From Thiomonas sp. FB-Cd (lineage in GTDB: Bacteria; Pseudomonadota; Gammaproteobacteria; Burkholderiales; Burkholderiaceae_C): 64,000 bases of DNA. The stretch is taken from positions 992,001 to 1,056,000 of the forward strand of contig NZ_JPOE01000005.1 in NCBI RefSeq assembly GCF_000733775.1. Direction: 5' to 3'. The notes below the pieces were generated by a model. It did not search any database, was not told the origin of the DNA, and saw only the letters and a list, made by a program, of their open reading frames with translations. Shown here in pieces: positions 1 to 64,000 of the stretch (positions within the stretch are counted from its first letter, which is position 1; the number at the start of each line of letters is the position of its first letter). The translations under genes and the position numbers were made by a program.

Positions 1-578
1 CTGTCCCGCAGCGCCAGCGCCCATTGCGCGCGCCGCGCAGCGGTCATGGTTTGCCCTGTCGGATTGCGGAAGTCCGGTTGCAGGTAGACCATGCGCGCAT
101 CGCGGCGCGCCGGCGCCTGCAGCGCGGGCAGCGCGCCGTCGCCATCGTCATCCAGGTCGACGAACTGCGGGGCATACGGCGCGAAGGCCTGCAGCGCGCC
201 GAGGTAGGTCGGGCGCTCCACCAGGACCGTGCTGCCCGGGTCGATCAACACGCGGCCCACCAGATCGAGCCCTTGCTGCGAGCCATTGGTGATGAGCACT
301 TCGTCGGCCGTGGCGGTCACGCCCTGCGCGCTCAGGTGCGCGGCCACCCACTGGCGCAAGGGCGCGATGCCTTCGCTCGGCCCGTACTGCAAGGCTGCAT
401 GCGCCTGGGTATCGAGCACCTCGGCACAGGCAGCGCGAAGAGCGTTCACCGGGAAGCTGTCGGCCGCAGGCAAGCCGCCCGCCAACGAAATCATGCCCGG
501 CTGCTCGGTGAGCTTGAGCAGTTCGCGGATGGGTGAGGTGGTGTAGCGCGCGCTGCGCTGGGACAGGATGATGGACAT
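1..578 (-). CDS. PLP-dependent aminotransferase, class I fold, 3' part outside the window
   Basis: The visible N-terminal 192 residues read as a class I/II aminotransferase of the 2-aminoadipate/LysN type. They carry the early GMISLAGGLPAADSFP segment, the YGPSEG substrate-loop segment, ITNGSQQGLDL and LQPDFRNPTGQT. The PLP lysine would lie beyond the left edge. The start at 578 has AAGGAG about eight bases upstream. It begins four bases after the stop of the DMT exporter, so the two are almost certainly one transcript, divergent from the MocR-type regulator. The likely job is transamination of an amino acid that the neighbouring transporter moves; the substrate cannot be read from the sequence. 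Confidence 0.85.
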   Translation of the reverse strand, partial: MSIILSQRSARYTTSPIRELLKLTEQPGMISLAGGLPAADSFPVNALRAACAEVLDTQAHAALQYGPSEGIAPLRQWVAAHLSAQGVTATADEVLITNGSQQGLDLVGRVLIDPGSTVLVERPTYLGALQAFAPYAPQFVDLDDDGDGALPALQAPARRDARMVYLQPDFRNPTGQTMTAARRAQWALALRD

Positions 579-582
579 CGCG

Positions 583-1473
583 TCAGCTCCTTTTCGGGGT
601 GGGGTTACGCGCGGCATGCACCGGCATGCGTCGCGCGAGGAAGACGACGCCGAGCACGCCGCTGGCGAACAGCAGCGTGATGACATCGAGCGGTTCGTGC
701 AGCAGCGCGGCCGCAGCGAGCATCGACAGAAAGGGCTGCAGCAGCTGCAGTTGCGATATGCGCACGGTGCCGCCCACCGCCAGGGCGCGATACCAGGCAA
801 GAAAGCCCAGCCACATCGAGACCACGGCGACATAGGCGAACCCACCCCAGGCCGATGCCTGCACCGCCACCACTGGCCTGAGCCAGTAGGCTGCGGGCAA
901 GGTGAACGGCAAGCTCAGCACCAGCGCCCAGCTGATGACCTGGCCGGCCGGGCGCGATTGGGTCAGGTGTGCGCCCAGGGCGTAGCCCAGCGCCGCCGCG
1001 AGCATGGCGCCAACCAGCAGCGCGTCGGCCACGTGCACATGCAACGGCACGCCTGGAGCGCCGTGCAGCAGCGTATAGGCCATGACGAGTGCACTGCCCA
1101 AAACCGCGCATGCCCAGAAGCCCAGCGAGGGTCGCTGCCTGGCTAGCACGGCGCCCATGGCAGCGGTGAACAAGGGCAGCAAGGCCAGGATGAGCGATGC
1201 GTGGACCGCGTCCACCTGCCGCAAGGCCATTGCCGTCAGCAGCGGAAAGCCGAACACCACGCCGCCTGCCATCGCAGCAAGCACCCCGGCCACGGCAGCA
1301 CGCCCCAGCGCCACGAATTCGGGCGAGAGCTGCGGTTGTTGTGCTGACCCGACGGCCAGGCGCGTCATGGGGAGAGAAAACGCGAACAGCCCCACACCAA
1401 GCAGGCCCAGAGACAACGCCTCCCACCCGGTGGGCACAGGGAGGCGCGCAGCGCGTGGAGGGGACGTGGCCAT
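583..1473 (-). CDS. EamA/DMT-superfamily transporter
   Basis: A 296-residue inner-membrane protein with about ten hydrophobic segments arranged as two EamA repeats. The second repeat ends in the typical LQPFLSMLAAAALLHEP stretch (about residues 245-262), which is diagnostic of drug/metabolite exporters of the RhtA/YdcZ kind. It is the first gene of the minus-strand unit that continues into the aminotransferase, and it faces the MocR-type regulator across 66 bases. Such trios usually export or import an amino acid or amine under control of the regulator. The substrate is unknown. Confidence 0.85.
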   Translation of the reverse strand: MATSPPRAARLPVPTGWEALSLGLLGVGLFAFSLPMTRLAVGSAQQPQLSPEFVALGRAAVAGVLAAMAGGVVFGFPLLTAMALRQVDAVHASLILALLPLFTAAMGAVLARQRPSLGFWACAVLGSALVMAYTLLHGAPGVPLHVHVADALLVGAMLAAALGYALGAHLTQSRPAGQVISWALVLSLPFTLPAAYWLRPVVAVQASAWGGFAYVAVVSMWLGFLAWYRALAVGGTVRISQLQLLQPFLSMLAAAALLHEPLDVITLLFASGVLGVVFLARRMPVHAARNPTPKRS

Positions 1474-1495
1474 GCGCCGCAGCTTAGAATCAAAA

Positions 1496-1541
1496 TCACT
1501 ACAGTATCAATACAGAAGAGAACTACAAAACCAAACTGTAT
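1496..1541. promoter_or_regulatory. Candidate MocR-type operator between divergent genes
   Basis: The 66-base divergent gap holds ACAGTAT (1501-1507), ATACAG (1510-1515) and CTGTAT (1536-1541). The second and third form an inverted pair, and the third overlaps the regulator's start codon. MocR-type regulators usually bind paired short repeats between themselves and the gene they control, so this is the expected place. The half-sites are inferred by eye only. Confidence 0.4.
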
Positions 1542-3009
1542 GCATGATTCGACCAACACAGAAGGCCTCGAGGGCGTGGCAGGCCCTCTCCAGCGCAAGG
1601 CCGCCACCACCTTGGCGGAGCAGCTCAGTGCGCAATTTGCCGCACGCATCCACAACCGTCTGCTACCTCCAGGCAGCCGTCTGCCCTCGGTACGCGACTG
1701 CGCGCGCCACCACAGCCTGAGCACGCAAACCGTGGTGGCAGCCTATGACCGCTTGCAGGCGCACGGTTTGGTCGAGGCGCGCCCGCAGCGCGGCTACTTC
1801 GTGCGCAGCGTGGACGCGGATCTGGTGACGAAAGCCGGACGCGGCGGCGCACAGGATGCCGTGGCGCCACCCGCTGCGCCCACCCACGCCACCGCGCTGG
1901 TGCGCGGCATGTTTCATCAGATGGGCACCGGCTCTGGCGTGAGCCTGCATGGGGCGCCGGGTTCCGGCGTGCTGCCTGCGCAGTGGCTGGAAGGCGCGGC
2001 GCTGGGCGCGGCGCTGCGGCGCATTGCGCGCGGCGGTGAACTGGAGCAGGCTTCGCTGCACTACGGTCATCCGATGGGCGATGCGGTGCTGCGCGAGGCC
2101 TTGTCGCGCCAATTGGCGAGCTTGTCGCTGCGTGCGTCGCCGCAGCAGATTCTCACAACGAGCGGCGCCTCTCAGGCGCTCGATCTCGTGCTGCGCGCGC
2201 TCACCCGGCCCGGTGATGCGGTGCTGGTGGAAAGCCCCGGCTGGGCGATGCAGTTCGCGCAGATGGCGTATCACGGCCTCAAGCTGCTGCCGGTGCCGCG
2301 CGGCCCCGAGGGGCCCGATCTGGACACCCTGGAGCAGCTCGCGCGCGCCCATGGGCCGCGACTGTTCATCTGCGTGAGCGTGCTGCACAACCCGACCGGG
2401 CAGAGCCTGAGTGCGGCCAGCGCCCACCGCGTGCTGCAACTGGCACAGCGTTACGACTTCCAGGTGGTCGAAGACGATGTGTACGCCTCGCTGGCCGAAA
2501 CCAACAGCCCGCGCATGTGCGTGCTCGACCAGCTGGAGCGCACCATCTACCTCAGCGGCTTTTCGAAGATCCTCGCCCCCGGCTGGCGGGTCGGGTTCGT
2601 CGCTGCGGCGCCGCGCATCATCGACCGCCTGATCGACCAAAAGCTGCTGGCCGTGCTCACTACGCCCGCCTTGACCGAGCGCGCAGTGGCGCGCACGTTG
2701 GAGCAGGGGCAGTTGCGCCGCGCGGCCGCGCAGGTTCGCGGCCGGCTGGACGCTGCGCGCGCGCGGACGGTGCTGCTGGCGGAAAAGGCCGGCTGCCGCT
2801 TCGTGACGCCACCGCGCGGCCTGCTGGGCTGGGTGGACACGGGCGTGGACACCGCCATGCTGGCGCAGCGCCTGCTCGATGCCGGCTATCTGCTCGCTCC
2901 CGGCCATCTCTTTGATCCGCTCCAGCAGCCCTCGACCCGCATGCGCATCAACTTCACCCAGGCGCAGGATGAAGCGTTCTGGCAGGCCTACGCTGCGGCG
3001 CGGCGCTGA
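1540..3009 (+). CDS. MocR/PdxR-family regulator (GntR wHTH fused to aminotransferase domain)
   Basis: A 489-residue chimeric regulator. Residues about 25-95 form a GntR winged helix (SRLPSVRDCARHHSLSTQTVVAAYDRL and the wing RPQRGYFV). Residues about 130-489 form a class I aminotransferase fold with HNPTGQSL, EDDVYASL and the PLP-lysine motif LSGFSKILAPGWRVGFV. The length is typical of the family. It is divergent from the DMT exporter and aminotransferase, which it probably controls in response to PLP plus an amino acid. The ATG at 1540 lies unusually close to the candidate promoter. A GTG 36 bases downstream is a possible alternative, but neither start has a clear ribosome site. Confidence 0.88.
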   Translation: MHDSTNTEGLEGVAGPLQRKAATTLAEQLSAQFAARIHNRLLPPGSRLPSVRDCARHHSLSTQTVVAAYDRLQAHGLVEARPQRGYFVRSVDADLVTKAGRGGAQDAVAPPAAPTHATALVRGMFHQMGTGSGVSLHGAPGSGVLPAQWLEGAALGAALRRIARGGELEQASLHYGHPMGDAVLREALSRQLASLSLRASPQQILTTSGASQALDLVLRALTRPGDAVLVESPGWAMQFAQMAYHGLKLLPVPRGPEGPDLDTLEQLARAHGPRLFICVSVLHNPTGQSLSAASAHRVLQLAQRYDFQVVEDDVYASLAETNSPRMCVLDQLERTIYLSGFSKILAPGWRVGFVAAAPRIIDRLIDQKLLAVLTTPALTERAVARTLEQGQLRRAAAQVRGRLDAARARTVLLAEKAGCRFVTPPRGLLGWVDTGVDTAMLAQRLLDAGYLLAPGHLFDPLQQPSTRMRINFTQAQDEAFWQAYAAARR

Positions 3010-3107
3010 ACCTGTGCTGACCCCAATTTCGTGGCTCGGTATGGCCGAAGCCGTGCGGCACACTTTTTTCCGCGCAGCGGGCGGCGACATCATTTGATGG
3101 CGATCCA

Positions 3108-4379
3108 TTAACCGTTCTGGACTGCGGGCTCGATGCGGCGGACCAGGTAAACGGTCGCGACGATTGCAGCGATGAACCCCGACCCAGCCGCAACACCCAG
3201 GGCCCAGCGTGGGCCGAATCTGTCGGCGACCCATCCCACCAGGGGTGCGCCCAGTGGCGTGCACCCCAGAAAGATGCCCATGTAGATCGCCATCACGCGC
3301 CCGCGCATCGGGGGATCGGTCGAGAGCTGAACCAAGCTGTTCGTCGAAGTTGTGAAGGTCTGCGCCACTGCGCCAAGCGCTGCCAGCATCGCACCGAACA
3401 GCCAGGCGCTGGGCATCACTGCGGCAAGCGCGCAGGCCAAGCCAAAGGCGAACGCACTGGCCGCGAGGACGACCAGGCTTGGCCGCCCGCGCCCCGCGGC
3501 AAGCAAGGCGCCGAGGACGGAACCGACTGCCATCGTCGAGGACAGGCCGCCGTAAAGGCCGGCGCTGCCGTGAAACGCCGTGACCGACATGGTCGAAATG
3601 AAGATCGGGAAATTGAGCCCGTAGGTTCCCACGAGGAACAGCATGATCAGGGCGATCACAAGGTTGGGTCTGCTGCGGACGTAACGAAGACCGTCGGCAA
3701 TGCCCGTGCTGGGCTCGTCACCCCTGTGCAGGGGCCGGAGTTCGCCGACGCGCATCTTCATCAGCGATGCGAGCACTGCGACGAACGACAGCGCGTTGAC
3801 CATGAAGACCCATCCGGTGCCGATGGCTGCAATCATCAGGCCGGCAATCGCCGGGCCGATCAGTTGCGCGCTGTTGAAGAGCGACGCGTTCAAGGCAACC
3901 GCGTTCGGAAGATCGTCATCGCCGACAAGTTCGGCGATGAAAGTCTGGCGCGCCGGCGAATCAAAGGCACTGATGCAGCCCATGATGCCGGCCATCAGAT
4001 AGACCTGCCACAGCGTGACGAGGCGTGCCATCACGAGCACGCCCAGGGCCAGGGCCGTGAGCGCCATCGCCGCTTGGGTTACGAGCAAGAGCTTGCGCAG
4101 GTTGCATCGATCGACGGCCATGCCCGCCAAGGGCATCAGCAGAATCGGAGGTCCGAACTGAAGCGACATCACCACCCCGACTGCCGTTCCGCTATGCCTC
4201 GTCAGTTCAGTCAGCACCAGCCAGTCCTGCGCGATGCGCTGCATCCACGTGCCCACGTTGGAGACCGTGGTACCGGCAGCCCAGATGCGGTAGTTATACC
4301 CGTGCAGTGACCGGAACGTGCTCTTCAATCGCGAGCGGAACCTGGAGGCAGCGCGCGAGGCGATTGGGGGTGAATTCAT
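3108..4379 (-). CDS. MFS transporter, EntS/MFS_3-like
   Basis: A 423-residue major facilitator with about twelve hydrophobic segments. The N-terminal YNYRIWAAGTTVSNVGTWMQRIAQDWLVLTEL is split by the typical MFS_3 pattern NVGTWMQRIAQDWLV, the signature of the EntS-type exporter group. The ATG at 4379 is preferred because it directly precedes the conserved region. The frame stays open upstream to 4676, but that stretch is low-quality and overlaps the next gene. A weak GAGGTG lies upstream of 4379. It follows another MFS gene and an isochorismatase-like enzyme on the same strand, a layout seen in small export clusters. The substrate is unknown. Confidence 0.82.
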   Translation of the reverse strand: MNSPPIASRAASRFRSRLKSTFRSLHGYNYRIWAAGTTVSNVGTWMQRIAQDWLVLTELTRHSGTAVGVVMSLQFGPPILLMPLAGMAVDRCNLRKLLLVTQAAMALTALALGVLVMARLVTLWQVYLMAGIMGCISAFDSPARQTFIAELVGDDDLPNAVALNASLFNSAQLIGPAIAGLMIAAIGTGWVFMVNALSFVAVLASLMKMRVGELRPLHRGDEPSTGIADGLRYVRSRPNLVIALIMLFLVGTYGLNFPIFISTMSVTAFHGSAGLYGGLSSTMAVGSVLGALLAAGRGRPSLVVLAASAFAFGLACALAAVMPSAWLFGAMLAALGAVAQTFTTSTNSLVQLSTDPPMRGRVMAIYMGIFLGCTPLGAPLVGWVADRFGPRWALGVAAGSGFIAAIVATVYLVRRIEPAVQNG

Positions 4380-4623
4380 TTTGCGCAACGCACCTCGCGA
4401 TGGGCCGTCGTGGTTTGGCAATGCCAGTACTCTAACCTTCAGTAGCAGTACGAGTGTGCGCCCCAGAATTTGTGCCTTGGCGCAGGCCAGGACCGCGCCG
4501 CGTTCAATCGCGCCGGCAGTACGCGCGAAAATGCCCGCCCATGCCACATGGATGCGTTTCGCCGCGTGGCTGACGCCTGGCCCCAATGCCCAGCCCCACA
4601 CAGACCTGCGCTTGCCCACCGCC

Positions 4624-6018
4624 TCAAATGCGATGACCGCTGACAATGGCGCCATCGGTGCGGCGCAAGCGTGCAAAACCAGGCAGGGCGAGCAGCGGCA
4701 GGCCAGCCAGAGTGAAGAACACCGCGTGGAACGTGGACAAGGCAGGAGCTAACCGGTTCGGCGCGAACAGCCCAAGCAGCGCGGCGCCGAAGGAGACACC
4801 GAAGCTCACCGTCAGCTGCTGCAAAAGCCCGCCCAGGCTCGTGGCACGGCTGAGGCGCCAGGGCTCCACGTCGGCGTAGGCCAGTGTGTTCGAGGTCATG
4901 AACTGGGTCGACCGCACCAGGCCGAACAACACGATGACAGCGGCAATCCGGAGGTGCGACGTCTGCGGCCCAATCAAGGCAAAGCTGGCGAGCATGGCGG
5001 AGCAGGCCAGCGCGCTGCCGATCAGCAGGCTCCTGAACCCGAGGTGGCGCAGCGCGGGGCCGACGACGACCCGGATCAGCGGCGCGCCGAATGCGGATAG
5101 AAAGGTGAGCGAACCCGACGCCACCGGACTCATGCCCAAGCCCAGCTGCAGCAAAAGCGGCAAGAGATAGACGGGAGCATTCATGGCGACCCGGCACAAT
5201 CCGCCGGCCATCGTCGCAATGGCGAACGCCCGCTCGCGCAACAGACCCAGGTCAACGGCGGGGTGCTCTTGCGCGCGGCCCCGCCATGCAAAGCCCAGGA
5301 CCAGCCCTACGGCAATTGCGGCAAGCGTCGTCAATGCGACCCAGGGCAAGTGTCCGACCCCTTCCATGCTGAGCTGCAGCAGTCCGACACCCACGCCAAA
5401 GAGTGTGAAACCTGCCAGGTCGAATGGCGGCACGTCCTTGGCTGGCAAGGGTGTGACGAAGCGGTAGGCCAACAGCATGCCGATCAGCCCGAAGGGCAGG
5501 TTGATGTAAAAAATCCAACGCCACGAGAGATAGGTCGTCAAGTACCCGCCGAGCAGAGGGCCAATGACCGGGCCGACGATGGCAGGCAAAGTCGTATACG
5601 TCATGGCCCTGACGAGCTGGGTGCGCGGAAAGCTGCGCAGCAGGATGAGGCGGCCGACCGGGGTCATCATGGCCCCGCCGAGCCCTTGCAAGACGCGTGT
5701 GGCCACGAGCATGGCAAGGCTGTCGGCCATGCCGCATAAGGCCGAACCGAAGGTGAACACTGCAAGCGCTGCCGTGAACACCCGACGCGTGCCGAAGCGG
5801 TCGGCGCACCATCCGCTGAGCGGAATGAACACGGCGAGGGTGAGGATGTAGGCGCTCACCGCAAGGCTCATGTGCACGGCGGTCGTGTGTAACGCACGCG
5901 CCATGTCGGGAATCGCGGTGGTCACGATGGTGACGTCGAGCTGCTCCATCAGGAACGCGATTGCCACGATGAGCGGAATCAGCATCCGCGGCGCTTGCAG
6001 CGGGTCGTCGTCGGCCAT
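4624..6018 (-). CDS. MFS multidrug transporter, DHA2/EmrB type
   Basis: A 464-residue transporter with the family hallmarks. The N-terminal FLMEQLDVTIVTTAIPDMARAL is represented by MEQLDVTIVTTAIP (motif D1 region). DRFGTRR is motif A, RVLQGLGGAMMTP is motif B, and GPVIGPLLGGYL is motif C of proton-driven drug antiporters. Its stop is 245 bases before the start of the next MFS gene, and its start is 15 bases after the isochorismatase-like gene, so these three probably share a transcript. Motif C argues for export rather than uptake. Confidence 0.88.
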   Translation of the reverse strand: MADDDPLQAPRMLIPLIVAIAFLMEQLDVTIVTTAIPDMARALHTTAVHMSLAVSAYILTLAVFIPLSGWCADRFGTRRVFTAALAVFTFGSALCGMADSLAMLVATRVLQGLGGAMMTPVGRLILLRSFPRTQLVRAMTYTTLPAIVGPVIGPLLGGYLTTYLSWRWIFYINLPFGLIGMLLAYRFVTPLPAKDVPPFDLAGFTLFGVGVGLLQLSMEGVGHLPWVALTTLAAIAVGLVLGFAWRGRAQEHPAVDLGLLRERAFAIATMAGGLCRVAMNAPVYLLPLLLQLGLGMSPVASGSLTFLSAFGAPLIRVVVGPALRHLGFRSLLIGSALACSAMLASFALIGPQTSHLRIAAVIVLFGLVRSTQFMTSNTLAYADVEPWRLSRATSLGGLLQQLTVSFGVSFGAALLGLFAPNRLAPALSTFHAVFFTLAGLPLLALPGFARLRRTDGAIVSGHRI

Positions 6019-6033
6019 GTCGTGCCGCGTGGC

Positions 6034-6597
6034 TCAGCCGCGGGGTGAATCAAGGAGCGTGATGATCTCCTGCGTCGAGCCGACCTCTCCAAGCCGGGGG
6101 AAGATCGCTTCGAGGCTGTTGGCGTGCGCACGCGGGTTCATGTCGGTCATCGCGTCCGCGGCCAAAGTGACATGGAAACCGAGTTCGTACGCCTGGCGGG
6201 CTGTCGATTCGACGCCGATACTGGTGGCCACCCCTGCAATCACCACCTGCGTGACGCCGAGTGCTTTCAGCAGCTGATCAAGACCGGTGTGCGAGAAGGC
6301 GCCCCATGTCCGCTTGGTCACCATGAGATCCTCCAGGTGGCGGTCCAATTCAGGCAGGAGATCCGTCCAATCCGACGGAAGCCCGTCGAGGCGACGACCC
6401 TGCTCGGTTCGCCCGGGCGCGCCACCGGCGACATTGACCAGGACCACCGGAAGGCTGTGCCGCCGGAACGCGGCGGCCAGTGCACCGGCGCGCTGGGCGA
6501 CCTCTGAAACCGGGATCTGGGTGGGAAGCGTCGCGATGCCTTTTTGCAGGTCGATCACGATCAATGCAGTCGTTGGGTCAAGGGCGGAGACGGCCAT
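6034..6597 (-). CDS. Isochorismatase-family hydrolase with Gly at the usual Cys position
   Basis: A 187-residue alpha/beta hydrolase of the isochorismatase-like superfamily. The catalytic Asp16 (VIDLQ) and Lys95 (VTKRTWGAF) are present. The nucleophile segment reads GVATSIGVESTAR, with Gly128 where nicotinamidase-like members have Cys. True isochorismatases of the EntB/PhzD type also have glycine there, because they hydrolyse a vinyl ether without a thiol. The substrate may therefore be a chorismate-like enol-pyruvyl ether rather than an amide, but this is inference. It is the first gene of the minus-strand unit with two exporters. No clear ribosome site precedes the ATG. Confidence 0.82.
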   Translation of the reverse strand: MAVSALDPTTALIVIDLQKGIATLPTQIPVSEVAQRAGALAAAFRRHSLPVVLVNVAGGAPGRTEQGRRLDGLPSDWTDLLPELDRHLEDLMVTKRTWGAFSHTGLDQLLKALGVTQVVIAGVATSIGVESTARQAYELGFHVTLAADAMTDMNPRAHANSLEAIFPRLGEVGSTQEIITLLDSPRG

Positions 6598-6673
6598 AAA
6601 GAAGTTGTGTTGTGTGTCGTGCTTTGGAAATGCGTGCGCGGCAGGAAGGGTCCTGCGGAAAAAAGTCTTCCAG

Positions 6674-6961
6674 TCAGCTGCCGCCGAGGCGACTGATTAG
6701 CGGTATTGCCCAAGCCAGCGCCTGCTGTTCCTCAGGGCTCAGCCTGGACAGTGCCGCTTCCACCCACCGAAGATCCCGAGGGGCTGCAACCACGCGTCGT
6801 TTGGTCGCCGGAGAATCGGGCAGTTTAGTCCGGCGTTTTTGCTGCTGCATCGACTTGCCGACGGCTTCGATCTGATCGACCGGTGGCGGTCTCGCTGCCC
6901 GAAGGGAAATGCTGGGTCGCTGTGGAACGCTTTCCATGCCGATCCTATGTGTGGATGTCAA
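6674..6961 (-). CDS. Small hypothetical protein, possible MarR C-terminal remnant
   Basis: A 95-residue reading frame, with an alternative start at 6937. The N-terminal half is Arg/Pro-rich and unremarkable. The C-terminal RWVEAALSRLSPEEQQALAW followed by AIPLISRLG resembles the last helix of MarR-family regulators (LSPEEQ.AL...L). The DNA-binding winged helix is absent, so this may be a decayed regulator tail upstream of the isochorismatase gene, or not a gene at all. No function is assigned. Confidence 0.3.
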   Translation of the reverse strand: MTSTHRIGMESVPQRPSISLRAARPPPVDQIEAVGKSMQQQKRRTKLPDSPATKRRVVAAPRDLRWVEAALSRLSPEEQQALAWAIPLISRLGGS

Positions 6962-7064
6962 CCCGGAGTCGTTGTGGTGGCATGCTGGAGCAGCGCCACG
7001 CTCGGGTCGCCGAAGTGGGAAGGCCCCACCTTAACGCCGTGCATTGAGCAGCACGAGAGTTCGC

Positions 7065-8123
7065 TCACCGTGTGGCCGGTGGCTGCGGTGCGATCCGGGC
7101 AGCATCGGCCCTTTGCGTCGGGCGAGCCCGCTCGCGCCGCCATTGCCCGGGCGGCAGGCCAGTCATCTTTTTGAATGCCCGCACAAATGCGGCCTCCGAT
7201 TCATACCCGACTTCGAGGGCAACGGATACGACACTGGCATCGGTGTGCACGAGCAGGCCGGCAGCAAGCTGCATGCGCCAGCTCGTCAGATATTGCATTG
7301 GTGGTTGCCCGATCAACAGGACAAAGCGGTCATAGAGCGCGGAGCGCGAGATGCCAACGCGATCGGCCAGCACGTCGACAGTCCAACGGCTGGCGGGACG
7401 CTCGTGGAGCAAGGTGAGTGCCCGACCGACGAATCGATCGCGCAAGCCAGCGAGCCAGCCGGTCTGACCGCTTGGCAGCCCGTCGAGATAGCTGCGCACG
7501 AGCTCGACAAACATCATCTCGCTGAGCCGTTCGAGCACTGCCTCACCACCCGGTCGCCTTTGGGCCGATTCCAGGACCGCGGTCCGGATAAATTGCGCGA
7601 CCAGACTCTGATCCTCATCGCCTTGGTAACGGACGTGCAGGAGCCGAGGAAGATTCGCCAGGAGCGGGTTGAACGGCTGGGCGTCGCACCCGAAGAACCC
7701 GCAAATCAGCGTTGTGTCGTCAGGCCCGGCGTCACCGTAAGCGTCAGAGGCCGTGACATCGTTTCCCCGCACGCGGAGAAAGAAAGGCGCCCGCTCGGAT
7801 GGGGACAGGAAGAAGGGGTTGACAGCGTAGTCAGCACGCATCCCCGGGGCGCTGGAGAGCGCATGAGCGTCACCCCGCGCGTAGACCAACACATCCCCGC
7901 GCTGCGCCCGCACCGGTGGCTCGCCGACGACCGCCCCCCAGCACGATCCCGAGGTCACGACGTGGTAGGCCATCACGTGCCCCGCGCCTGGCATGACTGC
8001 GGCAGCGATCGCCGCCGCCGGAAGTGCCTCCACGACCCATGGAGCCCTTCCAATGACATGGAACAGCAACGTCCCTTGCAAGTGGATGCGCCGAAGTACG
8101 TCCGATAAGGTATCCACACCCAT
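7065..8123 (-). CDS. AraC-family regulator with cupin N-terminal domain
   Basis: A 352-residue regulator. The first about 200 residues (DVLRRIHLQGTLLFHVIGRAPWVVEALP onward; typical GTLLFHVIGRAPW) form the Cupin_6-type sensor of many AraC proteins. Residues about 245-340 hold two helix-turn-helix units: WTVDVLADRVGISRSALYDRF, seen as VDVLADRVGISRSALYDRF, and VVSVALEVGYESEAAFVRAF. The start at 8123 was chosen because GGAGGG lies nine bases upstream, whereas the open frame to 8213 adds residues foreign to the family. It is divergent from the methyltransferase at 8386, its most likely target. Confidence 0.88.
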   Translation of the reverse strand: MGVDTLSDVLRRIHLQGTLLFHVIGRAPWVVEALPAAAIAAAVMPGAGHVMAYHVVTSGSCWGAVVGEPPVRAQRGDVLVYARGDAHALSSAPGMRADYAVNPFFLSPSERAPFFLRVRGNDVTASDAYGDAGPDDTTLICGFFGCDAQPFNPLLANLPRLLHVRYQGDEDQSLVAQFIRTAVLESAQRRPGGEAVLERLSEMMFVELVRSYLDGLPSGQTGWLAGLRDRFVGRALTLLHERPASRWTVDVLADRVGISRSALYDRFVLLIGQPPMQYLTSWRMQLAAGLLVHTDASVVSVALEVGYESEAAFVRAFKKMTGLPPGQWRRERARPTQRADAARIAPQPPATR

Positions 8124-8385
8124 GGCTGCAGCCCTCCGCGTCAACGTGCCATGACGCTTGCACGGGATGCAGTATCTCGCCAGATCAACGTCGCGTCGAG
8201 TGCGCGCTGTCATCCGGACGCGCGAGCAATCGGGATGGACGATTGATCAGGTAACGCTGTCGCCGGCGACTTACGGTTGGGACGTGCAGATTGGGATCGA
8301 ACGCTTGATGTGGCCATACGGTCGCTGAGCGGCTGCGTTCAGGAGCCGATGTGCACGTTCCAGTTCAACCGGTGAGGAGAATGAC

Positions 8386-9246
8386 ATGAGTCAAACGACA
8401 CTGCTTGCGCAAATCGGCAGGCGCGACGCGAAGCCGCCATTGCGGCCGGATCTGGAGGCCATGAAAACCCGCCAGAGAGCGGTATGGGCCAGCGGAGACT
8501 ACGCGATGATTGGCGTCACTCTCCAAATCGTCGGTGAACAGTTGTGTGAGGCCATCGACCTTCGCGCTGCTGAGTGCGTCCTTGACGTGGCAGCCGGCAA
8601 CGGCAACGCGTCGCTCGCGGCCGCAAGGCGATTCGCCCGCGTGACGGCAACGGACTATGTGGAGAGCCTGCTTGAAAGCGGTCGCAGGCGGGCCCTTGCG
8701 GAAGGTCTCCCGATGGAGTGTCGCGTGGCCGACGCGGAAGCACTGCCCTTTGATGACGCATGCTTTGATGTCGTCTTGTCGACCTTCGGGGTCATGTTCA
8801 CGCCGAACCAGGAGCAGGCTGCCCGGGAGATGTTGCGGGTCACCCGTCCAGGCGGCCGAATCGGACTCGCGAACTGGACTCCCGACGGGTTCGTTGGCGC
8901 GATCTTCAAGACGATTGGCCGCCACGTACCCCCTCCGGTCGGCCAGCAGTCACCAGCTCTCTGGGGCACGGAGCCGCGCATCGTCGAACTGTTCGGCCCC
9001 GCAGCCGCGGATATCCGCGTCACCCGCAGGCAGTTCATGTTCCGATACGCATCTCCGGATCACTGGATCGCCCAGTTCGAGACCTATTACGGACCCATGC
9101 TCAAGGCCTTTGAGGCGCTGAACGCGCCGGGCCGAGCGGCACTGCGGGCAGACATTGCTGAGTTGCTTGCGCGATCCAACCGTGGAGGCGCCGACTCGCT
9201 GGTGATTCCCGGGGATTATCTGGAGGTCGTGATCGAAAAGCACTGA
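8386..9246 (+). CDS. SAM-dependent class I methyltransferase
   Basis: A 286-residue protein with a Methyltransf_11/25 core: motif I VLDVAAGNGNASLAAA (about residues 65-80), the acidic end of strand beta-2 (TATDYVESLL), ADAEALPFDDACFDVV and the post-motif LRVTRPGGRIGLANW. It belongs to the UbiE/arsenite-methyltransferase-like sprawl. No conserved cysteines of ArsM are seen, so a small-molecule substrate is the best statement. GAGGAG stands six bases before the ATG. It is divergent from an AraC regulator. Confidence 0.85.
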   Translation: MSQTTLLAQIGRRDAKPPLRPDLEAMKTRQRAVWASGDYAMIGVTLQIVGEQLCEAIDLRAAECVLDVAAGNGNASLAAARRFARVTATDYVESLLESGRRRALAEGLPMECRVADAEALPFDDACFDVVLSTFGVMFTPNQEQAAREMLRVTRPGGRIGLANWTPDGFVGAIFKTIGRHVPPPVGQQSPALWGTEPRIVELFGPAAADIRVTRRQFMFRYASPDHWIAQFETYYGPMLKAFEALNAPGRAALRADIAELLARSNRGGADSLVIPGDYLEVVIEKH

Positions 9247-9653
9247 GCGCCACTCCAGATCCCCAGCACAGGGCGTCGTACCCACGGTCTCTGCGTTTGG
9301 TCCGCCAGGCAAGTCTTCCGGACGCCGAATCGCGCGTGCCGTCCGTTTCCGCTTCGCGCTCGGAAGCAATTGCCTCGGCGCTCCGGCCCAACCAGCCCGT
9401 GGCCCGGGATTTTTCTCTGCAGACGAACGTCTTGCCATCGCGCCTTGCCGTTGGGCAACGACCAATAGGCGCATGGTTTGGAGCACGTCTCTGCCGCCCC
9501 GTCACGCAGAGCCCAGCCGCTTGTCACTCCTGATGGCAGCGACGGCGCGTCAAACTGATGTTCCCTGGAAACACGGGTGGCGGCGCGGGAATCGATATGC
9601 CCTTCCCCGGGCGAGCTGTGACCGGAAGCCAGCAACGTTGAGGATGCCGAGAC
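9247..9653. other. No gene recognised
   Basis: Between the methyltransferase stop and the MFS gene tail, both strands give only short frames without recognisable motifs, ribosome sites or repeats. It probably held the end of a transcription unit before the neighbouring MFS gene was broken. Confidence 0.5.
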
Positions 9654-9783
9654 TCAGGCCGTGACCACGTGCACTGCGCGACTGCGAATGCGCAGGACCA
9701 GCACGGCAGCAACCAATCCGAGGATGCCGGAGAGGGTCGTGGCCAAGGTGTAGTTGCCGTAACTGCTGCGCAGGATCCCTCCC
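9654..9783 (-). pseudogene. C-terminal tail of an MFS transporter, cut by the TnpB element
   Basis: In minus orientation the sequence reads GILRSSYGNYTLATTLSGIL, continues into a hydrophobic helix (GLVAAVLVLRI), and ends with a basic tail and a stop at 9654. This pattern is the last transmembrane helix and C-terminus of a major facilitator. Only about 43 codons remain, and they begin exactly where the right end of the TnpB element stops (9784). The rest of the gene is not on the other side of the element, so a deletion or rearrangement followed insertion. Confidence 0.6.
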
Positions 9784-9849
9784 TTGACATCCTCCCCGCC
9801 CTTGGCTTTCGCCACCGCTTGCGCGGGAAGGACGGGGATTCCTGCGGCG
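9784..9849 (-). ncRNA. Right end of TnpB element with predicted omega (re)RNA 3' scaffold
   Basis: Just past the tnpB stop lies the classic IS1341/IS605 right-end hairpin. CCCCGCCCTT (9794-9803) pairs with AAGGACGGGG (9828-9837) apart from one mismatch, and the element ends in GGATGTCAA read on the minus strand (9792-9784). In characterised TnpB systems this region forms the 3' end of the guide RNA, and the guide is the roughly 16-20 bases immediately outside the element. Here that would be GGGAGGGATCCTGCGCAGCA (9783-9764, minus strand). The RNA is inferred from position and structure only. Confidence 0.6.
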
Positions 9850-11073
9850 CTACGCATGAGTGACCTCGTGCGCAGTCGCTTCGGTGGGTTCCTGCTTCAT
9901 CGAGGGGCCCGAATGCACCACCTCTCCACAGGCTGCAACGCGGTGTCCCCGCGCCAGAATATTCATCGCGCCGACCACATCGGCGTGATGCGCGTAGCCA
10001 CACGCCACGCACTTGAACTGCGACTGCATGCGGCGATTCTCAGCCGCCACATGGCCGCAGTCCGGGCAGGTCTGACTGGTGTGGTGCGGCGGCACCGCCA
10101 CGAGCCATCCGCCGCTCCACTGGAGCTTGTAGTCCAGTTGCCTGCGAAACTCGGCCCAGCCCTGGTCCAGGATCGACCGATTCAGGCCGCTCTTGGCCCG
10201 AACGTTCCTGCCCGGTCGCTCGGCCGTGCCCGCAGCGCTGCGCGACATGTTCTTCACCTGCAAGTCCTCGATACACACCATCGCGTGGTTTTGGCTGATG
10301 GATGTCGTGGCCTTGTGCAGGGCGTCGCGCCGGGCATTGCCAATTCTCTGGTGGAGTTTTGTGACTTTGGCCTTCGCCTTCCTCCAGTTCTTGCTGAACT
10401 TCACCTTGCGGCTCATCGCCCGCTGGTACCGCGCAAGCCGCACCGCGTGCGTCCTGAAACTGTTGAGTGGTGCCAGGAACGTGCCATCGCTGAACGTGGC
10501 AAATCGGGCAATGCCCACGTCGATCCCGATGGCGCGGGTGGCGCTCGGGATGGGCTGCTCGACCTCACGCTCGGTCTGGATCGAGATGAACCACGTGCCG
10601 CCGCTGCTGGACACCGTGACGTTGCGCACCGCGCCGAGCACATCGCGGCTGTTGCGGTAGCGCAGCCACCCCAGCTTGGGCAAGAAGATGCGGCTGTTGG
10701 CCGCATCGAGCTTGATCTGTTTCGGATCCGGGTAGCGCAAGCTCGCGCCCTGGCCTTTCCTCTTGAAGTGCGGGAAATCGGCGCGTTTGGCGAAGACGTT
10801 GGTGTAGGCGCGGTCCAGATCCTTGAGTGCGTGTTGCAACGGGTGGATCGGCGCATCCTTGAGCCACGGCGTCTCTGCGCCGTTGCGCCAGGCCGTCAGA
10901 TGCCTGGCCATGTCGACGTAGCGGATGAATCGTCCGCCCGCCTCGTGGTTCGTCTTCTGCAACGCCAGCGCCTTGTTGAACACGAACCGGCACGAACCCG
11001 CGAAGCGTCGCATCTGGCGCTGCTGCTGGCCGTTTGGCCGAAGCTCGAACTTGAACGCCTGGAGTCGCTTCAT
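9850..11073 (-). CDS. tnpB: TnpB, RNA-guided nuclease of an IS200/IS605-family (IS1341-type) element
   Basis: A 407-residue TnpB. The N-terminal OrfB helix-turn-helix region (MKRLQAFKFELRPNGQQQ) is followed by the RuvC fold with an intact catalytic set: Asp185 (AIGIDVGIA), Glu269 (VCIEDL) and Asp364 (HHADVVGAMN). The zinc ribbon is complete (Cys336, Cys339, Cys355, Cys358). The start at 11073 matches the family; the frame upstream to 11139 is outside the element. No tnpA lies nearby, so mobility would depend on a TnpA in trans. Because the catalytic residues and the right-end hairpin are intact, it may still be an active guided nuclease. Confidence 0.93.
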   Translation of the reverse strand: MKRLQAFKFELRPNGQQQRQMRRFAGSCRFVFNKALALQKTNHEAGGRFIRYVDMARHLTAWRNGAETPWLKDAPIHPLQHALKDLDRAYTNVFAKRADFPHFKRKGQGASLRYPDPKQIKLDAANSRIFLPKLGWLRYRNSRDVLGAVRNVTVSSSGGTWFISIQTEREVEQPIPSATRAIGIDVGIARFATFSDGTFLAPLNSFRTHAVRLARYQRAMSRKVKFSKNWRKAKAKVTKLHQRIGNARRDALHKATTSISQNHAMVCIEDLQVKNMSRSAAGTAERPGRNVRAKSGLNRSILDQGWAEFRRQLDYKLQWSGGWLVAVPPHHTSQTCPDCGHVAAENRRMQSQFKCVACGYAHHADVVGAMNILARGHRVAACGEVVHSGPSMKQEPTEATAHEVTHA

Positions 11074-11122
11074 GACTGGGTTAATGTACAGCGCATCGGG
11101 CGCCACTTCAAGACCAACAAGG

Positions 11123-11800
11123 ATGCCTGTGGCATCCACGCTGTCCTTCCTCCCCGAGTTGGTGACCAGCTACGATCCATCGGAATACGATGGCCGTTAT
11201 CTTCTGCTCGATGAATTCACCAGCAAGATCAACGCCGAATTCCGCTGTGTGGGCCGCGACCCGATTAAAAACGTGTCCGATCTTATCGGCATGCCGATTA
11301 TGGTCATGGACCCCGAACAGGAAACCATGGACTGGATCGTCTACCAGGATGGCGTCGTGATTCAGGACGCCAGCGGAGCCGAGGGTGGTCATGGCCGCAT
11401 GCACATTATCCAGCATGTCGCCGAGCGCATGGAACGCGAGACAGGCATCACCATCAAAAGGGGCTCGCGGGTCGATATGAATATGGCCCTGCTCCAGAAG
11501 AAGCCGATTTACGTGGCCGGCACGCGCATCGATACCGTCGATTACGTCAAGGACGCCAAGGACGCCAAGGCGGCCGCCGATGATTCCGTCGACCTCGTGT
11601 TAACCCGGGTCGGCAATATGCTCGATCGCGTCCAGATGATCGTCGTCGCCGGAGGCCACCCGGAGTATGATGTCGAGTATCTCCGAGGCAAATTGCCGAA
11701 TGTCCCGGTGATCGATTCAGGACTCGGCATTTTCGGGAATGTCACGGGCTTCCTCCTCTCCGGAGAGGAAACCATGCGCCGGGCGCAGGAAGGGGCTTGA
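11123..11800 (+). pseudogene. ParM/StbA-like actin-family partition ATPase, 5'-truncated
   Basis: The readable part (about 225 residues) matches the second half of ParM-type actins. MVMDPEQETMDWIVYQDGV aligns with the phosphate-2 segment and its following strands, a central helix GGHGRMHIIQHVAERMER follows, and VQMIVVAGGHPEY corresponds to the adenosine-motif glycine turn. It ends in GLGIFGNVTGFLL. The first roughly 100 residues with phosphate-1 are missing, and the tnpB element lies exactly there. The phosphate-2 loop is degenerate (DPEQET instead of DLGGTT). The next gene starts one base after this stop, as in parMR operons. ParM-like identity is by motif order, not by search. Confidence 0.6.
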
Positions 11801-11801
11801 G

Positions 11802-12218
11802 GTGAGCAAACGCGATAAAGTCAGGTATATCAAGATCCAGACGGCGCTCTATGTCAGCGAATTATCCAGACCCGAACTTTACCGTTACCTGGAACGCTTC
11901 AAAATTGCCGGTAACCAGGACTCACTACCCCCGAAGCTATTATCGAAGATGCTTATCGAAAGGGTCCTCGATCTGGCTGAAACCGGGCTGAGCATGGGGG
12001 AGCCTGAGGGGTCTCCGGAGCCCATGCCAACCCCCGGGGAAGCGCCCTTGATCGAGCCAGGCCAGCAGCCCGCGGCAGCCAATCCCGCTCAGCACCAACA
12101 TGGTGCGCAGGAGGCTCCAGAAGCCGCGGAGGGGCCCGATGCCGGACTCGGACAGGACGGCGGCATCATCACACTCAGCCAAAGTGGTGGAAGTGGGCTC
12201 AGCCGATTCATGCGCTGA
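11802..12218 (+). CDS. ParR/StbB-like DNA-binding adaptor
   Basis: A 138-residue protein starting with GTG directly after the ParM-like stop; the same frame has no better upstream start with a ribosome site. The N-terminal about 65 residues (KRDKVRYIKIQTALYVSELS, then RPELYRYLERF and PPKLLSKMLIERVLDLAE) form a basic strand followed by helices, as in ribbon-helix-helix ParR proteins. The remainder is low-complexity, rich in Pro, Ala, Gln and Glu, ending in GGSGLSRFMR. A short C-terminal tail that contacts the ParM filament is normal for ParR. The palindrome array begins 32 bases downstream and is its likely binding site. Confidence 0.6.
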   Translation: MSKRDKVRYIKIQTALYVSELSRPELYRYLERFKIAGNQDSLPPKLLSKMLIERVLDLAETGLSMGEPEGSPEPMPTPGEAPLIEPGQQPAAANPAQHQHGAQEAPEAAEGPDAGLGQDGGIITLSQSGGSGLSRFMR

Positions 12219-12249
12219 TGCGTGTGGATGCGCGGTCGCCCTTTATGGC

Positions 12250-12569
12250 GTCCTTGGTTAGTCTAACCAAGGACGCGCCAATCGCTTTTTCATGTTGTTG
12301 GGAAGCAACTTGCGGCGCTCCAGGCGACCTCTATGCTATTTTTATCACACCTTTTTGTTGTCCTTGGTTAGACTAACCAAGTACACTTGAACCGACTATA
12401 GAGGCGCTCTTGATGTCCTTGGTTAATTTAACCAAGGACGCTTTGGCCAGCTCAAAAATGAGGCCAGACACGTGCCAGACAGCTCGGGAAGGGGCAAATC
12501 AGGCTGGTTGTCCTTGGTTAATCTAACCAAGGACTGCTCAAAGCGTCGCTGGTTAGATTAACCAAGGAC
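12250..12569. repeat. Array of five 25-bp palindromes, candidate partition centromere
   Basis: Five copies of GTCCTTGGTTA-NNN-TAACCAAGGAC lie at 12250-12274, 12360-12384, 12415-12439, 12510-12534 and 12545-12569. The first and third are perfect palindromes with 12-base arms. The second, fourth and fifth have one, one and two arm mismatches. Centre spacings are 110, 55, 95 and 35 bases. The surrounding DNA is AT-richer than the window. The array sits between the ParR-like gene and the recombinase-like gene, so it could be a parC-type centromere, an operator, a recombination site or several of these. Confidence 0.9.
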
Positions 12570-12619
12570 ATTGTGTTGTCTCCCACCTTTTACCAGGGAA
12601 CCGATGGAGGGTCGAAATC

Positions 12620-13927
12620 ATGAAAAAGAATAGCACCGAGGAAACTGCGGTTTTGACGGGCAACGTCGCGGAAACGGACGAAATCGCGCTCAAGCCAGCC
12701 CAGCAAAGAATCGACCCGCAACCCCAGCCGAGCGCCCAGGAATCCGACCTGATCGACACCCAGGACTCGAGCCCTGATGGGACCGCCACCCGAAAACTCT
12801 CCCGGTACCGAAGAAGCGTGAAGCTGCTCCAGGAGAATTGGGAAAACCATAATACGATCCGCTCCACGACGCGGGCCACGAATATCGAGGCCTTCAATAC
12901 AATCCGGCGACGTGCCATTAAAGACATCGGGCGAGGCGACCCCGAGGTCGAAACAACCATCACAATGCCGCAAATCATCGACCATTTTCTATCAAGAGTC
13001 ATGGCTGGTGATTATTCACGAGCGGGCTATACCCGCTATCGAACCTCCATTCTCTCCGAGATGAGCATTCAGCTCAAAGCACTTGGCGATGCGAGCGAGA
13101 TGAGTGAATACGTCGACGCCATTGATAAGCTTTCTCAGCGAGTCAACAGCCCGAAAGCGCTGTTTACAGCAAATCAACTCCTGGGCGACTCGAACGCAAA
13201 GCGCAAAAGCTCAGAAAAGAAAATTGGGCGGGCGGATCTCAAAACGATTCTGCGTGAACTCGAGGAGCGCGGAGAAAAAGGAAACGGGACTTTGCTCTGG
13301 GTCCAGGCCACAATGGCCACAGGATTAAGACCTGTTGAGTGGAACCAGTCCGAACTGGACGGGGAAGGCAAGCTTCATACGCGACGCGCAAAAACGCACC
13401 GGCATATCGCCGCATTCGAGCGCATGGCTATGGCGAAGCGAATCGTCGGGCACGACGTCAAGAATGTCTACGAGGCCGACGACATTATCATTAAGGCGAT
13501 GGGCGAAATGCCGATCGCACACATCATCGAGCACAGAACACTGGAACTCGAAGGCGATGAGTTGGACATCGTGAAGCGGCACCTGGCGAATGTCGAGCGC
13601 GAAGACGCCAAGGGCGAGGACGGTTTCGATAAATACCAGCAGGCATGCACCAAATATCTGCACCGCGTCTGCAAGTCCATCTGGAAGGACGAGAAGCTGT
13701 ACTCACTCTACTCATTCCGCCACCAGTTTGCCGCCAACGCCAAGCGCGTCATGTCCCTCGATGAGGTGAAGCTCTCACTTGGGAGCAACTCCGCGAAGAA
13801 GTACGCGCGGCGATCGCAATCCTGGAGGGGCCTGGAAGGTGCCGGGAACTACCACCGGCATCTCGATACGCAAGCGCAACAGGACGCGGTTGAGACGGGG
13901 GCCGAGCCGACGCCGAAGCCGGAATAG
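12620..13927 (+). CDS. Tyrosine-recombinase-like protein
   Basis: A 435-residue protein. Residues 1-60 are disordered. Residues about 100-190 resemble a SAM-like core-binding domain (MPQIIDHFLSRVMAGDYSRA). Residues about 200-420 resemble the tyrosine-recombinase catalytic domain: ATGLRPVEW with arginine I, YSFRHQFAANAKR for the HxxR box (first His replaced by Tyr), and LGSNSAKKYARR with the candidate nucleophilic Tyr. A GGAGGG lies nine bases before the ATG. The gene follows the palindrome array by 50 bases. It could resolve dimers or integrate a plasmid or ICE. The degenerate HxxR box makes activity uncertain. Confidence 0.6.
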   Translation: MKKNSTEETAVLTGNVAETDEIALKPAQQRIDPQPQPSAQESDLIDTQDSSPDGTATRKLSRYRRSVKLLQENWENHNTIRSTTRATNIEAFNTIRRRAIKDIGRGDPEVETTITMPQIIDHFLSRVMAGDYSRAGYTRYRTSILSEMSIQLKALGDASEMSEYVDAIDKLSQRVNSPKALFTANQLLGDSNAKRKSSEKKIGRADLKTILRELEERGEKGNGTLLWVQATMATGLRPVEWNQSELDGEGKLHTRRAKTHRHIAAFERMAMAKRIVGHDVKNVYEADDIIIKAMGEMPIAHIIEHRTLELEGDELDIVKRHLANVEREDAKGEDGFDKYQQACTKYLHRVCKSIWKDEKLYSLYSFRHQFAANAKRVMSLDEVKLSLGSNSAKKYARRSQSWRGLEGAGNYHRHLDTQAQQDAVETGAEPTPKPE

Positions 13928-14223
13928 CCGACGGTAGGTCGGGGGCGTGGGCGAAAGCGAAGGTCAAGACTGAGGCTTACCCCGGCGGCTTTCAGAGTTG
14001 AGCAGCCACTCGACAGGCAGCTATGGCGGGTCGGTGTCGGACCGCTCCTGGCGGGGAGATGTATTTCGATTTGGGCGCGTAGACCAGCCGTTGGAACACG
14101 CGGTGGTCAGGCCGAAGGTCCGCTGCCAGGCGGCGTCGCAAACTCGCGATCCCGGCCAAGTCCGGCCGTTTGCCAAGGACAGCTTCCGAGCGTCAAGCGC
14201 CGGAGGGGCTGGCCACTGACGAC

Positions 14224-14538
14224 TCAGTGATAGTCCCCTTCGCGCTGATGGCGCACCGCCAGTACCGCGACTTTCGACGGACTGGCGATCTCGTACAGCG
14301 CGACGTAACCGGTACTTCCGAACGGGATGATCAGTTCCCGCCGAGCGGGACTCTGGGCTGCCTTGCGAAAGCTGTAGGGCGTAAGCGCAAGTTGCTGCTG
14401 CATTACCGCCCTGATAGGGTCGATCGTCGCTTGTGCGCGGTCAAGATCTTCGGTGGTCTCCGCCCGGTCGAGCAGACAATCAACGAGACGTTCCAGGTCC
14501 GATTCGGCCGTCGGCGTCAGCTGAACGTCAAAGCTCAT
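14224..14538 (-). CDS. RelE/ParE-family toxin
   Basis: A 104-residue protein with the ParE plan: an N-terminal strand (FDVQLTPTAESDLERLVDCL), two helices, and a C-terminal sheet SFRKAAQSPARRELIIPFGS followed by YVALYEI and KVAVLAVRHQRE. The last pattern (VAVLAVRHQRE) is the usual C-terminus of ParE toxins, which act on gyrase; RelE-type mRNA cleavage is the alternative. It overlaps its antitoxin gene by four bases, antitoxin first. Confidence 0.85.
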   Translation of the reverse strand: MSFDVQLTPTAESDLERLVDCLLDRAETTEDLDRAQATIDPIRAVMQQQLALTPYSFRKAAQSPARRELIIPFGSTGYVALYEIASPSKVAVLAVRHQREGDYH

Positions 14539-14807
14539 CGACCGAGCTTTTTCCGCTTCGCATCGAGCTTGGCTTGCAGCCGGTCGAGGACCGCCTCGAC
14601 CGGCGCCGCGACGCCAGAGCGGTGGTACTCCTCCGACGCAGCCTGCGCCCGCTCATGGAAGGCGGTTTGAACACGCCTGAACGCGATTGCACTTCGCACT
14701 GTCGCTTCAACGAAGTCGGTCAGGGTCTCACCTTTTTTGAGCACAGACTCAAGCTCGGCTCGGAGCTCGGGCTCGACTCGGATCTGGGGGATGACGGCAG
14801 ACTTCAT
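14535..14807 (-). CDS. Antitoxin of the ParE-type pair, ribbon-helix-helix
   Basis: A 90-residue protein starting MKSAVIPQIRVEPELRAELE, a strand followed by a helix as in CopG/ParD-like antitoxins, then a helix with TLTDFVEATVRSAIAFRR and a charged C-terminal helix that would wrap the toxin. It overlaps the toxin start by four bases. It probably represses its own promoter just above 14807. The pair follows a recombinase and partition-like genes, as addiction modules on plasmids and ICEs often do. Confidence 0.82.
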   Translation of the reverse strand: MKSAVIPQIRVEPELRAELESVLKKGETLTDFVEATVRSAIAFRRVQTAFHERAQAASEEYHRSGVAAPVEAVLDRLQAKLDAKRKKLGR

Positions 14808-14961
14808 GCCGGTAGTGTATTGCGTTTGAGTTACGGGCGCAACGCATCGAATTTCCCCACCGGTCGTGCGGCCGGCTCGTCGACGGTCGATGGGATGGTG
14901 GACAGCTTTCGGGCCGCCGATATCGTCCCCGCGGCCGGCTGTAACGGGTCGTTATGCAAAG

Positions 14962-15207
14962 CTATGCATAGGGCTCAACTATGCACAGTTCGGAATCCCG
15001 TCGATTCGCTCCACGAGCGACCGTCGGCGCGACAAAGCGATCACTGCTTTGCATAGTTCACTCTCGTCGGCGGCGAGCCAAATAGTCAGCCCATACCGCT
15101 GCTCGCCGCGGGGTGCGCGCCCGAGATCCAAAACTATGCGTAGCTCTCGCGTGGAGACTGCGAGGTGCTCAGGGATCGAACTACGCATAGTTGAAAACTA
15201 CGCATAG
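14962..15207. repeat. Cluster of six AACTAYGCRTAGTT-like sites
   Basis: Six related short sites occur within 246 bases: CTATGCATAG (14962-14971), AACTATGCACAGTT (14977-14990), CTTTGCATAGTT (15047-15058), AACTATGCGTAG (15132-15143), AACTACGCATAGTT (15179-15192) and AACTACGCATAG (15196-15207). They are near-palindromic, and no credible gene lies on either strand there (the frames at 14866-15207 lack motifs). The cluster lies upstream of the antitoxin gene. It could be iterons of a replication origin or an operator field. Confidence 0.75.
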
Positions 15208-15517
15208 GGGTCGAGAGCGCAAGTTCGATGGCGCGGAATGCTACCGCTCACAAGCCCGACGCTGCCGGCGACCGCTAACCGCACCATTGCTGTCGTCACC
15301 ACAGGCCGTGCCCAACGCCCGCTCCGGTCGATGACCCGTCTCTCAAGGCCCGGCCGGGTGTAAGGCAAGTGCACGGAGGCGGTAACGGGCACGCCCCTCC
15401 GCAAAGCTCAGTCCCAGCCCGGAGCGACCGATGCCCGTCGCGCGGAACGCCCAACATCGGCCGTCCCCGTCGCCGTCATACCCGCTTCCATGCACAATGT
15501 CCTTTCCGAGCAAGGCG

Positions 15518-15927
15518 TTTTTAAACTTTGTTCCCGAAAAGGCCGCGCGCCGCCGGGCGGGCTTTGACACTTTGTTACGCCGAACCTTGCAGGACCCGCA
15601 TAACAAAGTGTCAAAACGGCTTCAGAGGGGGTGTGGGTGCCGGGATCCGGCCGAAGGCCTGGCAGAGTGTGGAAATTCGGCCCCCGGACGCTGGTCCGGG
15701 TCGCGGACGCCACGGAACATAGTGTCGAAGGGCCTTGCCGTCACTCGGTTTTCTTGGGCTCGGCAGCAGGTGGCGCGGGACGCGTTCCGGATCGGTCATT
15801 CAGGCCTCGATGACGACGGACATGGCGCGTTCCGGGCTCCTTTCCACGGCCGCCCGCCCGCCGGATCGCCCGGATTGCAGCTTCGTTCAACGCCAAGCCG
15901 CTTCCTCGGGCGAAACATAGTGTCAAA
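15518..15927. repeat. Five copies of a TTTGACACTTTGTT-like repeat, both orientations
   Basis: Copies are at 15518-15534 (weak, TTTTTAAACTTTGTTCC), 15563-15576 forward, then inverted at 15602-15615 (AACAAAGTGTCAAA), 15716-15729 and 15914-15927. The pair at 15563 and 15602 can form a stem with a 25-base loop. Three more copies lie at 19991-20078. The whole stretch from 15208 to 16075 has no recognisable gene. Confidence 0.75.
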
Positions 15928-16075
15928 ACCAAAGGCAGGTGCGCGGATTTTCGGCTTTCGGCGAGCGTCGATGGCCGCACGGCGATCGTGGCGGACCCTG
16001 CCGCGACAGGGGCGCGCGTCGGCGCAAAGGAGGCGAGGCGCAGCCCACTGAGGGGGATGCACTACAGTCCCCGCC

Positions 16076-16357
16076 ATGGACCCCGCCATCTTCAACGCCC
16101 CGCTCACCGACGCCGAGATCGACAAGCTCGACCACTTCCTGCTCTACGAAGCCGACGTCGACGACAGCATGACCCTGGACATGCTCGACGGCTACCTGCA
16201 CGCGCTGGCCATCAGCCCGACCACGGTCCATCCGACGCGCTGGATGCCCCGCATCTGGGGTGAGGACTTCACTGAGCTGTGGACCTACACCACGTCGCGG
16301 GACGCGCCCCGTGCGCGCTTGGCTTCGTCTCGTTTTCACCCCCGTCACCTGACCTGA
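16076..16357 (+). pseudogene. UPF0149/YecA-family protein, 3'-truncated
   Basis: The first about 72 residues match the YecA/UPF0149 N-terminal domain: LTDAEIDKLDHFLLYEADVD, then SMTLDMLDGYLHALAISPTT and WMPRIWGEDF. The frame then changes character (TTSRDAPRARLASSRF) and stops at residue 93, whereas family members run to about 180-220 residues, often with a C-terminal zinc-binding motif. The break falls near 16295, just upstream of the large lipoprotein gene, so a recombination joined the two. It is probably non-functional. Confidence 0.6.
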
Positions 16358-16366
16358 CTGCTAGCT

Positions 16367-19195
16367 ATGAATCTTCGCGCTGCGCTGAGTTTTGCCGCCA
16401 CGGCTCTTTTGACGCTATCGCTGACAGCCTGCGGCGGAGGGGGGGATAGCACAACGCTGATGGGGCCCAATACCAGCTACCAAGTCACCGGCACGGTGGC
16501 CTATGGCCATCCCGTGGCAGGGCAAACGGTCGAGGCCATCGACTCGACAGGCACGGTCTGCGCCAAGGCCACCACGGCCAGCGATGGCACGTATGCCATG
16601 AACACCACGAGCTGTGCGCCTGGATCGGCCGCACTCACGGTGGTGGGCTACACCACGCCCAATGGCGCGCCCTTGATGGCCGTCGCAGTCCCTCCGCAGG
16701 GCGCTCCCGTCATCAACGGTGTGGTCAACGTGGATCCGATGAGCACCTTGCTGTCCTATGACGCAGCGGGCCTGGTGACATCGGCAACCCTTCCGGCCAC
16801 GGCGGGTCAAGTGCTGGCGTTATTGCCGCAGGTGACTACCACACAGTACCTCCAGGCGAAGGCCAGCATCCTGACGGCACCGCTGCTACAAGCCTTGGCT
16901 ACTTACGGCGTGAGCACCACGGGATTTGATCCCACGACAACACCCTTCGTCGCCAATAGCCAGGGGCTGGACGGATTCTTTGATGGCAACCCATTCTCCG
17001 CTCCCACCCCATCGAGCGTGCAGGTTGCAGCGCCCGCATCGGCTGGGCCCTTGGTTCAGGTCACCTTGCCCACGACGGTGCGCAGCCAGTCGTCGGTCAT
17101 TTCGGTCTCGTCCTACACGCTCGGTGGACGCGTCTCCGGACTGTCTGGCGGCTCAGTGACCTTGCTGCTCAATGGGGGCAACGCCTTCACGCTCACCGCC
17201 AACGGCACGTTTACGTTCCCGACGCAGATCAGCAGCACCTACACCGTGACCGTGGGCACGCAGCCCACCGGGCAGACCTGCACCGTCTCCAACGGCTCCG
17301 GTGCAGGCGTCACGGCCAATGTGAGCAACGTGAGCGTCACCTGCTCGACCAACACCTACACCATCGGCGGCACGGTCTCGGGTCTGGCCAGCGGCACCCA
17401 GGTCACGCTGGACAACAACGGCGCCGACCCCACCACGGTGACGGCCAACGGCGGCTTCACTTTCTCCACCCCGGTGGCTTACAACGGTAGCTATGCGGTG
17501 ACCGTGGGCACGCAGCCCACCGGGCAGACGTGCACCGTCTCCAACGGCTCGGGCTCGGGCGTCACGGCCAATGTCAGCAACGTGAGCGTCACCTGCTCGA
17601 CCAACACCTACACCATCGGCGGCACGGTCTCGGGTCTGGCCAGCGGCACCCAGGTCACGCTGGACAACAACGGCGCCGACCCCACCACGGTGACGGCCAA
17701 CGGCGGCTTCACTTTCTCCACCCCGGTGGCTTACAACGGTAGCTATGCGGTGACCGTGGGCACGCAGCCCACCGGGCAGACGTGCACCGTCTCCAACGGC
17801 TCGGGCTCGGGCGTCACGGCCAATGTCAGCAACGTGAGCGTCACCTGCTCAACCAACACCTACACCATCGGCGGCACGGTCTCGGGTCTGGCCAGCGGCA
17901 CCCAAGTCACGCTCGACAACAACGGCGCCGACCCCACCACGGTGACGGCCAACGGCGGCTTCACTTTCTCCACCCCGGTGGCTTACAACGGTACCTATGC
18001 GGTGACCGTGGGCACGCAGCCCACCGGGCAGACGTGCACGGTCTCCAACGGCTCCGGCGCAGGAGTCACGGCGAACACAAGCAATGTGGCGGTGACATGT
18101 GCTGACTACCAATTCGTCTACGTGACGAACAAGAACGGCCACTCCGTGTCGGCCTATAAGATTGATAACACCACGGGCGCACTCACCCCCGTCGCAGGGA
18201 GCCCGTTTCTCACAGGGAACGCACCCACCTCTGTCACGGTCAATCCGACGAGCACCTTTGCCTATGTGACAAACTATAGTGACGACACCATCTCGGCCTA
18301 CAGCATCAATGCCACCACGGGCGCACTCACCCCGGTCGCAGGGAGCCCGTTTCCCAACCCAGGAGGCGGTGGGCCCCAATCCATTGCGATACTCCCCACG
18401 GGCACTTTCGCTTATGTAGGGAACTCTGGCACCTTCAACATTACGGGCTATAGCATCAATGCCACCACGGGTGCGCTCACGCCGGCCGCAGGGAGCCCGT
18501 TTCTCACAGGGGCCACAGCGGGATCATCGCAGGTAGACGTTACCTCCCTCGCATTTTCCCCAGCAAACGCTGGGGGGCAATTCTTCCTCTTCGCGGTGGG
18601 CTATTCAAGCAACGTCGTCGCGAACTACAACGTTGATAGCACGACGGGCGCGCTCACGCTAGGTAGTCCACTCAATCTTCCAAATGGAGACAACCCCCTC
18701 TCTGTCGCGGTCTATCCCATTTCACTTCCATGCACCGCCAATTATTGCCCCTCCTATGGCTATTTATATGCGGCCAACCAAAACGGCTACAACGTCACGG
18801 AACTCAATTACAACGTTTTTACTGGCGCGATCACTGGTGGGAATGGCCCAACTTCGATACAAGGTTTCCCCGAAGCCGTCACGATCAGCCGCGCTGGCAC
18901 TTTTGCCTATGTGACGAACATTACCAACAACCCCGATGGCCAGGTTTTGGCGTATAGCATCGATCCACCAACGGGCGGTCTTACGGAGATCGCAGGTAGT
19001 CCGTTTGCCGCCGGAAATACGCCCGGCGCCATCGCGCTCAACCCTGCTGGCACCTTCGCTTATGTGGTAAACATGGGCGACAACACCCTATCAGCCTACA
19101 GTATCAATCCGACCACGGGCGCGCTCACGCCGGTTCCAGGGAGCCCATTTCCCACAGGCGCCTCGCCTTCCTCTGTCGTCGTGGCGCAGCCTTGA
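16367..19195 (+). CDS. Large secreted lipoprotein with tandem repeats and a C-terminal beta-propeller
   Basis: A 942-residue protein. Residues 1-22 form a lipoprotein signal with the lipobox LTAC and Cys22, followed by GGGG, so it should be anchored at the outer membrane. Residues about 35-250 hold a carboxypeptidase-like beta-sandwich and linker. Residues about 250-578 contain four modules beginning YTLGG/YTIGG and ending TCTVSNGSG, the last three almost identical. Residues about 580-942 form a lactonase/YVTN-type propeller with repeated FAYVTN, YSINPTTGALTPV and GSPF blades. There is no visible active site, so an adhesive or cell-surface role is more likely than enzymatic. The start has no clear ribosome site. 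Confidence 0.85.
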   Translation: MNLRAALSFAATALLTLSLTACGGGGDSTTLMGPNTSYQVTGTVAYGHPVAGQTVEAIDSTGTVCAKATTASDGTYAMNTTSCAPGSAALTVVGYTTPNGAPLMAVAVPPQGAPVINGVVNVDPMSTLLSYDAAGLVTSATLPATAGQVLALLPQVTTTQYLQAKASILTAPLLQALATYGVSTTGFDPTTTPFVANSQGLDGFFDGNPFSAPTPSSVQVAAPASAGPLVQVTLPTTVRSQSSVISVSSYTLGGRVSGLSGGSVTLLLNGGNAFTLTANGTFTFPTQISSTYTVTVGTQPTGQTCTVSNGSGAGVTANVSNVSVTCSTNTYTIGGTVSGLASGTQVTLDNNGADPTTVTANGGFTFSTPVAYNGSYAVTVGTQPTGQTCTVSNGSGSGVTANVSNVSVTCSTNTYTIGGTVSGLASGTQVTLDNNGADPTTVTANGGFTFSTPVAYNGSYAVTVGTQPTGQTCTVSNGSGSGVTANVSNVSVTCSTNTYTIGGTVSGLASGTQVTLDNNGADPTTVTANGGFTFSTPVAYNGTYAVTVGTQPTGQTCTVSNGSGAGVTANTSNVAVTCADYQFVYVTNKNGHSVSAYKIDNTTGALTPVAGSPFLTGNAPTSVTVNPTSTFAYVTNYSDDTISAYSINATTGALTPVAGSPFPNPGGGGPQSIAILPTGTFAYVGNSGTFNITGYSINATTGALTPAAGSPFLTGATAGSSQVDVTSLAFSPANAGGQFFLFAVGYSSNVVANYNVDSTTGALTLGSPLNLPNGDNPLSVAVYPISLPCTANYCPSYGYLYAANQNGYNVTELNYNVFTGAITGGNGPTSIQGFPEAVTISRAGTFAYVTNITNNPDGQVLAYSIDPPTGGLTEIAGSPFAAGNTPGAIALNPAGTFAYVVNMGDNTLSAYSINPTTGALTPVPGSPFPTGASPSSVVVAQP
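17341..18096 (+). repeat. Three tandem 252-bp repeats within the lipoprotein gene
   Basis: Units start at 17341, 17593 and 17845. The first two appear identical or nearly so at DNA level, and the third differs at a handful of positions. Each encodes 84 residues from CSTNTYTIGG to GVTANVSNVSVT. A diverged fourth unit precedes them at about 17119-17340. The near-identity, including synonymous sites, indicates recent duplication or gene conversion and predicts copy-number variation. Confidence 0.92.
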
Positions 19196-19389
19196 AGTGG
19201 CGCGTGCCGATCTTCTTATTAACAACCGTTTTCAAGACGCGAAGCAATCGAGAACGCCAAGCCCGTGAATCAACGGCTTGGCAATCTCAAAATTCAGTCT
19301 AGATTTCTAGTGCCTACTTGGTGCAATGCCAGGTGAGTTTCGAGAAGGACACGGCTTCGAGAACACTGTTTTGGGACGCGCCGGGCAAG

Positions 19390-19709
19390 CGGCGGGGGAG
19401 CTTACGGATCCACGACGCAACCTCCTTCCTGCGCGCTGGCGTCAGATCTTTTTTCTGATGACCTCCTGCAAGATCTGCTTGTGCAGCGTGAGGTCCGCCA
19501 CGATGCGCTTGAGGCGCGCATTTTCCTCGGTCAGTTGGCGCAACTGACGCAGCTCCGCAACGCCGAGATCAGCGTACTTCTTCCTCCAGACGTAGAAGGT
19601 CGCCTCGCTGATGCCCATTTGCCGCCACACATCGCCCACGGCGCGTACCCGATTCCGCCAGTCGCAGTGCGTAGGCAACCTGCTCTTCGGTGAACTTGCT
19701 CTTCTTCAT
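19390..19709 (-). pseudogene. IS3-family remnant: frameshifted orfA and the first codons of orfB
   Basis: From 19709 the minus strand reads MKKSKFTEEQVAYALRLAES. After GT the frame shifts by one to VGDVWRQMGISEATFYVWRK and continues through the leucine-zipper region (LRQLTEENARLKRIVADLTL) to a stop at 19442. Together these make a complete orfA split by a frameshift near 19645. Downstream, LTPARRKEV is the beginning of orfB (about 19446-19410), which then loses homology. The element is dead and most of it is gone. Confidence 0.8.
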
Positions 19710-19990
19710 CGCTTGTGCTCCTGGGCCGCTGCGCGGCCTGGTCACAAACGACCGTACTCTAGTTTTGACCTGTAGCGAAATTCCGGTGCAACGTCACGCG
19801 CACAGGTCGCGCACAATCTGTGCACATCCTAGTCCAGCGTCGGAGGTTGAGGGCGCTGCGGCAGTAGGTGTATGCAGCCGAATTTCGAGGCGGTATGCAG
19901 CCTGACCCCCTTGCGTCCCATGCGCCGGCAGCGAGACGTCATGCACTCCCTGACGCTTGGCAGGCAGAATGCCGTGGCAGAACAACGTCT

Positions 19991-20078
19991 TTCGACACTC
20001 TGTTCTCCACCGGGAGGCGGAGCGACCGGCGTCGTTTGACACTTTGTTCTGCTTTTTCACACTTTGTTCTGCCGAACC
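19991..20078 (+). repeat. Three more copies of the TTTGACACTTTGTT-like repeat
   Basis: Copies at 19991-20006 (TTCGACACTCTGTTCT), 20035-20050 and 20053-20078 lie in one orientation directly upstream of the MBL hydrolase start. The last shares the downstream extension GCCGAACC with the copy at 15563. The rest of 19710-20090 shows no gene. Confidence 0.75.
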
Positions 20079-20090
20079 TCTTGCGCCTCC

Positions 20091-20729
20091 ATGCTGAACT
20101 ACCGCATTATTCCGGTCACGCCCTTTGAGCAAAATTGTTGCCTGTTGTGGGATGACGAGACGGGGCACGCCGTGTTGACCGATCCAGGCGGCGATCTCGA
20201 GCGCGTGTTCGCCATCGTCGCGCGCGAAGGTGTGGAGTTGCAGGCCGTGTGGTTGACCCACGCCCATATCGACCACGCCGGCGCCGCGGCCCCTGCAGCG
20301 CGACGCGCTGGCGTGCCCATCATGGGTCCCCATCCGGACGACAAGTTCTGGATCGACATGCTGCCGCAGCAGGCCCAAATGTTCGGCTTTTCGCAAGCCG
20401 AACCCTTTACACCCGATCGTTGGCTTCACGATGGCGACACCCTTACGCTGGGAAGCCTGCGCTTTGACGTTCGCCACTGCCCAGGCCACACACCGGGGCA
20501 CGTGGTCTTTCACCAGCCGCAGGCGCAACGCTGCTGGGTCGGCGATGTCCTGTTCGCCGGATCCATCGGTCGAACCGACTTTCCGCGCGGCAACCAGAAG
20601 CAATTGATCGATAGCATCGTGCAAAAGCTCTGGCCCATGGGTGACGACACCGTGTTCATCCCCGGGCACGGGCCGGAATCGACCTTCGGCGATGAACGCC
20701 GCCATAACCCTTATGTTGGGGGCACCTGA
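20091..20729 (+). CDS. MBL-fold metallohydrolase, glyoxalase II-like
   Basis: A 212-residue metallo-beta-lactamase-fold protein with the full metal set: THAHIDHAG (THxHxDHxG), CPGHTPGHVVF, GDVLFAGSIGRTD and FIPGHGPEST. It has the YcbL/GloB-like length without the C-terminal GloB substrate domain. It starts MLNYRIIPVTPFEQNC, the usual beginning of this group. The ATG at 20091 is chosen because the upstream codons belong to the repeat. It probably hydrolyses a thioester such as S-lactoylglutathione, cytoplasmic. Confidence 0.9.
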   Translation: MLNYRIIPVTPFEQNCCLLWDDETGHAVLTDPGGDLERVFAIVAREGVELQAVWLTHAHIDHAGAAAPAARRAGVPIMGPHPDDKFWIDMLPQQAQMFGFSQAEPFTPDRWLHDGDTLTLGSLRFDVRHCPGHTPGHVVFHQPQAQRCWVGDVLFAGSIGRTDFPRGNQKQLIDSIVQKLWPMGDDTVFIPGHGPESTFGDERRHNPYVGGT

Positions 20730-20774
20730 GCGAATGGCCCGCGGCGTCCAGGCTTGGGTGGGGGTTGGCGCGCG

Positions 20775-21188
20775 TCAGCCGTAGACGTGCAGGTCACTCA
20801 TGACGAGCCGCACGCCCTGCGTGGCGCGTGCCACGTGGACCGCTCGCGCCGCCTCTTTCGCACTCGCTGCGGCACCGCTCAGACGCGCCACGCCCTTGCG
20901 CGCCTCCACACGGATATCCAGGCGGCTCAGGGTCTCATCCCTCAAAAGCGCCTCCTTCACGCTGGCGGCAATGCTCGCATCATCGACATGGGTTTGGAAC
21001 CCGCGCTGCGGCCACCATGGCCCGGCAGACTCATCGCGCGGATGCGCAAACTGCGCAAGGCTCGTCCGCTGCACGGCCTTATCCTGCGTGACTTCGACAG
21101 CCTGACTGCGAACGCTGCCCAAGGCCAACAAAAACACGGTTGCGCCGGTGGCCGGAATCACCCTGCCAAGACGGGAGTTTGTAGTCAT
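20775..21188 (-). CDS. Periplasmic BON-domain protein
   Basis: A 137-residue protein with an N-terminal hydrophobic signal (about residues 8-28, ATGATVFLLALGSVRS), a linker, and a BON domain from about 65 to the end (DDASIAASVKEALLRDETLS, then IRVEARKGVARLSGAAASAK). BON domains bind phospholipid or serve in envelope-stress proteins of the OsmY type. It is a single-domain member and converges on the MBL gene. No operon partner is seen. Confidence 0.8.
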   Translation of the reverse strand: MTTNSRLGRVIPATGATVFLLALGSVRSQAVEVTQDKAVQRTSLAQFAHPRDESAGPWWPQRGFQTHVDDASIAASVKEALLRDETLSRLDIRVEARKGVARLSGAAASAKEAARAVHVARATQGVRLVMSDLHVYG

Positions 21189-21490
21189 GCGAGGCTCCTT
21201 TGTTTGAAGTTGCGGACAGCAACAACAGCGCCGCCCAGCCTCGACTTAGCAACCTGCGTGCCCGCATGTTCATCGGCCTTTGAAATCATGACCTTACGCA
21301 AGCTGCGCCCTTGCTCCAAGCCTCACCCGAGATCCAGACTGGGCGATTCTGAAGGCATGATGTCGCCATGACCCGACCACTTGCCAGCCTGCGGCGCCAT
21401 CTGCTTGATTGCAAAGCACTTTGTGCGTCGCCTGATAGCGACAAAGCGTCTCGAGAGTGCCCGTGATCGGAAATCCGCCCCCGATAACGG
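21189..21490. other. No gene recognised
   Basis: About 300 bases between the BON gene start and the pyrE stop. Overlapping frames on the minus strand have no motif, and no clear terminator or repeat was seen. Confidence 0.5.
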
Positions 21491-22168
21491 TCAAGTCGCC
21501 GAAACACCGTAACGCTCACGGTACTCCCGGACCTTCGGCAACCATTGCGCGAGCTCGCCGTTGGGCATCGAGGCGAGCGCTTCGAGCAAGGCGTCGAGAT
21601 TGGCGATGGCCACCACCGGTAGTCCGTGCACAGCCTGCACGTGCTGCACGGCGGATTCCTCCAGAGTCTGGCCGGCCATCGCGGCCTTTTCCTGGCGATC
21701 CAATGCAATCAGCACCGCGACCGGCGTCGCCCCGGCGCCACGGATCAGACGCACGGACTCACCAATCGCTGTACCGGCGGAAATGACGTCATCCACGATC
21801 ACCACCCGGCCCGTCATGGGTGCGCCCACAAGCGCACCGCCTTCGCCGTGGTCCTTGGCCTCCTTGCGGTTGTAGGCGAAGCCCACGTTGCGTCCGCGCC
21901 GGGCCAATTCAACAGCAAGCACAGCAGCCAGCCCAATGCCCTTGTACGCTGGACCGAACAGCATGTCGAACTCGATGCCGCTGGCGAGCAGCGCATCGGC
22001 ATAGAACGCCGCCAACCGACCAAGCTTGGCGCCGTCGTCGAACAGCCCGGCATTGAAGAAATAGGGCGTGTCGCGCCCGGCCTTCGTAACAAAGGCGCCA
22101 AAGCGGATGACGCCGCTGTCAACAGCGAAGCGGACGAAGTCTCGGGCGATGGGGTGAGATGGCATCAT
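21491..22168 (-). CDS. pyrE: Orotate phosphoribosyltransferase
   Basis: A 225-residue PyrE: FGAFVTKAGRDTPYFFNAGL near the N-terminus, the substrate hood FGPAYKGIGLA, AYNRKEAKDHGEGG with the catalytic lysines, and the PRPP-binding motif VVIVDDVISAGTAIGE. It converts orotate plus PRPP to orotidine 5'-phosphate in pyrimidine synthesis. Two adjacent ATG codons (22168, 22165) can start it. It is divergent from ampG and stands alone, as pyrE often does in Burkholderiales. Confidence 0.96.
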   Translation of the reverse strand: MMPSHPIARDFVRFAVDSGVIRFGAFVTKAGRDTPYFFNAGLFDDGAKLGRLAAFYADALLASGIEFDMLFGPAYKGIGLAAVLAVELARRGRNVGFAYNRKEAKDHGEGGALVGAPMTGRVVIVDDVISAGTAIGESVRLIRGAGATPVAVLIALDRQEKAAMAGQTLEESAVQHVQAVHGLPVVAIANLDALLEALASMPNGELAQWLPKVREYRERYGVSAT

Positions 22169-22257
22169 GGTTCGAACGAAGTTGGCGAGTGATTCGGCAT
22201 GCGGAGTGAAGCCTCCGGACCGGAGGCTATGCTACGGCCTGTCCCTGCTCGCACCGC

Positions 22258-23643
22258 ATGTCCGCCGCCGCCCCAAACCGCACCGAAAGGCTTCCGCCCT
22301 GGGTCTTGCTTCGCCAGGTTTTCGCGAACCGGCGCATGGCCGCGCTGCTTCTTCTCGGCTTTTCCTCGGGTCTGCCGCTGGCCCTCACGGCGGGCACGCT
22401 CCAGGCTTGGCTGACGGTCGAAGGCGTGAGTCTGAAGGCCATCGGTTTCGCCACGTTGATCGGCCAGGCCTACGTGTTCAAGTTCGCCTGGGCACCAGGC
22501 ATGGACCGCATCCAGCCACCATCGCTCGTGCGCGCGCTGGGACGCAGGCGCGGATGGCTCCTGTTGATGCAGGCGCTTCTCGCAGCCAGCTTGGCGGCCA
22601 TTGCGATTGTCGGCATTCCGGCGCCCACCGCCACCAGCGCCTGGCCCGGACTGGACCGTCTGGCCGGGGCGCTGGGGATTCCCGCAGGAGATATGCGCTT
22701 GTTGCCGGTCGGGATACTGGCCGTCGCCGTGGCCTTTTTTTCCGCCTCCCAGGATATCGTGATCGACGCCTATCGCACCGACTTGCTTCCGCCTGAAGAA
22801 CGTGGCGCGGGCGCGGCCGTGGCGGTCCTCGGGTATCGGCTCGCGATGCTGGTCTCGGGAGGCCTGGCGCTATGGCTGGCGGCCGAGTATCTGGGTTGGC
22901 GCGGGATGTACGCGCTGATGGCTGGCCTCATGGCTGTGCTGATGCTGGCCACGCTCTTCGCCCCCCCGACTCCGGGCAACATCAAGGCGCCGCGCAGCCT
23001 GACCGAGGCCGTGGTCGAGCCAGCGCGCGAGTTCTTCGCCCGTCGCGGAGCCGTGGCGCTGCTCGTCGCCATCGTCTTGTACAAGTTAGGCGACGCCTTC
23101 GCCGGCGCGCTTTCCACCACTTTTCTCATTCGCGGCGCCGGCTACAGTCCGGCCGAGGTCGGCCTGGTTTACAAGACCATGGGCATCGCGACCACCATCG
23201 TCGGCGCCCTGTTGGGCGGAGCGTGGCTCGCACGGCTCGGGCTTTGGCGTTCGCTGGTGTGGTTCGGCGTTGGCCAAGGCTTGTCCAACCTGGCCTATTG
23301 GGCGCTAGCCGTGCTGCCCTCGAACCTGGCACTGATGGCCGCGGCCGTGGGCATCGAAAATTTCACCGGCGGCATGGGCACGGCTGCCTTTGTCGCCTTT
23401 CTTTCCGCGCTTTGCGACGCGCGCTTCTCGGCCACGCAATTTGCGTTGCTGTCGGCACTGTCGGCAGTGGGTCGTGTCTACGTGGGTCCGGCCACGGGTT
23501 TTCTTGTCGAGGCCTGGGGTTGGCCGCATTTCTATCTCCTGACCGTGGTGGCGTCGGCGCCCGGCGTGCTGATGGTGGTGTGGCTGCGCCGCGTGATCGA
23601 GACGCAGGACCGCATTCACGCCCCGCGCCAAGCCGCCGTGTAA
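22258..23643 (+). CDS. ampG: AmpG-family muropeptide permease (MFS)
   Basis: A 461-residue MFS protein with the AmpG signature: FSSGLPLALTAGTLQAWLTV near the N-terminus, FKFAWAPGMDR, SQDIVIDAYRTDLLPPEERG in the middle, and FVAFLSALCDARFSATQFAL in the second half. AmpG imports GlcNAc-anhydroMurNAc peptides for cell-wall recycling and feeds AmpC induction. It has about twelve to fourteen membrane segments. No ribosome site is obvious before the ATG at 22258, but the next residues fit the family. Confidence 0.92.
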   Translation: MSAAAPNRTERLPPWVLLRQVFANRRMAALLLLGFSSGLPLALTAGTLQAWLTVEGVSLKAIGFATLIGQAYVFKFAWAPGMDRIQPPSLVRALGRRRGWLLLMQALLAASLAAIAIVGIPAPTATSAWPGLDRLAGALGIPAGDMRLLPVGILAVAVAFFSASQDIVIDAYRTDLLPPEERGAGAAVAVLGYRLAMLVSGGLALWLAAEYLGWRGMYALMAGLMAVLMLATLFAPPTPGNIKAPRSLTEAVVEPAREFFARRGAVALLVAIVLYKLGDAFAGALSTTFLIRGAGYSPAEVGLVYKTMGIATTIVGALLGGAWLARLGLWRSLVWFGVGQGLSNLAYWALAVLPSNLALMAAAVGIENFTGGMGTAAFVAFLSALCDARFSATQFALLSALSAVGRVYVGPATGFLVEAWGWPHFYLLTVVASAPGVLMVVWLRRVIETQDRIHAPRQAAV

Positions 23644-23697
23644 GGCCAAGCGCGACAAAGGCCCGCATTGCCCTCCCGCTGCCTATACTGCGGGCCG

Positions 23698-24696
23698 ATG
23701 AACCCTGCATTTAACCCCGAACAGGCCCTCGAACTGGGTCGCAACACCCTGGAAATCGAGGCGGCTGCGCTCCAGGCACTGGCTGCGCGCATCACTCAGC
23801 CACCGCTGGCCACGGCGTTCAAGGACACGGTGCGCTGCATCCTGGGCTGCCGCGGGCGGGTCGTGGTATCGGGCATGGGAAAAAGCGGGCACATCGCGCG
23901 CAAGCTGGCCGCAACGCTTGCATCGACCGGAACCCCTGCCTACTTTGTCCACCCTGCCGAGGCGAGCCACGGCGACCTGGGCATGGTGACCGATACCGAC
24001 GTGTTCATCGCATTGTCGAACTCGGGAGAAAGCGAGGAGCTCGTGCGCATCGTGCCGCTGGTCAAGCGCTTGGGCGCCAGGCTCGTCGCCATCACCGGCC
24101 GCGCCGACTCGACGCTGGCGCAGCATGCCGACATTCATCTTGACTGCGCTGTCGAGCAAGAGGCCTGCCCCCTCAATCTTGCTCCCACGGCCAGCACCAC
24201 GGCCCAGCTTGCGCTGGGCGACGCACTGGCCGTGGCGCTACTGGACGCACGCGGATTCGGCCCGGACGACTTCGCCCGCACCCACCCGGGGGGCAGCCTC
24301 GGGCGCAAGCTGCTCACGCATGTGGCCGACGTGATGCGCACGGGCGACGCCGTGCCCAGCGTGCCTCAATCCGCACCCTTCTCGGCTGCGCTGCTGGAGA
24401 TGACGCGCAAGGGTCTGGGCATGACGGCTGTCGTCGACGACGCTGGGCAGTTGTTGGGGGTGATCACCGATGGTGATTTGCGCCGGCTGCTCGAGCGTGG
24501 GGCAGACTTGCGCCAGCTCTCGGTCGGCCAGGCCATGCACCCGAATCCGCGCACCATCGCCGCGGGGGCGCTTGCCGTGGAGGCGGTGCAAATGATGGAG
24601 CAGCATCGCATCAACCAGATGGTCGTCGTCGACGCACAGCGACACCCGATCGGCGCGCTCAATATGCACGACCTTTTCGCGGCCAAGGTGGTGTGA
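23698..24696 (+). CDS. kdsD: D-arabinose-5-phosphate isomerase (KpsF/GutQ family)
   Basis: A 332-residue protein with an N-terminal SIS domain (VVVSGMGKSGHIARKLAATL, ALSNSGESEELV, AHPGGSLGRKLL-like THPGGSLGRKLL) and two C-terminal CBS domains (VVDDAGQLLGVITDGDLRRL and MVVVDAQRHPIGALNMHDLF). It isomerises ribulose-5-phosphate to arabinose-5-phosphate for KDO synthesis. Start 23698 follows the family. It is the first gene of kdsD-kdsC-lptC, with spacers of three and five bases. Confidence 0.95.
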   Translation: MNPAFNPEQALELGRNTLEIEAAALQALAARITQPPLATAFKDTVRCILGCRGRVVVSGMGKSGHIARKLAATLASTGTPAYFVHPAEASHGDLGMVTDTDVFIALSNSGESEELVRIVPLVKRLGARLVAITGRADSTLAQHADIHLDCAVEQEACPLNLAPTASTTAQLALGDALAVALLDARGFGPDDFARTHPGGSLGRKLLTHVADVMRTGDAVPSVPQSAPFSAALLEMTRKGLGMTAVVDDAGQLLGVITDGDLRRLLERGADLRQLSVGQAMHPNPRTIAAGALAVEAVQMMEQHRINQMVVVDAQRHPIGALNMHDLFAAKVV

Positions 24697-24699
24697 CGC

Positions 24700-25278
24700 A
24701 TGACCGACCTGCCCGTTTTCGATACGCGCCCGCGTCTTCAATTCGACACGGAGATTCTTTTGCGGGCGCAGGATATCCGCGTGCTTTTGCTGGACGTGGA
24801 CGGAGTTCTGACCCCTGGTGACCTGCTGGTGGGCGAGTCCGGCGAGACACACAAGCGCTTTTCCACCCTTGACGGTCACGGCCTGAAACTTCTCGCGGCC
24901 TGCGGCGTTGCGCCGGTTGTGGTTTCGGGCCGCGACAGCCCTGCGCTGCGTACCCGGCTGCGAGAACTTGGCTTGCTGGAGCGCTCCGTGCTCGGGCGAG
25001 CACACAAGCTGCCAGGCGCCGCCCGCCTGTTGCAGGACCTGGACGTGAGCTGGGAGCAGGCCGCTGTCATGGGGGATGACTGGCCCGACTTGCCCCTGTT
25101 GGTGCGTGCTCGTCTGGCCGCCTGCCCTGCCGTGGCCCATCCCGAAGTGCGCGCGCGGTCACATTACCGCACGCAGGCCGCAGCGGGTTTCGGCGCCGTG
25201 CGCGAACTGTGCGACCTGCTGCTGGTTGCGCAGGGCCAGTACCGCCGTCTGCTCGAGCAGGCCATAGCCGGAGACTGA
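24700..25278 (+). CDS. kdsC: 3-deoxy-D-manno-octulosonate 8-phosphate phosphatase
   Basis: A 192-residue HAD phosphatase of the KdsC type, without a cap: DxD motif VLLLDVDGVLTPGDLL (about residues 27-42), FSTLDGHGLKLL, VVVSGRDSPALRTR, and the metal-binding VMGDDWPDLPLL. It removes phosphate from KDO-8-P, the step before CMP-KDO activation. It sits between kdsD and lptC in the conserved LPS-core order. Confidence 0.95.
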   Translation: MTDLPVFDTRPRLQFDTEILLRAQDIRVLLLDVDGVLTPGDLLVGESGETHKRFSTLDGHGLKLLAACGVAPVVVSGRDSPALRTRLRELGLLERSVLGRAHKLPGAARLLQDLDVSWEQAAVMGDDWPDLPLLVRARLAACPAVAHPEVRARSHYRTQAAAGFGAVRELCDLLLVAQGQYRRLLEQAIAGD

Positions 25279-25283
25279 TTGCC

Positions 25284-25880
25284 ATGCAGCGCCTTGTCCG
25301 GCTGTGGCGCCGCTTGTCTCTTCTTCTTCCGCCCTTGCTCATGGTGTTGCTGGCCGCCTTGAGCTGGTGGGTGGCGCAGGAGGCGGGGCGGGGCGCGGGT
25401 GGTCCCGGCGGCCCGCGCGAACCCCCACAAAAACCCGACTATTTCCTGCACGACTTTCACACCCGTACGTTCGACGCGCAAGGCCGTATCACGGCTCAGC
25501 TCAGTGGCCAGGCCATGCAACACATCCCTGGCAACGATACGGTGCGCATCACGCAGCCGACACTGCGCGCCCAAACCGCGCAAGGCGTGCTCACCACCGC
25601 GCAGGCACAGATCGGCATCAGCAACTCCGACGGCAGCAACGTGCAGTTGCTCGGCGACGCCGTGGTGCATCGGATCGCCCCCAATATGCCCGAACTGACC
25701 GTACGCAGTGACTTTCTCAATATCTTTCCAAATGCTCAGCGCATCAGTTCGAACAAACCCAGCACGGTGCAACGCGGTGACTCGTTGTTCTCCGGTGGCA
25801 ACCTCGAGATGAACGGGCTGGACGGCACCTTCGCGATGCGGGGCCAGGTCAGCGGAACCGTGGTGCGTCCAAGGCGCTAA
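25284..25880 (+). CDS. lptC: LPS export protein LptC
   Basis: A 198-residue bitopic protein: a single N-terminal membrane helix (LSLLLPPLLMVLLAALSWWV, about residues 11-30) and a periplasmic LptC beta-jellyroll with PDYFLHDFHTRTFDAQGRIT-type start (DYFLHDFHTRTFDAQG) and the end SGGNLEMNGLDGTFAMRGQV. It bridges LptBFG to LptA in LPS transport. It starts five bases after kdsC. lptA and lptB do not follow, which is unusual; an SDR gene comes next. Confidence 0.92.
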   Translation: MQRLVRLWRRLSLLLPPLLMVLLAALSWWVAQEAGRGAGGPGGPREPPQKPDYFLHDFHTRTFDAQGRITAQLSGQAMQHIPGNDTVRITQPTLRAQTAQGVLTTAQAQIGISNSDGSNVQLLGDAVVHRIAPNMPELTVRSDFLNIFPNAQRISSNKPSTVQRGDSLFSGGNLEMNGLDGTFAMRGQVSGTVVRPRR

Positions 25881-25935
25881 AGTTTCAACCATGCGCTGTG
25901 CTGCGAGGCGCAGCTAGCGCGAAGCGAGACCTTGC

Positions 25936-26766
25936 GTGAATTCGTCTATACAACACCCTGCCCTCCAGGAGCATGCGCCCGTGGCGGTGATCACCGGCGC
26001 TTCAAGCGGCATCGGATCGGCACTGGCCGAGGCTTATGCCGCGCGCGGCTGGCGCGTGGTTCTCGTCGGGCGCCGAGCGTCGGCACTCGACGCCACAGCA
26101 TTGGCGTGTGCCCAGCGTCAGGGCCTTGCGGCAGTGGATCCGGCTCGACTGCGCATCCTGGCTGCCGACGTACGCCATACGAAAGCGTGGTGCGAACAGG
26201 CTTCGACTCTGGTGGCCGAGTGGGGCTGCCCTCAGGTGGTCGTGGCCAATGCCGGAATCAGTCACGGCGTGGATCTCTCCCACCTGCATGATCTGGACGT
26301 TGCACGCGATGTGATGGACACCAACTGGCTCGGCGCCCTGGCCACGCTTGCGCCTTTTGTCGCCCCCATGCGTGCACGCGGTAGTGGATCGCTTGTGGGG
26401 ATCGCCAGCGTGGCCGGGGTACGCGGCCTACCCGGACACGCAGCCTACAGCGCGAGCAAGGCAGCACTGATTCATTCGTTGGAGAGTCTGCGCGTGGAAC
26501 TGCGCGGCTCAGGCGTGCGGGTGGTGACCATCAGCCCCGGCTATATCGCCACGCCGATGACCTCAGGCAACCCGTTCCCGATGCCGTTTCTCATCGCTCC
26601 GGACGTGTTTGCCCGCCGTGCGCTGCGCGCCATCGACGCCGGCCGTGCCTACGCAACCATTCCTTGGCCGATGGCGCTGGTGGGCAAGCTGCTGCACATC
26701 TTTCCGCGCGTTTGGTACGACCGCCTCATGGCCCGCCAGCGGCGCAAGCCGCGCAAGGGCCGGTAA
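25936..26766 (+). CDS. SDR-family oxidoreductase
   Basis: A 276-residue classical short-chain dehydrogenase: nucleotide motif VITGASSGIGSALAEAYAAR (TGxxxGxG), VVANAGIS, and the catalytic Ser-Tyr-Lys set in GIASVAGVRGLPGHAAYSAS followed by K. The C-terminus is basic (RQRRKPRKGR). Start is GTG at 25936. It lies 55 bases after lptC in the same direction. Members of this subgroup accept ketones or sugars; the substrate here is unknown. Confidence 0.88.
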   Translation: MNSSIQHPALQEHAPVAVITGASSGIGSALAEAYAARGWRVVLVGRRASALDATALACAQRQGLAAVDPARLRILAADVRHTKAWCEQASTLVAEWGCPQVVVANAGISHGVDLSHLHDLDVARDVMDTNWLGALATLAPFVAPMRARGSGSLVGIASVAGVRGLPGHAAYSASKAALIHSLESLRVELRGSGVRVVTISPGYIATPMTSGNPFPMPFLIAPDVFARRALRAIDAGRAYATIPWPMALVGKLLHIFPRVWYDRLMARQRRKPRKGR

Positions 26767-26962
26767 GCTTGCAAAGCGCTCGAGCCGCGTTCCATCATTG
26801 CACCTTGGCGCATGGGAAAGGCGGCCATGGCGACATCTGGCGCACCGGACCGCCCGGTCGCGGACCACTCCGGCGCAAGGCTTTCATGAACGCACGCCTC
26901 GGCAAGGCCCATGGGTTCGCGCCGCCTGCGGGATGGCGCATCCGCGGATAATGGGCCGACGC

Positions 26963-27844
26963 ATGCCTGTAACCCCATCCCCAATCCACGGCGCGGCCGA
27001 CATCATCGACTTTATTGGCCAGCGCTTTGAGAGCGCGCCCGCGCATGCGCGCATCGCAAGCCTTGTGCCCAGTCTCACCGAAACCCTTGTCGATCTGGGG
27101 CTGGACGCGCAGCTGGTGGCGCGTACCGGGTTTTGCATCCACCCCGCTGCAGCCGTGCGCGCCATACCCAAGGTGGGGGGCACGAAGGACGTCAACTTCG
27201 CCCGTCTGCGCGATCTTGCGCCGACCCATGTGCTGGTGAACGTTGATGAAAACACGCGTGAAACGGTGGCGCAATTGCAGGAGTTCGTACCCCATGTGGT
27301 CGTGACGCACCCCCAACAGCCCGCCGACAACCTGGCGCTCTTCGACTTGCTCGGCGCCCTGTTCAGCGCCACGGCCGGGGTGCAGGAAAGGGCACAGGGC
27401 CTGCACGACGAGTTCGGCAATACGTTGCGCGCCATCCGCGCCCGTTCCTGGCCCCTGCGGCGCGTGCTGTATGTGATCTGGCGCGAACCATGGATGACGG
27501 TGGCACGAGATACCTACATCGCCCGCACGCTAGCCCAGGTCGGCTGGCGCACGCTTCCCGACGTGGCCGGAGGTGACGGTTTGCGCTGCGCGGGCGCCAC
27601 GCGCTACCCGGTCTTCGATTGGGACGCGCCTTGGTTGCATGACGTGGATCTTGTGCTGCTGGCCAGCGAACCCTTCCGATTCGGCGCGGCTCACGTCGAA
27701 GTCACGCGCGCCCTGCTTGAGACGCGCGGTTTGAAAGCGGCGGTCCGGTTGATCGACGGCGAATGGGCGTCGTGGTACGGCAGCCGCGCCCTGCGCAGCC
27801 TGCCGCGGTTGGCTCAATGTGCCGCCGCGCTGCTCCGGCCTTGA
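26963..27844 (+). CDS. BtuF/TroA-like metal-chelate-binding protein without signal peptide
   Basis: A 293-residue protein with the helical-backbone metal receptor fold: RIASLVPSLTETLVDLGLDA, ARTGFCIHPA, VGGTKDVNFARLRDLAPTHV, and VLYVIWREPWMTVARDTYIA followed by DVDLVLLASEPFRF. This is the pattern of periplasmic cobalamin- or haem-binding BtuF-like proteins, but no secretion signal precedes it. An upstream in-frame ATG (26951) does not add one. Cytoplasmic homologues of this kind are common in Proteobacteria with unknown roles. No ABC genes adjoin it. Confidence 0.82.
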   Translation: MPVTPSPIHGAADIIDFIGQRFESAPAHARIASLVPSLTETLVDLGLDAQLVARTGFCIHPAAAVRAIPKVGGTKDVNFARLRDLAPTHVLVNVDENTRETVAQLQEFVPHVVVTHPQQPADNLALFDLLGALFSATAGVQERAQGLHDEFGNTLRAIRARSWPLRRVLYVIWREPWMTVARDTYIARTLAQVGWRTLPDVAGGDGLRCAGATRYPVFDWDAPWLHDVDLVLLASEPFRFGAAHVEVTRALLETRGLKAAVRLIDGEWASWYGSRALRSLPRLAQCAAALLRP

Positions 27845-27855
27845 GCGGGACCGCC

Positions 27856-28383
27856 CTAGAGCCGGGATCGGGCGAACACGCTGCGCCGGCTTTGGGCCTT
27901 GGCCTGCCACGCCAGCAATCCGAAGCCAATGAGTGGCACGAGAAGATCGGCGTAGCGCATGGTCTCAACCGGTTGGAATGCGCCCGCTGGCTGCGTGCTC
28001 AGCATCAGACCAAGCGCGCCCCCCCAAAGGAATGCCGCGGAGCCGACGACGGCGGCTAGACGCAGGCCCAGTCCACCGAATACCCCGAGGAAGCCGATTA
28101 GTGAAAATCCAAGGTAGGCCGCGGTGACCTGGTGCTGGAGGCCATCAGGCGATGCCCCGTGCAGATGGGGGGTGGCATCCCCGAACCAGGCAAGCAGCAC
28201 GAACCGCACGAGAAAGGTCAAACCAACCGCGTAGAGGAGGTACCAACGCAGCAGCGTGGACGCCACACGCTCGGCTGTGCGCTCTCGGTGCGTCGCGGCA
28301 AGAGAAACGGCCGCTGTCAGCAGCCCGAGCAACAGAAGCGTGATCGGAAAATCGTCAAATGCAAGCTGGATCAAGGTGATCAT
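27856..28383 (-). CDS. Inner-membrane protein, DUF6790-like
   Basis: A 175-residue protein with about five hydrophobic helices: PITLLLLGLLTAAVSLAA, LLYAVGLTFLVRFVLLAWF, TAAYLGFSLIGFLGVFGGLG, VVGSAAFLWGGALGLML and YADLLVPLIGFGLLAW. Between helices two and three, HLHGASPDGLQHQV is polar and may be periplasmic. This resembles small DUF6790-type membrane proteins. It converges on the metal-receptor gene with 11 bases between stops. Confidence 0.7.
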   Translation of the reverse strand: MITLIQLAFDDFPITLLLLGLLTAAVSLAATHRERTAERVASTLLRWYLLYAVGLTFLVRFVLLAWFGDATPHLHGASPDGLQHQVTAAYLGFSLIGFLGVFGGLGLRLAAVVGSAAFLWGGALGLMLSTQPAGAFQPVETMRYADLLVPLIGFGLLAWQAKAQSRRSVFARSRL

Positions 28384-28561
28384 TGCGAAACGCCGAGAAG
28401 GAAGAGCCTATCGAGCGTGAAGCGCCAACGACAAGCACGGGCCGCAGGAAATCCTGCGATGTTGGCTTCACAACCCCAAAGCTTAAGCCCTGCACGGGAC
28501 AATCCGGATGATTTTGTCCCCTGCTGCGGCCCGCGATCCCAAGTCCAACAAGCGCCCAAGG

Positions 28562-29173
28562 TCACGCACTCCCAGCTGTGGGGAGGTGCGTGAGGTCCTC
28601 AGGCTCTGGCCCCGCAGTGTCTGCAGGCCCCGGCTGCAACACAGGCTCGATGTCCACTCCCAGAGCGACGAGGAAACGCGAGACCATGTTGTACGTGGCG
28701 ATCACACCCACCAGCTCCACAACCTGCTGCGGTGGCATGGCCGCGCGGGCAGCGGCAAAATAGGCCTCGTTGACCTTGACGCGCCGCGTCATTTCATAGG
28801 CGATCGCCAGCGTCACGCGCTGGGCGGGAGAAAACAGCGCCGAATCATCCACGGCGGCGGGAATGTCCGCCAGCGCGGCCAGTTGCGTCGCGCTGCCACC
28901 GGCTGCGAGAAATTCCGGAGCATGATGCGCGAACTCATACTGCGCGTGGTTGAGCAACGCCACGGCGCAGATTGCAAGCTCGCGCAGCAGCGGATCAAGA
29001 TCCAATTCGGTCCTCACGGCGCCGAGAAAGCCATTCCAGCCTCGCGCAAACGCCGGACTGTGCAACAGCATGCGGTCCAGATTCAGAAGCTGGCCTCCTC
29101 GCCGAAGGCGAATCGCGTCCACCAGATCGGCCGGCTCGTCAAGGTCGGCCGGCGTATAGGCAATGCGTGGCAT
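28562..29173 (-). CDS. Carboxymuconolactone-decarboxylase/AhpD-like protein
   Basis: A 203-residue helical protein beginning MPRIAYTPADLDEPADLVDA, with the CMD-family core LRELAICAVALLNHAQYEFA followed by HHAPEFLAAGG and VVELVGVIATYNMVSRFL. The AhpD-type CxxC is absent: the first Cys is in AICAV and the usual second site is not. A peroxidase role is therefore unlikely and a decarboxylase-like or unknown role more plausible. Start 29173 has GGAG upstream. Confidence 0.82.
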   Translation of the reverse strand: MPRIAYTPADLDEPADLVDAIRLRRGGQLLNLDRMLLHSPAFARGWNGFLGAVRTELDLDPLLRELAICAVALLNHAQYEFAHHAPEFLAAGGSATQLAALADIPAAVDDSALFSPAQRVTLAIAYEMTRRVKVNEAYFAAARAAMPPQQVVELVGVIATYNMVSRFLVALGVDIEPVLQPGPADTAGPEPEDLTHLPTAGSA

Positions 29174-29339
29174 GGGAAAGGCGCTCCTCAGTGAGCTGAC
29201 AATGTAACTATGGGGGCAGCGCGCATCGCCGAACGCTCGACGATGCGCAACCAACCTTGAACTGGGCCACGGGCGGCCTCAGATACTTTAAGAGATTTTC
29301 AGCCCCGTTCCGCTTCTTCATCATTAATCGAGAGTCATC

Positions 29340-29756
29340 ATGCTTATCGTCTGCCCTCATTGCGCGAGTATCAATCGGGTCCCACCCGAGCGCGTGCAGC
29401 AGGATCCGCAATGCGGAAGCTGCCATAAAGCCCTTCTGACCGGGCACCCCGTGGAGCTGACGGACGCCACCTTCGAGCGGTTCGTGTCGAAGAATGAGTT
29501 GCCGGTCATCGTCGATTTCTGGGCTCCGTGGTGCGGTCCCTGCCGCATGATGGCGCCTCAGTTCGAACAAGCAGCGTCGTTGCTCAAGGGGCGCGCAGTG
29601 CTCGCCAAGGTGAATTCAGACGACAGCCCCCAGGCTTCCGTGCGAAACCGCATCCGCAGCATCCCGACGTTGCTGCTGTTCCAGTCAGGGCACGAAGCCA
29701 AGCGCCAGTCGGGAGTGATGCCGGCACAGGAGCTTGTGCGCTGGGCAGGCGTCTAG
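29340..29756 (+). CDS. trxC: Thioredoxin 2 with zinc ribbon
   Basis: A 138-residue protein. The N-terminal zinc ribbon has Cys5, Cys8, Cys25 and Cys28 (VCPHC, QCGSC). A thioredoxin domain follows with the active site WCGPC (Cys65, Cys68), the cis-proline loop SIPTLLLF and the DFWAPW strand. TrxC reduces cytoplasmic disulfides and is often induced by oxidative stress. A strong hairpin follows the stop. Confidence 0.96.
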   Translation: MLIVCPHCASINRVPPERVQQDPQCGSCHKALLTGHPVELTDATFERFVSKNELPVIVDFWAPWCGPCRMMAPQFEQAASLLKGRAVLAKVNSDDSPQASVRNRIRSIPTLLLFQSGHEAKRQSGVMPAQELVRWAGV

Positions 29757-29772
29757 ACAGGAGAGGGTTGGC

Positions 29773-29798
29773 CCTCGCGTGCACGATTGCACGCGAGG
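29773..29798 (+). terminator. Hairpin after trxC
   Basis: CCTCGCGTGCA (29773-29783) and TGCACGCGAGG (29788-29798) form a perfect 11-bp stem with a 4-base loop, 16 bases after the trxC stop. No T-run follows, so it may be a weak terminator or a 3'-stabilising hairpin. Confidence 0.55.
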
Positions 29799-30040
29799 CG
29801 GATGTCATTTGGTTGTGTTGCACGGACGACACGACGCGCACTTGATGCGTATCAAATTGTGTTTTCATGCAACCGCAGCCCCTCGGATGCGGCAATGGCC
29901 CAAAGTTTCGGGGGCGCCAAGGCAGCCCTCAGGGGAGCACCCGGGCAGAGCAATGCTTCGACATGCCAGTGGCCCTCTTCTGGCGTGTTGCGTGAGCAAC
30001 ACATCGACATACTTCTCCATGCATGTAAACCCGCCCTTCC

Positions 30041-30054
30041 TTGATCCCAGTCAA
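30041..30054 (+). promoter_or_regulatory. FNR/ANR-like box upstream of the cytochrome-porin gene
   Basis: TTGATCCCAGTCAA matches the FNR/ANR consensus TTGAT-N4-ATCAA at nine of ten fixed positions. It lies 73 bases before the Cyc2-like start, a sensible place for an oxygen-responsive activator site. The remainder of 29799-30126 shows no gene. Confidence 0.5.
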
Positions 30055-30126
30055 ATAAAGGTGGCTTGAGGGAACGAGAATGGTTCCAGGGAAAAGTTCC
30101 CTACTTCCAAAAAAGGAACCACCGTC

Positions 30127-31455
30127 ATGGAATCCTCTGCACCTCTCCGCACCCCCATTCAACCCATCGCATTCGAACGGGAAGGGCCTGGCCTTTGGCG
30201 AAGGCTGATCCTGGCCCTGTTGGGCTTGCTGGGCTTGGGACTGCTCAGCACACCGGCGCAGGCTGTGCCAGCCTTCGCCCGCCAGACCGGCCAAGCCTGT
30301 ATTGCCTGCCACGTTGGCGGCTTTGGCCCGCAGCTCACGCCATTCGGGCGCGCGTTCAAGCTGGGTGGTTATACGCTGACGGACGGCAAGAGCGGCCATA
30401 TTCCCCTGTCTGCGATGCTCGTTTCGTCCTATACGCACACGACCGAAGATCAAACGCCTTTCTACAACGGCATGCACGGCAATGACAATTTTGTCGCTTT
30501 GCAGCAAGCGTCCATATTCCTCGCCGGGCGGCTGACCGACCACATCGGGATGATGGGGCAGGCCACCTATTCGGAGACTGCGGAACCTGCCAACCTGGCG
30601 TGGGACAACACAGACGTGCGCTTCGCACACGACTACACGGTGGGCAACACGTCGGGCATCTTTGGCGTGTCGGTCAACAACAACCCCACGGTCTCCGATG
30701 TCTGGAACACCGTGCCTGCGTGGCAATACGGATTCATGACCAGCCCGATCAGTGGGGGCGTGCCTTTCGCGCCGCTCATGGCGAGCCTGGGTGGAAGCGT
30801 GCTGGGAACGACCGCCTATACGCTGATTGACAACCACTGGTACATCGAGGGCGGCGCCTACCACGGGCTCTCCAACTATTGGGGCAACTTGCTGCATGCC
30901 GGCACCTGGGGTGTCACCGGGTACGCACCTTATTTCCGGGCGAACTATTCGACCACCGTGGGCTCGAGCACCTATGAAGGCGGCATCCTCGGCATGAATA
31001 TGAAGCCCGCGACCATAACTGGCGGTTCCGGCACGGATAGCGTGAAGGACATCGGCATCGATGGCACTTACCAGTACATCGACGGCGACAATCACAGCGT
31101 GACGGTCAATGGCTTGTACATGCAGGAAAAGGCCAGCTATGACCAGTCCGCTGGCGCCTATCCCGGCGACACGGCGAAAACCCTGAACCTGAATGCGGCG
31201 TACTGGATTCACAACACCTACGGCGCCACCATTCAATATTTCAACATCAACGGCACCGCGGCGCTGGGATCGAACGTGCAAAGCAACGGCGTCGTCTGGG
31301 AACTCGACTGGAATCCGTTCGGCCAAAGCTGGGTCGACCCGGAAAAGAACCTCCGACTGGGTCTTCAGTACACGACGTACAACAAGCTCAACGGAACCAG
31401 CCAAGGGGCGAGCGGCAACAACAGCCTGTTCCTCTACATGTGGCTTGCCATTTGA
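30127..31455 (+). CDS. Cyc2-like outer-membrane monohaem cytochrome-porin fusion
   Basis: A 442-residue exported protein. A hydrophobic signal helix spans about 26-42, with probable cleavage after AQA46. The mature N-terminus reads VPAFARQTGQACIACHVGGF with one CxxCH haem site (Cys58, Cys61, His62), followed by PQLTPFGRAFKLGGYTL. This is the pattern of the fused cytochrome domain of Cyc2 iron oxidases. The remaining about 360 residues alternate polar and aromatic residues and end in NSLFLYMWLAI, consistent with a 16-strand porin closing on the final strand. The probable role is electron transfer across the outer membrane, for example from Fe(II); Cyc2 identity is by motif. AAGGAA lies about ten bases upstream. 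Confidence 0.75.
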   Translation: MESSAPLRTPIQPIAFEREGPGLWRRLILALLGLLGLGLLSTPAQAVPAFARQTGQACIACHVGGFGPQLTPFGRAFKLGGYTLTDGKSGHIPLSAMLVSSYTHTTEDQTPFYNGMHGNDNFVALQQASIFLAGRLTDHIGMMGQATYSETAEPANLAWDNTDVRFAHDYTVGNTSGIFGVSVNNNPTVSDVWNTVPAWQYGFMTSPISGGVPFAPLMASLGGSVLGTTAYTLIDNHWYIEGGAYHGLSNYWGNLLHAGTWGVTGYAPYFRANYSTTVGSSTYEGGILGMNMKPATITGGSGTDSVKDIGIDGTYQYIDGDNHSVTVNGLYMQEKASYDQSAGAYPGDTAKTLNLNAAYWIHNTYGATIQYFNINGTAALGSNVQSNGVVWELDWNPFGQSWVDPEKNLRLGLQYTTYNKLNGTSQGASGNNSLFLYMWLAI

Positions 31456-31693
31456 CACCGCTGCAGACGTGCCTGGGGCGTCCTCGTGAAGATCAACCAA
31501 CGACTTTCTGATCGAATGTTCAACAGGATTCGTTGTAAAAAGAGGACGCCCTTGGTGACAAAAACGCTGGTGCGGCGCACCATTTCGTTGGCAGCAGTCC
31601 CGCGGCCAGCGACATGCGCGCCCTCTTGGGGCCTTTCTGGACCGCGATCTGACTGCCGATGACCGTTCACACCATCGACCAAGGAAAGCAACC

Positions 31694-31969
31694 ATGTCAG
31701 CACCCACCAGCGGCCTGTATTTTGCGCAGGCCTTTCACCACGGAGAACCCGATCACCGCAGCTACGTCATTTCCATTGGCAGCAGGGAGCGCGTCGAGGC
31801 GCTTGCACGCGCCGAACACGCCAAGCACGGAGGGGAATACGGGGTAGCGATCTATCAGGTGGTGCCTGATGCTGCAGTGCAAGAGCATCCGCGCCTGGTG
31901 GCGTATTTCGGATCAGCCATGGGCGAACGGTGGACTGCGGGACAACAGGCACAAAGCATCACCGCCTGA
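31694..31969 (+). CDS. Small hypothetical protein
   Basis: A 91-residue soluble protein, rich in His and Glu, with YFAQAFHHGEPDHRSYVISI near the start and GGEYGVAIYQVVPDAAVQEH later. AAGGAA stands nine bases before the ATG, and a textbook terminator follows the stop by about 25 bases, so this is probably a real gene. No family is recognised. It is the next gene downstream of the cytochrome-porin, 238 bases away. Confidence 0.6.
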   Translation: MSAPTSGLYFAQAFHHGEPDHRSYVISIGSRERVEALARAEHAKHGGEYGVAIYQVVPDAAVQEHPRLVAYFGSAMGERWTAGQQAQSITA

Positions 31970-31994
31970 TCGTCGCACAGCGCTGCGCGCACAC

Positions 31995-32028
31995 CGACCA
32001 GCCTCTCGGGCGCTGGTCGTTTTTTTTT
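31995..32028 (+). terminator. Rho-independent terminator
   Basis: CGACCAGC (31995-32002) pairs with GCTGGTCG (32012-32019) around a 9-base loop and runs directly into nine T residues (32020-32028). It ends the transcript of the 91-residue protein. Confidence 0.9.
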
Positions 32029-32360
32029 GCCCCCGAGGGCTCGGCCCCGACGCAACCGCTCCGGCATCGACGTCGTTGACCGCCCGCTGGGCCGATTCAG
32101 GCATGCTGGAGCGTCGTACGGCGTTGCGGTACCGCGTTAAGGCCATGCTGCATCATGCCCGCGGGATGCCGCTCCATGGCGTCAGGTCGCAACGCCACGC
32201 ATGGGCTGGCACCAGGACACCGACAGACCCTACGCGCCGCCAACCGGCAATGACCCCGGTTTTCGGCCCTGCGCACGGGTCGCGCAACGGTCAGGCGCAG
32301 CCCTCCAAGTCCGAATGTGAGCTCCATTCCCGAGACGCCAAAGTACTCGGGACCAATCAC
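32029..32360. other. No gene recognised
   Basis: Frames on both strands here lack start signals and motifs. Nothing beyond the preceding terminator was seen. Confidence 0.5.
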
Positions 32361-32534
32361 TCACCGCCGAGGCGTTTTATTCAAGATATCGGCGTCGTGC
32401 GCAGCGTCGTCCGCGCGAATTTTGCGAATGAAGAACACGACGAAAAACACCCCCATGCCAAGCATGAAAATGATGACAGCCAAGCTCATCAGGCCCGAAT
32501 CGGTGCCCATCAAACTGCTCCAGACTGATTGCAT
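32361..32534 (-). CDS. DUF3149 small membrane protein
   Basis: A 57-residue protein, MQSVWSSLMGTDSGLMSLAV followed by a single membrane helix (IIFMLGMGVFFVVFFI) and a basic then acidic tail (RKIRADDAAHDADILNKTP). This is the DUF3149 pattern, common and short in Betaproteobacteria. GGGGAGGAG lies about seven bases before the ATG at 32534, which decides this start over the longer open frame. The function is unknown. Confidence 0.8.
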   Translation of the reverse strand: MQSVWSSLMGTDSGLMSLAVIIFMLGMGVFFVVFFIRKIRADDAAHDADILNKTPRR

Positions 32535-32661
32535 CGAGCATCTCCTCCCCAGGTTCGTAGAGACAAAGCTTAGAAAGCCTGCCGTCGTTGCGTTTTGATA
32601 CAACGCAAAAAAGAGCTCCATCACGATATCCTGTGAACCCCAGCGTGCCCAATGCATCCCG

Positions 32662-33006
32662 ATGCCCACGACAACCCTTAAAAGTGCCGCGACTCTCGGT
32701 TGGGCCGGAGTCGTGCCGTTTGTCGTCCTGGCCTCTTTGGGGTGGTCCAGCCCGCAGGACGCCCTGATGCGCCCCTTTGCGCTCGGCCTGCTCAGTGCTA
32801 ACGCCGCACTGATGCTTCTGGCGCGCGCGATGGATGGACTGCTGTGGCCTGGCTACGCCCGCGCCGCGCATGCCGCCGGATGGCCCGACGCCGAGCAGTG
32901 GAGCAGGCTTGCCGCAACGTGGCTGCATCTGCGCACGCGGCTCACGGCCGCGGCCGTGCTGTGTCTGGCGGCGGCCTGGGCCTCACCCCACTTCGGCACG
33001 GCGTGA
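32662..33006 (+). CDS. Small membrane protein of unknown family
   Basis: A 114-residue protein with about three hydrophobic helices: LGWAGVVPFVVLASLGW, ALGLLSANAALMLLARAM and LTAAAVLCLAAAWA. The first helix resembles the start of DUF3429-type proteins, but the rest is too short to be sure. It is divergent from the DUF3149 gene and 53 bases upstream of the PhzF-family gene in the same direction. Confidence 0.55.
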   Translation: MPTTTLKSAATLGWAGVVPFVVLASLGWSSPQDALMRPFALGLLSANAALMLLARAMDGLLWPGYARAAHAAGWPDAEQWSRLAATWLHLRTRLTAAAVLCLAAAWASPHFGTA

Positions 33007-33059
33007 GGCGATCACCAGATGCTGCGACGTTCCCTCACTCTCGACACATCTCCAGCACG

Positions 33060-33917
33060 ATGCGCCTGCCCTTTGCTCAGCTTGACGTTTTCGCCCCCGA
33101 ACCCTTCAGCGGCAACCCGCTGGCCGTCGTGTTCGATGCCGACAGCCTTCCCGCGTCGCGCATGCAGGCCATCGCCGCGTGGCTGGGCCTTTCGGAGACG
33201 ACCTTCGTGCTGCAGCCCTTGCAGAGCAGCGCTGATTATCGGTTGCGCATTTTCACCCCTGGCGGCGAATTGCCCTTCGCGGGACACCCGACCTTGGGTA
33301 CTTGCGCGGCTTGGTTGCTCGCGGGCGGCAAACCGAAGCAACCGGACATGGTGATGCAGGAGTCGGGCGTCGGTCTGGTCGCCGTGCGTCGCCTTGAGAC
33401 CGCGGCCCACCGCACCCAACGCTTGGCGTTCGCTGCACCGAACGTCACGATCGGCGCGGTCGAGCCCGATTTGCTTCACGCCATTTGCGCGGCGCTCGGC
33501 CTTTCACTGCAGCAAGTGCGAGCCAGCGCATGGCTGGACAACGGCCCGCGTTGGCTTGCGCTTTGGCTGGACTCTGCCAGCACGGTACTGGCTCTTGACC
33601 CAGACCATGCAACGCTCAAGGCCTTGGGCGTGAAAGTCGGCGTCTGCGGCCCACACCTCGAAGGCCATGAGGCTGCGATCGAGGTGCGCGCGTTCGCTGC
33701 AGCCACTGGCGTGCCGGAGGACCCCGTCACTGGAAGTCTCAATGCAAGCCTGGCGCAGTGGCTGATCGGCCTGCGCGCTCTACCGACCTGCTACACGGCG
33801 GCACAGGGCACGCGCCTTGCACGAACGGGAAGGGTCGCCATCGAGCAGGACACACAAGGGCAGGTCTGGATTGGCGGCCAGGTCCAGGAAGTGATGCGCG
33901 GCGAAATCGCCGTCTGA
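33060..33917 (+). CDS. PhzF-family isomerase/epimerase
   Basis: A 285-residue protein of the PhzF (diaminopimelate-epimerase-like) fold: QLDVFAPEPFSGNPLAVVFD, catalytic Glu in LSETTFV, TPGGELPFAGHPTLG, and GVPEDPVTGSLNASLAQWL with a C-terminal RTGRVAIE. The start at 33060 fits the family beginning (PFAQLDVFA). Members isomerise small acids; the substrate is unknown. There are no phenazine genes nearby. Confidence 0.9.
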   Translation: MRLPFAQLDVFAPEPFSGNPLAVVFDADSLPASRMQAIAAWLGLSETTFVLQPLQSSADYRLRIFTPGGELPFAGHPTLGTCAAWLLAGGKPKQPDMVMQESGVGLVAVRRLETAAHRTQRLAFAAPNVTIGAVEPDLLHAICAALGLSLQQVRASAWLDNGPRWLALWLDSASTVLALDPDHATLKALGVKVGVCGPHLEGHEAAIEVRAFAAATGVPEDPVTGSLNASLAQWLIGLRALPTCYTAAQGTRLARTGRVAIEQDTQGQVWIGGQVQEVMRGEIAV

Positions 33918-34365
33918 CACGGCAAGGTCAATGCGATGCGCATGTGCAGACACTGCCATGGAGGACGGCCGGCGACCGTACTCGCCAGGAAGGCCCGTTG
34001 GAACGCGCCCGCCAGTCGCGAAGAAGAATGACCATTCGAAGGACGCGATTTACTGGCCTCGCCAGCGACGTGGGTTGGCACCTTGCACCGCGCTCGATGC
34101 CTGACAAGGCCCGTACATTGAACGGGTCGCTGCCTCCTCAGCGAGCAGCCTTTGGCCATGGCCCGAACGCGCGCCTGCGGACCCGGTTTGCGCGGGGCCT
34201 TAACATGTGGACACGGAGCCCTCAAGGCCCGCCCGTGCCGAACGGCACATAGAGCTTTGCAGGGCTATGGGATTGCAGCCGCATCCCGTGGTCCCGTGGG
34301 CTATACCACGCACGCGCGGCCCCAAGCCGTGTGCGCCCCTTCAAGCAATCGATGGAGTTCGAAAC
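33918..34365. other. No gene recognised
   Basis: About 450 bases between the PhzF-family stop and the SWIB start. The open frames in it have no motif and no ribosome site. It probably contains the SWIB promoter. Confidence 0.5.
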
Positions 34366-34665
34366 ATGGCAACTGCAAAACCGGCCGCAGCCAAGAAGGC
34401 ACCCGCCAAACCCGCGCGCGCGCCCAATCCGGCCTTCATGAAACCGCTGACGCCCAGCCCCCAGTTGGCAGCCGTCGTCGGCGCAGCCCCACTGCCGCGC
34501 ACCGAGGTGGTGAAGAAGGTTTGGGCGCACATCAAGGCCGCGAATCTTCAGGACGCGACCAACAAGCGCATGATCAACGCGGACGACAAGCTCAAAGCTG
34601 TGTTCGGCAAGCCCCAGGTCACCATGTTCGAAATGACCAAGCTGCTCAACGCGCATTTGAAATAA
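34366..34665 (+). CDS. SWIB/MDM2-domain protein
   Basis: A 99-residue basic protein. Residues 1-25 are an Ala/Lys/Pro tail like those of histone H1-like proteins (MATAKPAAAKKAPAKPARAP). Residues 30-98 form a SWIB domain (PSPQLAAVVGAAPLPRTEVV then VWAHIKAANLQDATNKRMIN and a C-terminal FEMTKLLNAHL). SWIB proteins occur in Chlamydiae and Betaproteobacteria and may bind DNA. A long hairpin follows at 34761. Confidence 0.92.
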   Translation: MATAKPAAAKKAPAKPARAPNPAFMKPLTPSPQLAAVVGAAPLPRTEVVKKVWAHIKAANLQDATNKRMINADDKLKAVFGKPQVTMFEMTKLLNAHLK

Positions 34666-34760
34666 CCCCGGAGCGGTGGCGCCAAGACCGCCCCACGCTC
34701 AACGAGCCTTGCACCGGCGACGCCGGACCCTTCAGAAGTTGGGGGTGGCGCGCGGCACCG

Positions 34761-34809
34761 AGCCCTTCGATGCCGCGCGTGCGATGCTCACGCGCGGCAT
34801 CGAAGGGCT
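34761..34809. terminator. Perfect 21-bp inverted repeat after SWIB
   Basis: The arms 34761-34781 and 34789-34809 are exact reverse complements (core CTTCGATGCCGCGCGTG and its complement) with a 7-base loop. It may be a bidirectional terminator between SWIB and the PIN toxin gene, but the T-run is missing. The rest of 34666-34996 shows no gene. Confidence 0.6.
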
Positions 34810-34996
34810 GCGCCGGATGCGATTGGATTGACCGCACGGCGAACTTTCTTCGCATGCGGCCGCTCAAAGACGTCAAGCGCAGCGACAAAACTGTTCTCGC
34901 CCGATAAAGTCGCAAACATTGCTCAAGCCTTTATGCGGTTCGGCGGCAGCTCGATTTGGACGGCCCTCCACAGAAAGTCGAAAACAGCTGCGGCGA

Positions 34997-35578
34997 TCAG
35001 AACCACTTCACGCTTGGATCATTTCTTGGAGGAGCCGCATGTTCTTTCTTCCGAGAAAGCAGCTTCCGTTCATCGCAGGCGGCAAGTGAAGCCATTTCAG
35101 CTGCCTTTAGCACGTCTTCCGCGGACGCAATGATTTTCCTTCGTTCCAACTCTTGAAGGAATGGACGTGTCGTCAACAAAGACACGTTCTCTGGCAACAC
35201 AAAGGTCTTCTTTGCGATACCGTTATCCTCAAAAAGCAAGAGTGCGTAATCGTTCGGGTGTGTACTGTAGTAATCCTCTAGAACGATCTTCAAAGATTGC
35301 TCACCTGGATCAACACGCAACGATCGCAAGGTCTCGGCGTTTTGCGGAACCCCTGTATCGATCTTTTTAAGCAACCCGCCGCTAACACCGACTTGATCCT
35401 TGATGAAATCAAGCGCAAGCTGGTTCCCGAGATATTGGGAACCAGCTCGAAGCTCTTCAATCACCATATCAGTGATATAAACAGGAAGCCCAGGCTTCAG
35501 GAAAAGGTCGAGCCGTCTTGCGTAAGCCAGTGTTTTCAGCGGTCCGGTGTCCGTGACAATGATTGCGCAAGTGGTCAT
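34997..35578 (-). CDS. PIN-domain-like toxin
   Basis: A 193-residue protein whose N-terminus reads CAIIVTDTGPLKTLAYARRL with the first metal-binding Asp10, then VYITDMVIEELRAGSQYLG with the next acidic residues, and HPNDYALLLFEDNGIAK with the third. This is the PIN nuclease order, although the C-terminal 60 residues extend beyond a typical VapC. It overlaps the antitoxin gene by four bases. The base composition is clearly AT-richer than its neighbours, which points to transfer. The likely action is RNA cleavage. Confidence 0.7.
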   Translation of the reverse strand: MTTCAIIVTDTGPLKTLAYARRLDLFLKPGLPVYITDMVIEELRAGSQYLGNQLALDFIKDQVGVSGGLLKKIDTGVPQNAETLRSLRVDPGEQSLKIVLEDYYSTHPNDYALLLFEDNGIAKKTFVLPENVSLLTTRPFLQELERRKIIASAEDVLKAAEMASLAACDERKLLSRKKEHAAPPRNDPSVKWF

Positions 35579-35922
35579 GCCGTATGACCGAACCGATCGA
35601 CCATGTCACCAAAGTTTTTCTGCATCGCCGCCGTCTCTGGCAAAGAAAGCCGAGGCAGCGGGAATCCCGCTTGAATGGTCATCAGAGCCAAGGTCTCGAC
35701 ATCGTCGAGATGGAGTTCCTTCATGGCATTGTGTTCTGAAATTTGCCCAAGACTGTACTTGAACAGGATTTCGTAATTACCGGATAACGGGCTGCTTTCG
35801 TTGCGAACGTAGCCTTCCAGCAATTGCCGAATGATGGCATTCACCGAAGTATCGGTTCGAGCGGCCACAACTTTGGCCTGAGACAAAAGCTCATCAGGAA
35901 TCGCCACCGTGAAATTTGCCAT
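35575..35922 (-). CDS. Ribbon-helix-helix antitoxin of the PIN pair
   Basis: A 115-residue protein starting MANFTVAIPDELLSQAKVVA followed by ARTDTSVNAIIRQLLEGYV, a canonical CopG/VapB-like ribbon-helix-helix. A longer C-terminal helical part (EHNAMKELHLDDVETLALMT) probably binds the toxin. The start at 35922 has GAGGTG upstream. The gene precedes and overlaps the toxin start. Confidence 0.82.
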   Translation of the reverse strand: MANFTVAIPDELLSQAKVVAARTDTSVNAIIRQLLEGYVRNESSPLSGNYEILFKYSLGQISEHNAMKELHLDDVETLALMTIQAGFPLPRLSLPETAAMQKNFGDMVDRFGHTA

Positions 35923-36120
35923 CTTCGCACCTCGATGCATGTTTACGCATTACACCCAAACAAGTATAGTGGATTGGTTGGCTCCTCGCAGCCAACTATC
36001 ATTGGTGTTTGCGACTTTGATGTACTGTTCGTGACTTTAATTGCGGGGAACAAAAACAGAAATTGCCGCAACGCCTAAAATGGATCCGTTGACAGTCCAC
36101 GTGCGCAAGGCAGGTTTGTG

Positions 36121-36645
36121 ATGCAAGCAGCAATCAAGAAATGGTCAGCCCTCGTTGTGCTGGCGGCAATCGCGCTCGCCGGCTATCTGGCGTGGAACGC
36201 CCTCGATCACGACCCGAAGGCTCCCGACGTCAATTTCGCCTTGCTTGATGGCAAGACCATCACCTCGCAAGACCTGCGTGGCAAGGTGGTCCTCGTCAAC
36301 TTCTGGGCCACGAGCTGCACCACTTGCGTCGGCGAAATGCCCCGCATGGTGAAGACGTTCGACCGTTTCGCGCCCAAGGGGTTCGAGCTGGTGGCGGTGT
36401 CGATGAGCTATGACCGGCCGGACTACGTGAAGACCTTCGCAACGTCCGGCCCCTTGGGTGCGCTACCGTTTCCGGTGGCGATGGACACATCAGGCAATAT
36501 TGCAAAGTCCTTCGGTGACGTGCGACTGACGCCGACGAGCTTCTTGATCGACAAGTCCGGCAATATTGTCAAGCAGTACGTGGGCCCGCCGAATTTCAAC
36601 GAGTTGCACACCCTCATTTCGCAGCTGCTCGCCAAACAGGCCTGA
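36121..36645 (+). CDS. TlpA-family membrane-anchored thioredoxin-like protein
   Basis: A 174-residue protein: an N-terminal membrane anchor (about 9-27, SALVVLAAIALAGYLAW) and a periplasmic AhpC/TSA-Redoxin fold with VVLVNFWATSCTTCVGEMPR, giving a CxxC of Cys66-Thr-Thr-Cys69, and the cis-Pro loop RLTPTSFLI. TlpA proteins reduce disulfides in cytochrome maturation and copper delivery. A GTG at 36118 immediately precedes the ATG and could also start it. A hairpin follows at 36667. Confidence 0.9.
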   Translation: MQAAIKKWSALVVLAAIALAGYLAWNALDHDPKAPDVNFALLDGKTITSQDLRGKVVLVNFWATSCTTCVGEMPRMVKTFDRFAPKGFELVAVSMSYDRPDYVKTFATSGPLGALPFPVAMDTSGNIAKSFGDVRLTPTSFLIDKSGNIVKQYVGPPNFNELHTLISQLLAKQA

Positions 36646-36666
36646 GTTAGCGTGTCCCGGAGTCTC

Positions 36667-36700
36667 CTGTTGCGGGAAAGCCCGAGCCTTCCCGCAACAG
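36667..36700 (+). terminator. Hairpin after the TlpA-family gene
   Basis: CTGTTGCGGGAA (36667-36678) and TTCCCGCAACAG (36689-36700) form a perfect 12-bp stem with a 10-base loop, 21 bases after the stop. There is no T-run. Confidence 0.6.
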
Positions 36701-37099
36701 GGCCTTGCGTGGCGGCCTTGGATTTCTGCGGAGTTTCGCCTCAGGTGGCATGAGATTTGGCCGCCGAAACATGGCCACTCACGCACACAGGTACGCTAGG
36801 GCTCGCGCTCTGCTGCCGCAAGGGCCCCGCGCATGGGAAGGGAAAATCCAACCGGCCATGATCGTGCGTTGCACCTTCGATCGGGGCATCGGGTCCTCGT
36901 GCGCAGGTGCAATTCGGCGGTGTGCGTGAAGACGGCGGCGGCTTGCCCCGGAGAGACGGCCTTGCGCTGACCCGGCCCTTCCCTCGACCAGCGCGCCGAG
37001 GCACCTCGGCCGCAAAGTGCAACACTGCCGCCCTCACATGCCATGGGGTTCTTGCTCGGCATGCTGGGGAAAACCCCGATAAACGGCTACGATAGCCGC
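36701..37099. other. No gene recognised
   Basis: About 400 bases before lipB. Minus-strand frames here are Arg/Pro-rich shadows without motifs. It presumably carries the lipB promoter. Confidence 0.5.
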
Positions 37100-37933
37100 A
37101 TGGAATCGTCAATCCGCCGCGACCTGCGTACGACGCCTGAAAACTTGAACAGCAACGACGAACCCCGCCAAACCGCTGCAACGGTGCCACCGTGCGCGGA
37201 TCAGCAGGCGTTGGCATTGGCCTTGGCAAAGCCAGCCCAAAATCTTGCCGCTGGGCTGCTCGTACGCAATCTTGGCCTTCAGGCCTATCGCCCAACCTGG
37301 GACGCCATGCGTGCGTTTACAGCCGCGCGCCAGACAACCACGCCAGACGAAATCTGGCTGGTCGAACACTTCCCCGTTTACACGCTGGGTCAAGCGGGAA
37401 ACCCGCAGCACCTCCTTGATTCCCATGACATCGAGGTGGTGCAAACCGACCGCGGTGGCCAAGTGACGTACCACGGACCGGGTCAGGCCGTGGTGTACGT
37501 CCTGATCGACATCCGGCGCCGCGGCTGGATGGTGCGCGAGACGGTACACCGCCTGGAAGAGGCGGTACTCCGCACCTTGGCCCGATTGGGCGTTGTCGGG
37601 GTGCGGCGCCCCGGCGCTCCTGGCATCTACCTGGGCGCCCCTCATCCCCGTGCCGGCGCCAAGATTTCCGCGCTGGGTTTGAAGGTGCGTGGCGGCTGCA
37701 CCTATCATGGGGTCGCCATCAACGTGGACATGGATCTCTCCCCCTTCAGCGGCATCAATCCCTGCGGCTACCCTGGACTGGAAACCGTGGACTTGGCTTT
37801 GCTCGGCGTGCATACGCGCGCGGATGCAGTGGGCATGTGCTTTGCGACGGAGTTGGCGATGCTGGCCGAATCTGCTGCCAGTGCGCGCGCACCAGCGCCA
37901 TTACACATGGATCACACTGCACCTACCCCATGA
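37100..37933 (+). CDS. lipB: Octanoyl-[ACP]:protein N-octanoyltransferase
   Basis: A 277-residue LipB with [38 protein letters not shown] containing the catalytic Lys, and [13 protein letters not shown] with the acyl-accepting Cys. It moves the octanoyl group from ACP to lipoyl domains. The usual family start would correspond to about residue 54 (VRNLGLQAY), so roughly 50 N-terminal residues are extra. No internal ATG with a ribosome site replaces it, so the extension may be real. Its stop overlaps the lipA start by four bases. Confidence 0.93.
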
Positions 37934-38898
37934 ACGATCTGCCCGACCCCAACGCGAAACAAAAAGGTCAATCCAAGACTGCGCGCATCCCAATCAAGAT
38001 CGCCGTTGATGGTCCGGCGCTGAAGAAGCCGCAATGGATTCGGGTCAAGGCCGCCGCACCGTCATCGCGCTTTTACGAGATCAAGAACCTGTTGCGTGAG
38101 CGCAAGCTGGTGACCGTATGCGAGGAAGCGTCCTGCCCGAACATTGGGGAATGCTTCGGCCACGGCACAGCAACCTTCATGATCATGGGGGACAAATGCA
38201 CCCGCCGCTGCCCCTTCTGTGACGTTGGCCATGGCCGCCCTGACCCGCTTGACCCGGAGGAGCCAGGTAATCTGGCCCGCGCCATCGCCGCGCTCAAGTT
38301 GCGCTATGTGGTGGTCACGAGCGTGGACCGCGACGACTTGCGCGATGGCGGGGCGCAGCACTTCGTGGACTGCATCCGGGCCACGCGCGAGCTATCGCCA
38401 TTGACTCAAATTGAGGTGCTGGTGCCCGACTTCCGCGGCCGACTGGACAAGGCGCTCGACAGGTTCGACCACGGGCTTCCCGACGTCATGAACCACAATC
38501 TCGAAACCGTGCCGCGCCTCTACAAACAGGCCCGGCCAGGCGCCGACTACGCGCATTCGCTCGAGCTGCTTGCGGCGTTCAAAGCGCGCCATCCCGGCAT
38601 CCCCACCAAGAGCGGGTTGATGGTGGGGCTGGGCGAAACGGATGAGGAAATCCTTCAGGTCATGCGCGACATGCGCGCGAACCACATCGACATGCTCACA
38701 ATTGGCCAGTATCTTGCCCCCAGTGGCCACCACCTGCCCGTTGCCCGCTACGTGCCGCCCGAGACGTTTGCCATGTTCGAGCGCGAGGCTCGCTCCATGG
38801 GATTCATGCATGCCGCCGTGGGTCCTCTTGTGCGTTCAAGTTACCACGCTGACCAGCAGGCTCACGACGGGGGCCTATTTGTCAACATAGCGAAGTGA
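37930..38898 (+). CDS. lipA: Lipoyl synthase, 3' end provided by inserted DNA
   Basis: A 322-residue radical SAM enzyme. The auxiliary cluster cysteines are Cys64, Cys69 and Cys75 ([13 protein letters not shown]), and the radical SAM cluster cysteines are Cys90, Cys94 and Cys97 (KCTRRCPFC). [14 protein letters not shown] near the end contains the RSSY motif with the serine ligand. It inserts sulfur into octanoyl groups made by LipB. From 38880 onward the coding sequence runs into the transposon terminus, so the last six residues and the stop (VNIAK region) are of foreign origin. The enzyme should still be functional because RSSY is intact. Confidence 0.95.
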
Positions 38899-38940
38899 AT
38901 GGAAAATTAGCGAAGTGGATGGAAAATTAGCGATAAGAAC
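38880..38940. mobile_element. Probable Tn7-like transposon terminus with overlapping transposase-binding repeats
   Basis: TGTCAACATAGCGAAGTG begins at 38880 inside lipA. It is followed by TAGCGAAGTGRATGGAAAAT at 38889-38908 and 38909-38928 and the start of a third unit (TAGCGATAAG). A TGT end plus immediately repeated roughly 20-bp units is the architecture of Tn7-type ends, where TnsB binds overlapping sites. A TnsE-like gene starts 83 bases later. No matching opposite end was found by eye in the window. No gene is seen in 38899-39022. Confidence 0.6.
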
Positions 38941-39022
38941 GCTGTTTCGGACGCACCCGTCTTCTTCGCCTAACGGCCGCATTCCGCCTCGCTTTGACCA
39001 CTGACAGCACCCGGCAAAACAC

Positions 39023-40600
39023 GTGGGCGACTTGCAGATCAGCGCATTTCCTCAGGGCGATGGCCTCTGGAGGGTCGATTGGTTCGGCGGTGTGCAGTTC
39101 CCGAACCGCGTACTCCGCCGAACTCAGCCATCAGTCTTCGTTCACCTCTCGAAGGTCACCGACCCGGCGGTGCTGGCGGATCCGATGGCGCCCGTCAGCG
39201 CGTTATCGACCCTGCCCTGGCAGAAACAGTTCAAGTGCTGGATCTCGGTCGGTGCCACGATGCTGTTGCGCATTGGCGACCTCTGGTCCAACCAACGTTT
39301 CATCGCGTCACCTGAACACGAGGTCGAGACTTTCGAGAAGGTAAGCATCGACCGTTCGACAGCCAAGCTGCTCAAGGTTGGGCACAGCGACGATCAGGGC
39401 AACTTCTTGTTGCCTGCGGCCGAGCATCCATGGCACATGGCCAACACCCACTCCTACTGCGTCCGCGTGGCCTTGGCCAACGGTCGGAGTCTAGCCATCC
39501 CCTGCATGGAGCTGGCGCGCTTCTATTTCGGTTCGTCGAGCCCGCTGCTGAGTACACTGTTCCTCCCTCCCTTCGATCGCACGAAGCTGTACTCCAGCGT
39601 GCAGCTCGATGGATTCTTCGGTGAGGATGTCGTATTGGACCTTGCCGAGGGCATTCCCAAGGAATCGGCGCAGGATATCGGCCGCATCGCAGCCAGCAAG
39701 CAGGCAAGCAATGCCGCTGCCATGATCGGCGTATCCCTATTGCGGCAGGCACCGGAAGGGCTCGACGACATCTACCCGCAATGCGTGTTCCCCTTCGACG
39801 GAGAAACGACGCTCAAGGCATCGGGCAAATGGTTGCCGCTCGGCTCGCAGCAGCGCTCGACTTTCCTCGTCTACCGGCTGCGCTCCTGCTCTTACCCATT
39901 TCCGTTCGACACCTTGAAATTTCGAACGTCTGGACAGAGGCGCCGACCGTGGAAACCCGCAGTGTCAGGCGGGAGCACGGCAGGATCCCCTCGTCGCTCA
40001 GGCGCCCCCAACGCCAAGGAGCCTACCTTGCGCGAGCGAGATGCATCAGGGGCGTTGGCTCCGCGCACTCGGCGCGCGTTCCGCGAGGTCAAGTTCCCGG
40101 ACCTGGCAAACAAGCGCATCTGGAGCGAGGTGCCACTCGATGCCAGCTCTGTGCCGATCGGCTCGCGAGGAGCGGCGGCCGTCGCCGATCTGGCCGTGGG
40201 TCAGCCTGGTTCCGTTCAGCGGATTCGGTCGGTCACCTTGGTCGAGGCGCTCGGCCAACCTGATGGGCCACCGGCGTTTCTGCGGCCTGCGATCGAACGT
40301 CTCAGGCGTCTGAAACGGCTCAACGTGACACTGCTCACGGCAAGCGTGGATGACGGGTGGACGGTGCCGGTTCCCTACACAGCAAGTGAGGATGGCGAAA
40401 TTCCACCGGAGGTCTTCATCGACGACGGCGGCGGCAGCCCGCGCATCCGCCGTGTTGCCGCGTTTCTAATCCACGAGGGACGTCGGCAGGCGAATGTGGT
40501 CATAGAAGAGCGCGAAACTGGTGCGTTTTACGTTGACGGCGAAGCAGTTGAGCAAATTCTTTCGGAGTTGCACGTCCACGTCCAGATCCCTCACCAGTAG
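39023..40600 (+). CDS. TnsE-like Tn7-family target-selection protein, probably C-terminally truncated
   Basis: A 525-residue protein starting with GTG. Three regions align by eye with recalled Tn7 TnsE. SYCVRVALANGRSLAIPCME followed by LARFYFGSSSPLLS resembles the IPQLELAR segment. VFPFDGETTLKASGKWLPLG resembles the CFSFD segment before the linker. GGGSPRIRRVAAFLIHEGRR followed by QANVVIEERETG resembles GSPRVIKAVGVQRNG in the structured C-terminal domain. TnsE is expected to continue about 70 residues past this point, and an IS5 fragment lies just beyond, so the C-terminus may be lost. In Tn7, TnsE binds the sliding clamp and directs insertion into replicating plasmids. No tnsABCD is present. 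Confidence 0.6.
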   Translation: MGDLQISAFPQGDGLWRVDWFGGVQFPNRVLRRTQPSVFVHLSKVTDPAVLADPMAPVSALSTLPWQKQFKCWISVGATMLLRIGDLWSNQRFIASPEHEVETFEKVSIDRSTAKLLKVGHSDDQGNFLLPAAEHPWHMANTHSYCVRVALANGRSLAIPCMELARFYFGSSSPLLSTLFLPPFDRTKLYSSVQLDGFFGEDVVLDLAEGIPKESAQDIGRIAASKQASNAAAMIGVSLLRQAPEGLDDIYPQCVFPFDGETTLKASGKWLPLGSQQRSTFLVYRLRSCSYPFPFDTLKFRTSGQRRRPWKPAVSGGSTAGSPRRSGAPNAKEPTLRERDASGALAPRTRRAFREVKFPDLANKRIWSEVPLDASSVPIGSRGAAAVADLAVGQPGSVQRIRSVTLVEALGQPDGPPAFLRPAIERLRRLKRLNVTLLTASVDDGWTVPVPYTASEDGEIPPEVFIDDGGGSPRIRRVAAFLIHEGRRQANVVIEERETGAFYVDGEAVEQILSELHVHVQIPHQ

Positions 40601-40739
40601 GCCTACGCTACCGGTTCTGGAACTGTGGTGCCACGCCTAACAGGCTGCTGAAATACCTGGCGCGACGCTCGGCCTCCGAAGGGGCTGGCGCGTTGTCGTA
40701 GTAGACCCACGACGATCCATTCCATGGCGCGGCCCCGAC

Positions 40740-40909
40740 ACGTTTACCGAAGGTTTGTTCACGATGCGTCGCCTGGACGACTTCGTGCATGCGAACCATC
40801 CGCTGCGAAGGGTCCGCGCCATGGTCAACGAAGCGTTGGTCAAGATGGACGAGCTATTCTCCAAGATGTACGAAGCCGATATCAAGGGTGGCCGCCCGCC
40901 CGAGTTCGA
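40740..40909 (+). pseudogene. N-terminal fragment of an IS5-family transposase
   Basis: In frame from about 40755 it reads LFTMRRLDDFVHANHPLRRV then RAMVNEALVKMDELFSKMYE and ADIKGGRPP, the well-conserved N-terminal domain of IS5/IS1182-type transposases. Homology ends abruptly at 40909. It is not related to the intact IS5-family element at 44205. Confidence 0.75.
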
Positions 40910-40956
40910 CATATTTTTGCGTAAGTCGTCGCCCCTGCAAAGCCCCGCCAACCCGC

Positions 40957-41083
40957 ATGACTGCTCAACAGGACGGGCAATGGCGGTTCAGCGAACCGCT
41001 GCGCGTCAAGGGCCGGTTCGTGCGCCTGCAGCCGAAGGCGGCCACGCTCGACCAAAGCCCCTCGCTCATCCTGCGCGGCGCTA
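40957..41083 (+). pseudogene. Possible N-terminal fragment of a GNAT acetyltransferase
   Basis: MTAQQDGQWRFSEPLRVKGR followed by FVRLQP resembles the first strands of GNAT acetyltransferases (GRFVRLEPL). The frame runs straight into the IS630 left end. The sequence beyond the IS gives no clear continuation. The assignment is weak because the piece is so short. Confidence 0.25.
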
Positions 41084-42203
41084 TAGACTCGGCACGAATT
41101 ATCCGGGAACTTTAAGGTGCAGAGCGCGTCACGCCGCGCATGGAAACAGAAGACGCCCGCAAGCAGTCGCGAGAAGTACTGCACGAGAGACGAAAGCAAG
41201 TCATCCGCATGCACCGCAAAGGCATGCCGGTGATGCAGATCGTTGAGCACAGTGGTCTGAGTTGGTACGCCGTGAACACGGCGATCACCCTTTATGCGAC
41301 ATCGGGGGCTGCAGCGCTCAAGCCTGCTGTGCGCGGCCAGAAGCCGGGCAGTCGGCGCAGCTTGAGCGAGCCGCAGGAGCGCACGATTCAGCAGATCATC
41401 TGCGACAAGCGCCCCGAACAACTGAAGATGGAATTTGCGCTATGGAACCGGGCTGCGGTCATGCAGTTGGTTGAACGCGAATGCGGCATCAAGTTGTCGG
41501 TGCGCGGCGTTGGCAACGATCTCAAGCGCTGGGGATTCACCCCGCAAAAGCCGATCAAGAAGGCGTATGAGCAGCGTCCAGAAGCCGTACAAGCCTGGCT
41601 GGACGATGAATACCCGGCCATCGAACAACGCGCCAAGTCCGAGGGTGCCGAGATTCACTGGGGCGACGAAACCGCGGTCGTGAATACCGACGTGCGTGGC
41701 CGCTGCTACGCACCGGCTGGGAAAACACCGGTGACCTTTGCGGTCGGTGGCACACGCCAGAAACTGTCGATGATCGCCACTGTCACCAACCAGGGCACGA
41801 CACGCTGGATGATCATTGACGAGGCGTTCAACTCAGACAAGCTCATTGCGTTTTTGGAAGCCTTGATCAAGGACGCCGGAAAAAAGGTGTTCCTGATCCT
41901 CGACAACCTGCGTGTCCATCACAGCAAGCCGGTCAAGGCTTGGGTCGAGGCGCATCAGGACAAGATTGAGTTGTTCTATCTGCCCAGCTACAGCCCGGAA
42001 CTCAACCCTGAAGAACGGCTCAATGCCGATTTGAAACAGGCGCTTTATACGAAGGTGCCGGTGCGCACCAAGGCCAAGCTGAAAGCCGCTGCAACCGAGC
42101 ACATGCAGACGTTGGAGAAATCACCCGAGCGGGTAAAAAAGTTCTTCCAGGATGCACGTGTGAAATATGCAGGATGAATCACGGATAAATCAGGCCGAAT
42201 CAA
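41084..42203 (+). mobile_element. Complete IS630-family insertion sequence
   Basis: The 1120-bp element has imperfect terminal inverted repeats (left TAGACTCGGCACGAATTATC, right end reading inward TTGATTCGGCCTGATTTATC) and is flanked by the TA target duplication typical of the family (41082-41083 and 42204-42205). It carries one intact transposase gene. Confidence 0.85.
41140..42177 (+). CDS. IS630-family transposase
   Basis: A 345-residue transposase: an N-terminal helix-turn-helix (RKGMPVMQIVEHSGLSWYAV), a winged helix with LSVRGVGNDLKRWGFTPQKP, and a DDE catalytic domain with HWGDETAVV, VFLILDNLRVHH and YSPELNPEERLNADLK. It appears intact and may be active. It shares about two thirds of its residues with the broken copy at 59971-61026. 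Confidence 0.95.
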   Translation: METEDARKQSREVLHERRKQVIRMHRKGMPVMQIVEHSGLSWYAVNTAITLYATSGAAALKPAVRGQKPGSRRSLSEPQERTIQQIICDKRPEQLKMEFALWNRAAVMQLVERECGIKLSVRGVGNDLKRWGFTPQKPIKKAYEQRPEAVQAWLDDEYPAIEQRAKSEGAEIHWGDETAVVNTDVRGRCYAPAGKTPVTFAVGGTRQKLSMIATVTNQGTTRWMIIDEAFNSDKLIAFLEALIKDAGKKVFLILDNLRVHHSKPVKAWVEAHQDKIELFYLPSYSPELNPEERLNADLKQALYTKVPVRTKAKLKAAATEHMQTLEKSPERVKKFFQDARVKYAG

Positions 42204-42205
42204 TA

Positions 42206-42635
42206 GGATGCATCGGCGGTGATGGCGATGCGGAGACGGCGTACTGGGCCGTGGCCGAAATTCCCGAGGCATTGGTGTCTCTGCGGCAACACTGCGAGCT
42301 GCGTCGGAGACAACCTTAGAGCAAGGCACACCAACCCGCGGCCGATTCAACGAAGGAATCGCTGCCGCATATTCAAATGAATCGAGCCACCTCTGTCGAG
42401 GCGACGCCGTCGGCTGGAGTCGTCGGTTCAGAGTTGTTGCAAGGACTGCGGCGACCGCTGCAAGCGGGGGTTAACGATATGGCCTACGCCAATCCAGTCC
42501 CGCGCCCTTCGCTATTTGGTCTCATCCTCTTCGCCATACTTATAGCAGGCATGGCGTCGTGATTTGCCAAAGAAACAACATACTGTACAATTCAACAGTT
42601 TTACATCGGAATGTATTGTAAGAAAATCAGAAATC
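42206..42635. other. No gene recognised; promoter region of the Panacea locus
   Basis: Frames here lack motifs. A 61-residue frame at 42377-42562 ends in a hydrophobic stretch (LFGLILFAILIAGMA) but has no ribosome site or family. The AT-rich last 70 bases probably hold the promoter of the toxin-antitoxin locus. Confidence 0.45.
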
Positions 42636-43211
42636 ATGGCTACCGCCCCTCTTTTCAGTGAACGTAAAGCAGCCGAATCGGCTGCTTTCCTGCTCTTCAA
42701 GGCAGGTGGCGAGCTTCCCGTCATTAAATTGATCAAGCTTCTGTACCTGGCCGAGCGCCTGGCTCTCGAACGCTACGGAGAGCCTCTGACGGGGGATCGG
42801 CTGGTTTCAATGCAGCATGGACCAGTTCTGTCGATAACGTACAACCATCTGAATGGCGCAATTCCCTCTTCGCTAGGCGGCTGGGACTCGTGGGTTGCGG
42901 ATCGAGCCGAGCACAAAGTTTCGCTTCTCGACGCAAGTAAGATTCGAAGGCCGGAATTGGATTTGCTAGGGCTGAGTGATACTGATCTTGAAGTCTTAGA
43001 TGAAACATGGATCAAATTCGGGCATTGGGATCGCTGGAAGCTTGTGGACTTCACCCACGAAAAATGTCCTGAGTGGGAAGACCCTGATGGATCTAGCAAA
43101 CCCATCACTTATAGCCGTTTGTTTGAAACACTGGGCTACTCCAATGAGCAGGCGCAGGCATTAATTGATCGCCTCTCCGAGCAAGAGAGAATCAACATAG
43201 CCTTTGCCTGA
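42636..43211 (+). CDS. Panacea-domain (SocA/DUF4065-like) antitoxin
   Basis: A 191-residue protein. Its N-terminal half is a Panacea domain: SAAFLLFKAGGELPVIKLIK, LLYLAERLALERYGEPLTGD then RLVSMQHGPVLSITYNHLNG. The Panacea domain is known to neutralise many unrelated toxins in two-gene systems and appears in phage protein GepA and in SocA. The ATG at 42636 starts the conserved part; a TTG at 42564 is possible. The AT content is higher than in the neighbours. It is followed after 14 bases by a gene of unknown family, its presumed toxin. Confidence 0.8.
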   Translation: MATAPLFSERKAAESAAFLLFKAGGELPVIKLIKLLYLAERLALERYGEPLTGDRLVSMQHGPVLSITYNHLNGAIPSSLGGWDSWVADRAEHKVSLLDASKIRRPELDLLGLSDTDLEVLDETWIKFGHWDRWKLVDFTHEKCPEWEDPDGSSKPITYSRLFETLGYSNEQAQALIDRLSEQERINIAFA

Positions 43212-43225
43212 CTAGAGCAGTCCCC

Positions 43226-43627
43226 ATGACGCAGTGGCAGGCCGCTCCTGGAAGCACCCTTCTGGTTCCGTCTGGCCCGAGTGGGCGCCATTTGTTCATA
43301 CTGGTACTGGGACCTCTTGCTGTTGCAAATTATGGAAGCATTGCCCAAATTGCCATGGTCAGCGTCACCTCGATTAGGGATGGCGCCCCACATGACTCGG
43401 CATGTGAAATTCGCTCTGGGGAGCATCCATTCATTGATCACCCAAGCTACGTTGCGTACCGGTACATGCGGATCGATCCTGAATGTCATGTGCGCGAAAT
43501 GGTGACCAATAACATATGGGTGCCCAATCGCCCATGCTCAACGGTACTGTTGTCGCGGATCGTTGACGGAGTGAGCCGATCAAGGTCTATATCCAGGGAA
43601 TTCAAACAAATTTTCGGCTGCCTGTAG
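43226..43627 (+). CDS. Probable toxin partner of the Panacea antitoxin, family not recognised
   Basis: A 133-residue protein, WQAAPGSTLLVPSGPSGRHL then FILVLGPL, IAMVSVTSIRD and HPFIDHPSYVAYRYMRID. The early PGSTLLVPSG followed by hydrophobic strands and a conserved HxSYVAYR stretch suggests a small beta-barrel, perhaps distantly PemK/MazF-like, but the catalytic residues are not evident. It lies 14 bases after the Panacea gene, the usual position of the toxin. The last 20 residues may be altered by the junction with the integrase fragment. Confidence 0.5.
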   Translation: MTQWQAAPGSTLLVPSGPSGRHLFILVLGPLAVANYGSIAQIAMVSVTSIRDGAPHDSACEIRSGEHPFIDHPSYVAYRYMRIDPECHVREMVTNNIWVPNRPCSTVLLSRIVDGVSRSRSISREFKQIFGCL

Positions 43628-43631
43628 TCCC

Positions 43632-43743
43632 TGCTCAACTTTTGGGCCAAATCCTCACCACGCAGGTGGTGGTAGCGCTTGAGCGAGCTCAAATCGCGGT
43701 GGCCGGTAACGGCGGATAGGTGCAGAACGTTGCTCATCTTCGC
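43632..43743 (-). pseudogene. C-terminal fragment of a tyrosine-recombinase integrase
   Basis: On the minus strand SNVLHLSAVTGHRDLSSLKR then YHHLRGEDLAQKL is the final part of a phage-type integrase, containing the GHRDLSxxxxY pattern with the nucleophilic Tyr. Upstream residues lack the rest of the domain. It is a scrap of an older island. Confidence 0.7.
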
Positions 43744-44204
43744 AGCCGTGCAGGTCGCCGCCGGTCTCGCCATTGGTTCGACAACACGCCAAGCCGCTGA
43801 GTACCCGGAAAGAGCGCTCCGAACGCGAGCGACGAGAACGGCAACATCCTGCATGACGTGTTGATCGATGACGGGAAGAAGCAACGCCTTCTGCCGCCCA
43901 CACTCCTCATATGATCGCCGCTGTCAATCGCGTCAGCGCATGGAGCTTCGAGGATTGCCCTGTCGGTGCTCGTGTGGCGTCGCCCGATCGATCCCGGGCC
44001 TGTGTTCAGGTCGCCTCCTTTTCGCGTTGCGCGTGCAGGCCGATCGCCCAGACGAAGCCCGCCAGTTCGCGAGCAACGGCCACACAGACCTTGTTGGCCT
44101 GAATGCCCCGCTCGTGCAGGGCTGCGTAGCGGCCGCTCAGTCGTAGCTGCCCTTTCCAGGCGATCGTGCGGATCGCCTCGGACAGCCCCTGCTGACGTTC
44201 GTTA

Positions 44205-45841
44205 GTCGGCCCTGAAGAACCCCCGCAACCCGCATGAATGCGGGGTTTCTGGGGTGATTGCGGATGGTGGGAACTCCCGGTCTGATTTCCAATAGAGGCT
44301 GTTTTCTGGGAGTTCTGCCGTGCTGTTTGCCTGCCCCGCCACCGACGATTTTTTCCGCGCGCGCATCGACCACATGATCGATCTGCGCCATCCGCTGGCG
44401 GTGCTGGCCTCGCGCATGCCCTGGCAGGAGATCGAGGCGCGGGTGGCACAGACTTTTTCGCGCAAAGGTCGTGCAGGCGTGGCCATGCCCGACCTCGATC
44501 TCTTCGGCGAACAGGTGCAGCGCGCGGCTGTGCCCAGCAACGCCGGGCGGCCGCGCGTGGCGCTGCGCATCATGATCGCGCTGCTGTACCTCAAGCACGC
44601 CTTCAACGAGTCCGACGAGGGCGTGGTTCAACGCTGGGGCGAGACACCGACCTGGCAGTTCTTCTCGGGTCAGGCGTACTTTGAACACCGCCAGCCTTGC
44701 GACGCCACCACCCTGATCAAGTTTCGCAAGCTGCTGGGTGAGGACGGCGTCGAGGAGTTGCTGGCGCAGACCCTCAACGTGGCTGTGGACCTCAAGCTGA
44801 TCAAGCCGCAGGAATTCGCGCGGGTGATTGTGGACAGCACGGTGCAGCACAAGGCGATCGCCCACCCCACCGACAGCCGCCTGCTGGAGACGGCGCGCAC
44901 CAAACTGGTCGAGGCGGCCAGGGATGCGGGGATTGCGCTCAAGCAGACCTTTGCCAAGGAAGGCAAGGAGCTCAGCCGCAAGGCCGGGCGCTATGCGCAT
45001 GCCCGCCAGTTCAAACGCATGCGTCGGACCATCAAGCGCCAGCGCACCATCGTGGGCCGCTTGCAGCGCGAGATCGAGCGCAAGGCCAGCGCCATTGGCC
45101 AGGCGGTGCGAGAGGCGCTGGGTGAGACCTTGCACAAGGCCCAGCGCATCAACGCCCAGAGCGGCCAGCGCAAGGCGGCGGATGGGCAACCCAAGCTTTA
45201 CGCCTGGCATGCCCCGGAAGTGGCCTGCATCAGCAAAGGCAAGGCCCGAGCGCCCTATGAGTTCGGGGTCAAGGTGGGCATCGCCAGCACACTGCAGGGC
45301 AACCTGATCGTGGGGGCCAGGGCCTTCCACGGCAACCCGTACGACGGCCACACCCTGAGCGAGCAACTGGAGCAGGCCACGATCCTGATGCAGGACAGCA
45401 GGTCAAAGCCGGCGACCGCGTTCGTTGACCTGGGTTATCGGGGCGTGGATGCTGACAACCCGGATGTGCATATCGTGCACCGGGGCAAATCCAAACGCAT
45501 CAGCAGCAAGGACAGAAAACAGCTCAAGCGGCGCCAGGCCATCGAGCCCATCATCGGCCACCTCAAGAGCGATCACCGCATGGACCGTTGCCCCCTCAAG
45601 GGTGAGCAGGGCGACCGGTTGCACGCCGTGCTGTGCGCGGCAGGCTACAACATCAAATGGCTGCTGCGCATGATCGCCAAGAAGGGGGTGCGCTTCGTGC
45701 ATCGGCTTTATTTGCGCCTGTGTCAGGCTGCGCACTTACGCCCGAACTGGCATCAGATCCTGCGCGAACTCGCCTGCTTTGCGCTCAACGGCCCAGCGCT
45801 GCGACTGGCCGCCGCTTGAAAATGAATAAATCAGGTCCGAC
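44205..45841 (+). mobile_element. Complete IS5-family insertion sequence
   Basis: The 1637-bp element has terminal inverted repeats GTCGGCCCTGA at 44205 and GTCGGACCTGA reading inward from 45841. A direct 6-bp target duplication TCGTTA flanks it (44199-44204 and 45842-45847). It is inserted in an IS110 transposase gene. Confidence 0.9.
44320..45819 (+). CDS. IS5-family transposase
   Basis: A 499-residue transposase with the N-terminal DUF772 region (NAGRPRVALRIMIALLYLKH, EHRQPCDATTLIKFRKLLGE), a long basic insertion, and the DDE residues in VIVDSTVQHKAI, AFVDLGYRGVDA and IEPIIGHLKSDHRMDR. It appears intact. The long insertion (about residues 190-300) places it in an IS5 subgroup with larger transposases. 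Confidence 0.93.
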   Translation: MLFACPATDDFFRARIDHMIDLRHPLAVLASRMPWQEIEARVAQTFSRKGRAGVAMPDLDLFGEQVQRAAVPSNAGRPRVALRIMIALLYLKHAFNESDEGVVQRWGETPTWQFFSGQAYFEHRQPCDATTLIKFRKLLGEDGVEELLAQTLNVAVDLKLIKPQEFARVIVDSTVQHKAIAHPTDSRLLETARTKLVEAARDAGIALKQTFAKEGKELSRKAGRYAHARQFKRMRRTIKRQRTIVGRLQREIERKASAIGQAVREALGETLHKAQRINAQSGQRKAADGQPKLYAWHAPEVACISKGKARAPYEFGVKVGIASTLQGNLIVGARAFHGNPYDGHTLSEQLEQATILMQDSRSKPATAFVDLGYRGVDADNPDVHIVHRGKSKRISSKDRKQLKRRQAIEPIIGHLKSDHRMDRCPLKGEQGDRLHAVLCAAGYNIKWLLRMIAKKGVRFVHRLYLRLCQAAHLRPNWHQILRELACFALNGPALRLAAA

Positions 45842-46761
45842 TCGTTAAGGTCTCTGCCAACCCTGACCTTGAATCGGTAGTTCCAGGCCGCCTCGACCAG
45901 CAATGGCCGTTGCCCGTCTTGGTGATGCTTCCCCGACTCGTGCGCTCACCGCTGGAGTGCTCCGAGGGCACCAGACCCAGGTAACCCATGAGCTTGCGCG
46001 GGTGTTCGAATCGGCTCAGGTCACCGATCTCCGCGACCAAGCCGATCGCGGTAATCGCAGCCACCCCACGCAATGCCTGCAAGGCTTCGACGACCGGCTC
46101 GAAGCGCCAACCTGCGATCGACGCCTGCAGCGCCTTCGTCAACCGCGTCACGCGCTCGTCGGCCGCCTTCACCGCTTGCCAGTACTCGGTGAAGGCCGTC
46201 TGGGTGGCAGCCGATTCGAAACTCTGCCTGGCCAACCATGCATCGTGCGTCAGGCACCTGGAGGTCTTCCCGCCATAACGTCGGTCGTGACGCAGCAGGA
46301 AACCCTTGAGCTGTTGACGCACCTGCGTGCGGTTATTGACGACGTCCTCGCGCGCCCGTGACAGATCGCGGATCGCCTCGTCTTCCGCATCGGGAATCCA
46401 CACGGGTGTCAGCGCCCCGGCACGCGAGTACTCGGCCAGCTCCAGGCTGTCGCGAGCGTCGGTCTTGACCCGATGGCCCGGCTGCCGAGGCGTCTTAGAC
46501 GGCGCAATAACCTCGCACGCATAGCCCCTCGCAGCCAACGCCCGCTGCAGCCCGTAGCCCGTAGCCCGTCGGACCGCCCTCGTAGACGATGTGCAGTCCA
46601 TCAACCGTGCCCAGCTTAGTCAACACCTTCAGCAGCTTGAGAACGTCATGCACGACCTTGCCAACCAACCGAGCCTTGTCTCGCCCGGGCTCGGCCGCAG
46701 CCACCGTGATGCTGTCCTTATGGACGTCCAAACCCACATGAATCTTGGTACCCTTTTCCAT

Positions 46762-47028
46762 GGCCGGTCTCCTGTTTGCTGATGGCGCATGCCACATGCA
46801 TGTAGCTCTACGCGCCTCGGCGCGCAACCTACGATGCTGGGGACCGGCCATCTGCCCTTCGGGCGGCGACCATGATGTCTAGCGAATCGCAACCTGAATC
46901 CAGACGCGCCTTATTGCCGTCATTCAAGAACTCTATGGACCGCCTTGATCTACAGTGATCCCCTTTAACGGCAACGACATTTGCCAGGTCTTCGCAAAAC
47001 CGTGTGGAGCCGCTCGGGCAGGCGTGAG
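46762..47028. other. IS110 upstream region, possible bridge-RNA remnant; no gene
   Basis: IS110 elements carry a noncoding left end upstream of the transposase that encodes the bridge RNA. This region lies in that position. It includes CTACGCGCCTCGGCGCG-type short inverted stretches, but no structure was established. It ends at the stop of the hydroxyproline operon. Confidence 0.35.
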
Positions 47029-48329
47029 CTACGCGTTCTGAGCACGCAGAACGGGGCGGCTCAGGGCTGGCCCGCTGCGCGAGTTCGCGCAGCGGCACTG
47101 GCGACAGCGGTGAGCGCACGCCCTGCGGCCCCAACCCAGCAGCGCTCGGCTCGCCGCGCCGCAGACCTGCCCTTGGCAGGCGCCCATTCCGCAGCGATGG
47201 AGCATCTTTGCCTGCTCCCAGCCCGCACACTCGCGCACCGCGGCGAACGGCACGTCCTCGCAACGGCACAGGACTGCGCGCTGCGCCAGCGCCACGGCGC
47301 GCTGCCTGTCGAACCCGAAGCTGAGCTCCACTCGCCGAGAGAACTCCGCCCAGCGCTTGCGGCTCCGAGCAAGGCGGCTTTGCTCGTCGAAGCGCCCCAC
47401 CGCGGCAAGTCCGGCGATCGTGCCCTCGATCGCCGCGAGCTCGGCGCCGCGCGAACCGGTACATTCGCCGCAGGCAAAGATCCCGGGAATCGAGCTCAGC
47501 TGGCGCGCGTCCACCTCGATGGCCACTTCGGCGATTCCTCGCATGACGGTGCGACAGCCCAGCGCCGCGCCAAGCTCGTGGTTGGCGACCAGACCCGGCC
47601 CCAAGCCACCCGCTCGCAATCCACGCGCACGCGCTTGGCGCCGCGCGCGATCTCGACGAACTCGACACGTCCCTCCCCACCGACTAGGCAGGGCGCTGCG
47701 CCGGCGATAAACCTAGTGCGCGCCAGCACCGCGCGCAGCTGCAGCGCCTGCGCGAGCTTGCCCGGATGCGCCGCCAGCCCGGCGACAAATCGCGTGAGCG
47801 CCGCAGCCGGTGCGGCCTCGACGATCGCCACCACCCGCGCTCCGGCGCGCCTGGCGCTTGCCGCCGAGGCCCACAACAACGGGCCTGACCCGGCCACCAC
47901 GATACGCTGCCCGGCCACCGGGATCCCGCCCTTGATTAGAGCCTGCAGGCCTCCCGCGCCCGTGACCCCCGGCAGGGTCCAGCCGTCGAACGGCAAGCAA
48001 AGCTCGCGCGCCCCGGTCGCGAGGACCAGCTTGGCGTACCCAAGTTCCTCGGCGTGACCATGGCGTTCGAGGAACAGGCTACGCCCCGTGCCAGGCGCCG
48101 TCACCTCGGTCGCCGTGAGGATCGTTACGTGCGGGCTCGCGTGCAATGCCTCGAGCATGCGCTTGGCGCGTCCGCCGCGCGGCCTGCGGACATCGCGCCG
48201 CCACACTTGGCCACCGAGGTCGGACGAGCGCTCGACGATGCACACTGACGCGCCGTGCGTGGCAGCCGCGAGCGCGGCGCTCAGGCCGCCAGGCCCGCCA
48301 CCGATCACGACCACGTCAAAGCGCTGCAT
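47029..48329 (-). pseudogene. D-hydroxyproline dehydrogenase FAD/[2Fe-2S] subunit (HcnB/OoxA-like), single frameshift
   Basis: The 5' part reads MQRFDVVVIGGGPGGLSAAL with an FAD dinucleotide motif, then YAKLVLATGARELCLPFDGW and a second GxGxxG (VVAGSGPLL). Near 47605 the frame shifts within a run of G and C. In the other frame it continues GPGLVANHELGAALGCRTVM, SIPGIFACGECTGSRGAEL, and a BFD-like cluster domain LCRCEDV with CGMGACQGQVC. One extra G would restore a roughly 433-residue protein, so either a recent mutation or a sequencing error broke it. It is the last gene of the operon. Confidence 0.85.
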
Positions 48330-48597
48330 CTGCGCGCTCCGCGGTCAGCACCTGCATGCCGGCCACGCACGGGCTCTGACATGCTAGGCGGTTCGGCTCC
48401 CCATCGATCGTGACGCGGCATTCCTTGCACACCCCCATGCCGCAATAAGCGCTACGCGCCGCACCGCTCACCGAGAGCCGGTATACCGCAGTAGCGCCGC
48501 CCGCCGCGCGCTCGATCGCCGCTGCGACACTCGCGCCTTCCGGCACGCTGATCGCGACCCCGTTCACGCGGACCGTGATGATGCCTGCGCGCTGCAT
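48316..48597 (-). CDS. Small [2Fe-2S] subunit of the dehydrogenase (HcnA-like)
   Basis: A 93-residue ferredoxin-like protein of the Fer2_4 kind: ITVRVNGVAISVPEGASVAA then AYCGMGVCKECRVTIDGEPN and LACQSPC, with four cluster cysteines in the CxxxxCxxC...C pattern. It overlaps the HcnB-like gene by 14 bases and follows the FAD oxidase subunit by four bases. The trio resembles HcnABC, octopine oxidase and D-hydroxyproline dehydrogenase. Confidence 0.88.
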   Translation of the reverse strand: MQRAGIITVRVNGVAISVPEGASVAAAIERAAGGATAVYRLSVSGAARSAYCGMGVCKECRVTIDGEPNRLACQSPCVAGMQVLTAERADAAL

Positions 48598-48601
48598 TAG
48601 C

Positions 48602-49708
48602 TCAATCTCCGAAAACGCCGGCAAGACCCGCCGGCAGCGGGCGGCCACAGATTTTCGCGGCCAGGATCTTCGCGGTGGCCAACGCGGTCGTCGCGCCCAG
48701 CCCTTCATGCCCTGCCGCGACCCAGACCTGTCCAGGCGCGCCTAGCGGGCGCGCCCGGCCGATGATTGGCAGTCCGTGTGCCGTTGCTGGGCGCATTCCA
48801 GTCCAAACCCGGATCACCTGACGCCCACCGAGTCCTGGCAGAAAATGCATCGCGCGCCGCGCAATGCGCCCAATGATTTCGAGATTCTCCGCGCGCTCCT
48901 CGACACCGATCTCACGTGAGGCACCGATCAAAAGCTGCCCCGTCGGTCGGGGCTGCACGTTGAACGCAATCGAGACCGGATCCGTCGCATGGGTGCTCGC
49001 CGCATAACCGATCTCCAGGACCTGATGCGACACTAAGCGCGGCCCGCGCTCGGTGATCATCAGGTGCCCGCGCTTGGCAACCAGCGGCAGATCAGCTAGC
49101 AAGCTGCGGGCCGCCAGACCGGCCGTCACGATGACCGATCCGGCCTCGAAGCACCGGCCGTCGCTCGCGCGCACCCAGTCGGAGCCGACGGCCTCGGCTC
49201 GCACGCCCTCGTGCACGCGAATGCTTCCTCCGACGGGTTCGCGCGCCAGCCACTGCGCCGCCTTCGGAGGATACAAGATCGCATCCCCGGGGACGCGCAT
49301 GCCCGCCAGCGCCGCCTCCGAAAGCCCGGGCTCGGCAGCGGCGAGCTGCGCGCCGCGCAGCAGCTGCGCGGCGATGCCATGCCTTTTAAACGCTGCGGTC
49401 TGTGCTTCGAGTAGGCAGACATCCGAATCGCTGCCGGCGACCCACAGCGTGCCCGCTTGGACGTACTCGGCGAAACGTAGGAGCCGAGGCGACTCGCCTC
49501 GCCACAACTCGACTCCTAGGCTGGTGAATTCGAGCTCGCCGGGAACACCGAGCAAGCTCACGAGGTGCCCCATCCCGGCGGATGTCGCGCCGGCGCCGAC
49601 GAAGCATGCCTCGAGCAGATCGACCGAGGCACCCTGTGCTGCGAGTTCGCGCGCGCAGGCCGCGCCGACGACACCTGCGCCGACAACGATGAAGTCGGGC
49701 TGCGGCAC
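48602..49708 (-). CDS. FAD-dependent D-amino-acid dehydrogenase subunit (HcnC/DadA-like)
   Basis: A 368-residue DAO-family flavoprotein: PDFIVVGAGVVGAACARELA with the GxGxxG dinucleotide motif, VIVTAGLAARSLLADLPLVA, and VWTGMRPATAHGLPIIGRAR then AAGHEGLGATTALATA near the end. With its two partners it should oxidise cis-4-hydroxy-D-proline to pyrroline-4-hydroxy-2-carboxylate, passing electrons to the respiratory chain. The start is GTG at 49708, two bases after the epimerase stop. Confidence 0.88.
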   Translation of the reverse strand: MPQPDFIVVGAGVVGAACARELAAQGASVDLLEACFVGAGATSAGMGHLVSLLGVPGELEFTSLGVELWRGESPRLLRFAEYVQAGTLWVAGSDSDVCLLEAQTAAFKRHGIAAQLLRGAQLAAAEPGLSEAALAGMRVPGDAILYPPKAAQWLAREPVGGSIRVHEGVRAEAVGSDWVRASDGRCFEAGSVIVTAGLAARSLLADLPLVAKRGHLMITERGPRLVSHQVLEIGYAASTHATDPVSIAFNVQPRPTGQLLIGASREIGVEERAENLEIIGRIARRAMHFLPGLGGRQVIRVWTGMRPATAHGLPIIGRARPLGAPGQVWVAAGHEGLGATTALATAKILAAKICGRPLPAGLAGVFGD

Positions 49709-49710
49709 GC

Positions 49711-50655
49711 TTACTTCCAGAGGCGAGCCGAGCGCTCGCGTTCGTCGACGAGCAGCTCGCCGAGCGCGGTCACCTGTGCGTCGCCGACCAGCATGAGCCT
49801 TGCGCGCACGGGCCCGGCAGCGTCGCAGCCATCGAGCTCGTAGCTTGCCTCGAACATGCTGTCGGTGATACTTGGCTGCCGCCAAGTGTCGCACGGGCGC
49901 AATTTGCCGTCGGCGGTGAGGCTGGCGCTGGTCCCCGTGCCGCAGGGCGAACGGATGTACGCCTTGCCCGGCCAAAGCACGAAGTTCCTCGAGTCATTGC
50001 CGGGCGTCTCGTCGCCGGCCGCTGTGAGCCCGACCGGTTCTATCCGCGCGCCGTCGCGCCCCGTGACTCCGCGAGCCGTGAGTTCGCGCCGGATCGCCCA
50101 CGCGAGCTCGGTGAGTGCGTCGACGTTGGCAAGGTCCAGGCGCAGAGCCGACTGCTCGACGATGTAGAACCAATTTCCGCCCCATGCGACATCGCCGACA
50201 AATCGTCGGTGGCCGGGCACTTCGACGGCAACGTCCTTGTGTTCGCGAAACGCTGCGACGTTTCCGATGCGCACCCGCCCCTCGGCAGTCCACTCGGCCT
50301 GCACCTCACCGACGGGCGTATCGAGGCGATGGCGGCTGGGCGCCAGTTCGCCGAGAAATGCGAGTGAGGTGACGAGGCCGATGGTGCCGTGGCCGCACAT
50401 GCCGAGCAGCCCGACGTTATTGAAGAACAGCAATTCGCCCGGGTCGCCGTCGCGCATCGGCGCCCAGTACACGGCCCCGACCAGGATGTCGGAGCCCCGA
50501 GGCTCGCTGACCGCCGCCTCTAGCAGCCAGCCATGCTCACGATAAAAGTCGGCGAGGCCCTCGTGCACGCCGCCCGGCGGCCGCGGGACTCCCGCAAGCA
50601 AAACGCGGGTCGGCTCCCCGCCGGTGTGCGAATCGATGAACCGCAGGCGCCTCAT
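49711..50655 (-). CDS. 4-hydroxyproline 2-epimerase
   Basis: A 314-residue proline-racemase-family enzyme with both catalytic cysteines, Cys87 in GLLGMCGHGTIG and Cys238 in RSPCGTGTSA, plus the family N-terminus IDSHTGGEPTRV. The Cys/Cys pair and the gene context favour conversion of trans-4-hydroxy-L-proline to cis-4-hydroxy-D-proline over proline racemisation. It overlaps the ATPase gene by four bases and precedes the dehydrogenase subunits. Confidence 0.9.
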   Translation of the reverse strand: MRRLRFIDSHTGGEPTRVLLAGVPRPPGGVHEGLADFYREHGWLLEAAVSEPRGSDILVGAVYWAPMRDGDPGELLFFNNVGLLGMCGHGTIGLVTSLAFLGELAPSRHRLDTPVGEVQAEWTAEGRVRIGNVAAFREHKDVAVEVPGHRRFVGDVAWGGNWFYIVEQSALRLDLANVDALTELAWAIRRELTARGVTGRDGARIEPVGLTAAGDETPGNDSRNFVLWPGKAYIRSPCGTGTSASLTADGKLRPCDTWRQPSITDSMFEASYELDGCDAAGPVRARLMLVGDAQVTALGELLVDERERSARLWK

Positions 50656-51464
50656 GCCTCTGCTCCAGCGTGCTGCAAGGCCTGCGAGAAAAATGCCCTT
50701 GCGCGCGGCGATTTGGCGCGGTGGAACATGTCGTCGGCGCGGCCACTCTCGATCGCGCTGCCGCCCTCCATGAAGACGATGCGATCGCTCGCGCTCAACG
50801 CGAATTGCATTTCATGAGTGACTACCACCATCGTCGTGCCTTGCTGGGCCAACTCGCGCATTACGCTCAGAACTTCGCGGCTGGCCTCGGGGTCGAGTGC
50901 CGAGGTCGGCTCATCGAACAGCAGGGCCTTCGGCTTCATGGCCAGTGCGCGCGCGATAGCGACCCTTTGCTGCTCGCCTCCCGATAAGGTCAGCGCCGGC
51001 TGCAGCGCGCGGTGGAGCATGCCGACGCGGTCGAGCAGGGTCGTCGCGGTGAGTACCGCCTCATCGCGAGTTGCGATTCCGGCATCGAGCATCGCAAGCG
51101 TCACGTTCTCGAGCGCCGTCAGGTGCGGGAACAGGTGAAACTTCTGGAACACCATGCCAAGCCTGCGCCTTACGCCGCGAAGTTCCTGCTTGCCCAGCCG
51201 CAGTCCGTCGTCGAAGATGCGTACGCCATCGATGTCGATGCGCCCGCGGTCGGGCATCGCCAGCAGGTTCAGGCAGCGCAAGAAGGTACTCTTGCCCGCG
51301 CCGCTCGGTCCAACGATGCTGACGACCTCGCTTTGCCGCACGTCCAGACTCACGCGTTCTAAGGCCTTCACGCACCCGAAGCAAAGCGACACCCCTTCGG
51401 CACGGATAATCGAGGTCGGCGCTGTTGAAGACGCGCCCGTTTGCACCGAGTGCTCGTCCATCAA
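50652..51464 (-). CDS. Polar amino-acid ABC transporter ATPase
   Basis: A 270-residue ABC ATPase of the GlnQ/HisP group: Walker A VGPSGAGKST, Q-loop VFQKFHLFPHLTALENV, signature LSGGEQQRVAIARAL, Walker B LLFDEPTSALDPEASREV and H-loop VVTHEMQFA. It overlaps the permease gene by four bases upstream and the epimerase by four bases downstream, so translation is probably coupled. Confidence 0.95.
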   Translation of the reverse strand: MMDEHSVQTGASSTAPTSIIRAEGVSLCFGCVKALERVSLDVRQSEVVSIVGPSGAGKSTFLRCLNLLAMPDRGRIDIDGVRIFDDGLRLGKQELRGVRRRLGMVFQKFHLFPHLTALENVTLAMLDAGIATRDEAVLTATTLLDRVGMLHRALQPALTLSGGEQQRVAIARALAMKPKALLFDEPTSALDPEASREVLSVMRELAQQGTTMVVVTHEMQFALSASDRIVFMEGGSAIESGRADDMFHRAKSPRARAFFSQALQHAGAEA

Positions 51465-52207
51465 TGGGTCTCCTTAGGGGCGGCGGGAGCCGTCACGCTC
51501 ATCGCGAAACGCAGCAGACCAAGCCGGCGCAACGAGAATGGATGCCCCTGCGCAAGGCGGCGTTCCACGTAAAGGATCAGCGACGAAAGCGGAAAGCATA
51601 GCGAGAAGTAGATGGCTCCGACCACCACATAGACCTCGAGCGCGCGAAAGGTCGCCGAGGTGATGATTTGCCCCTGGGTCATCAACTCCGATCCGCCGAT
51701 CGTCACCATCAGCGAAGTGCTCTTGAGCAAGTCAACGAGCATGGTTCCGGTTCCGGGGAGCGCCACCAGGATCGCCTGCGGAGCCACGACCTTGCGAAAG
51801 ATGCCGAAGCTGCTCATGCCCAGGGCCAGTCCGGCCTCCTGCTGTCCCTTGTCGACGGCCTTCATCGCAGAACGGAAGATCTCGGACAAATACGCTCCGT
51901 AGTGTCCGATTAGCGCGAGCGAGCCTGCCGCGAATGCGCTCAGGTTGATGCCTATGGACGACAGTCCGAAATAAGTGATGAAGATCTCGGTGATCAGCGG
52001 AACGTTCTTGAACGTTTCCACGAACACGCGCGCCGCCCCGCCGAGCAGCGAGCGTTCGCGCAGCCGCATCAACGCGAGCAAGACGCCCAACACGATGGCG
52101 CCAACGAATCCGGATGCCGTGTATTCGAGGGTAACGGCGATTCCGTGGACAAGGTTCAGCCAATAGCTGCCCCACGGAACCTTGAAGAACCCGCCAAGAA
52201 AATGCAT
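51461..52207 (-). CDS. Polar amino-acid ABC transporter permease
   Basis: A 248-residue HisM/GlnP-type permease with about five membrane helices: LVHGIAVTLEYTASGFVGAI at the start, VETFKNVPLITEIFITYFGL, and the EAA loop EAGLALGMSSFGIFRKVVAP then QAILVALPGTG. The start at 52207 follows GGAGA. It is a single permease, so a homodimer is likely. Confidence 0.92.
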   Translation of the reverse strand: MHFLGGFFKVPWGSYWLNLVHGIAVTLEYTASGFVGAIVLGVLLALMRLRERSLLGGAARVFVETFKNVPLITEIFITYFGLSSIGINLSAFAAGSLALIGHYGAYLSEIFRSAMKAVDKGQQEAGLALGMSSFGIFRKVVAPQAILVALPGTGTMLVDLLKSTSLMVTIGGSELMTQGQIITSATFRALEVYVVVGAIYFSLCFPLSSLILYVERRLAQGHPFSLRRLGLLRFAMSVTAPAAPKETH

Positions 52208-52295
52208 GCTTGTCTCCATTGTCGGTCGATGCCGATTTGCCTGCGCTCGTCTCGCGGATAAGGCAAGCCCTGGGCCTGCCTTATCCGTCGGGCGA

Positions 52296-53216
52296 TCACT
52301 TTGCGGGCATTCCCTCGGAACTCGGCGCGACCCAGTCGGCCGGACGATCAACCCCGCGGCGTTGCTTTTCGTAGGAAACGAGCCAGTTGGCGCCGGGGGC
52401 CAGGAAAGGCGTCGCGTCGTTGACGCCCGCCGCCTTGATCACTTTGGCATTCGTCCCGTTCCTCCAGAACTTGTGGATCATTCCATCGAGCTTGACAACC
52501 AACGCCTCGTCCCCCGGCCGAACGTACCAGCCGATCATCTGCGGGCCGAAGAGCGCCCAATTCGGGTGTGCGGCAATCTGACTCATCGTAGGCGCGGCAA
52601 GCGGAACCACCTTGTAGTGCAGGCTGGGGCGCACCTTCTTCTGGTAAACCATGACCAGCGGGTCCATGAACGCCACGTCGATGCGCCCCGCCGACAGGTC
52701 CGACAATAAGGCCACCGTATCCGGATACAGACGCAGTTGCACGTCGCCCAGGCGATTCAGGGGATCGACGTAGGATTGACCGTTGATCGCGCCCACGACG
52801 TGGCCCGAGAGTTGAGCCACGTCATGGACGTCGACCCCCTTGCGTTCCGCGATGAGTTGCGGAAGATAGTATGAGGGGTCGGTGAACAAGCCAGTCTTCG
52901 CGCGGGCAGGCGTCCACGCGACATCGGACACCGCGACGTCCGCACGCCCGGATTGAACGGCGGCGAGCATCCCATCCCAGTTGGTGACGGTAACCCTGTA
53001 CTTGATGCCTAGCTTCTGCGCGGCGCGATCGAACAGGCTTCCATCGATGCCCTCGAGATGGCCGTTGGGGGCTTCAGTGACGTAGGGCGGAAGCGATGTG
53101 ATCACGACGTGCAGGGGCTCGGCCGAAGCCGCGAGTCCCGGCGCGCATGCCGCGCCGAGGAGCACGGCCGCGCCCATCAGGCGAGCTAAGGTGCATCGAA
53201 TATGTGAGTGGCTCAT
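52296..53216 (-). CDS. ABC transporter substrate-binding protein, amino-acid type
   Basis: A 306-residue periplasmic binding protein: signal peptide residues 1-29 (LMGAAVLLGAACAPGLAASA), then EPLHVVITSLPPYVTEAPNG, SLFDRAAQKLGIKYRVTVTN, SGRADVAVSDVAWTPARA and GRIDVAFMDPLVMVYQ. This is the SBP_bac_3 fold. The start at 53216 has AAGGAG nine bases upstream. It is presumably the hydroxyproline binder of the system. A gap of 242 bases separates it from the deaminase gene. Confidence 0.92.
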   Translation of the reverse strand: MSHSHIRCTLARLMGAAVLLGAACAPGLAASAEPLHVVITSLPPYVTEAPNGHLEGIDGSLFDRAAQKLGIKYRVTVTNWDGMLAAVQSGRADVAVSDVAWTPARAKTGLFTDPSYYLPQLIAERKGVDVHDVAQLSGHVVGAINGQSYVDPLNRLGDVQLRLYPDTVALLSDLSAGRIDVAFMDPLVMVYQKKVRPSLHYKVVPLAAPTMSQIAAHPNWALFGPQMIGWYVRPGDEALVVKLDGMIHKFWRNGTNAKVIKAAGVNDATPFLAPGANWLVSYEKQRRGVDRPADWVAPSSEGMPAK

Positions 53217-53458
53217 CGAAAGTCTCCTTGCTGGGTTTCGTTCGGATACCGGGAGGCATCCGTTGGTGGGTGCTGCATCGCTCGATGTCCAGCTCCGTAA
53301 AAGTCGGCTGGACGGTGGGTCGACAAGAATCGGCCCCAAAACCGTACATCGTGCGACCGGACCCATGCGTCTTTGGTCCGGCCCTCTTGTGACTACCAAC
53401 TCGACACTGCAACCCGACGGCACCACGCGGCTTCACCTCGGGCGTCTGCGCTCCTTGA

Positions 53459-54385
53459 TTAACGCTGCCGCGAATGCGACTGCGCAATGGTGGGCCGAGT
53501 TGCCAAAGCCCGCGCCATTAGGCCCTCGACCTCGGCGCGCACCTCGGCGCTCAGCGCCAGCCTCGGAGGACGCGTTAGGTGTGAGCCCCTGCCGACGATG
53601 TGCTCGCAAAGCTTGATGGTCTGCACCAAGTCGGTCCGCGCGTCCAAGTGCAGTAAGGGCATGAACCAATCGTAGATTGCTCGCGCTTCGTGCAAACTTC
53701 CTTCTTTGATCAGACGGAATAGCGCCTCGCCCTCGCGCGGAAACACATTCGACATGCCTGATACCCACCCGACCGCGCCGACGAGCAGACTTTCGAACAC
53801 GACGTCATCGAGGCCGGCGAACAGGATGAATCGCTCTCCAACGGCGTTGCGCAAATCGGTGAAGCGCCGCGTGTCGCCCGACGAGTCCTTGAAGCAGACG
53901 ATGTTGTCACAGTCAGCCAGCGAAGCAAGGATGTCCGGGCTGACGTCGGTACGGTAGATCAACGGGTTGTTGTAGACCATCAATGGCAGATCGACGGCCG
54001 CGGCTACTCCCCTGTAGTGCGCAGCCGTCTCGTGCGGCTGCGAGGAGTACACGAGCGGGGGCATCACCATTAAGCCATCGAGGCCGGCGCGCTTGGCCTC
54101 GATCGCAGTTTCGATGGCAAACGCAGTCGTGTACTCCGCGACGCCCGCGATGACGGGCACCTTGCCACCGACGACGTCACTCGCGGCCTCCCAGAGCGAG
54201 ATCTTCTCAGCGCGCGAGAGCGAGCAGGTTTCGCCTACGGTGCCGCAAACGACAAGGCCTGATACTCCGTCTTCGACCAGTGCCTTGACGACCTTCGCCG
54301 TCGCGTCGACATCGACGCTGAAGTCCTCGCGGAATTGCGTGGTCACCGCCGGGAACACGCCCGACCAGGAAACATGCTTGTTCAT
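53459..54385 (-). CDS. DapA-family deaminase, likely pyrroline-4-hydroxy-2-carboxylate deaminase
   Basis: A 308-residue DHDPS/NAL-superfamily barrel: GVFPAVTTQFREDFSVDVDA, VVCGTVGETCSLSRAEK, PLMVYNNPLIYRTDVSPDIL with the catalytic Tyr, and DNIVCFKDSSGDTRRFTDLR with the Schiff-base Lys. In hydroxyproline pathways an enzyme of this family deaminates pyrroline-4-hydroxy-2-carboxylate to alpha-ketoglutarate semialdehyde, and the operon supports that. It faces the aldehyde dehydrogenase across the operator at 54419. Confidence 0.88.
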   Translation of the reverse strand: MNKHVSWSGVFPAVTTQFREDFSVDVDATAKVVKALVEDGVSGLVVCGTVGETCSLSRAEKISLWEAASDVVGGKVPVIAGVAEYTTAFAIETAIEAKRAGLDGLMVMPPLVYSSQPHETAAHYRGVAAAVDLPLMVYNNPLIYRTDVSPDILASLADCDNIVCFKDSSGDTRRFTDLRNAVGERFILFAGLDDVVFESLLVGAVGWVSGMSNVFPREGEALFRLIKEGSLHEARAIYDWFMPLLHLDARTDLVQTIKLCEHIVGRGSHLTRPPRLALSAEVRAEVEGLMARALATRPTIAQSHSRQR

Positions 54386-54418
54386 TGCATTCCTTCCAAA
54401 GTAGTCTTGTTCGTGTAA

Positions 54419-54430
54419 ATTGTATACAAT
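54419..54430. promoter_or_regulatory. Operator 1 with core TGTATACA, divergent promoter
   Basis: ATTGTATACAAT is a perfect 12-base palindrome in the 80-base gap between the deaminase and dehydrogenase genes. Two similar sites lie at 57027 and 59831, each upstream of a gene of the same pathway. It is a plausible site for the GntR/FCD regulator encoded at 57104, whose family binds short palindromes of this kind. Confidence 0.7.
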
Positions 54431-54465
54431 CTACAAACAAGATCAACACGAAAATAGAGCTTGCG

Positions 54466-55875
54466 ATGAAAACCGTGGATTCGACTGTGCTCGCGGCTTC
54501 CCGCGCCGCCCCGGACTGGGCATCGAGCCCGGCGCGCCAGCGCGCCGATCTACTTGCCGGCCTCGCCCGTGCTTTGGAAGAAGGGCGCGAGCCTTTGGTG
54601 AAGCTTGCCCACGACGAAACCGGTCTCGGTGCGCTCCGTTTGAGCGCGGAGCTGGATCGCACTGCGTTCCAGCTCCGCCGCTTCGCCGACGAGGTGACCG
54701 CGGGAGCCGCTTTTTCCGTGATCGATGATCCGGCGGCCTCCGGGGCTCCCCCAGCCGGCCACCCGCACCTGCATCGAGTCCGGGTTCCAGTGGGACCCGT
54801 GGCAATGTTCTCCGCGAGCAACTTTCCCTTCGCCTTCTCAGTGCTGGGCGGGGATACTGCTTCCGCCCTCGCGGCGGGCTGCCCGGTAGTGGTGAAGTCT
54901 CACCCCGGCCATACCGGTCTGTCTCGCGAAGTGCACGAGCTCGCGCTGCGTGTCCTACGGGCGCAACTGCTGCCCGCTGTGCTGCTCGGGTTAGTCGAGG
55001 GCGCTTCGCCGCAGATCGGCCAAGACTTGGCGCGGCATCCAGCCATTCGCGCAGTTGCGTTCACAGGTTCCTTGCGCGCAGGGCTGGCGTTACAGCAGGT
55101 GTGCCGGCAACGCGTCGATCCGATCCCCTTCTATGGGGAATTGGGATCGATCAATCCGGTGGTTGTGCTTCCCTGCGCGATGCTCGGGCGTGAGCAGGCA
55201 GTAGCCACGGCGCTTGCACAGTCGATTGCGCTGGGGACCGGCCAGTTCTGTACCAGTCCTGGCGTGATCATCGCCAAGAGGTCTGATTCTCTCGACCTGT
55301 TCGTGCGGCTGCTGGAGAAAGCACTGGCGTCGCAATCACTGCATCCGATGCTGAACGAGGCCATCCGCACCGGATTTGACGCCGGTTGTCAACGCCTCGG
55401 GCAGCGACCCCGCGTGGCGCAAATTCTCCGGGGCGCGAGTGCCGCTGCCAATGTGCCCGCAGCTGCGTTGTTTCGAACCGACGCCGCAAGCTTTTGCTCG
55501 GATCCGGCGTTGCGCGAGGAAGTGTTTGGACCAGAGGCGATCGTGGTCGAGGCCCGGGACGATCAAGATATGCTCGACGCCGTGCGCGCGATCAAAGGAA
55601 GTCTGACGGCAACCATCTGGGGGGCCGACGAGGACAACCAATTCCACAGAGCCCTTGTGCGGGCGGCCTCTTCGGTTGCGGGACGGGTCTTGTTCTCGGG
55701 CGTTCCCACAGGGGTCGCCGTCAGTACCGCGCAGCATCACGGCGGCCCCTTTCCCGCGTCGACCCAGCCGTTCAGCACATCTGTCGGCTCTCGCGCGATA
55801 GACCGCTTCCTGCGGCCCGTCGTATTCCAAGACCCGCCGGATTGGCTGCTGTCGCGCGGCGGCCTCCCGGTGTGA
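54466..55875 (+). CDS. NADP-type aldehyde dehydrogenase, likely alpha-ketoglutarate semialdehyde dehydrogenase
   Basis: A 470-residue ALDH: VPVGPVAMFSASNFPFAFSV, AAGCPVVVKSHPGHTGLS, catalytic Glu in PFYGELGSINPVVVL and catalytic Cys in GTGQFCTSPGVIIA, with FGPEAIVVEA later. The FSASNFPFAFSVLGGDTA pattern marks the KGSA dehydrogenase group that completes hydroxyproline and sugar-acid degradation to alpha-ketoglutarate. It is divergent from the deaminase that makes its substrate. Start 54466 matches the family. Confidence 0.9.
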   Translation: MKTVDSTVLAASRAAPDWASSPARQRADLLAGLARALEEGREPLVKLAHDETGLGALRLSAELDRTAFQLRRFADEVTAGAAFSVIDDPAASGAPPAGHPHLHRVRVPVGPVAMFSASNFPFAFSVLGGDTASALAAGCPVVVKSHPGHTGLSREVHELALRVLRAQLLPAVLLGLVEGASPQIGQDLARHPAIRAVAFTGSLRAGLALQQVCRQRVDPIPFYGELGSINPVVVLPCAMLGREQAVATALAQSIALGTGQFCTSPGVIIAKRSDSLDLFVRLLEKALASQSLHPMLNEAIRTGFDAGCQRLGQRPRVAQILRGASAAANVPAAALFRTDAASFCSDPALREEVFGPEAIVVEARDDQDMLDAVRAIKGSLTATIWGADEDNQFHRALVRAASSVAGRVLFSGVPTGVAVSTAQHHGGPFPASTQPFSTSVGSRAIDRFLRPVVFQDPPDWLLSRGGLPV

Positions 55876-55904
55876 GCATGCAGGAAATCATCAGGAGAGA
55901 GAAT

Positions 55905-57014
55905 ATGAAGATCACCGCGATCGAGGTCTACAACTTCGACCTGACCTATGTCCACGGTGTCTACACGATGTCGGGCGGCAGGGATGTCACCGTGCTTCCG
56001 TCGACGCTCGTGCGGGTAATCAGCGACTCAGGGCACGAAGGGTGGGGGGAGGTATGTCCACTGGGATCGGCCTACCTTCCCCAGCACGCCGACGGAGCCC
56101 GTGCTGCGCTACGCTTGCTGGCGCCTGCGCTGATTGGCCTCGACCCGACGAATCACGCTGCGATCTACGACACCATGGATGCGGTGCTCATGGGGCACGC
56201 TTATGCCAAGAGTCCGATCGACGTGGCGTGCTGGGATCTGACTGGCAAAGCGTGGGGCGCCAGCGTGGCCGACATGCTGGGCGGGGTCCGGCAGCAGCGC
56301 TTCCCGCTGTATTTCGCGGTTCCGCTCGGCTCGCCGGAGCGCATGACTCGCTACGTTCTAGATCGTCGCGCGGAAGGCATCCATCGCTTCCAGCTGAAAA
56401 TCGGCGGCGACCCAAGCGTTGACGCGGTCCGCGCCAAGCACATCGTCGACAGCACGGGCCCCGAGGATCTAGTCATCGGCGACGCAAATTGCGGGTGGAG
56501 GTTGAACGAAGCGCTGATCGCCGCGCGGGCGATGGAGCATCTTCCACGCTTTTATTTCGAGCAACCCTGCCCGACCATGGAGGAATGTATCGAGGTGCGG
56601 CGGCACACGTCCCTGCCAATGGTCTACGACGAAATCGTAAACGATGCCGGCACACTGATCCGCGCGGTACGCGAAGGAGGTGCCGGAGCCTTCAACCTGA
56701 AGGTGTCAAAGGTCGGCGGCCTGACCAAGGCGAAGCTGTTGCGCGATCTGGCGCAGGAGCTGGGCGTGCAGGTTACCGTCGAGGACACCTGGGGCGGTGA
56801 CATCGTATCGGCGGCTTCGGCCCACATCGCTGCGTCGACTCGGTCGCGCGCGCTGCTGAGTGTGTCGTTCATGAACGACTGGACCAGCGAGCACGTCGCC
56901 AGCTACCAGCCGCGCAGCCGCGACGGATTCGGCAGCGCGCCGAGCGGGCCAGGTCTCGGAATCGAGGTTGACGTCGCTGCGCTGGGGGCACCCCTGCTAC
57001 GGTGCGGCAGCTGA
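55905..57014 (+). CDS. Enolase-superfamily (MLE-type) enzyme, probable hydroxyproline dehydratase or betaine epimerase
   Basis: A 369-residue mandelate racemase/muconate lactonising enzyme: KITAIEVYNFDLTYVHGVYT, GHAYAKSPIDVACWDLTGKA, FQLKIGGDPSVDAVRAKHI with catalytic Lys, metal ligands in VIGDANCGW, FYFEQP and VYDEIVND, and FNLKVSKVGGLTKAK with the second catalytic Lys. Known MLE enzymes in such contexts are cis-3-hydroxy-L-proline dehydratase and hydroxyproline-betaine epimerase. The ornithine-cyclodeaminase-family reductase nearby favours the former. AGGAGAGA lies before the ATG. Confidence 0.85.
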   Translation: MKITAIEVYNFDLTYVHGVYTMSGGRDVTVLPSTLVRVISDSGHEGWGEVCPLGSAYLPQHADGARAALRLLAPALIGLDPTNHAAIYDTMDAVLMGHAYAKSPIDVACWDLTGKAWGASVADMLGGVRQQRFPLYFAVPLGSPERMTRYVLDRRAEGIHRFQLKIGGDPSVDAVRAKHIVDSTGPEDLVIGDANCGWRLNEALIAARAMEHLPRFYFEQPCPTMEECIEVRRHTSLPMVYDEIVNDAGTLIRAVREGGAGAFNLKVSKVGGLTKAKLLRDLAQELGVQVTVEDTWGGDIVSAASAHIAASTRSRALLSVSFMNDWTSEHVASYQPRSRDGFGSAPSGPGLGIEVDVAALGAPLLRCGS

Positions 57015-57026
57015 CGGCTGCGTAGA

Positions 57027-57038
57027 ATGTATACAAAT
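57027..57038. promoter_or_regulatory. Operator 2 with core TGTATACA, upstream of the GntR gene
   Basis: ATGTATACAAAT lies 66 bases before the regulator's start, between it and the MLE gene. It shares the core with the sites at 54419 and 59831. It suggests autoregulation. Confidence 0.65.
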
Positions 57039-57103
57039 TGCTCTCACGCACGTTGCTATTGCGCGACCTGAGGCGAAGCCGATCGAACTTCCAGGACCCT
57101 CTC

Positions 57104-57793
57104 ATGAATTCTCCAGCGGCCTCTTCTCGCCTGACGACGACGACCGTTGCCGGAGCCGCAGCGGATGCGCTGCGGCATCGCATCGTCTCGGGCGAACTAC
57201 CCGAGGGGTTTCAGCTCAAGCAGAACGCCCTGGCCGCGGAACTTGGCATCAGCCGCATCCCGGTTCGCGAAGCGCTGGTGCAACTCGAGGGCGAGGGCTT
57301 GGTGAGCATCGTGCCGCGCAAGGGAGCGATTGTCTCGGAGCTCTCGATCGCGGAGATCGCCGAGCTGTTCGACTTGCGAGGGCTGTTGGAGCCGATTCTC
57401 TTGAAGAAATCTGCCCGGAAACTCACGGGTGCGGACTTTGCGCAGCTCGACGAGATCCTGTCCGAGTACGGGAGGGAGTTGCGCACGAAAAACCCGGCGC
57501 GCTGGGGCGAACTTAATACGAGATTGCACAGCGTGTTAATGTCCAAGGCTGGACAACCCCGCACGAGTGCCATCGTCGAATCGCTGCTCCAACAGACCGA
57601 CCGCTACACCCGCCTTCAGCTCTCGCTGAGTCCGGAGAGTTGCCGCCGTGCCGAGGAGGAGCATGGCGAACTCGTGCGCCTGTGCAAGACGCGCGACATT
57701 CGCAGCGCAGCAACGCTCTTGAAGCAACATATCGACCACACCTGCGACGAGTTGAAGGAATTCATCGCCCTGCACAGGCATACGTCGCAATAA
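57104..57793 (+). CDS. GntR/FCD-family regulator of the hydroxyproline genes
   Basis: A 229-residue FadR-subfamily protein. Residues about 15-75 form the winged helix (ALRHRIVSGELPEGFQLKQN, LAAELGISRIPVREALVQLE, LVSIVPRKGAIV). Residues about 80-215 form the FCD ligand domain with ELFDLRGLLEPILLKKSA, LNTRLHSVLMSKAGQP and CRRAEEEHGELVRLCK with metal-binding His. It would release its TGTATACA operators on binding a pathway intermediate. The start is at 57104. Confidence 0.9.
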   Translation: MNSPAASSRLTTTTVAGAAADALRHRIVSGELPEGFQLKQNALAAELGISRIPVREALVQLEGEGLVSIVPRKGAIVSELSIAEIAELFDLRGLLEPILLKKSARKLTGADFAQLDEILSEYGRELRTKNPARWGELNTRLHSVLMSKAGQPRTSAIVESLLQQTDRYTRLQLSLSPESCRRAEEEHGELVRLCKTRDIRSAATLLKQHIDHTCDELKEFIALHRHTSQ

Positions 57794-57816
57794 ACGGGCG
57801 CACGTGCGCGCCGATT

Positions 57817-58749
57817 TCACGGCCGGGCTCGAAGCGACTGCAGCGCCACCCGTGCCGCAGCCAAGTCCCAGGCTGCGGTTCCGACGCTCTTGAAGACCGC
57901 GGGCCGGTCATTTCGCACCGGCTCGTCCAGCATGCGCCCAAGAGACATGACCGCCGACCAATCGACCGCTGCGCGCAGGAAGTCCCCGGCTTCGTGAAGT
58001 GCGCCAGCGGGGTCGTCCGCGAAAGCTTCGCTTCCGCCCAGCGTGGCAGCGCCGATTTCTGCCATCTCGGGCCGGAATGCCCCGACGCCGACGATCACTC
58101 GGCCCACTCGCGCTGGCTCGTTGTACACGGGCTGCTCACTGGTGGTCAACGTAATCACCGCATCAACGCCATCGGGTATGCAGGCCGGACACGGCGACAC
58201 GTCGGCGCGCAGGTCGTGCGCGGCCTCGCAGAACGCCACAGTGCGCGCCGGGTCGCGTCCGCAGACCCAGACTCGGGCACGCGGGTACACCTCGCTCAAC
58301 GCCTGAAGATGGAAGCGCGCCTGGGCTCCGGTACCGTACAGAAGGACTTCGCAAGGGGCGTGCCCGAGCAGGCGGCGGATGGCGACCAATGACACCGCGG
58401 CGGTCCGCCGCCCGGTCAGCGCGGGCCCGTCGAGCACGCACAGCAACCTACCGGTGGGGGCGTCACAAACGGTGACGATACCTTGGATCACGGGAAGAGC
58501 AACTCGCGCGTTGGCCGGCTGGACGTTCGAGAGCTTGTGCACGCCGATGTCCCTCGCGGTGGCCGGCATGCTTAGCATCACTCCGGAGTCGCTAAGCGGC
58601 ACCGCCAGTCGCGGCGGACTGCAGATGGTGCCCGCCTCGAGTTCGCGCGCGGCCTGCTCCACGGCGTCCATCAGCCCGGAGAAGTCCAGCAATTGCGCGG
58701 TCCGCGCCGCGTCGAAGATCGCAAGCGATCGGTCGACATCGGGGTTCAT
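57817..58749 (-). CDS. Ornithine cyclodeaminase-family, probable pyrroline-2-carboxylate reductase
   Basis: A 310-residue OCD/mu-crystallin protein: [40 protein letters not shown] with the GxGxQA dinucleotide motif, [11 protein letters not shown] and [14 protein letters not shown] then [16 protein letters not shown]. In 3-hydroxyproline routes an enzyme of this family reduces pyrroline-2-carboxylate to proline. It overlaps the upstream proline-racemase-family gene by four bases. Confidence 0.85.
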
Positions 58750-59786
58750 TCCGCCTGCCTCGGCATCGGCCAGGTATCAGAAAGTCGATACCCCTGCGGG
58801 AACGGATCGGTAGGGTCGAGAGTGTGCTGATGGATCCCGGTGATCCAGGCGCTGCCGGAAATGATCGGGCTGATGCCCACGCGATCGCCGACGCGCAGCT
58901 CCGAATCGACGCGACAGCGAAACTCCGACCCGATCAGCGATCTTCCCACAAAACTGTCACCGGCTCGAAGCCGTCCCCGAGCATGGAGCACCGCCATGCG
59001 CGCCGAGCACCCGGTGCCGCATGGCGAGCGGTCGATCTTGCCGGGGCGGATGACGACCGCGTTCAGGCCGCAGGCCACTCCGTCCTCTTCGGTCATTGGT
59101 GCCGTCATCTGGCAGAATGAGATGTGGTTCCAGCCCAGCGCCTCGGGATGACGGAAACCTAGCTGCTCGTTTGCGGCTTCGGTGATCTTCATTCCCATCT
59201 CGGTAATGTCCCGCGCTTCGTCTGGGGTCAGCGCAAAGTCCAGTCGTCGTCCATCGATGATCGCGAAACTGTCTCCGCCGAAGGCCGTGTCTACCTTCAC
59301 GCTGCCGACCCCACGGAGCTCGATGGTTGCATCGAGTTTGTCGACAAACGACGGCAGGTTTCGAACTCGAATTCGCCGCGCCTTGCCGTCACGGCAATCG
59401 GCGCGCACCTCGATCAGCCCGCCCGGGGCTTCGAGGCATAGCGCTGTCTGCGGTTCCTGCATGGGCACGATGCCGGTCTCGAGCAACACCGTGGCCACGC
59501 ACATCGAATTCGACCCCGACATCGGCGGCGTGTCGTGGGGCTCCATCACGATCCAGCCCATCTGGGCCTTCGGGCTCTTGGGCGGAACCAAGAGGTTCAC
59601 GTGGCGGAACACGCCGCCGCGCGGTTCGTTCAACACGAAGTTGCGCAGAGTCTCGTCCCGCGCTATGAAGCGCGACTGTTCCCAGACGCTCGCTCCGGGA
59701 GGTGGCGCAACGCCGCCGACGATCACGTCGCCAACCTCGCCGGCAGCATGGCAGCTCACGACGTGGATGACCTTGTTGGTTCGCAT
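58746..59786 (-). CDS. Proline-racemase-family enzyme with a Ser/Cys active-site pair
   Basis: A 346-residue member with the second catalytic Cys256 ([10 protein letters not shown]) but Ser90 at the first position ([10 protein letters not shown] instead of MCGH). It begins [20 protein letters not shown]. Ser/Cys members are reported to epimerise or dehydrate hydroxyprolines, whereas trans-3-hydroxyproline dehydratases use Cys and Thr. Its tight pairing with the OCD-family reductase suggests a route through pyrroline-2-carboxylate to proline. Operator 3 lies 45 bases upstream. Confidence 0.85.
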
Positions 59787-59830
59787 CGAATGCCTCGCTC
59801 GATCAGGGGCTAACCATTAATATAAAGTCG

Positions 59831-59842
59831 ATTGTATACATT
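59831..59842. promoter_or_regulatory. Operator 3 with core TGTATACA, upstream of the racemase-family unit
   Basis: ATTGTATACATT at 59831-59842 lies 45 bases upstream of the minus-strand start at 59786. The core matches the two other sites, and it ties this two-gene unit to the GntR regulator. Confidence 0.65.
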
Positions 59843-59930
59843 GTTCCGCGCTGTCACCCAGCCGCCGTCAGCGAAGGTGGCCTGCCTGGCCAGCCTTCCA
59901 TTGTTCAATCCAGCCCTCGGAGTGGGATTA

Positions 59931-61046
59931 TTGATTCGGCCACCAAACAGATTCGAGCTGCATAGCTGACTTAGGGGTCTTGGAAGTAGGCTTTGACGCG
60001 CTCGGGTTCGGGGGTGATGACGGCCATGTGCTCCTCCGTTGCGGCCAGCAGGCGCGCCTTGGTGCGCACATGCACCTTCTTACGCATGACGTGCTTCAAG
60101 TCGGCGTTCAGCCGCTCCGCGGGGTTGAGCTCCGGGCTGGTGCTGGGCAGGTAGAACACCTCGATCGCCTCGTTGTGCTGGGCCAGCCATTGCTTCGCGG
60201 GTTTGCAGTGATGCACGGTGAGGTTGTCCAGGATGAGAAAGACCTTGCCGCGGGCATCCTTCACCAGCGCTTCAAAGAACTCGATCAGGCGTTCATGGTT
60301 GAAGGCCCCGTCGATGATCATCCAGCGCGCCTTGCCCTGGCGGGTGACGCTGGCGATCATCGACAGCTTCTGGCGCGTGCTGCCCACGGCCATCGCCACC
60401 GGCGTCTTACCCCTGGGCGCAACGCTGCGGCCACGCGCATCGGTGTTGACCAGCGCCGTCTCATCACCCCAATGGATTTCACCCTTCTCGGCTTTGGCAC
60501 GTTCGACAAGCGCTGGGGACTCCGTCTCCAGCCAGGCCCGCACCGCAGCAGGGGACTGTTCATCAGCCCGACGGATCGGTTTTTGCGGGGTGAACCCCCA
60601 ACGCGCCAAGTACTTGCCCACCGAGCGCATCTGCAAGGCCATGCCGCATTCGCGTTCGATGCGTTGCATCACAGCAGCTCGGCTTCACAGGGCGAAGTCC
60701 ATCTTGAGTTGCTCAGGGCGGTGATCACAGATCATGTGCTGGATGTGCGCCTCCTGTTCCGCACTGAGCACCCGCTGATCCCCTGCGCGGCGGCCTCTGC
60801 GCTGGGGATCCAACGCAGCCATGCCGCCGGCTTCATAGCGGTCAATCGTCTTGCTCACCGCCGTGCAGCTCAGGCCCACATCGACGGCAATCTGCGTGCG
60901 CGTGCGCCCGCATTTGTGCACCCGGATGACCTGTCCGAGCCGCTCATGTTGCTCGGCTGGCGTCACCCGTCTTGCATCGTCCTTATCCTTGCAAACCCGG
61001 ACTCGCGTTTGCCCCGAGAGTTCCATCTACTTATGGGCGTAGCCTA
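59931..61046 (-). mobile_element. IS630-family element, inactivated
   Basis: The ends TTGATTCGGC at 59931 and TAGGCTACGC reading inward from 61046 are related to those of the IS630 copy at 41084. A TA duplication flanks it (59929-59930, 61047-61048). The length is 1116 bp. It lies in the opposite orientation to the first copy and closes the hydroxyproline island on the right. Confidence 0.75.
59971..61026 (-). pseudogene. IS630-family transposase with an in-frame stop
   Basis: The N-terminal part reads KDDARRVTPAEQHERLGQVI to PEQLKMDFAL and stops at 60685-60687. The same frame resumes SRAAVMQRIERECGMALQMR and runs through HWGDETALV, VFLILDNLTVHH and STSPELNPAERLNADLK to 59971. The intact homologue has Trp at the stop (FALWNRAAV), so TGG became TGA. 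All DDE residues remain. Confidence 0.88.
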
Positions 61047-61048
61047 TA

Positions 61049-61598
61049 GGTGATTGGCGACACACTAGCAAACCATAACAATCGGTCAGTTTCCAGCTGC
61101 AATTCCGGGAACGAAGATCACGAAGCCGAGCGATTGGTGAGTCTGTCACATCCGAACTGAGGCACTACCGGCCGTTCAGGCCCCTTGGACGGAACGGCTC
61201 GAGCTCGATCTACTGCTGTCATTCGGCGTGCTTCCATGATCCCGCCGTGCCGCAGCTGCGCCGGGCGGCCTGCGTCAGCCGCATCTGACCCGATCGAGCT
61301 GCTCGTCACCTAAAGACTATCAGGCCGATTAGCGCCATGGCACGCGCAAGTCAGGTGGCGGTCTTGCTGCCCCGAGCATCGCGATAGCCATACACTTGCA
61401 AGCGTAGGATGAGGCTTAACGTGGCGGCAATCGCGAAATCGATCAGCAAAGGCTGGGCGGAGAGCATGGTGGCAACGCCCCCACGATGATCGCAGACATG
61501 AACAAACCAACTTCGCACGCAAAACCCTGACAGCCTCTGGGCGGCTGTAGCGGCTTCCGGCGCACCCTTTTGAGATCACGAACCCTTCAGGAGATGTG
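61049..61598. other. Intergenic, with a possible 38-residue remnant
   Basis: No clear gene. A minus-strand frame at 61351-61467 reads MLSAQPLLIDFAIAATLSLI then LRLQVYGYRDARG, a short hydrophobic stretch that could be the tail of a lost membrane protein. CAGGAG near the right end is the ribosome site of the SulP gene. Confidence 0.4.
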
Positions 61599-63278
61599 AT
61601 GTCCATACGGTGGTTCAAAGGGATGCCGTCGGTAAATCGTGCCTCTGCATGGCGCGACGTTATGGCGGGTGTCGTCCTCGCCTCGATGGATATTCCGCAA
61701 CTGCTCGGCTATGCGCGCATCGCCGGCATGCCGCCAGTCACTGGACTCTATACTGGTTTCCTGCCCATCATAGCGTTCGCGATCTTCGGCGCTTCGCGCA
61801 ACCTCGTTGTCGCCGCCGACTCGGCAACCGCGACCATCTTTGCGAGCAAGCTCTCAACCCTGGCCACGCCGTCGAGCGCGCAGTACATTGCCTTAGCGGG
61901 GATGACGGCCCTGCTCACAGCCGCGATGCTGTGGCTCGCACGCATCTTTCGCCTCGGTTTTCTCGCCGACTTTCTTTCCCGCACGGTACTGGTTGGTTTT
62001 CTCGCTGGCGTCGGATTGCAGGTCGGAGCGGCGATGCTCGCAGACATGCTAGGTGTTCCGATCGCCGCGCGCGCGACGCTGCAGCAGATCGGGTTGATCG
62101 CCACGCACCTTCCGAACATTCAATTGCCCGCACTCGGCATATCAATTGCCGTGGTCGCCACCGTCCTACTGTTCAAGCATTTCAGGCCCCGCTGGCCGGT
62201 GGCGCTTGTCGTCGTGGCTGTGGGCATCGAATCGAGTGTCATCTGGAATTTGAGCGGCTACGGCATTGCCGTCATCGGCCCTCTGGACATCGGCTTACCG
62301 CATCTGCACCTGTTCGAATTGGGTTGGTACCAGACGGTGGACCTGCTGCAAGTGGCCGGATCCTGTTTCGTCGTGGTGATTGCGCAGAGCGCTGCGACGA
62401 GCCGCGCGTTCGCCGAACGCCATGGCGATGGTACCGATCCGGATTCTGATCTTCTCGGCCTAGCCGCGGCAAATGTGGCGGCAGCGCTAAGCGGCGCCTT
62501 CGTGGTCAACGGCAGCCCGACGCAGACCGCCATGGCGGAACAGGCGGGCGCGCGCAGCCAGCTCGCGCAGCTGACCATGGCTTGCGTCGTCGTAGCGGTT
62601 CTGCTGATCCTCGGGCACTCGCTCCAGTACCTGCCGCAATGCATCCTGGCGTCCGTCGTGTTCACGATCGCGGTCGGGCTTATTGCGGTCCGGCAACTCG
62701 CCGAGATCCGGCGCGAGAGCCCGGGAGAATTCGCGCTCGCAGCGGCGACAGCCCTTGTCGTGGTGAGCGCCGGCGTTGGAACGGGGATCTTCGTCGCGAT
62801 CGTGCTTTCGCTCTTGCGCCATGTGCGTCACAGCTATCGCCCGCACACTATGGTGTTCTCGCCGGACGAGGAAAGTCGTTGGAAGCCCGTCCCGTCGCAA
62901 GCGGGCCTCGAAACGACCCCGGGCCTGATCGTGTACCGTTTTGCAGCCGACCTGTTCTACGCGAACGTGCAACTGTTCGTCGATGAGGCGCACCGACTGA
63001 TCAACAACGCGCCGCACCCGGTTCGCTGGTTCATCGTCGACGCCTCCGCGATCACCGATCTGGATTACTCAGCGGGGCGGTCGGTCAACGGCATGTGCGA
63101 GGAATTGGCTAGGCGTGATATCAAGGTGATATTTGCCCGCGTGAACCGTTACCTCCGCGCCGACATGGATCGCCATGGCGTCACGGCTGTGATCGGGGCG
63201 GGCAACGTCCACGAGACCTTGCACGAGGCGCTCACGATCGCAAGCGGTTCGAGCATTGCTACGTCACAGGTGCAATAG
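61599..63278 (+). CDS. SulP-family inorganic anion transporter with STAS domain
   Basis: A 559-residue protein. About twelve membrane segments begin with DVMAGVVLASMDIPQLLGYA and GLYTGFLPIIAFAIFGASRN, the SulP signature region. A C-terminal STAS domain covers about 440-545 (GLIVYRFAADLFYANVQLFV, WFIVDASAITDLDYSAGRSV). It transports sulfate, bicarbonate or a similar anion, probably with sodium or protons. CAGGAG precedes the ATG at 61599. It is not visibly linked to the catabolic island. Confidence 0.92.
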   Translation: MSIRWFKGMPSVNRASAWRDVMAGVVLASMDIPQLLGYARIAGMPPVTGLYTGFLPIIAFAIFGASRNLVVAADSATATIFASKLSTLATPSSAQYIALAGMTALLTAAMLWLARIFRLGFLADFLSRTVLVGFLAGVGLQVGAAMLADMLGVPIAARATLQQIGLIATHLPNIQLPALGISIAVVATVLLFKHFRPRWPVALVVVAVGIESSVIWNLSGYGIAVIGPLDIGLPHLHLFELGWYQTVDLLQVAGSCFVVVIAQSAATSRAFAERHGDGTDPDSDLLGLAAANVAAALSGAFVVNGSPTQTAMAEQAGARSQLAQLTMACVVVAVLLILGHSLQYLPQCILASVVFTIAVGLIAVRQLAEIRRESPGEFALAAATALVVVSAGVGTGIFVAIVLSLLRHVRHSYRPHTMVFSPDEESRWKPVPSQAGLETTPGLIVYRFAADLFYANVQLFVDEAHRLINNAPHPVRWFIVDASAITDLDYSAGRSVNGMCEELARRDIKVIFARVNRYLRADMDRHGVTAVIGAGNVHETLHEALTIASGSSIATSQVQ

Positions 63279-63418
63279 TGCGGGACACCAACTCCAGCTA
63301 GGCGCTCCCGGGCCTTGGCGTCCTGTTTGTGCAAGCCGCCGGCAAGAACAGTACTGTTCTCCGGTGACCCTGCGGATCTTGATCGGCACTGACAATGCGC
63401 TGTCGCACGCCATCAAGT

Positions 63419-63523
63419 ATGGTTCACGAGATGGTGAGTCTCGTGTTGCTATGCTTGGTGGGAATCTATGCCGGCGCAGCCATCGTGCATCACGTCATCC
63501 AGCGCCATAACACGCTGCGCTGA
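63419..63523 (+). CDS. Possible 34-residue membrane peptide
   Basis: The frame reads MVHEMVSLVLLCLVGIYAGA followed by AIVHHVIQRHNTLR, one hydrophobic helix and a basic His-rich tail, a plausible single-span small protein. There is no convincing ribosome site, and nearby sequence is debris, so it may be chance. Confidence 0.25.
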   Translation: MVHEMVSLVLLCLVGIYAGAAIVHHVIQRHNTLR

Positions 63524-63630
63524 ATGCTCTGATCCGCGCGCAGTGCCCGCTGCCGGATAGTCGCTTGTTGCGATGCTGTCCCTGGCATCTTGCCCCCGGC
63601 CGTGTCCGCTCGACCCGGCGCACCTGAAAG

Positions 63631-63720
63631 CGATCAAACTTCGTACCGCTGGCGGTGGTTGTAGAACGTCAACCAATCGACGATCCATTCCACTGCCCGT
63701 CTGGCACGCCGGAAGCGATC
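63631..63720 (-). pseudogene. Fragment of an IS3/IS481-type transposase
   Basis: The minus strand reads RRAVEWIVDWLTFYNHRQRY, the conserved YNxxR region near the end of rve-type transposases. Only about 28 codons remain before a stop. Confidence 0.45.
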
Positions 63721-64000
63721 GGATGGCAGATCAGGTTCGAGGGCAAGTTCGTGGCTGCAGGAAGCTGACGCTCACCTCTTCGTCGTTAATGGCGTACGTC
63801 GAGACACTCGCTTGGCAGGCTGCTGGCTGCCGCGCGGCTAGGGCCGCGGTCAGGACATCGATAGGTCCAGAGAAAGACTCCTGAGAGAGAAACATCGAGC
63901 ATGAGGCTTCAGCGCGGATCTGCCTGACCGATTCGCAGCAAACCGCCGCACCTTGGAGCCGCCTTGCGGGTAATCCCCAAGTCAATCACACACTATGCGG

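Follow-up and report, generated by a model that had tools for sequence, protein, structure and literature searches.

The five palindromes lying in the window between a truncated parM-like operon and a tyrosine-recombinase-fold gene (int) appear to be read by the recombinase and not by the segregation proteins. This is suggested by comparison with related sequences, in which the array and the DNA-reading half of Int change together. The window is the whole 64-kb stretch analysed here, corresponding to positions 992001-1056000 of contig C5 in a 4.39-Mb genome of six contigs. As shown in Table 1, the locus opens at its left end with a minus-strand TnpB gene, which is followed by the C-terminal portion of a ParM/ALP-like gene, its small partner (parR), five dyad sites and int, the genes after TnpB being on the plus strand. 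The G+C content is 49.9% in the array stretch, 56-59% in the three adjoining genes and 63-66% in the other stretches measured. On balance, the locus is probably a decayed and stranded remnant of a plasmid-maintenance region, in which a ParMR partition operon was paired with a tyrosine recombinase that used its own array, probably in multimer resolution. The initial annotation proposed a combined module with partition and recombinase parts; this is a good description of a plasmid-derived maintenance locus, except that the palindromes do not look like the centromere of the adaptor.

Table 1. Features of the locus (positions in the window) and of the related locus L057 on contig C2; L023 is the second module of the same genome.
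Feature	Position	Strand	Basis
TnpB gene (IS200/IS605-type)	9850..11073	-	NCBIfam NF040570, E 7e-105; Pfam OrfB_IS605
ParM/ALP-like gene, C-terminal part only	11192..11800	+	PF21522, phrog_691, profile coverage, identity to L023 copy
Partner, ParR-like adaptor candidate, 138 residues, Pro/Ala-rich tail	11802..12218	+	Position directly after parM
Palindrome 1, perfect arms	12250..12274	.	Dyad pattern scan
Palindrome 2, 1 arm mismatch	12360..12384	.	Dyad pattern scan
Palindrome 3, perfect arms	12415..12439	.	Dyad pattern scan
Palindrome 4, perfect arms	12510..12534	.	Dyad pattern scan
Palindrome 5, closest to int, 2 arm mismatches	12545..12569	.	Dyad pattern scan; a site also retained where the third int copy begins
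Putative exchangeable cassette: palindrome array and N-terminal half of int	12219..13318	+	Two fitted breakpoints, 12218 and 13318
int, tyrosine-recombinase-fold gene, 435 aa	12620..13927	+	Open frame; predicted fold
int core-binding domain, residues ~60-195	12797..13204	+	Helical domain ahead of the linker in the model; faster-evolving
int catalytic domain core, residues ~235-400	13322..13819	+	Model; conserved part
L057 int	6976-7938		Contig C2 locus
L057 ALP-like gene	7988-8902		PF17989, E 4.5e-12
L057 small gene	8912-9208		After the ALP-like gene

The first frame of the operon had been annotated as a ParM-like gene. Its kinship is indeed with ParM, but it is not a whole gene, since it covers only profile positions 162-366 of 366. 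It matches PF21522 with an E value of 5e-6, just under the cut-off of that profile, and phrog_691 (partition protein) with an E value of 1.5e-7. The homology begins at about position 11192, and the end of the TnpB gene lies about 120 bp ahead of that point. By profile coverage, the frame therefore lacks the N-terminal domain of a complete actin-like ATPase. This domain is present in the Variovorax relatives described below and in L057, an int-parM-small-gene locus with a divergent and apparently whole ParM-like gene, the third such gene in this genome. When the genome was searched with a small ParM profile, which matches the ParM structures 3js6 (E 1.3e-7) and 1mwk (E 0.0025), this L057 gene went undetected. 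As ParM is broken, partition by the window module is unlikely today; unlike ParM, the int frame is open and the array is present.

The partner begins one base after the stop codon of the ParM-like frame (TGA at 11798-11800, GTG start at 11802), as the initial annotation had described, and a small gene also follows ParM in the Variovorax plasmids and in L057. The ribbon-helix-helix fold that had been attributed to this partner could not be substantiated: there was no Pfam match above cut-off, and the AlphaFold2 model was too poor to use, showing no beta strand at a low confidence (mean pLDDT 49). The presence of a ParM/ALP-like ATPase gene followed by a small partner recalls the type II ParMRC systems of R1 and pSK41, as does the upstream array of the Variovorax plasmids. 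The locus differs from these systems by the additional Int and palindromes, by its truncated ParM and by an adaptor whose fold is a candidate one.

The palindromes are 25-bp dyads with the consensus GTCCTTGGTTA-N3-TAACCAAGGAC. Their number, five, had been correctly given in the initial annotation, but only three of them are perfect (Table 1). No such dyad appeared at up to four mismatches in 20 single-base shuffles of the window. When the 4.39-Mb genome was scanned with up to three mismatches, all five window-type sites found were in this array, and the reversed-pattern control gave none. The arms, of about 11 bp, are of a size that suits a tyrosine-recombinase core site. The central bases of sites 1 to 5 are GTC, GAC, ATT, ATC and GAT, respectively. 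Two pairs of sites, 1/2 and 4/5, have mutually reverse-complementary centres, and an inversion within either pair is therefore formally possible. Since the centres differ, strand exchange would proceed most readily between corresponding sites on sister plasmids, i.e. in multimer resolution.

The same genome contains a second module, L023 (C5:812-815 kb), in which int is broken, the second half of parR is out of frame and ParM covers profile positions 51-366 (of 366). At the DNA level, the window and L023 share 95.6% identity in parM (over 11198-11800) and 94.8% in parR, versus 49.0% in the array. Within int, the identity is 62.8% for codons 1-195, 75.2% for codons 196-230 and 93.3% for codons 231-435. 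The two fitted breakpoints are located at the parR stop codon (12218) and at int codon 234 (13318), just before the catalytic Arg 237, and the identities across the three resulting segments are 0.953, 0.591 and 0.938. The log-likelihood gain of this fit was 266.7, versus no more than 6.3 in 20 shuffles, which were run on a coarser grid. The L023 array consists of six dyads approximating TGTCCCTTGTC-N5-GACAAGGGACA, with one to three mismatches each.

A similar situation was found in Variovorax. The order of the window, parM and partner followed by five dyads and int, recurs on plasmid 3 of WDL1 and plasmid 3 of RA8, and the co-occurrence of the three genes with a palindrome array, implied by the initial annotation, is thus confirmed in these two plasmids. 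Their ParM proteins are 94.4% identical, and three transfer proteins and a 627-aa protein are 89-92% identical. In Int, identical residues amount to 73 of 146 in the core-binding part (blocks 1-5), 23 of 30 in block 6, 242 of 270 (90%) in blocks 7-15, which form the catalytic part, and 16 of 27 in the tail. The two arrays are unlike each other. A joint change of the array and the core-binding half is therefore observed in two independent pairs of sequences, window/L023 and WDL1/RA8. However, the Variovorax partners (57% identity), the ParB proteins (38%) and the DNA downstream of int diverge as well. The change in these plasmids is thus not confined to Int and its array, which weighs against the preferred reading and makes the Variovorax pair a less clean natural experiment than the window/L023 pair.

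Scanning the genome for L023-type dyads (up to three mismatches) yielded seven sites, six of them in the L023 array and the seventh at a third int copy (C2:1987-1988 kb), which is diverged and has one internal stop. This site overlaps the mechanical start of the frame, ahead of the next in-frame ATG codons. No parM or parR relatives were detected beside the third copy by BLAST against the known ones, by the ParM profile or by Pfam analysis of six neighbouring frames. The Pfam analysis was included because the ParM profile, having missed L057, cannot by itself exclude a divergent ParM at this place. The six frames correspond to a glycosyltransferase, a transposase, an epimerase, a hydroxymethyltransferase and two proteins without match, none of them actin-like. 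Over the two palindrome scans of the genome, a site without parMR was thus found, but never a site without int.

These observations bear on the possibility that the palindromes form a centromere read by the ParR-like partner. Low-copy plasmid centromeres are typically arrays, the palindromes adjoin parR, and the divergence of the Variovorax partners would also fit. Nevertheless, we consider this very unlikely, and it was rejected as the main reading because the palindromes change with the core-binding half of Int while parM and parR remain about 95% identical (the L023 parR frame being shifted in its second half). The palindrome beside an int copy without detected parMR also argues against it. 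Furthermore, both Variovorax plasmids possess a separate, different array upstream of parM, which is the usual place of a type II centromere. The partition adaptor would most likely read such an upstream array, lost here beside the TnpB gene.

In L021, from another species of the genus (genome G021), six weaker L023-type sites with three to five mismatches are spaced by 120, 34, 33, 84 and 35, versus 121, 34, 33, 84 and 35 in L023. The core-binding part of the L021 Int is also closer to that of L023: the G021-type protein P0005 shares 97 of 135 residues with P0019, a 229-residue N-terminal piece of the L023 copy, versus 71 of 136 with the window protein. Among Int relatives from metagenome contigs, the core-binding domain is 90% identical in P0002 (122 of 136 residues), 68% in P0003 and 63% in P0004. 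The L021 array is degenerate, and a loose setting (8 mismatches) gave three hits elsewhere in the record, where 3.0 were expected from shuffles. A strict dyad count (13-base arms, at least 11 paired) gave four dyads in the window, two each in L023, L021 and L013, five in L019, and zero or one in four other regions. Among the latter is L022, a decayed module of genome G006, whose int frame is open and which has no dyads by this count. Given these low counts, the L023, L021 and L013 arrays rest largely on repeated imperfect dyads. At up to four mismatches, each dyad consensus was confined to the record of its own module, with the exception of the L023 type, which was found in L023 (6) and L021 (5).

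Repeats before int are not a general feature. In a 9-mer repeat test, 10 of 31 regions (8/22 plus 2/9) were above all 40 shuffles and 21 were not. The regions were hand-chosen and unequal in length, L057 was counted twice, the L016 hit looks weak, and such shuffle tests concern repeated words, not binding. Together with the degenerate L021 array, this result counts against the preferred reading.

The product of int, a 435-residue frame initially annotated for its tyrosine-recombinase motifs, has a predicted tyrosine-recombinase fold with core-binding and catalytic domains. Four active-site residues of tyrosine recombinases, R237 (Arg I), K258 (Lys), R367 (Arg II) and Y395 (the nucleophilic Tyr), are all present, and they are invariant in Int alignments of 14 and 15 rows, down to about 20% identity (the rows exclude the truncated P0007, P0011 and P0019, as well as P0021). 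The His/Trp III motif is GH in the plasmid relatives, the Variovorax Int having a complete active site, and the window clade reads LGSNSA (LGSNSAKKY), without the usual His/Trp before the nucleophile. Because of a shorter loop, the position of His/Trp III is uncertain in this clade, and the window Int may be weakly active or inactive. Tyrosine Y364, at the box II His position, is invariant in the alignment rows. In four pairs, several of which have nearly saturated synonymous sites, pN/pS was 0.13-0.33 for the catalytic domain and 0.38-0.51 for the core-binding domain; these ratios indicate a stronger constraint on the catalytic domain. Scanning viral contigs with the Int alignment gave three pattern matches and no relatives. 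In the class, the int profile matched 5 of 369 genomes at E 1e-10, the present one included.

The main rival explanation is that Int is a recombinase-fold DNA binder that does not cut, and either represses its own promoter or builds a nucleoprotein complex that helps partition. Five or six sites, with a spacing that is similar from one relative to another, exceed the demands of simple self-repression. The model for such a protein is MrpR, the master repressor of SPbeta, which has a tyrosine-recombinase fold and binds a repeated element. According to PMC10516654, MrpR has kept the Lys and Tyr but neither Arg I nor the box II His, and has a DNA-binding role. In contrast, Int retains both arginines as well as the Lys and Tyr, and the window clade has lost nothing but the His/Trp III place. 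Its catalytic domain is under the stronger constraint, and its sites are clustered before int, whereas those of MrpR are spread over the prophage. A DNA-binder-only Int thus seems somewhat less likely than a recombining one.

Int also shares features with the telomere resolvases TelA and ResT, namely palindromic sites and a Tyr at the box II His position (Y364 here; Tyr363 in TelA, and likewise in ResT, PMC3558466; for what telomere resolvases can do, see PMC12270096). A hairpin telomere resolvase-like enzyme acting on the palindromes is nevertheless scarcely credible and was rejected, since neither the site location nor the fold ranking is suitable: the fold match is weaker than that to lambda Int, and the array is internal (C5:1004250-1004569 of a 1557314-base contig), not at replicon ends.

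It is likewise highly improbable that Int serves an ICE or prophage as its integrase, with the palindromes as attachment or arm sites. The recombinase fold would agree with it, as would the restricted distribution in the genus, where the int profile finds matches in no more than 5 of 28 genomes (the present one included, and two by short pieces only). However, at up to three mismatches the genome has no window-type palindrome outside the array that could be the attachment partner, for which reason this candidate was rejected, and the plasmid relatives of int adjoin transfer genes and ParM. In addition, the transfer protein DotC had no match in the genome, in a search run without a positive control; this also argues against an integrase, and it makes the window locus best seen as a stranded remnant.

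In a plasmid collection, 101 records (60 among the matches listed) match a Cupriavidus relative of int. Twenty int-bearing records, hand-picked, were viewed, two of which (Variovorax) had been reached through ParM. A ParM/StbA gene is located near int in 11 of the 20, from alpha-, beta- and gammaproteobacterial hosts. In nine of these, ParM and dot/icm-type genes belong to one operon that is oriented divergently from int, with an order near ParM-icmT-dotB-dotC-dotD (not every gene is annotated in each record); the other two have the Variovorax order. Eight records have no ParM annotated in the stretch (three from Cupriavidus and one each from Salipiger, Photobacterium, Rhodovastum, Marivivens and Serratia), the Cupriavidus ones carrying stbB and ParAB-type genes, and one record has no annotation. 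That 9 of 20 hand-picked records are without ParM annotation near int counts against the preferred reading. A plasmid of Eleftheria has ParM and the following small gene, with no int relative in the stretch examined. In R1, ParM and ParR have been reported to enhance transfer via contact with transfer proteins (PMC12421886), and such contact could explain the presence of ParM genes inside transfer operons.

Taken together, these features are best accounted for by a plasmid-maintenance remnant in which the recombinase served its own array. Int would bind each palindrome as a dimer, with one core-binding/catalytic clamp per arm. On the intact plasmid, the Int-array complex would resolve multimers, or otherwise join and separate sister copies, near the ParMR centromere, and the actin filament would then move the monomers. 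The complex probably also represses its own promoter via the site about 50 bp before int. Partition and tyrosine-recombinase resolution loci are likewise combined in P1 (parABS and Cre-loxP) and in F (ResD-rfsF), where one replicon bears a segregation operon together with a tyrosine recombinase that resolves multimers. These plasmids rely on ParA-type partition and one main site, whereas the present locus has a ParM-type operon, with five or six dyads directly ahead of int; moreover, sequence searches of the solved structures gave no significant match to Int. Several points remain difficult for this explanation. The differing central bases within one array would hinder exchange between different sites, and a resolution site needs fewer than five or six dyads. 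The window Int, without the usual His/Trp, could be of little or no activity. ParM is truncated and its upstream region gone, leaving no working partition system in the window.

A more far-reaching proposal, which we regard as rather unlikely, is that Int and its dyad array would be an integral third part of actin-driven partition, in which the recombinase, assembled on five or six sites, couples the separation of sister plasmids to movement by ParM. The array and the core-binding half would then be a swappable incompatibility cassette, diversifying so that related plasmids can coexist.

A full-text literature search, with most subscription papers outside its scope, returned no description of this int family next to ParM genes, or of its site arrays. 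If the present interpretation is true, a recombinase that has attracted little notice lies near ParM and the transfer genes on Dot/Icm-type plasmids of alpha-, beta- and gammaproteobacteria, and some of these plasmids also carry dedicated site arrays. The natural swaps would then represent ready-made specificity pairs for assigning each array to the protein that reads it and for learning whether plasmid compatibility depends on the array.

Upstream of int, the tyrosine-recombinase-fold gene, plasmids of Serratia, Yersinia and Glaciecola have 17-20 bp short tandem repeats rather than long palindromes (Table). In the Thiomonas sp. FB-Cd genome itself, the compact locus L057 has open frames for int, the ALP-like gene and the small gene (3/3), and is a further int-parM pairing within one genome. 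The third int copy (L024) is interrupted by a stop and bears at its start one palindrome of the type found in the second module copy (L023); neither parM nor parR was detected adjoining it.

Elsewhere in the window, the CTAYGCATAG words are absent outside their small cluster. The AACAWAGTGTC words include a 25-base inverted repeat, and an extra word lies at 20038. The ParE-like gene and its small neighbor probably form a toxin-antitoxin pair.

In the Variovorax plasmid regions L013 and L019, parM is preceded by another array, made up of some seven imperfect repeats or dyads, the sequence of which is not the same in the two. This array is a candidate centromere for the partner protein encoded directly after parM. 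ParB identity between the two plasmids is just 38%, while the adjoining transfer proteins share about 90%. It is as if multiple DNA-reading parts had changed between them.

Table. Coordinates of int loci, repeats and neighboring features
Feature	Position	Remarks
Compact locus: int, then TTCTTAA repeats, the ALP-like gene and the small gene	L057:6976-9208	contig C2 of the FB-Cd genome
Third int copy	L024:9292-10641	contig C2 of the FB-Cd genome
Short tandem repeats upstream of int	L066:5847-5900	Serratia, Yersinia or Glaciecola plasmid
Short tandem repeats upstream of int	L040:4741-4808	Serratia, Yersinia or Glaciecola plasmid
Short tandem repeats upstream of int	L067:5771-5830	Serratia, Yersinia or Glaciecola plasmid
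ParE-like toxin gene, small overlapping gene upstream	window 14224-14807	minus strand
CTAYGCATAG words, small cluster	window 14962-15207	both orientations
AACAWAGTGTC words (four)	window 15563-15929	both orientations
Second array upstream of parM	L013:5986-6416	Variovorax plasmid
Second array upstream of parM	L019, about 6009-6401	Variovorax plasmid
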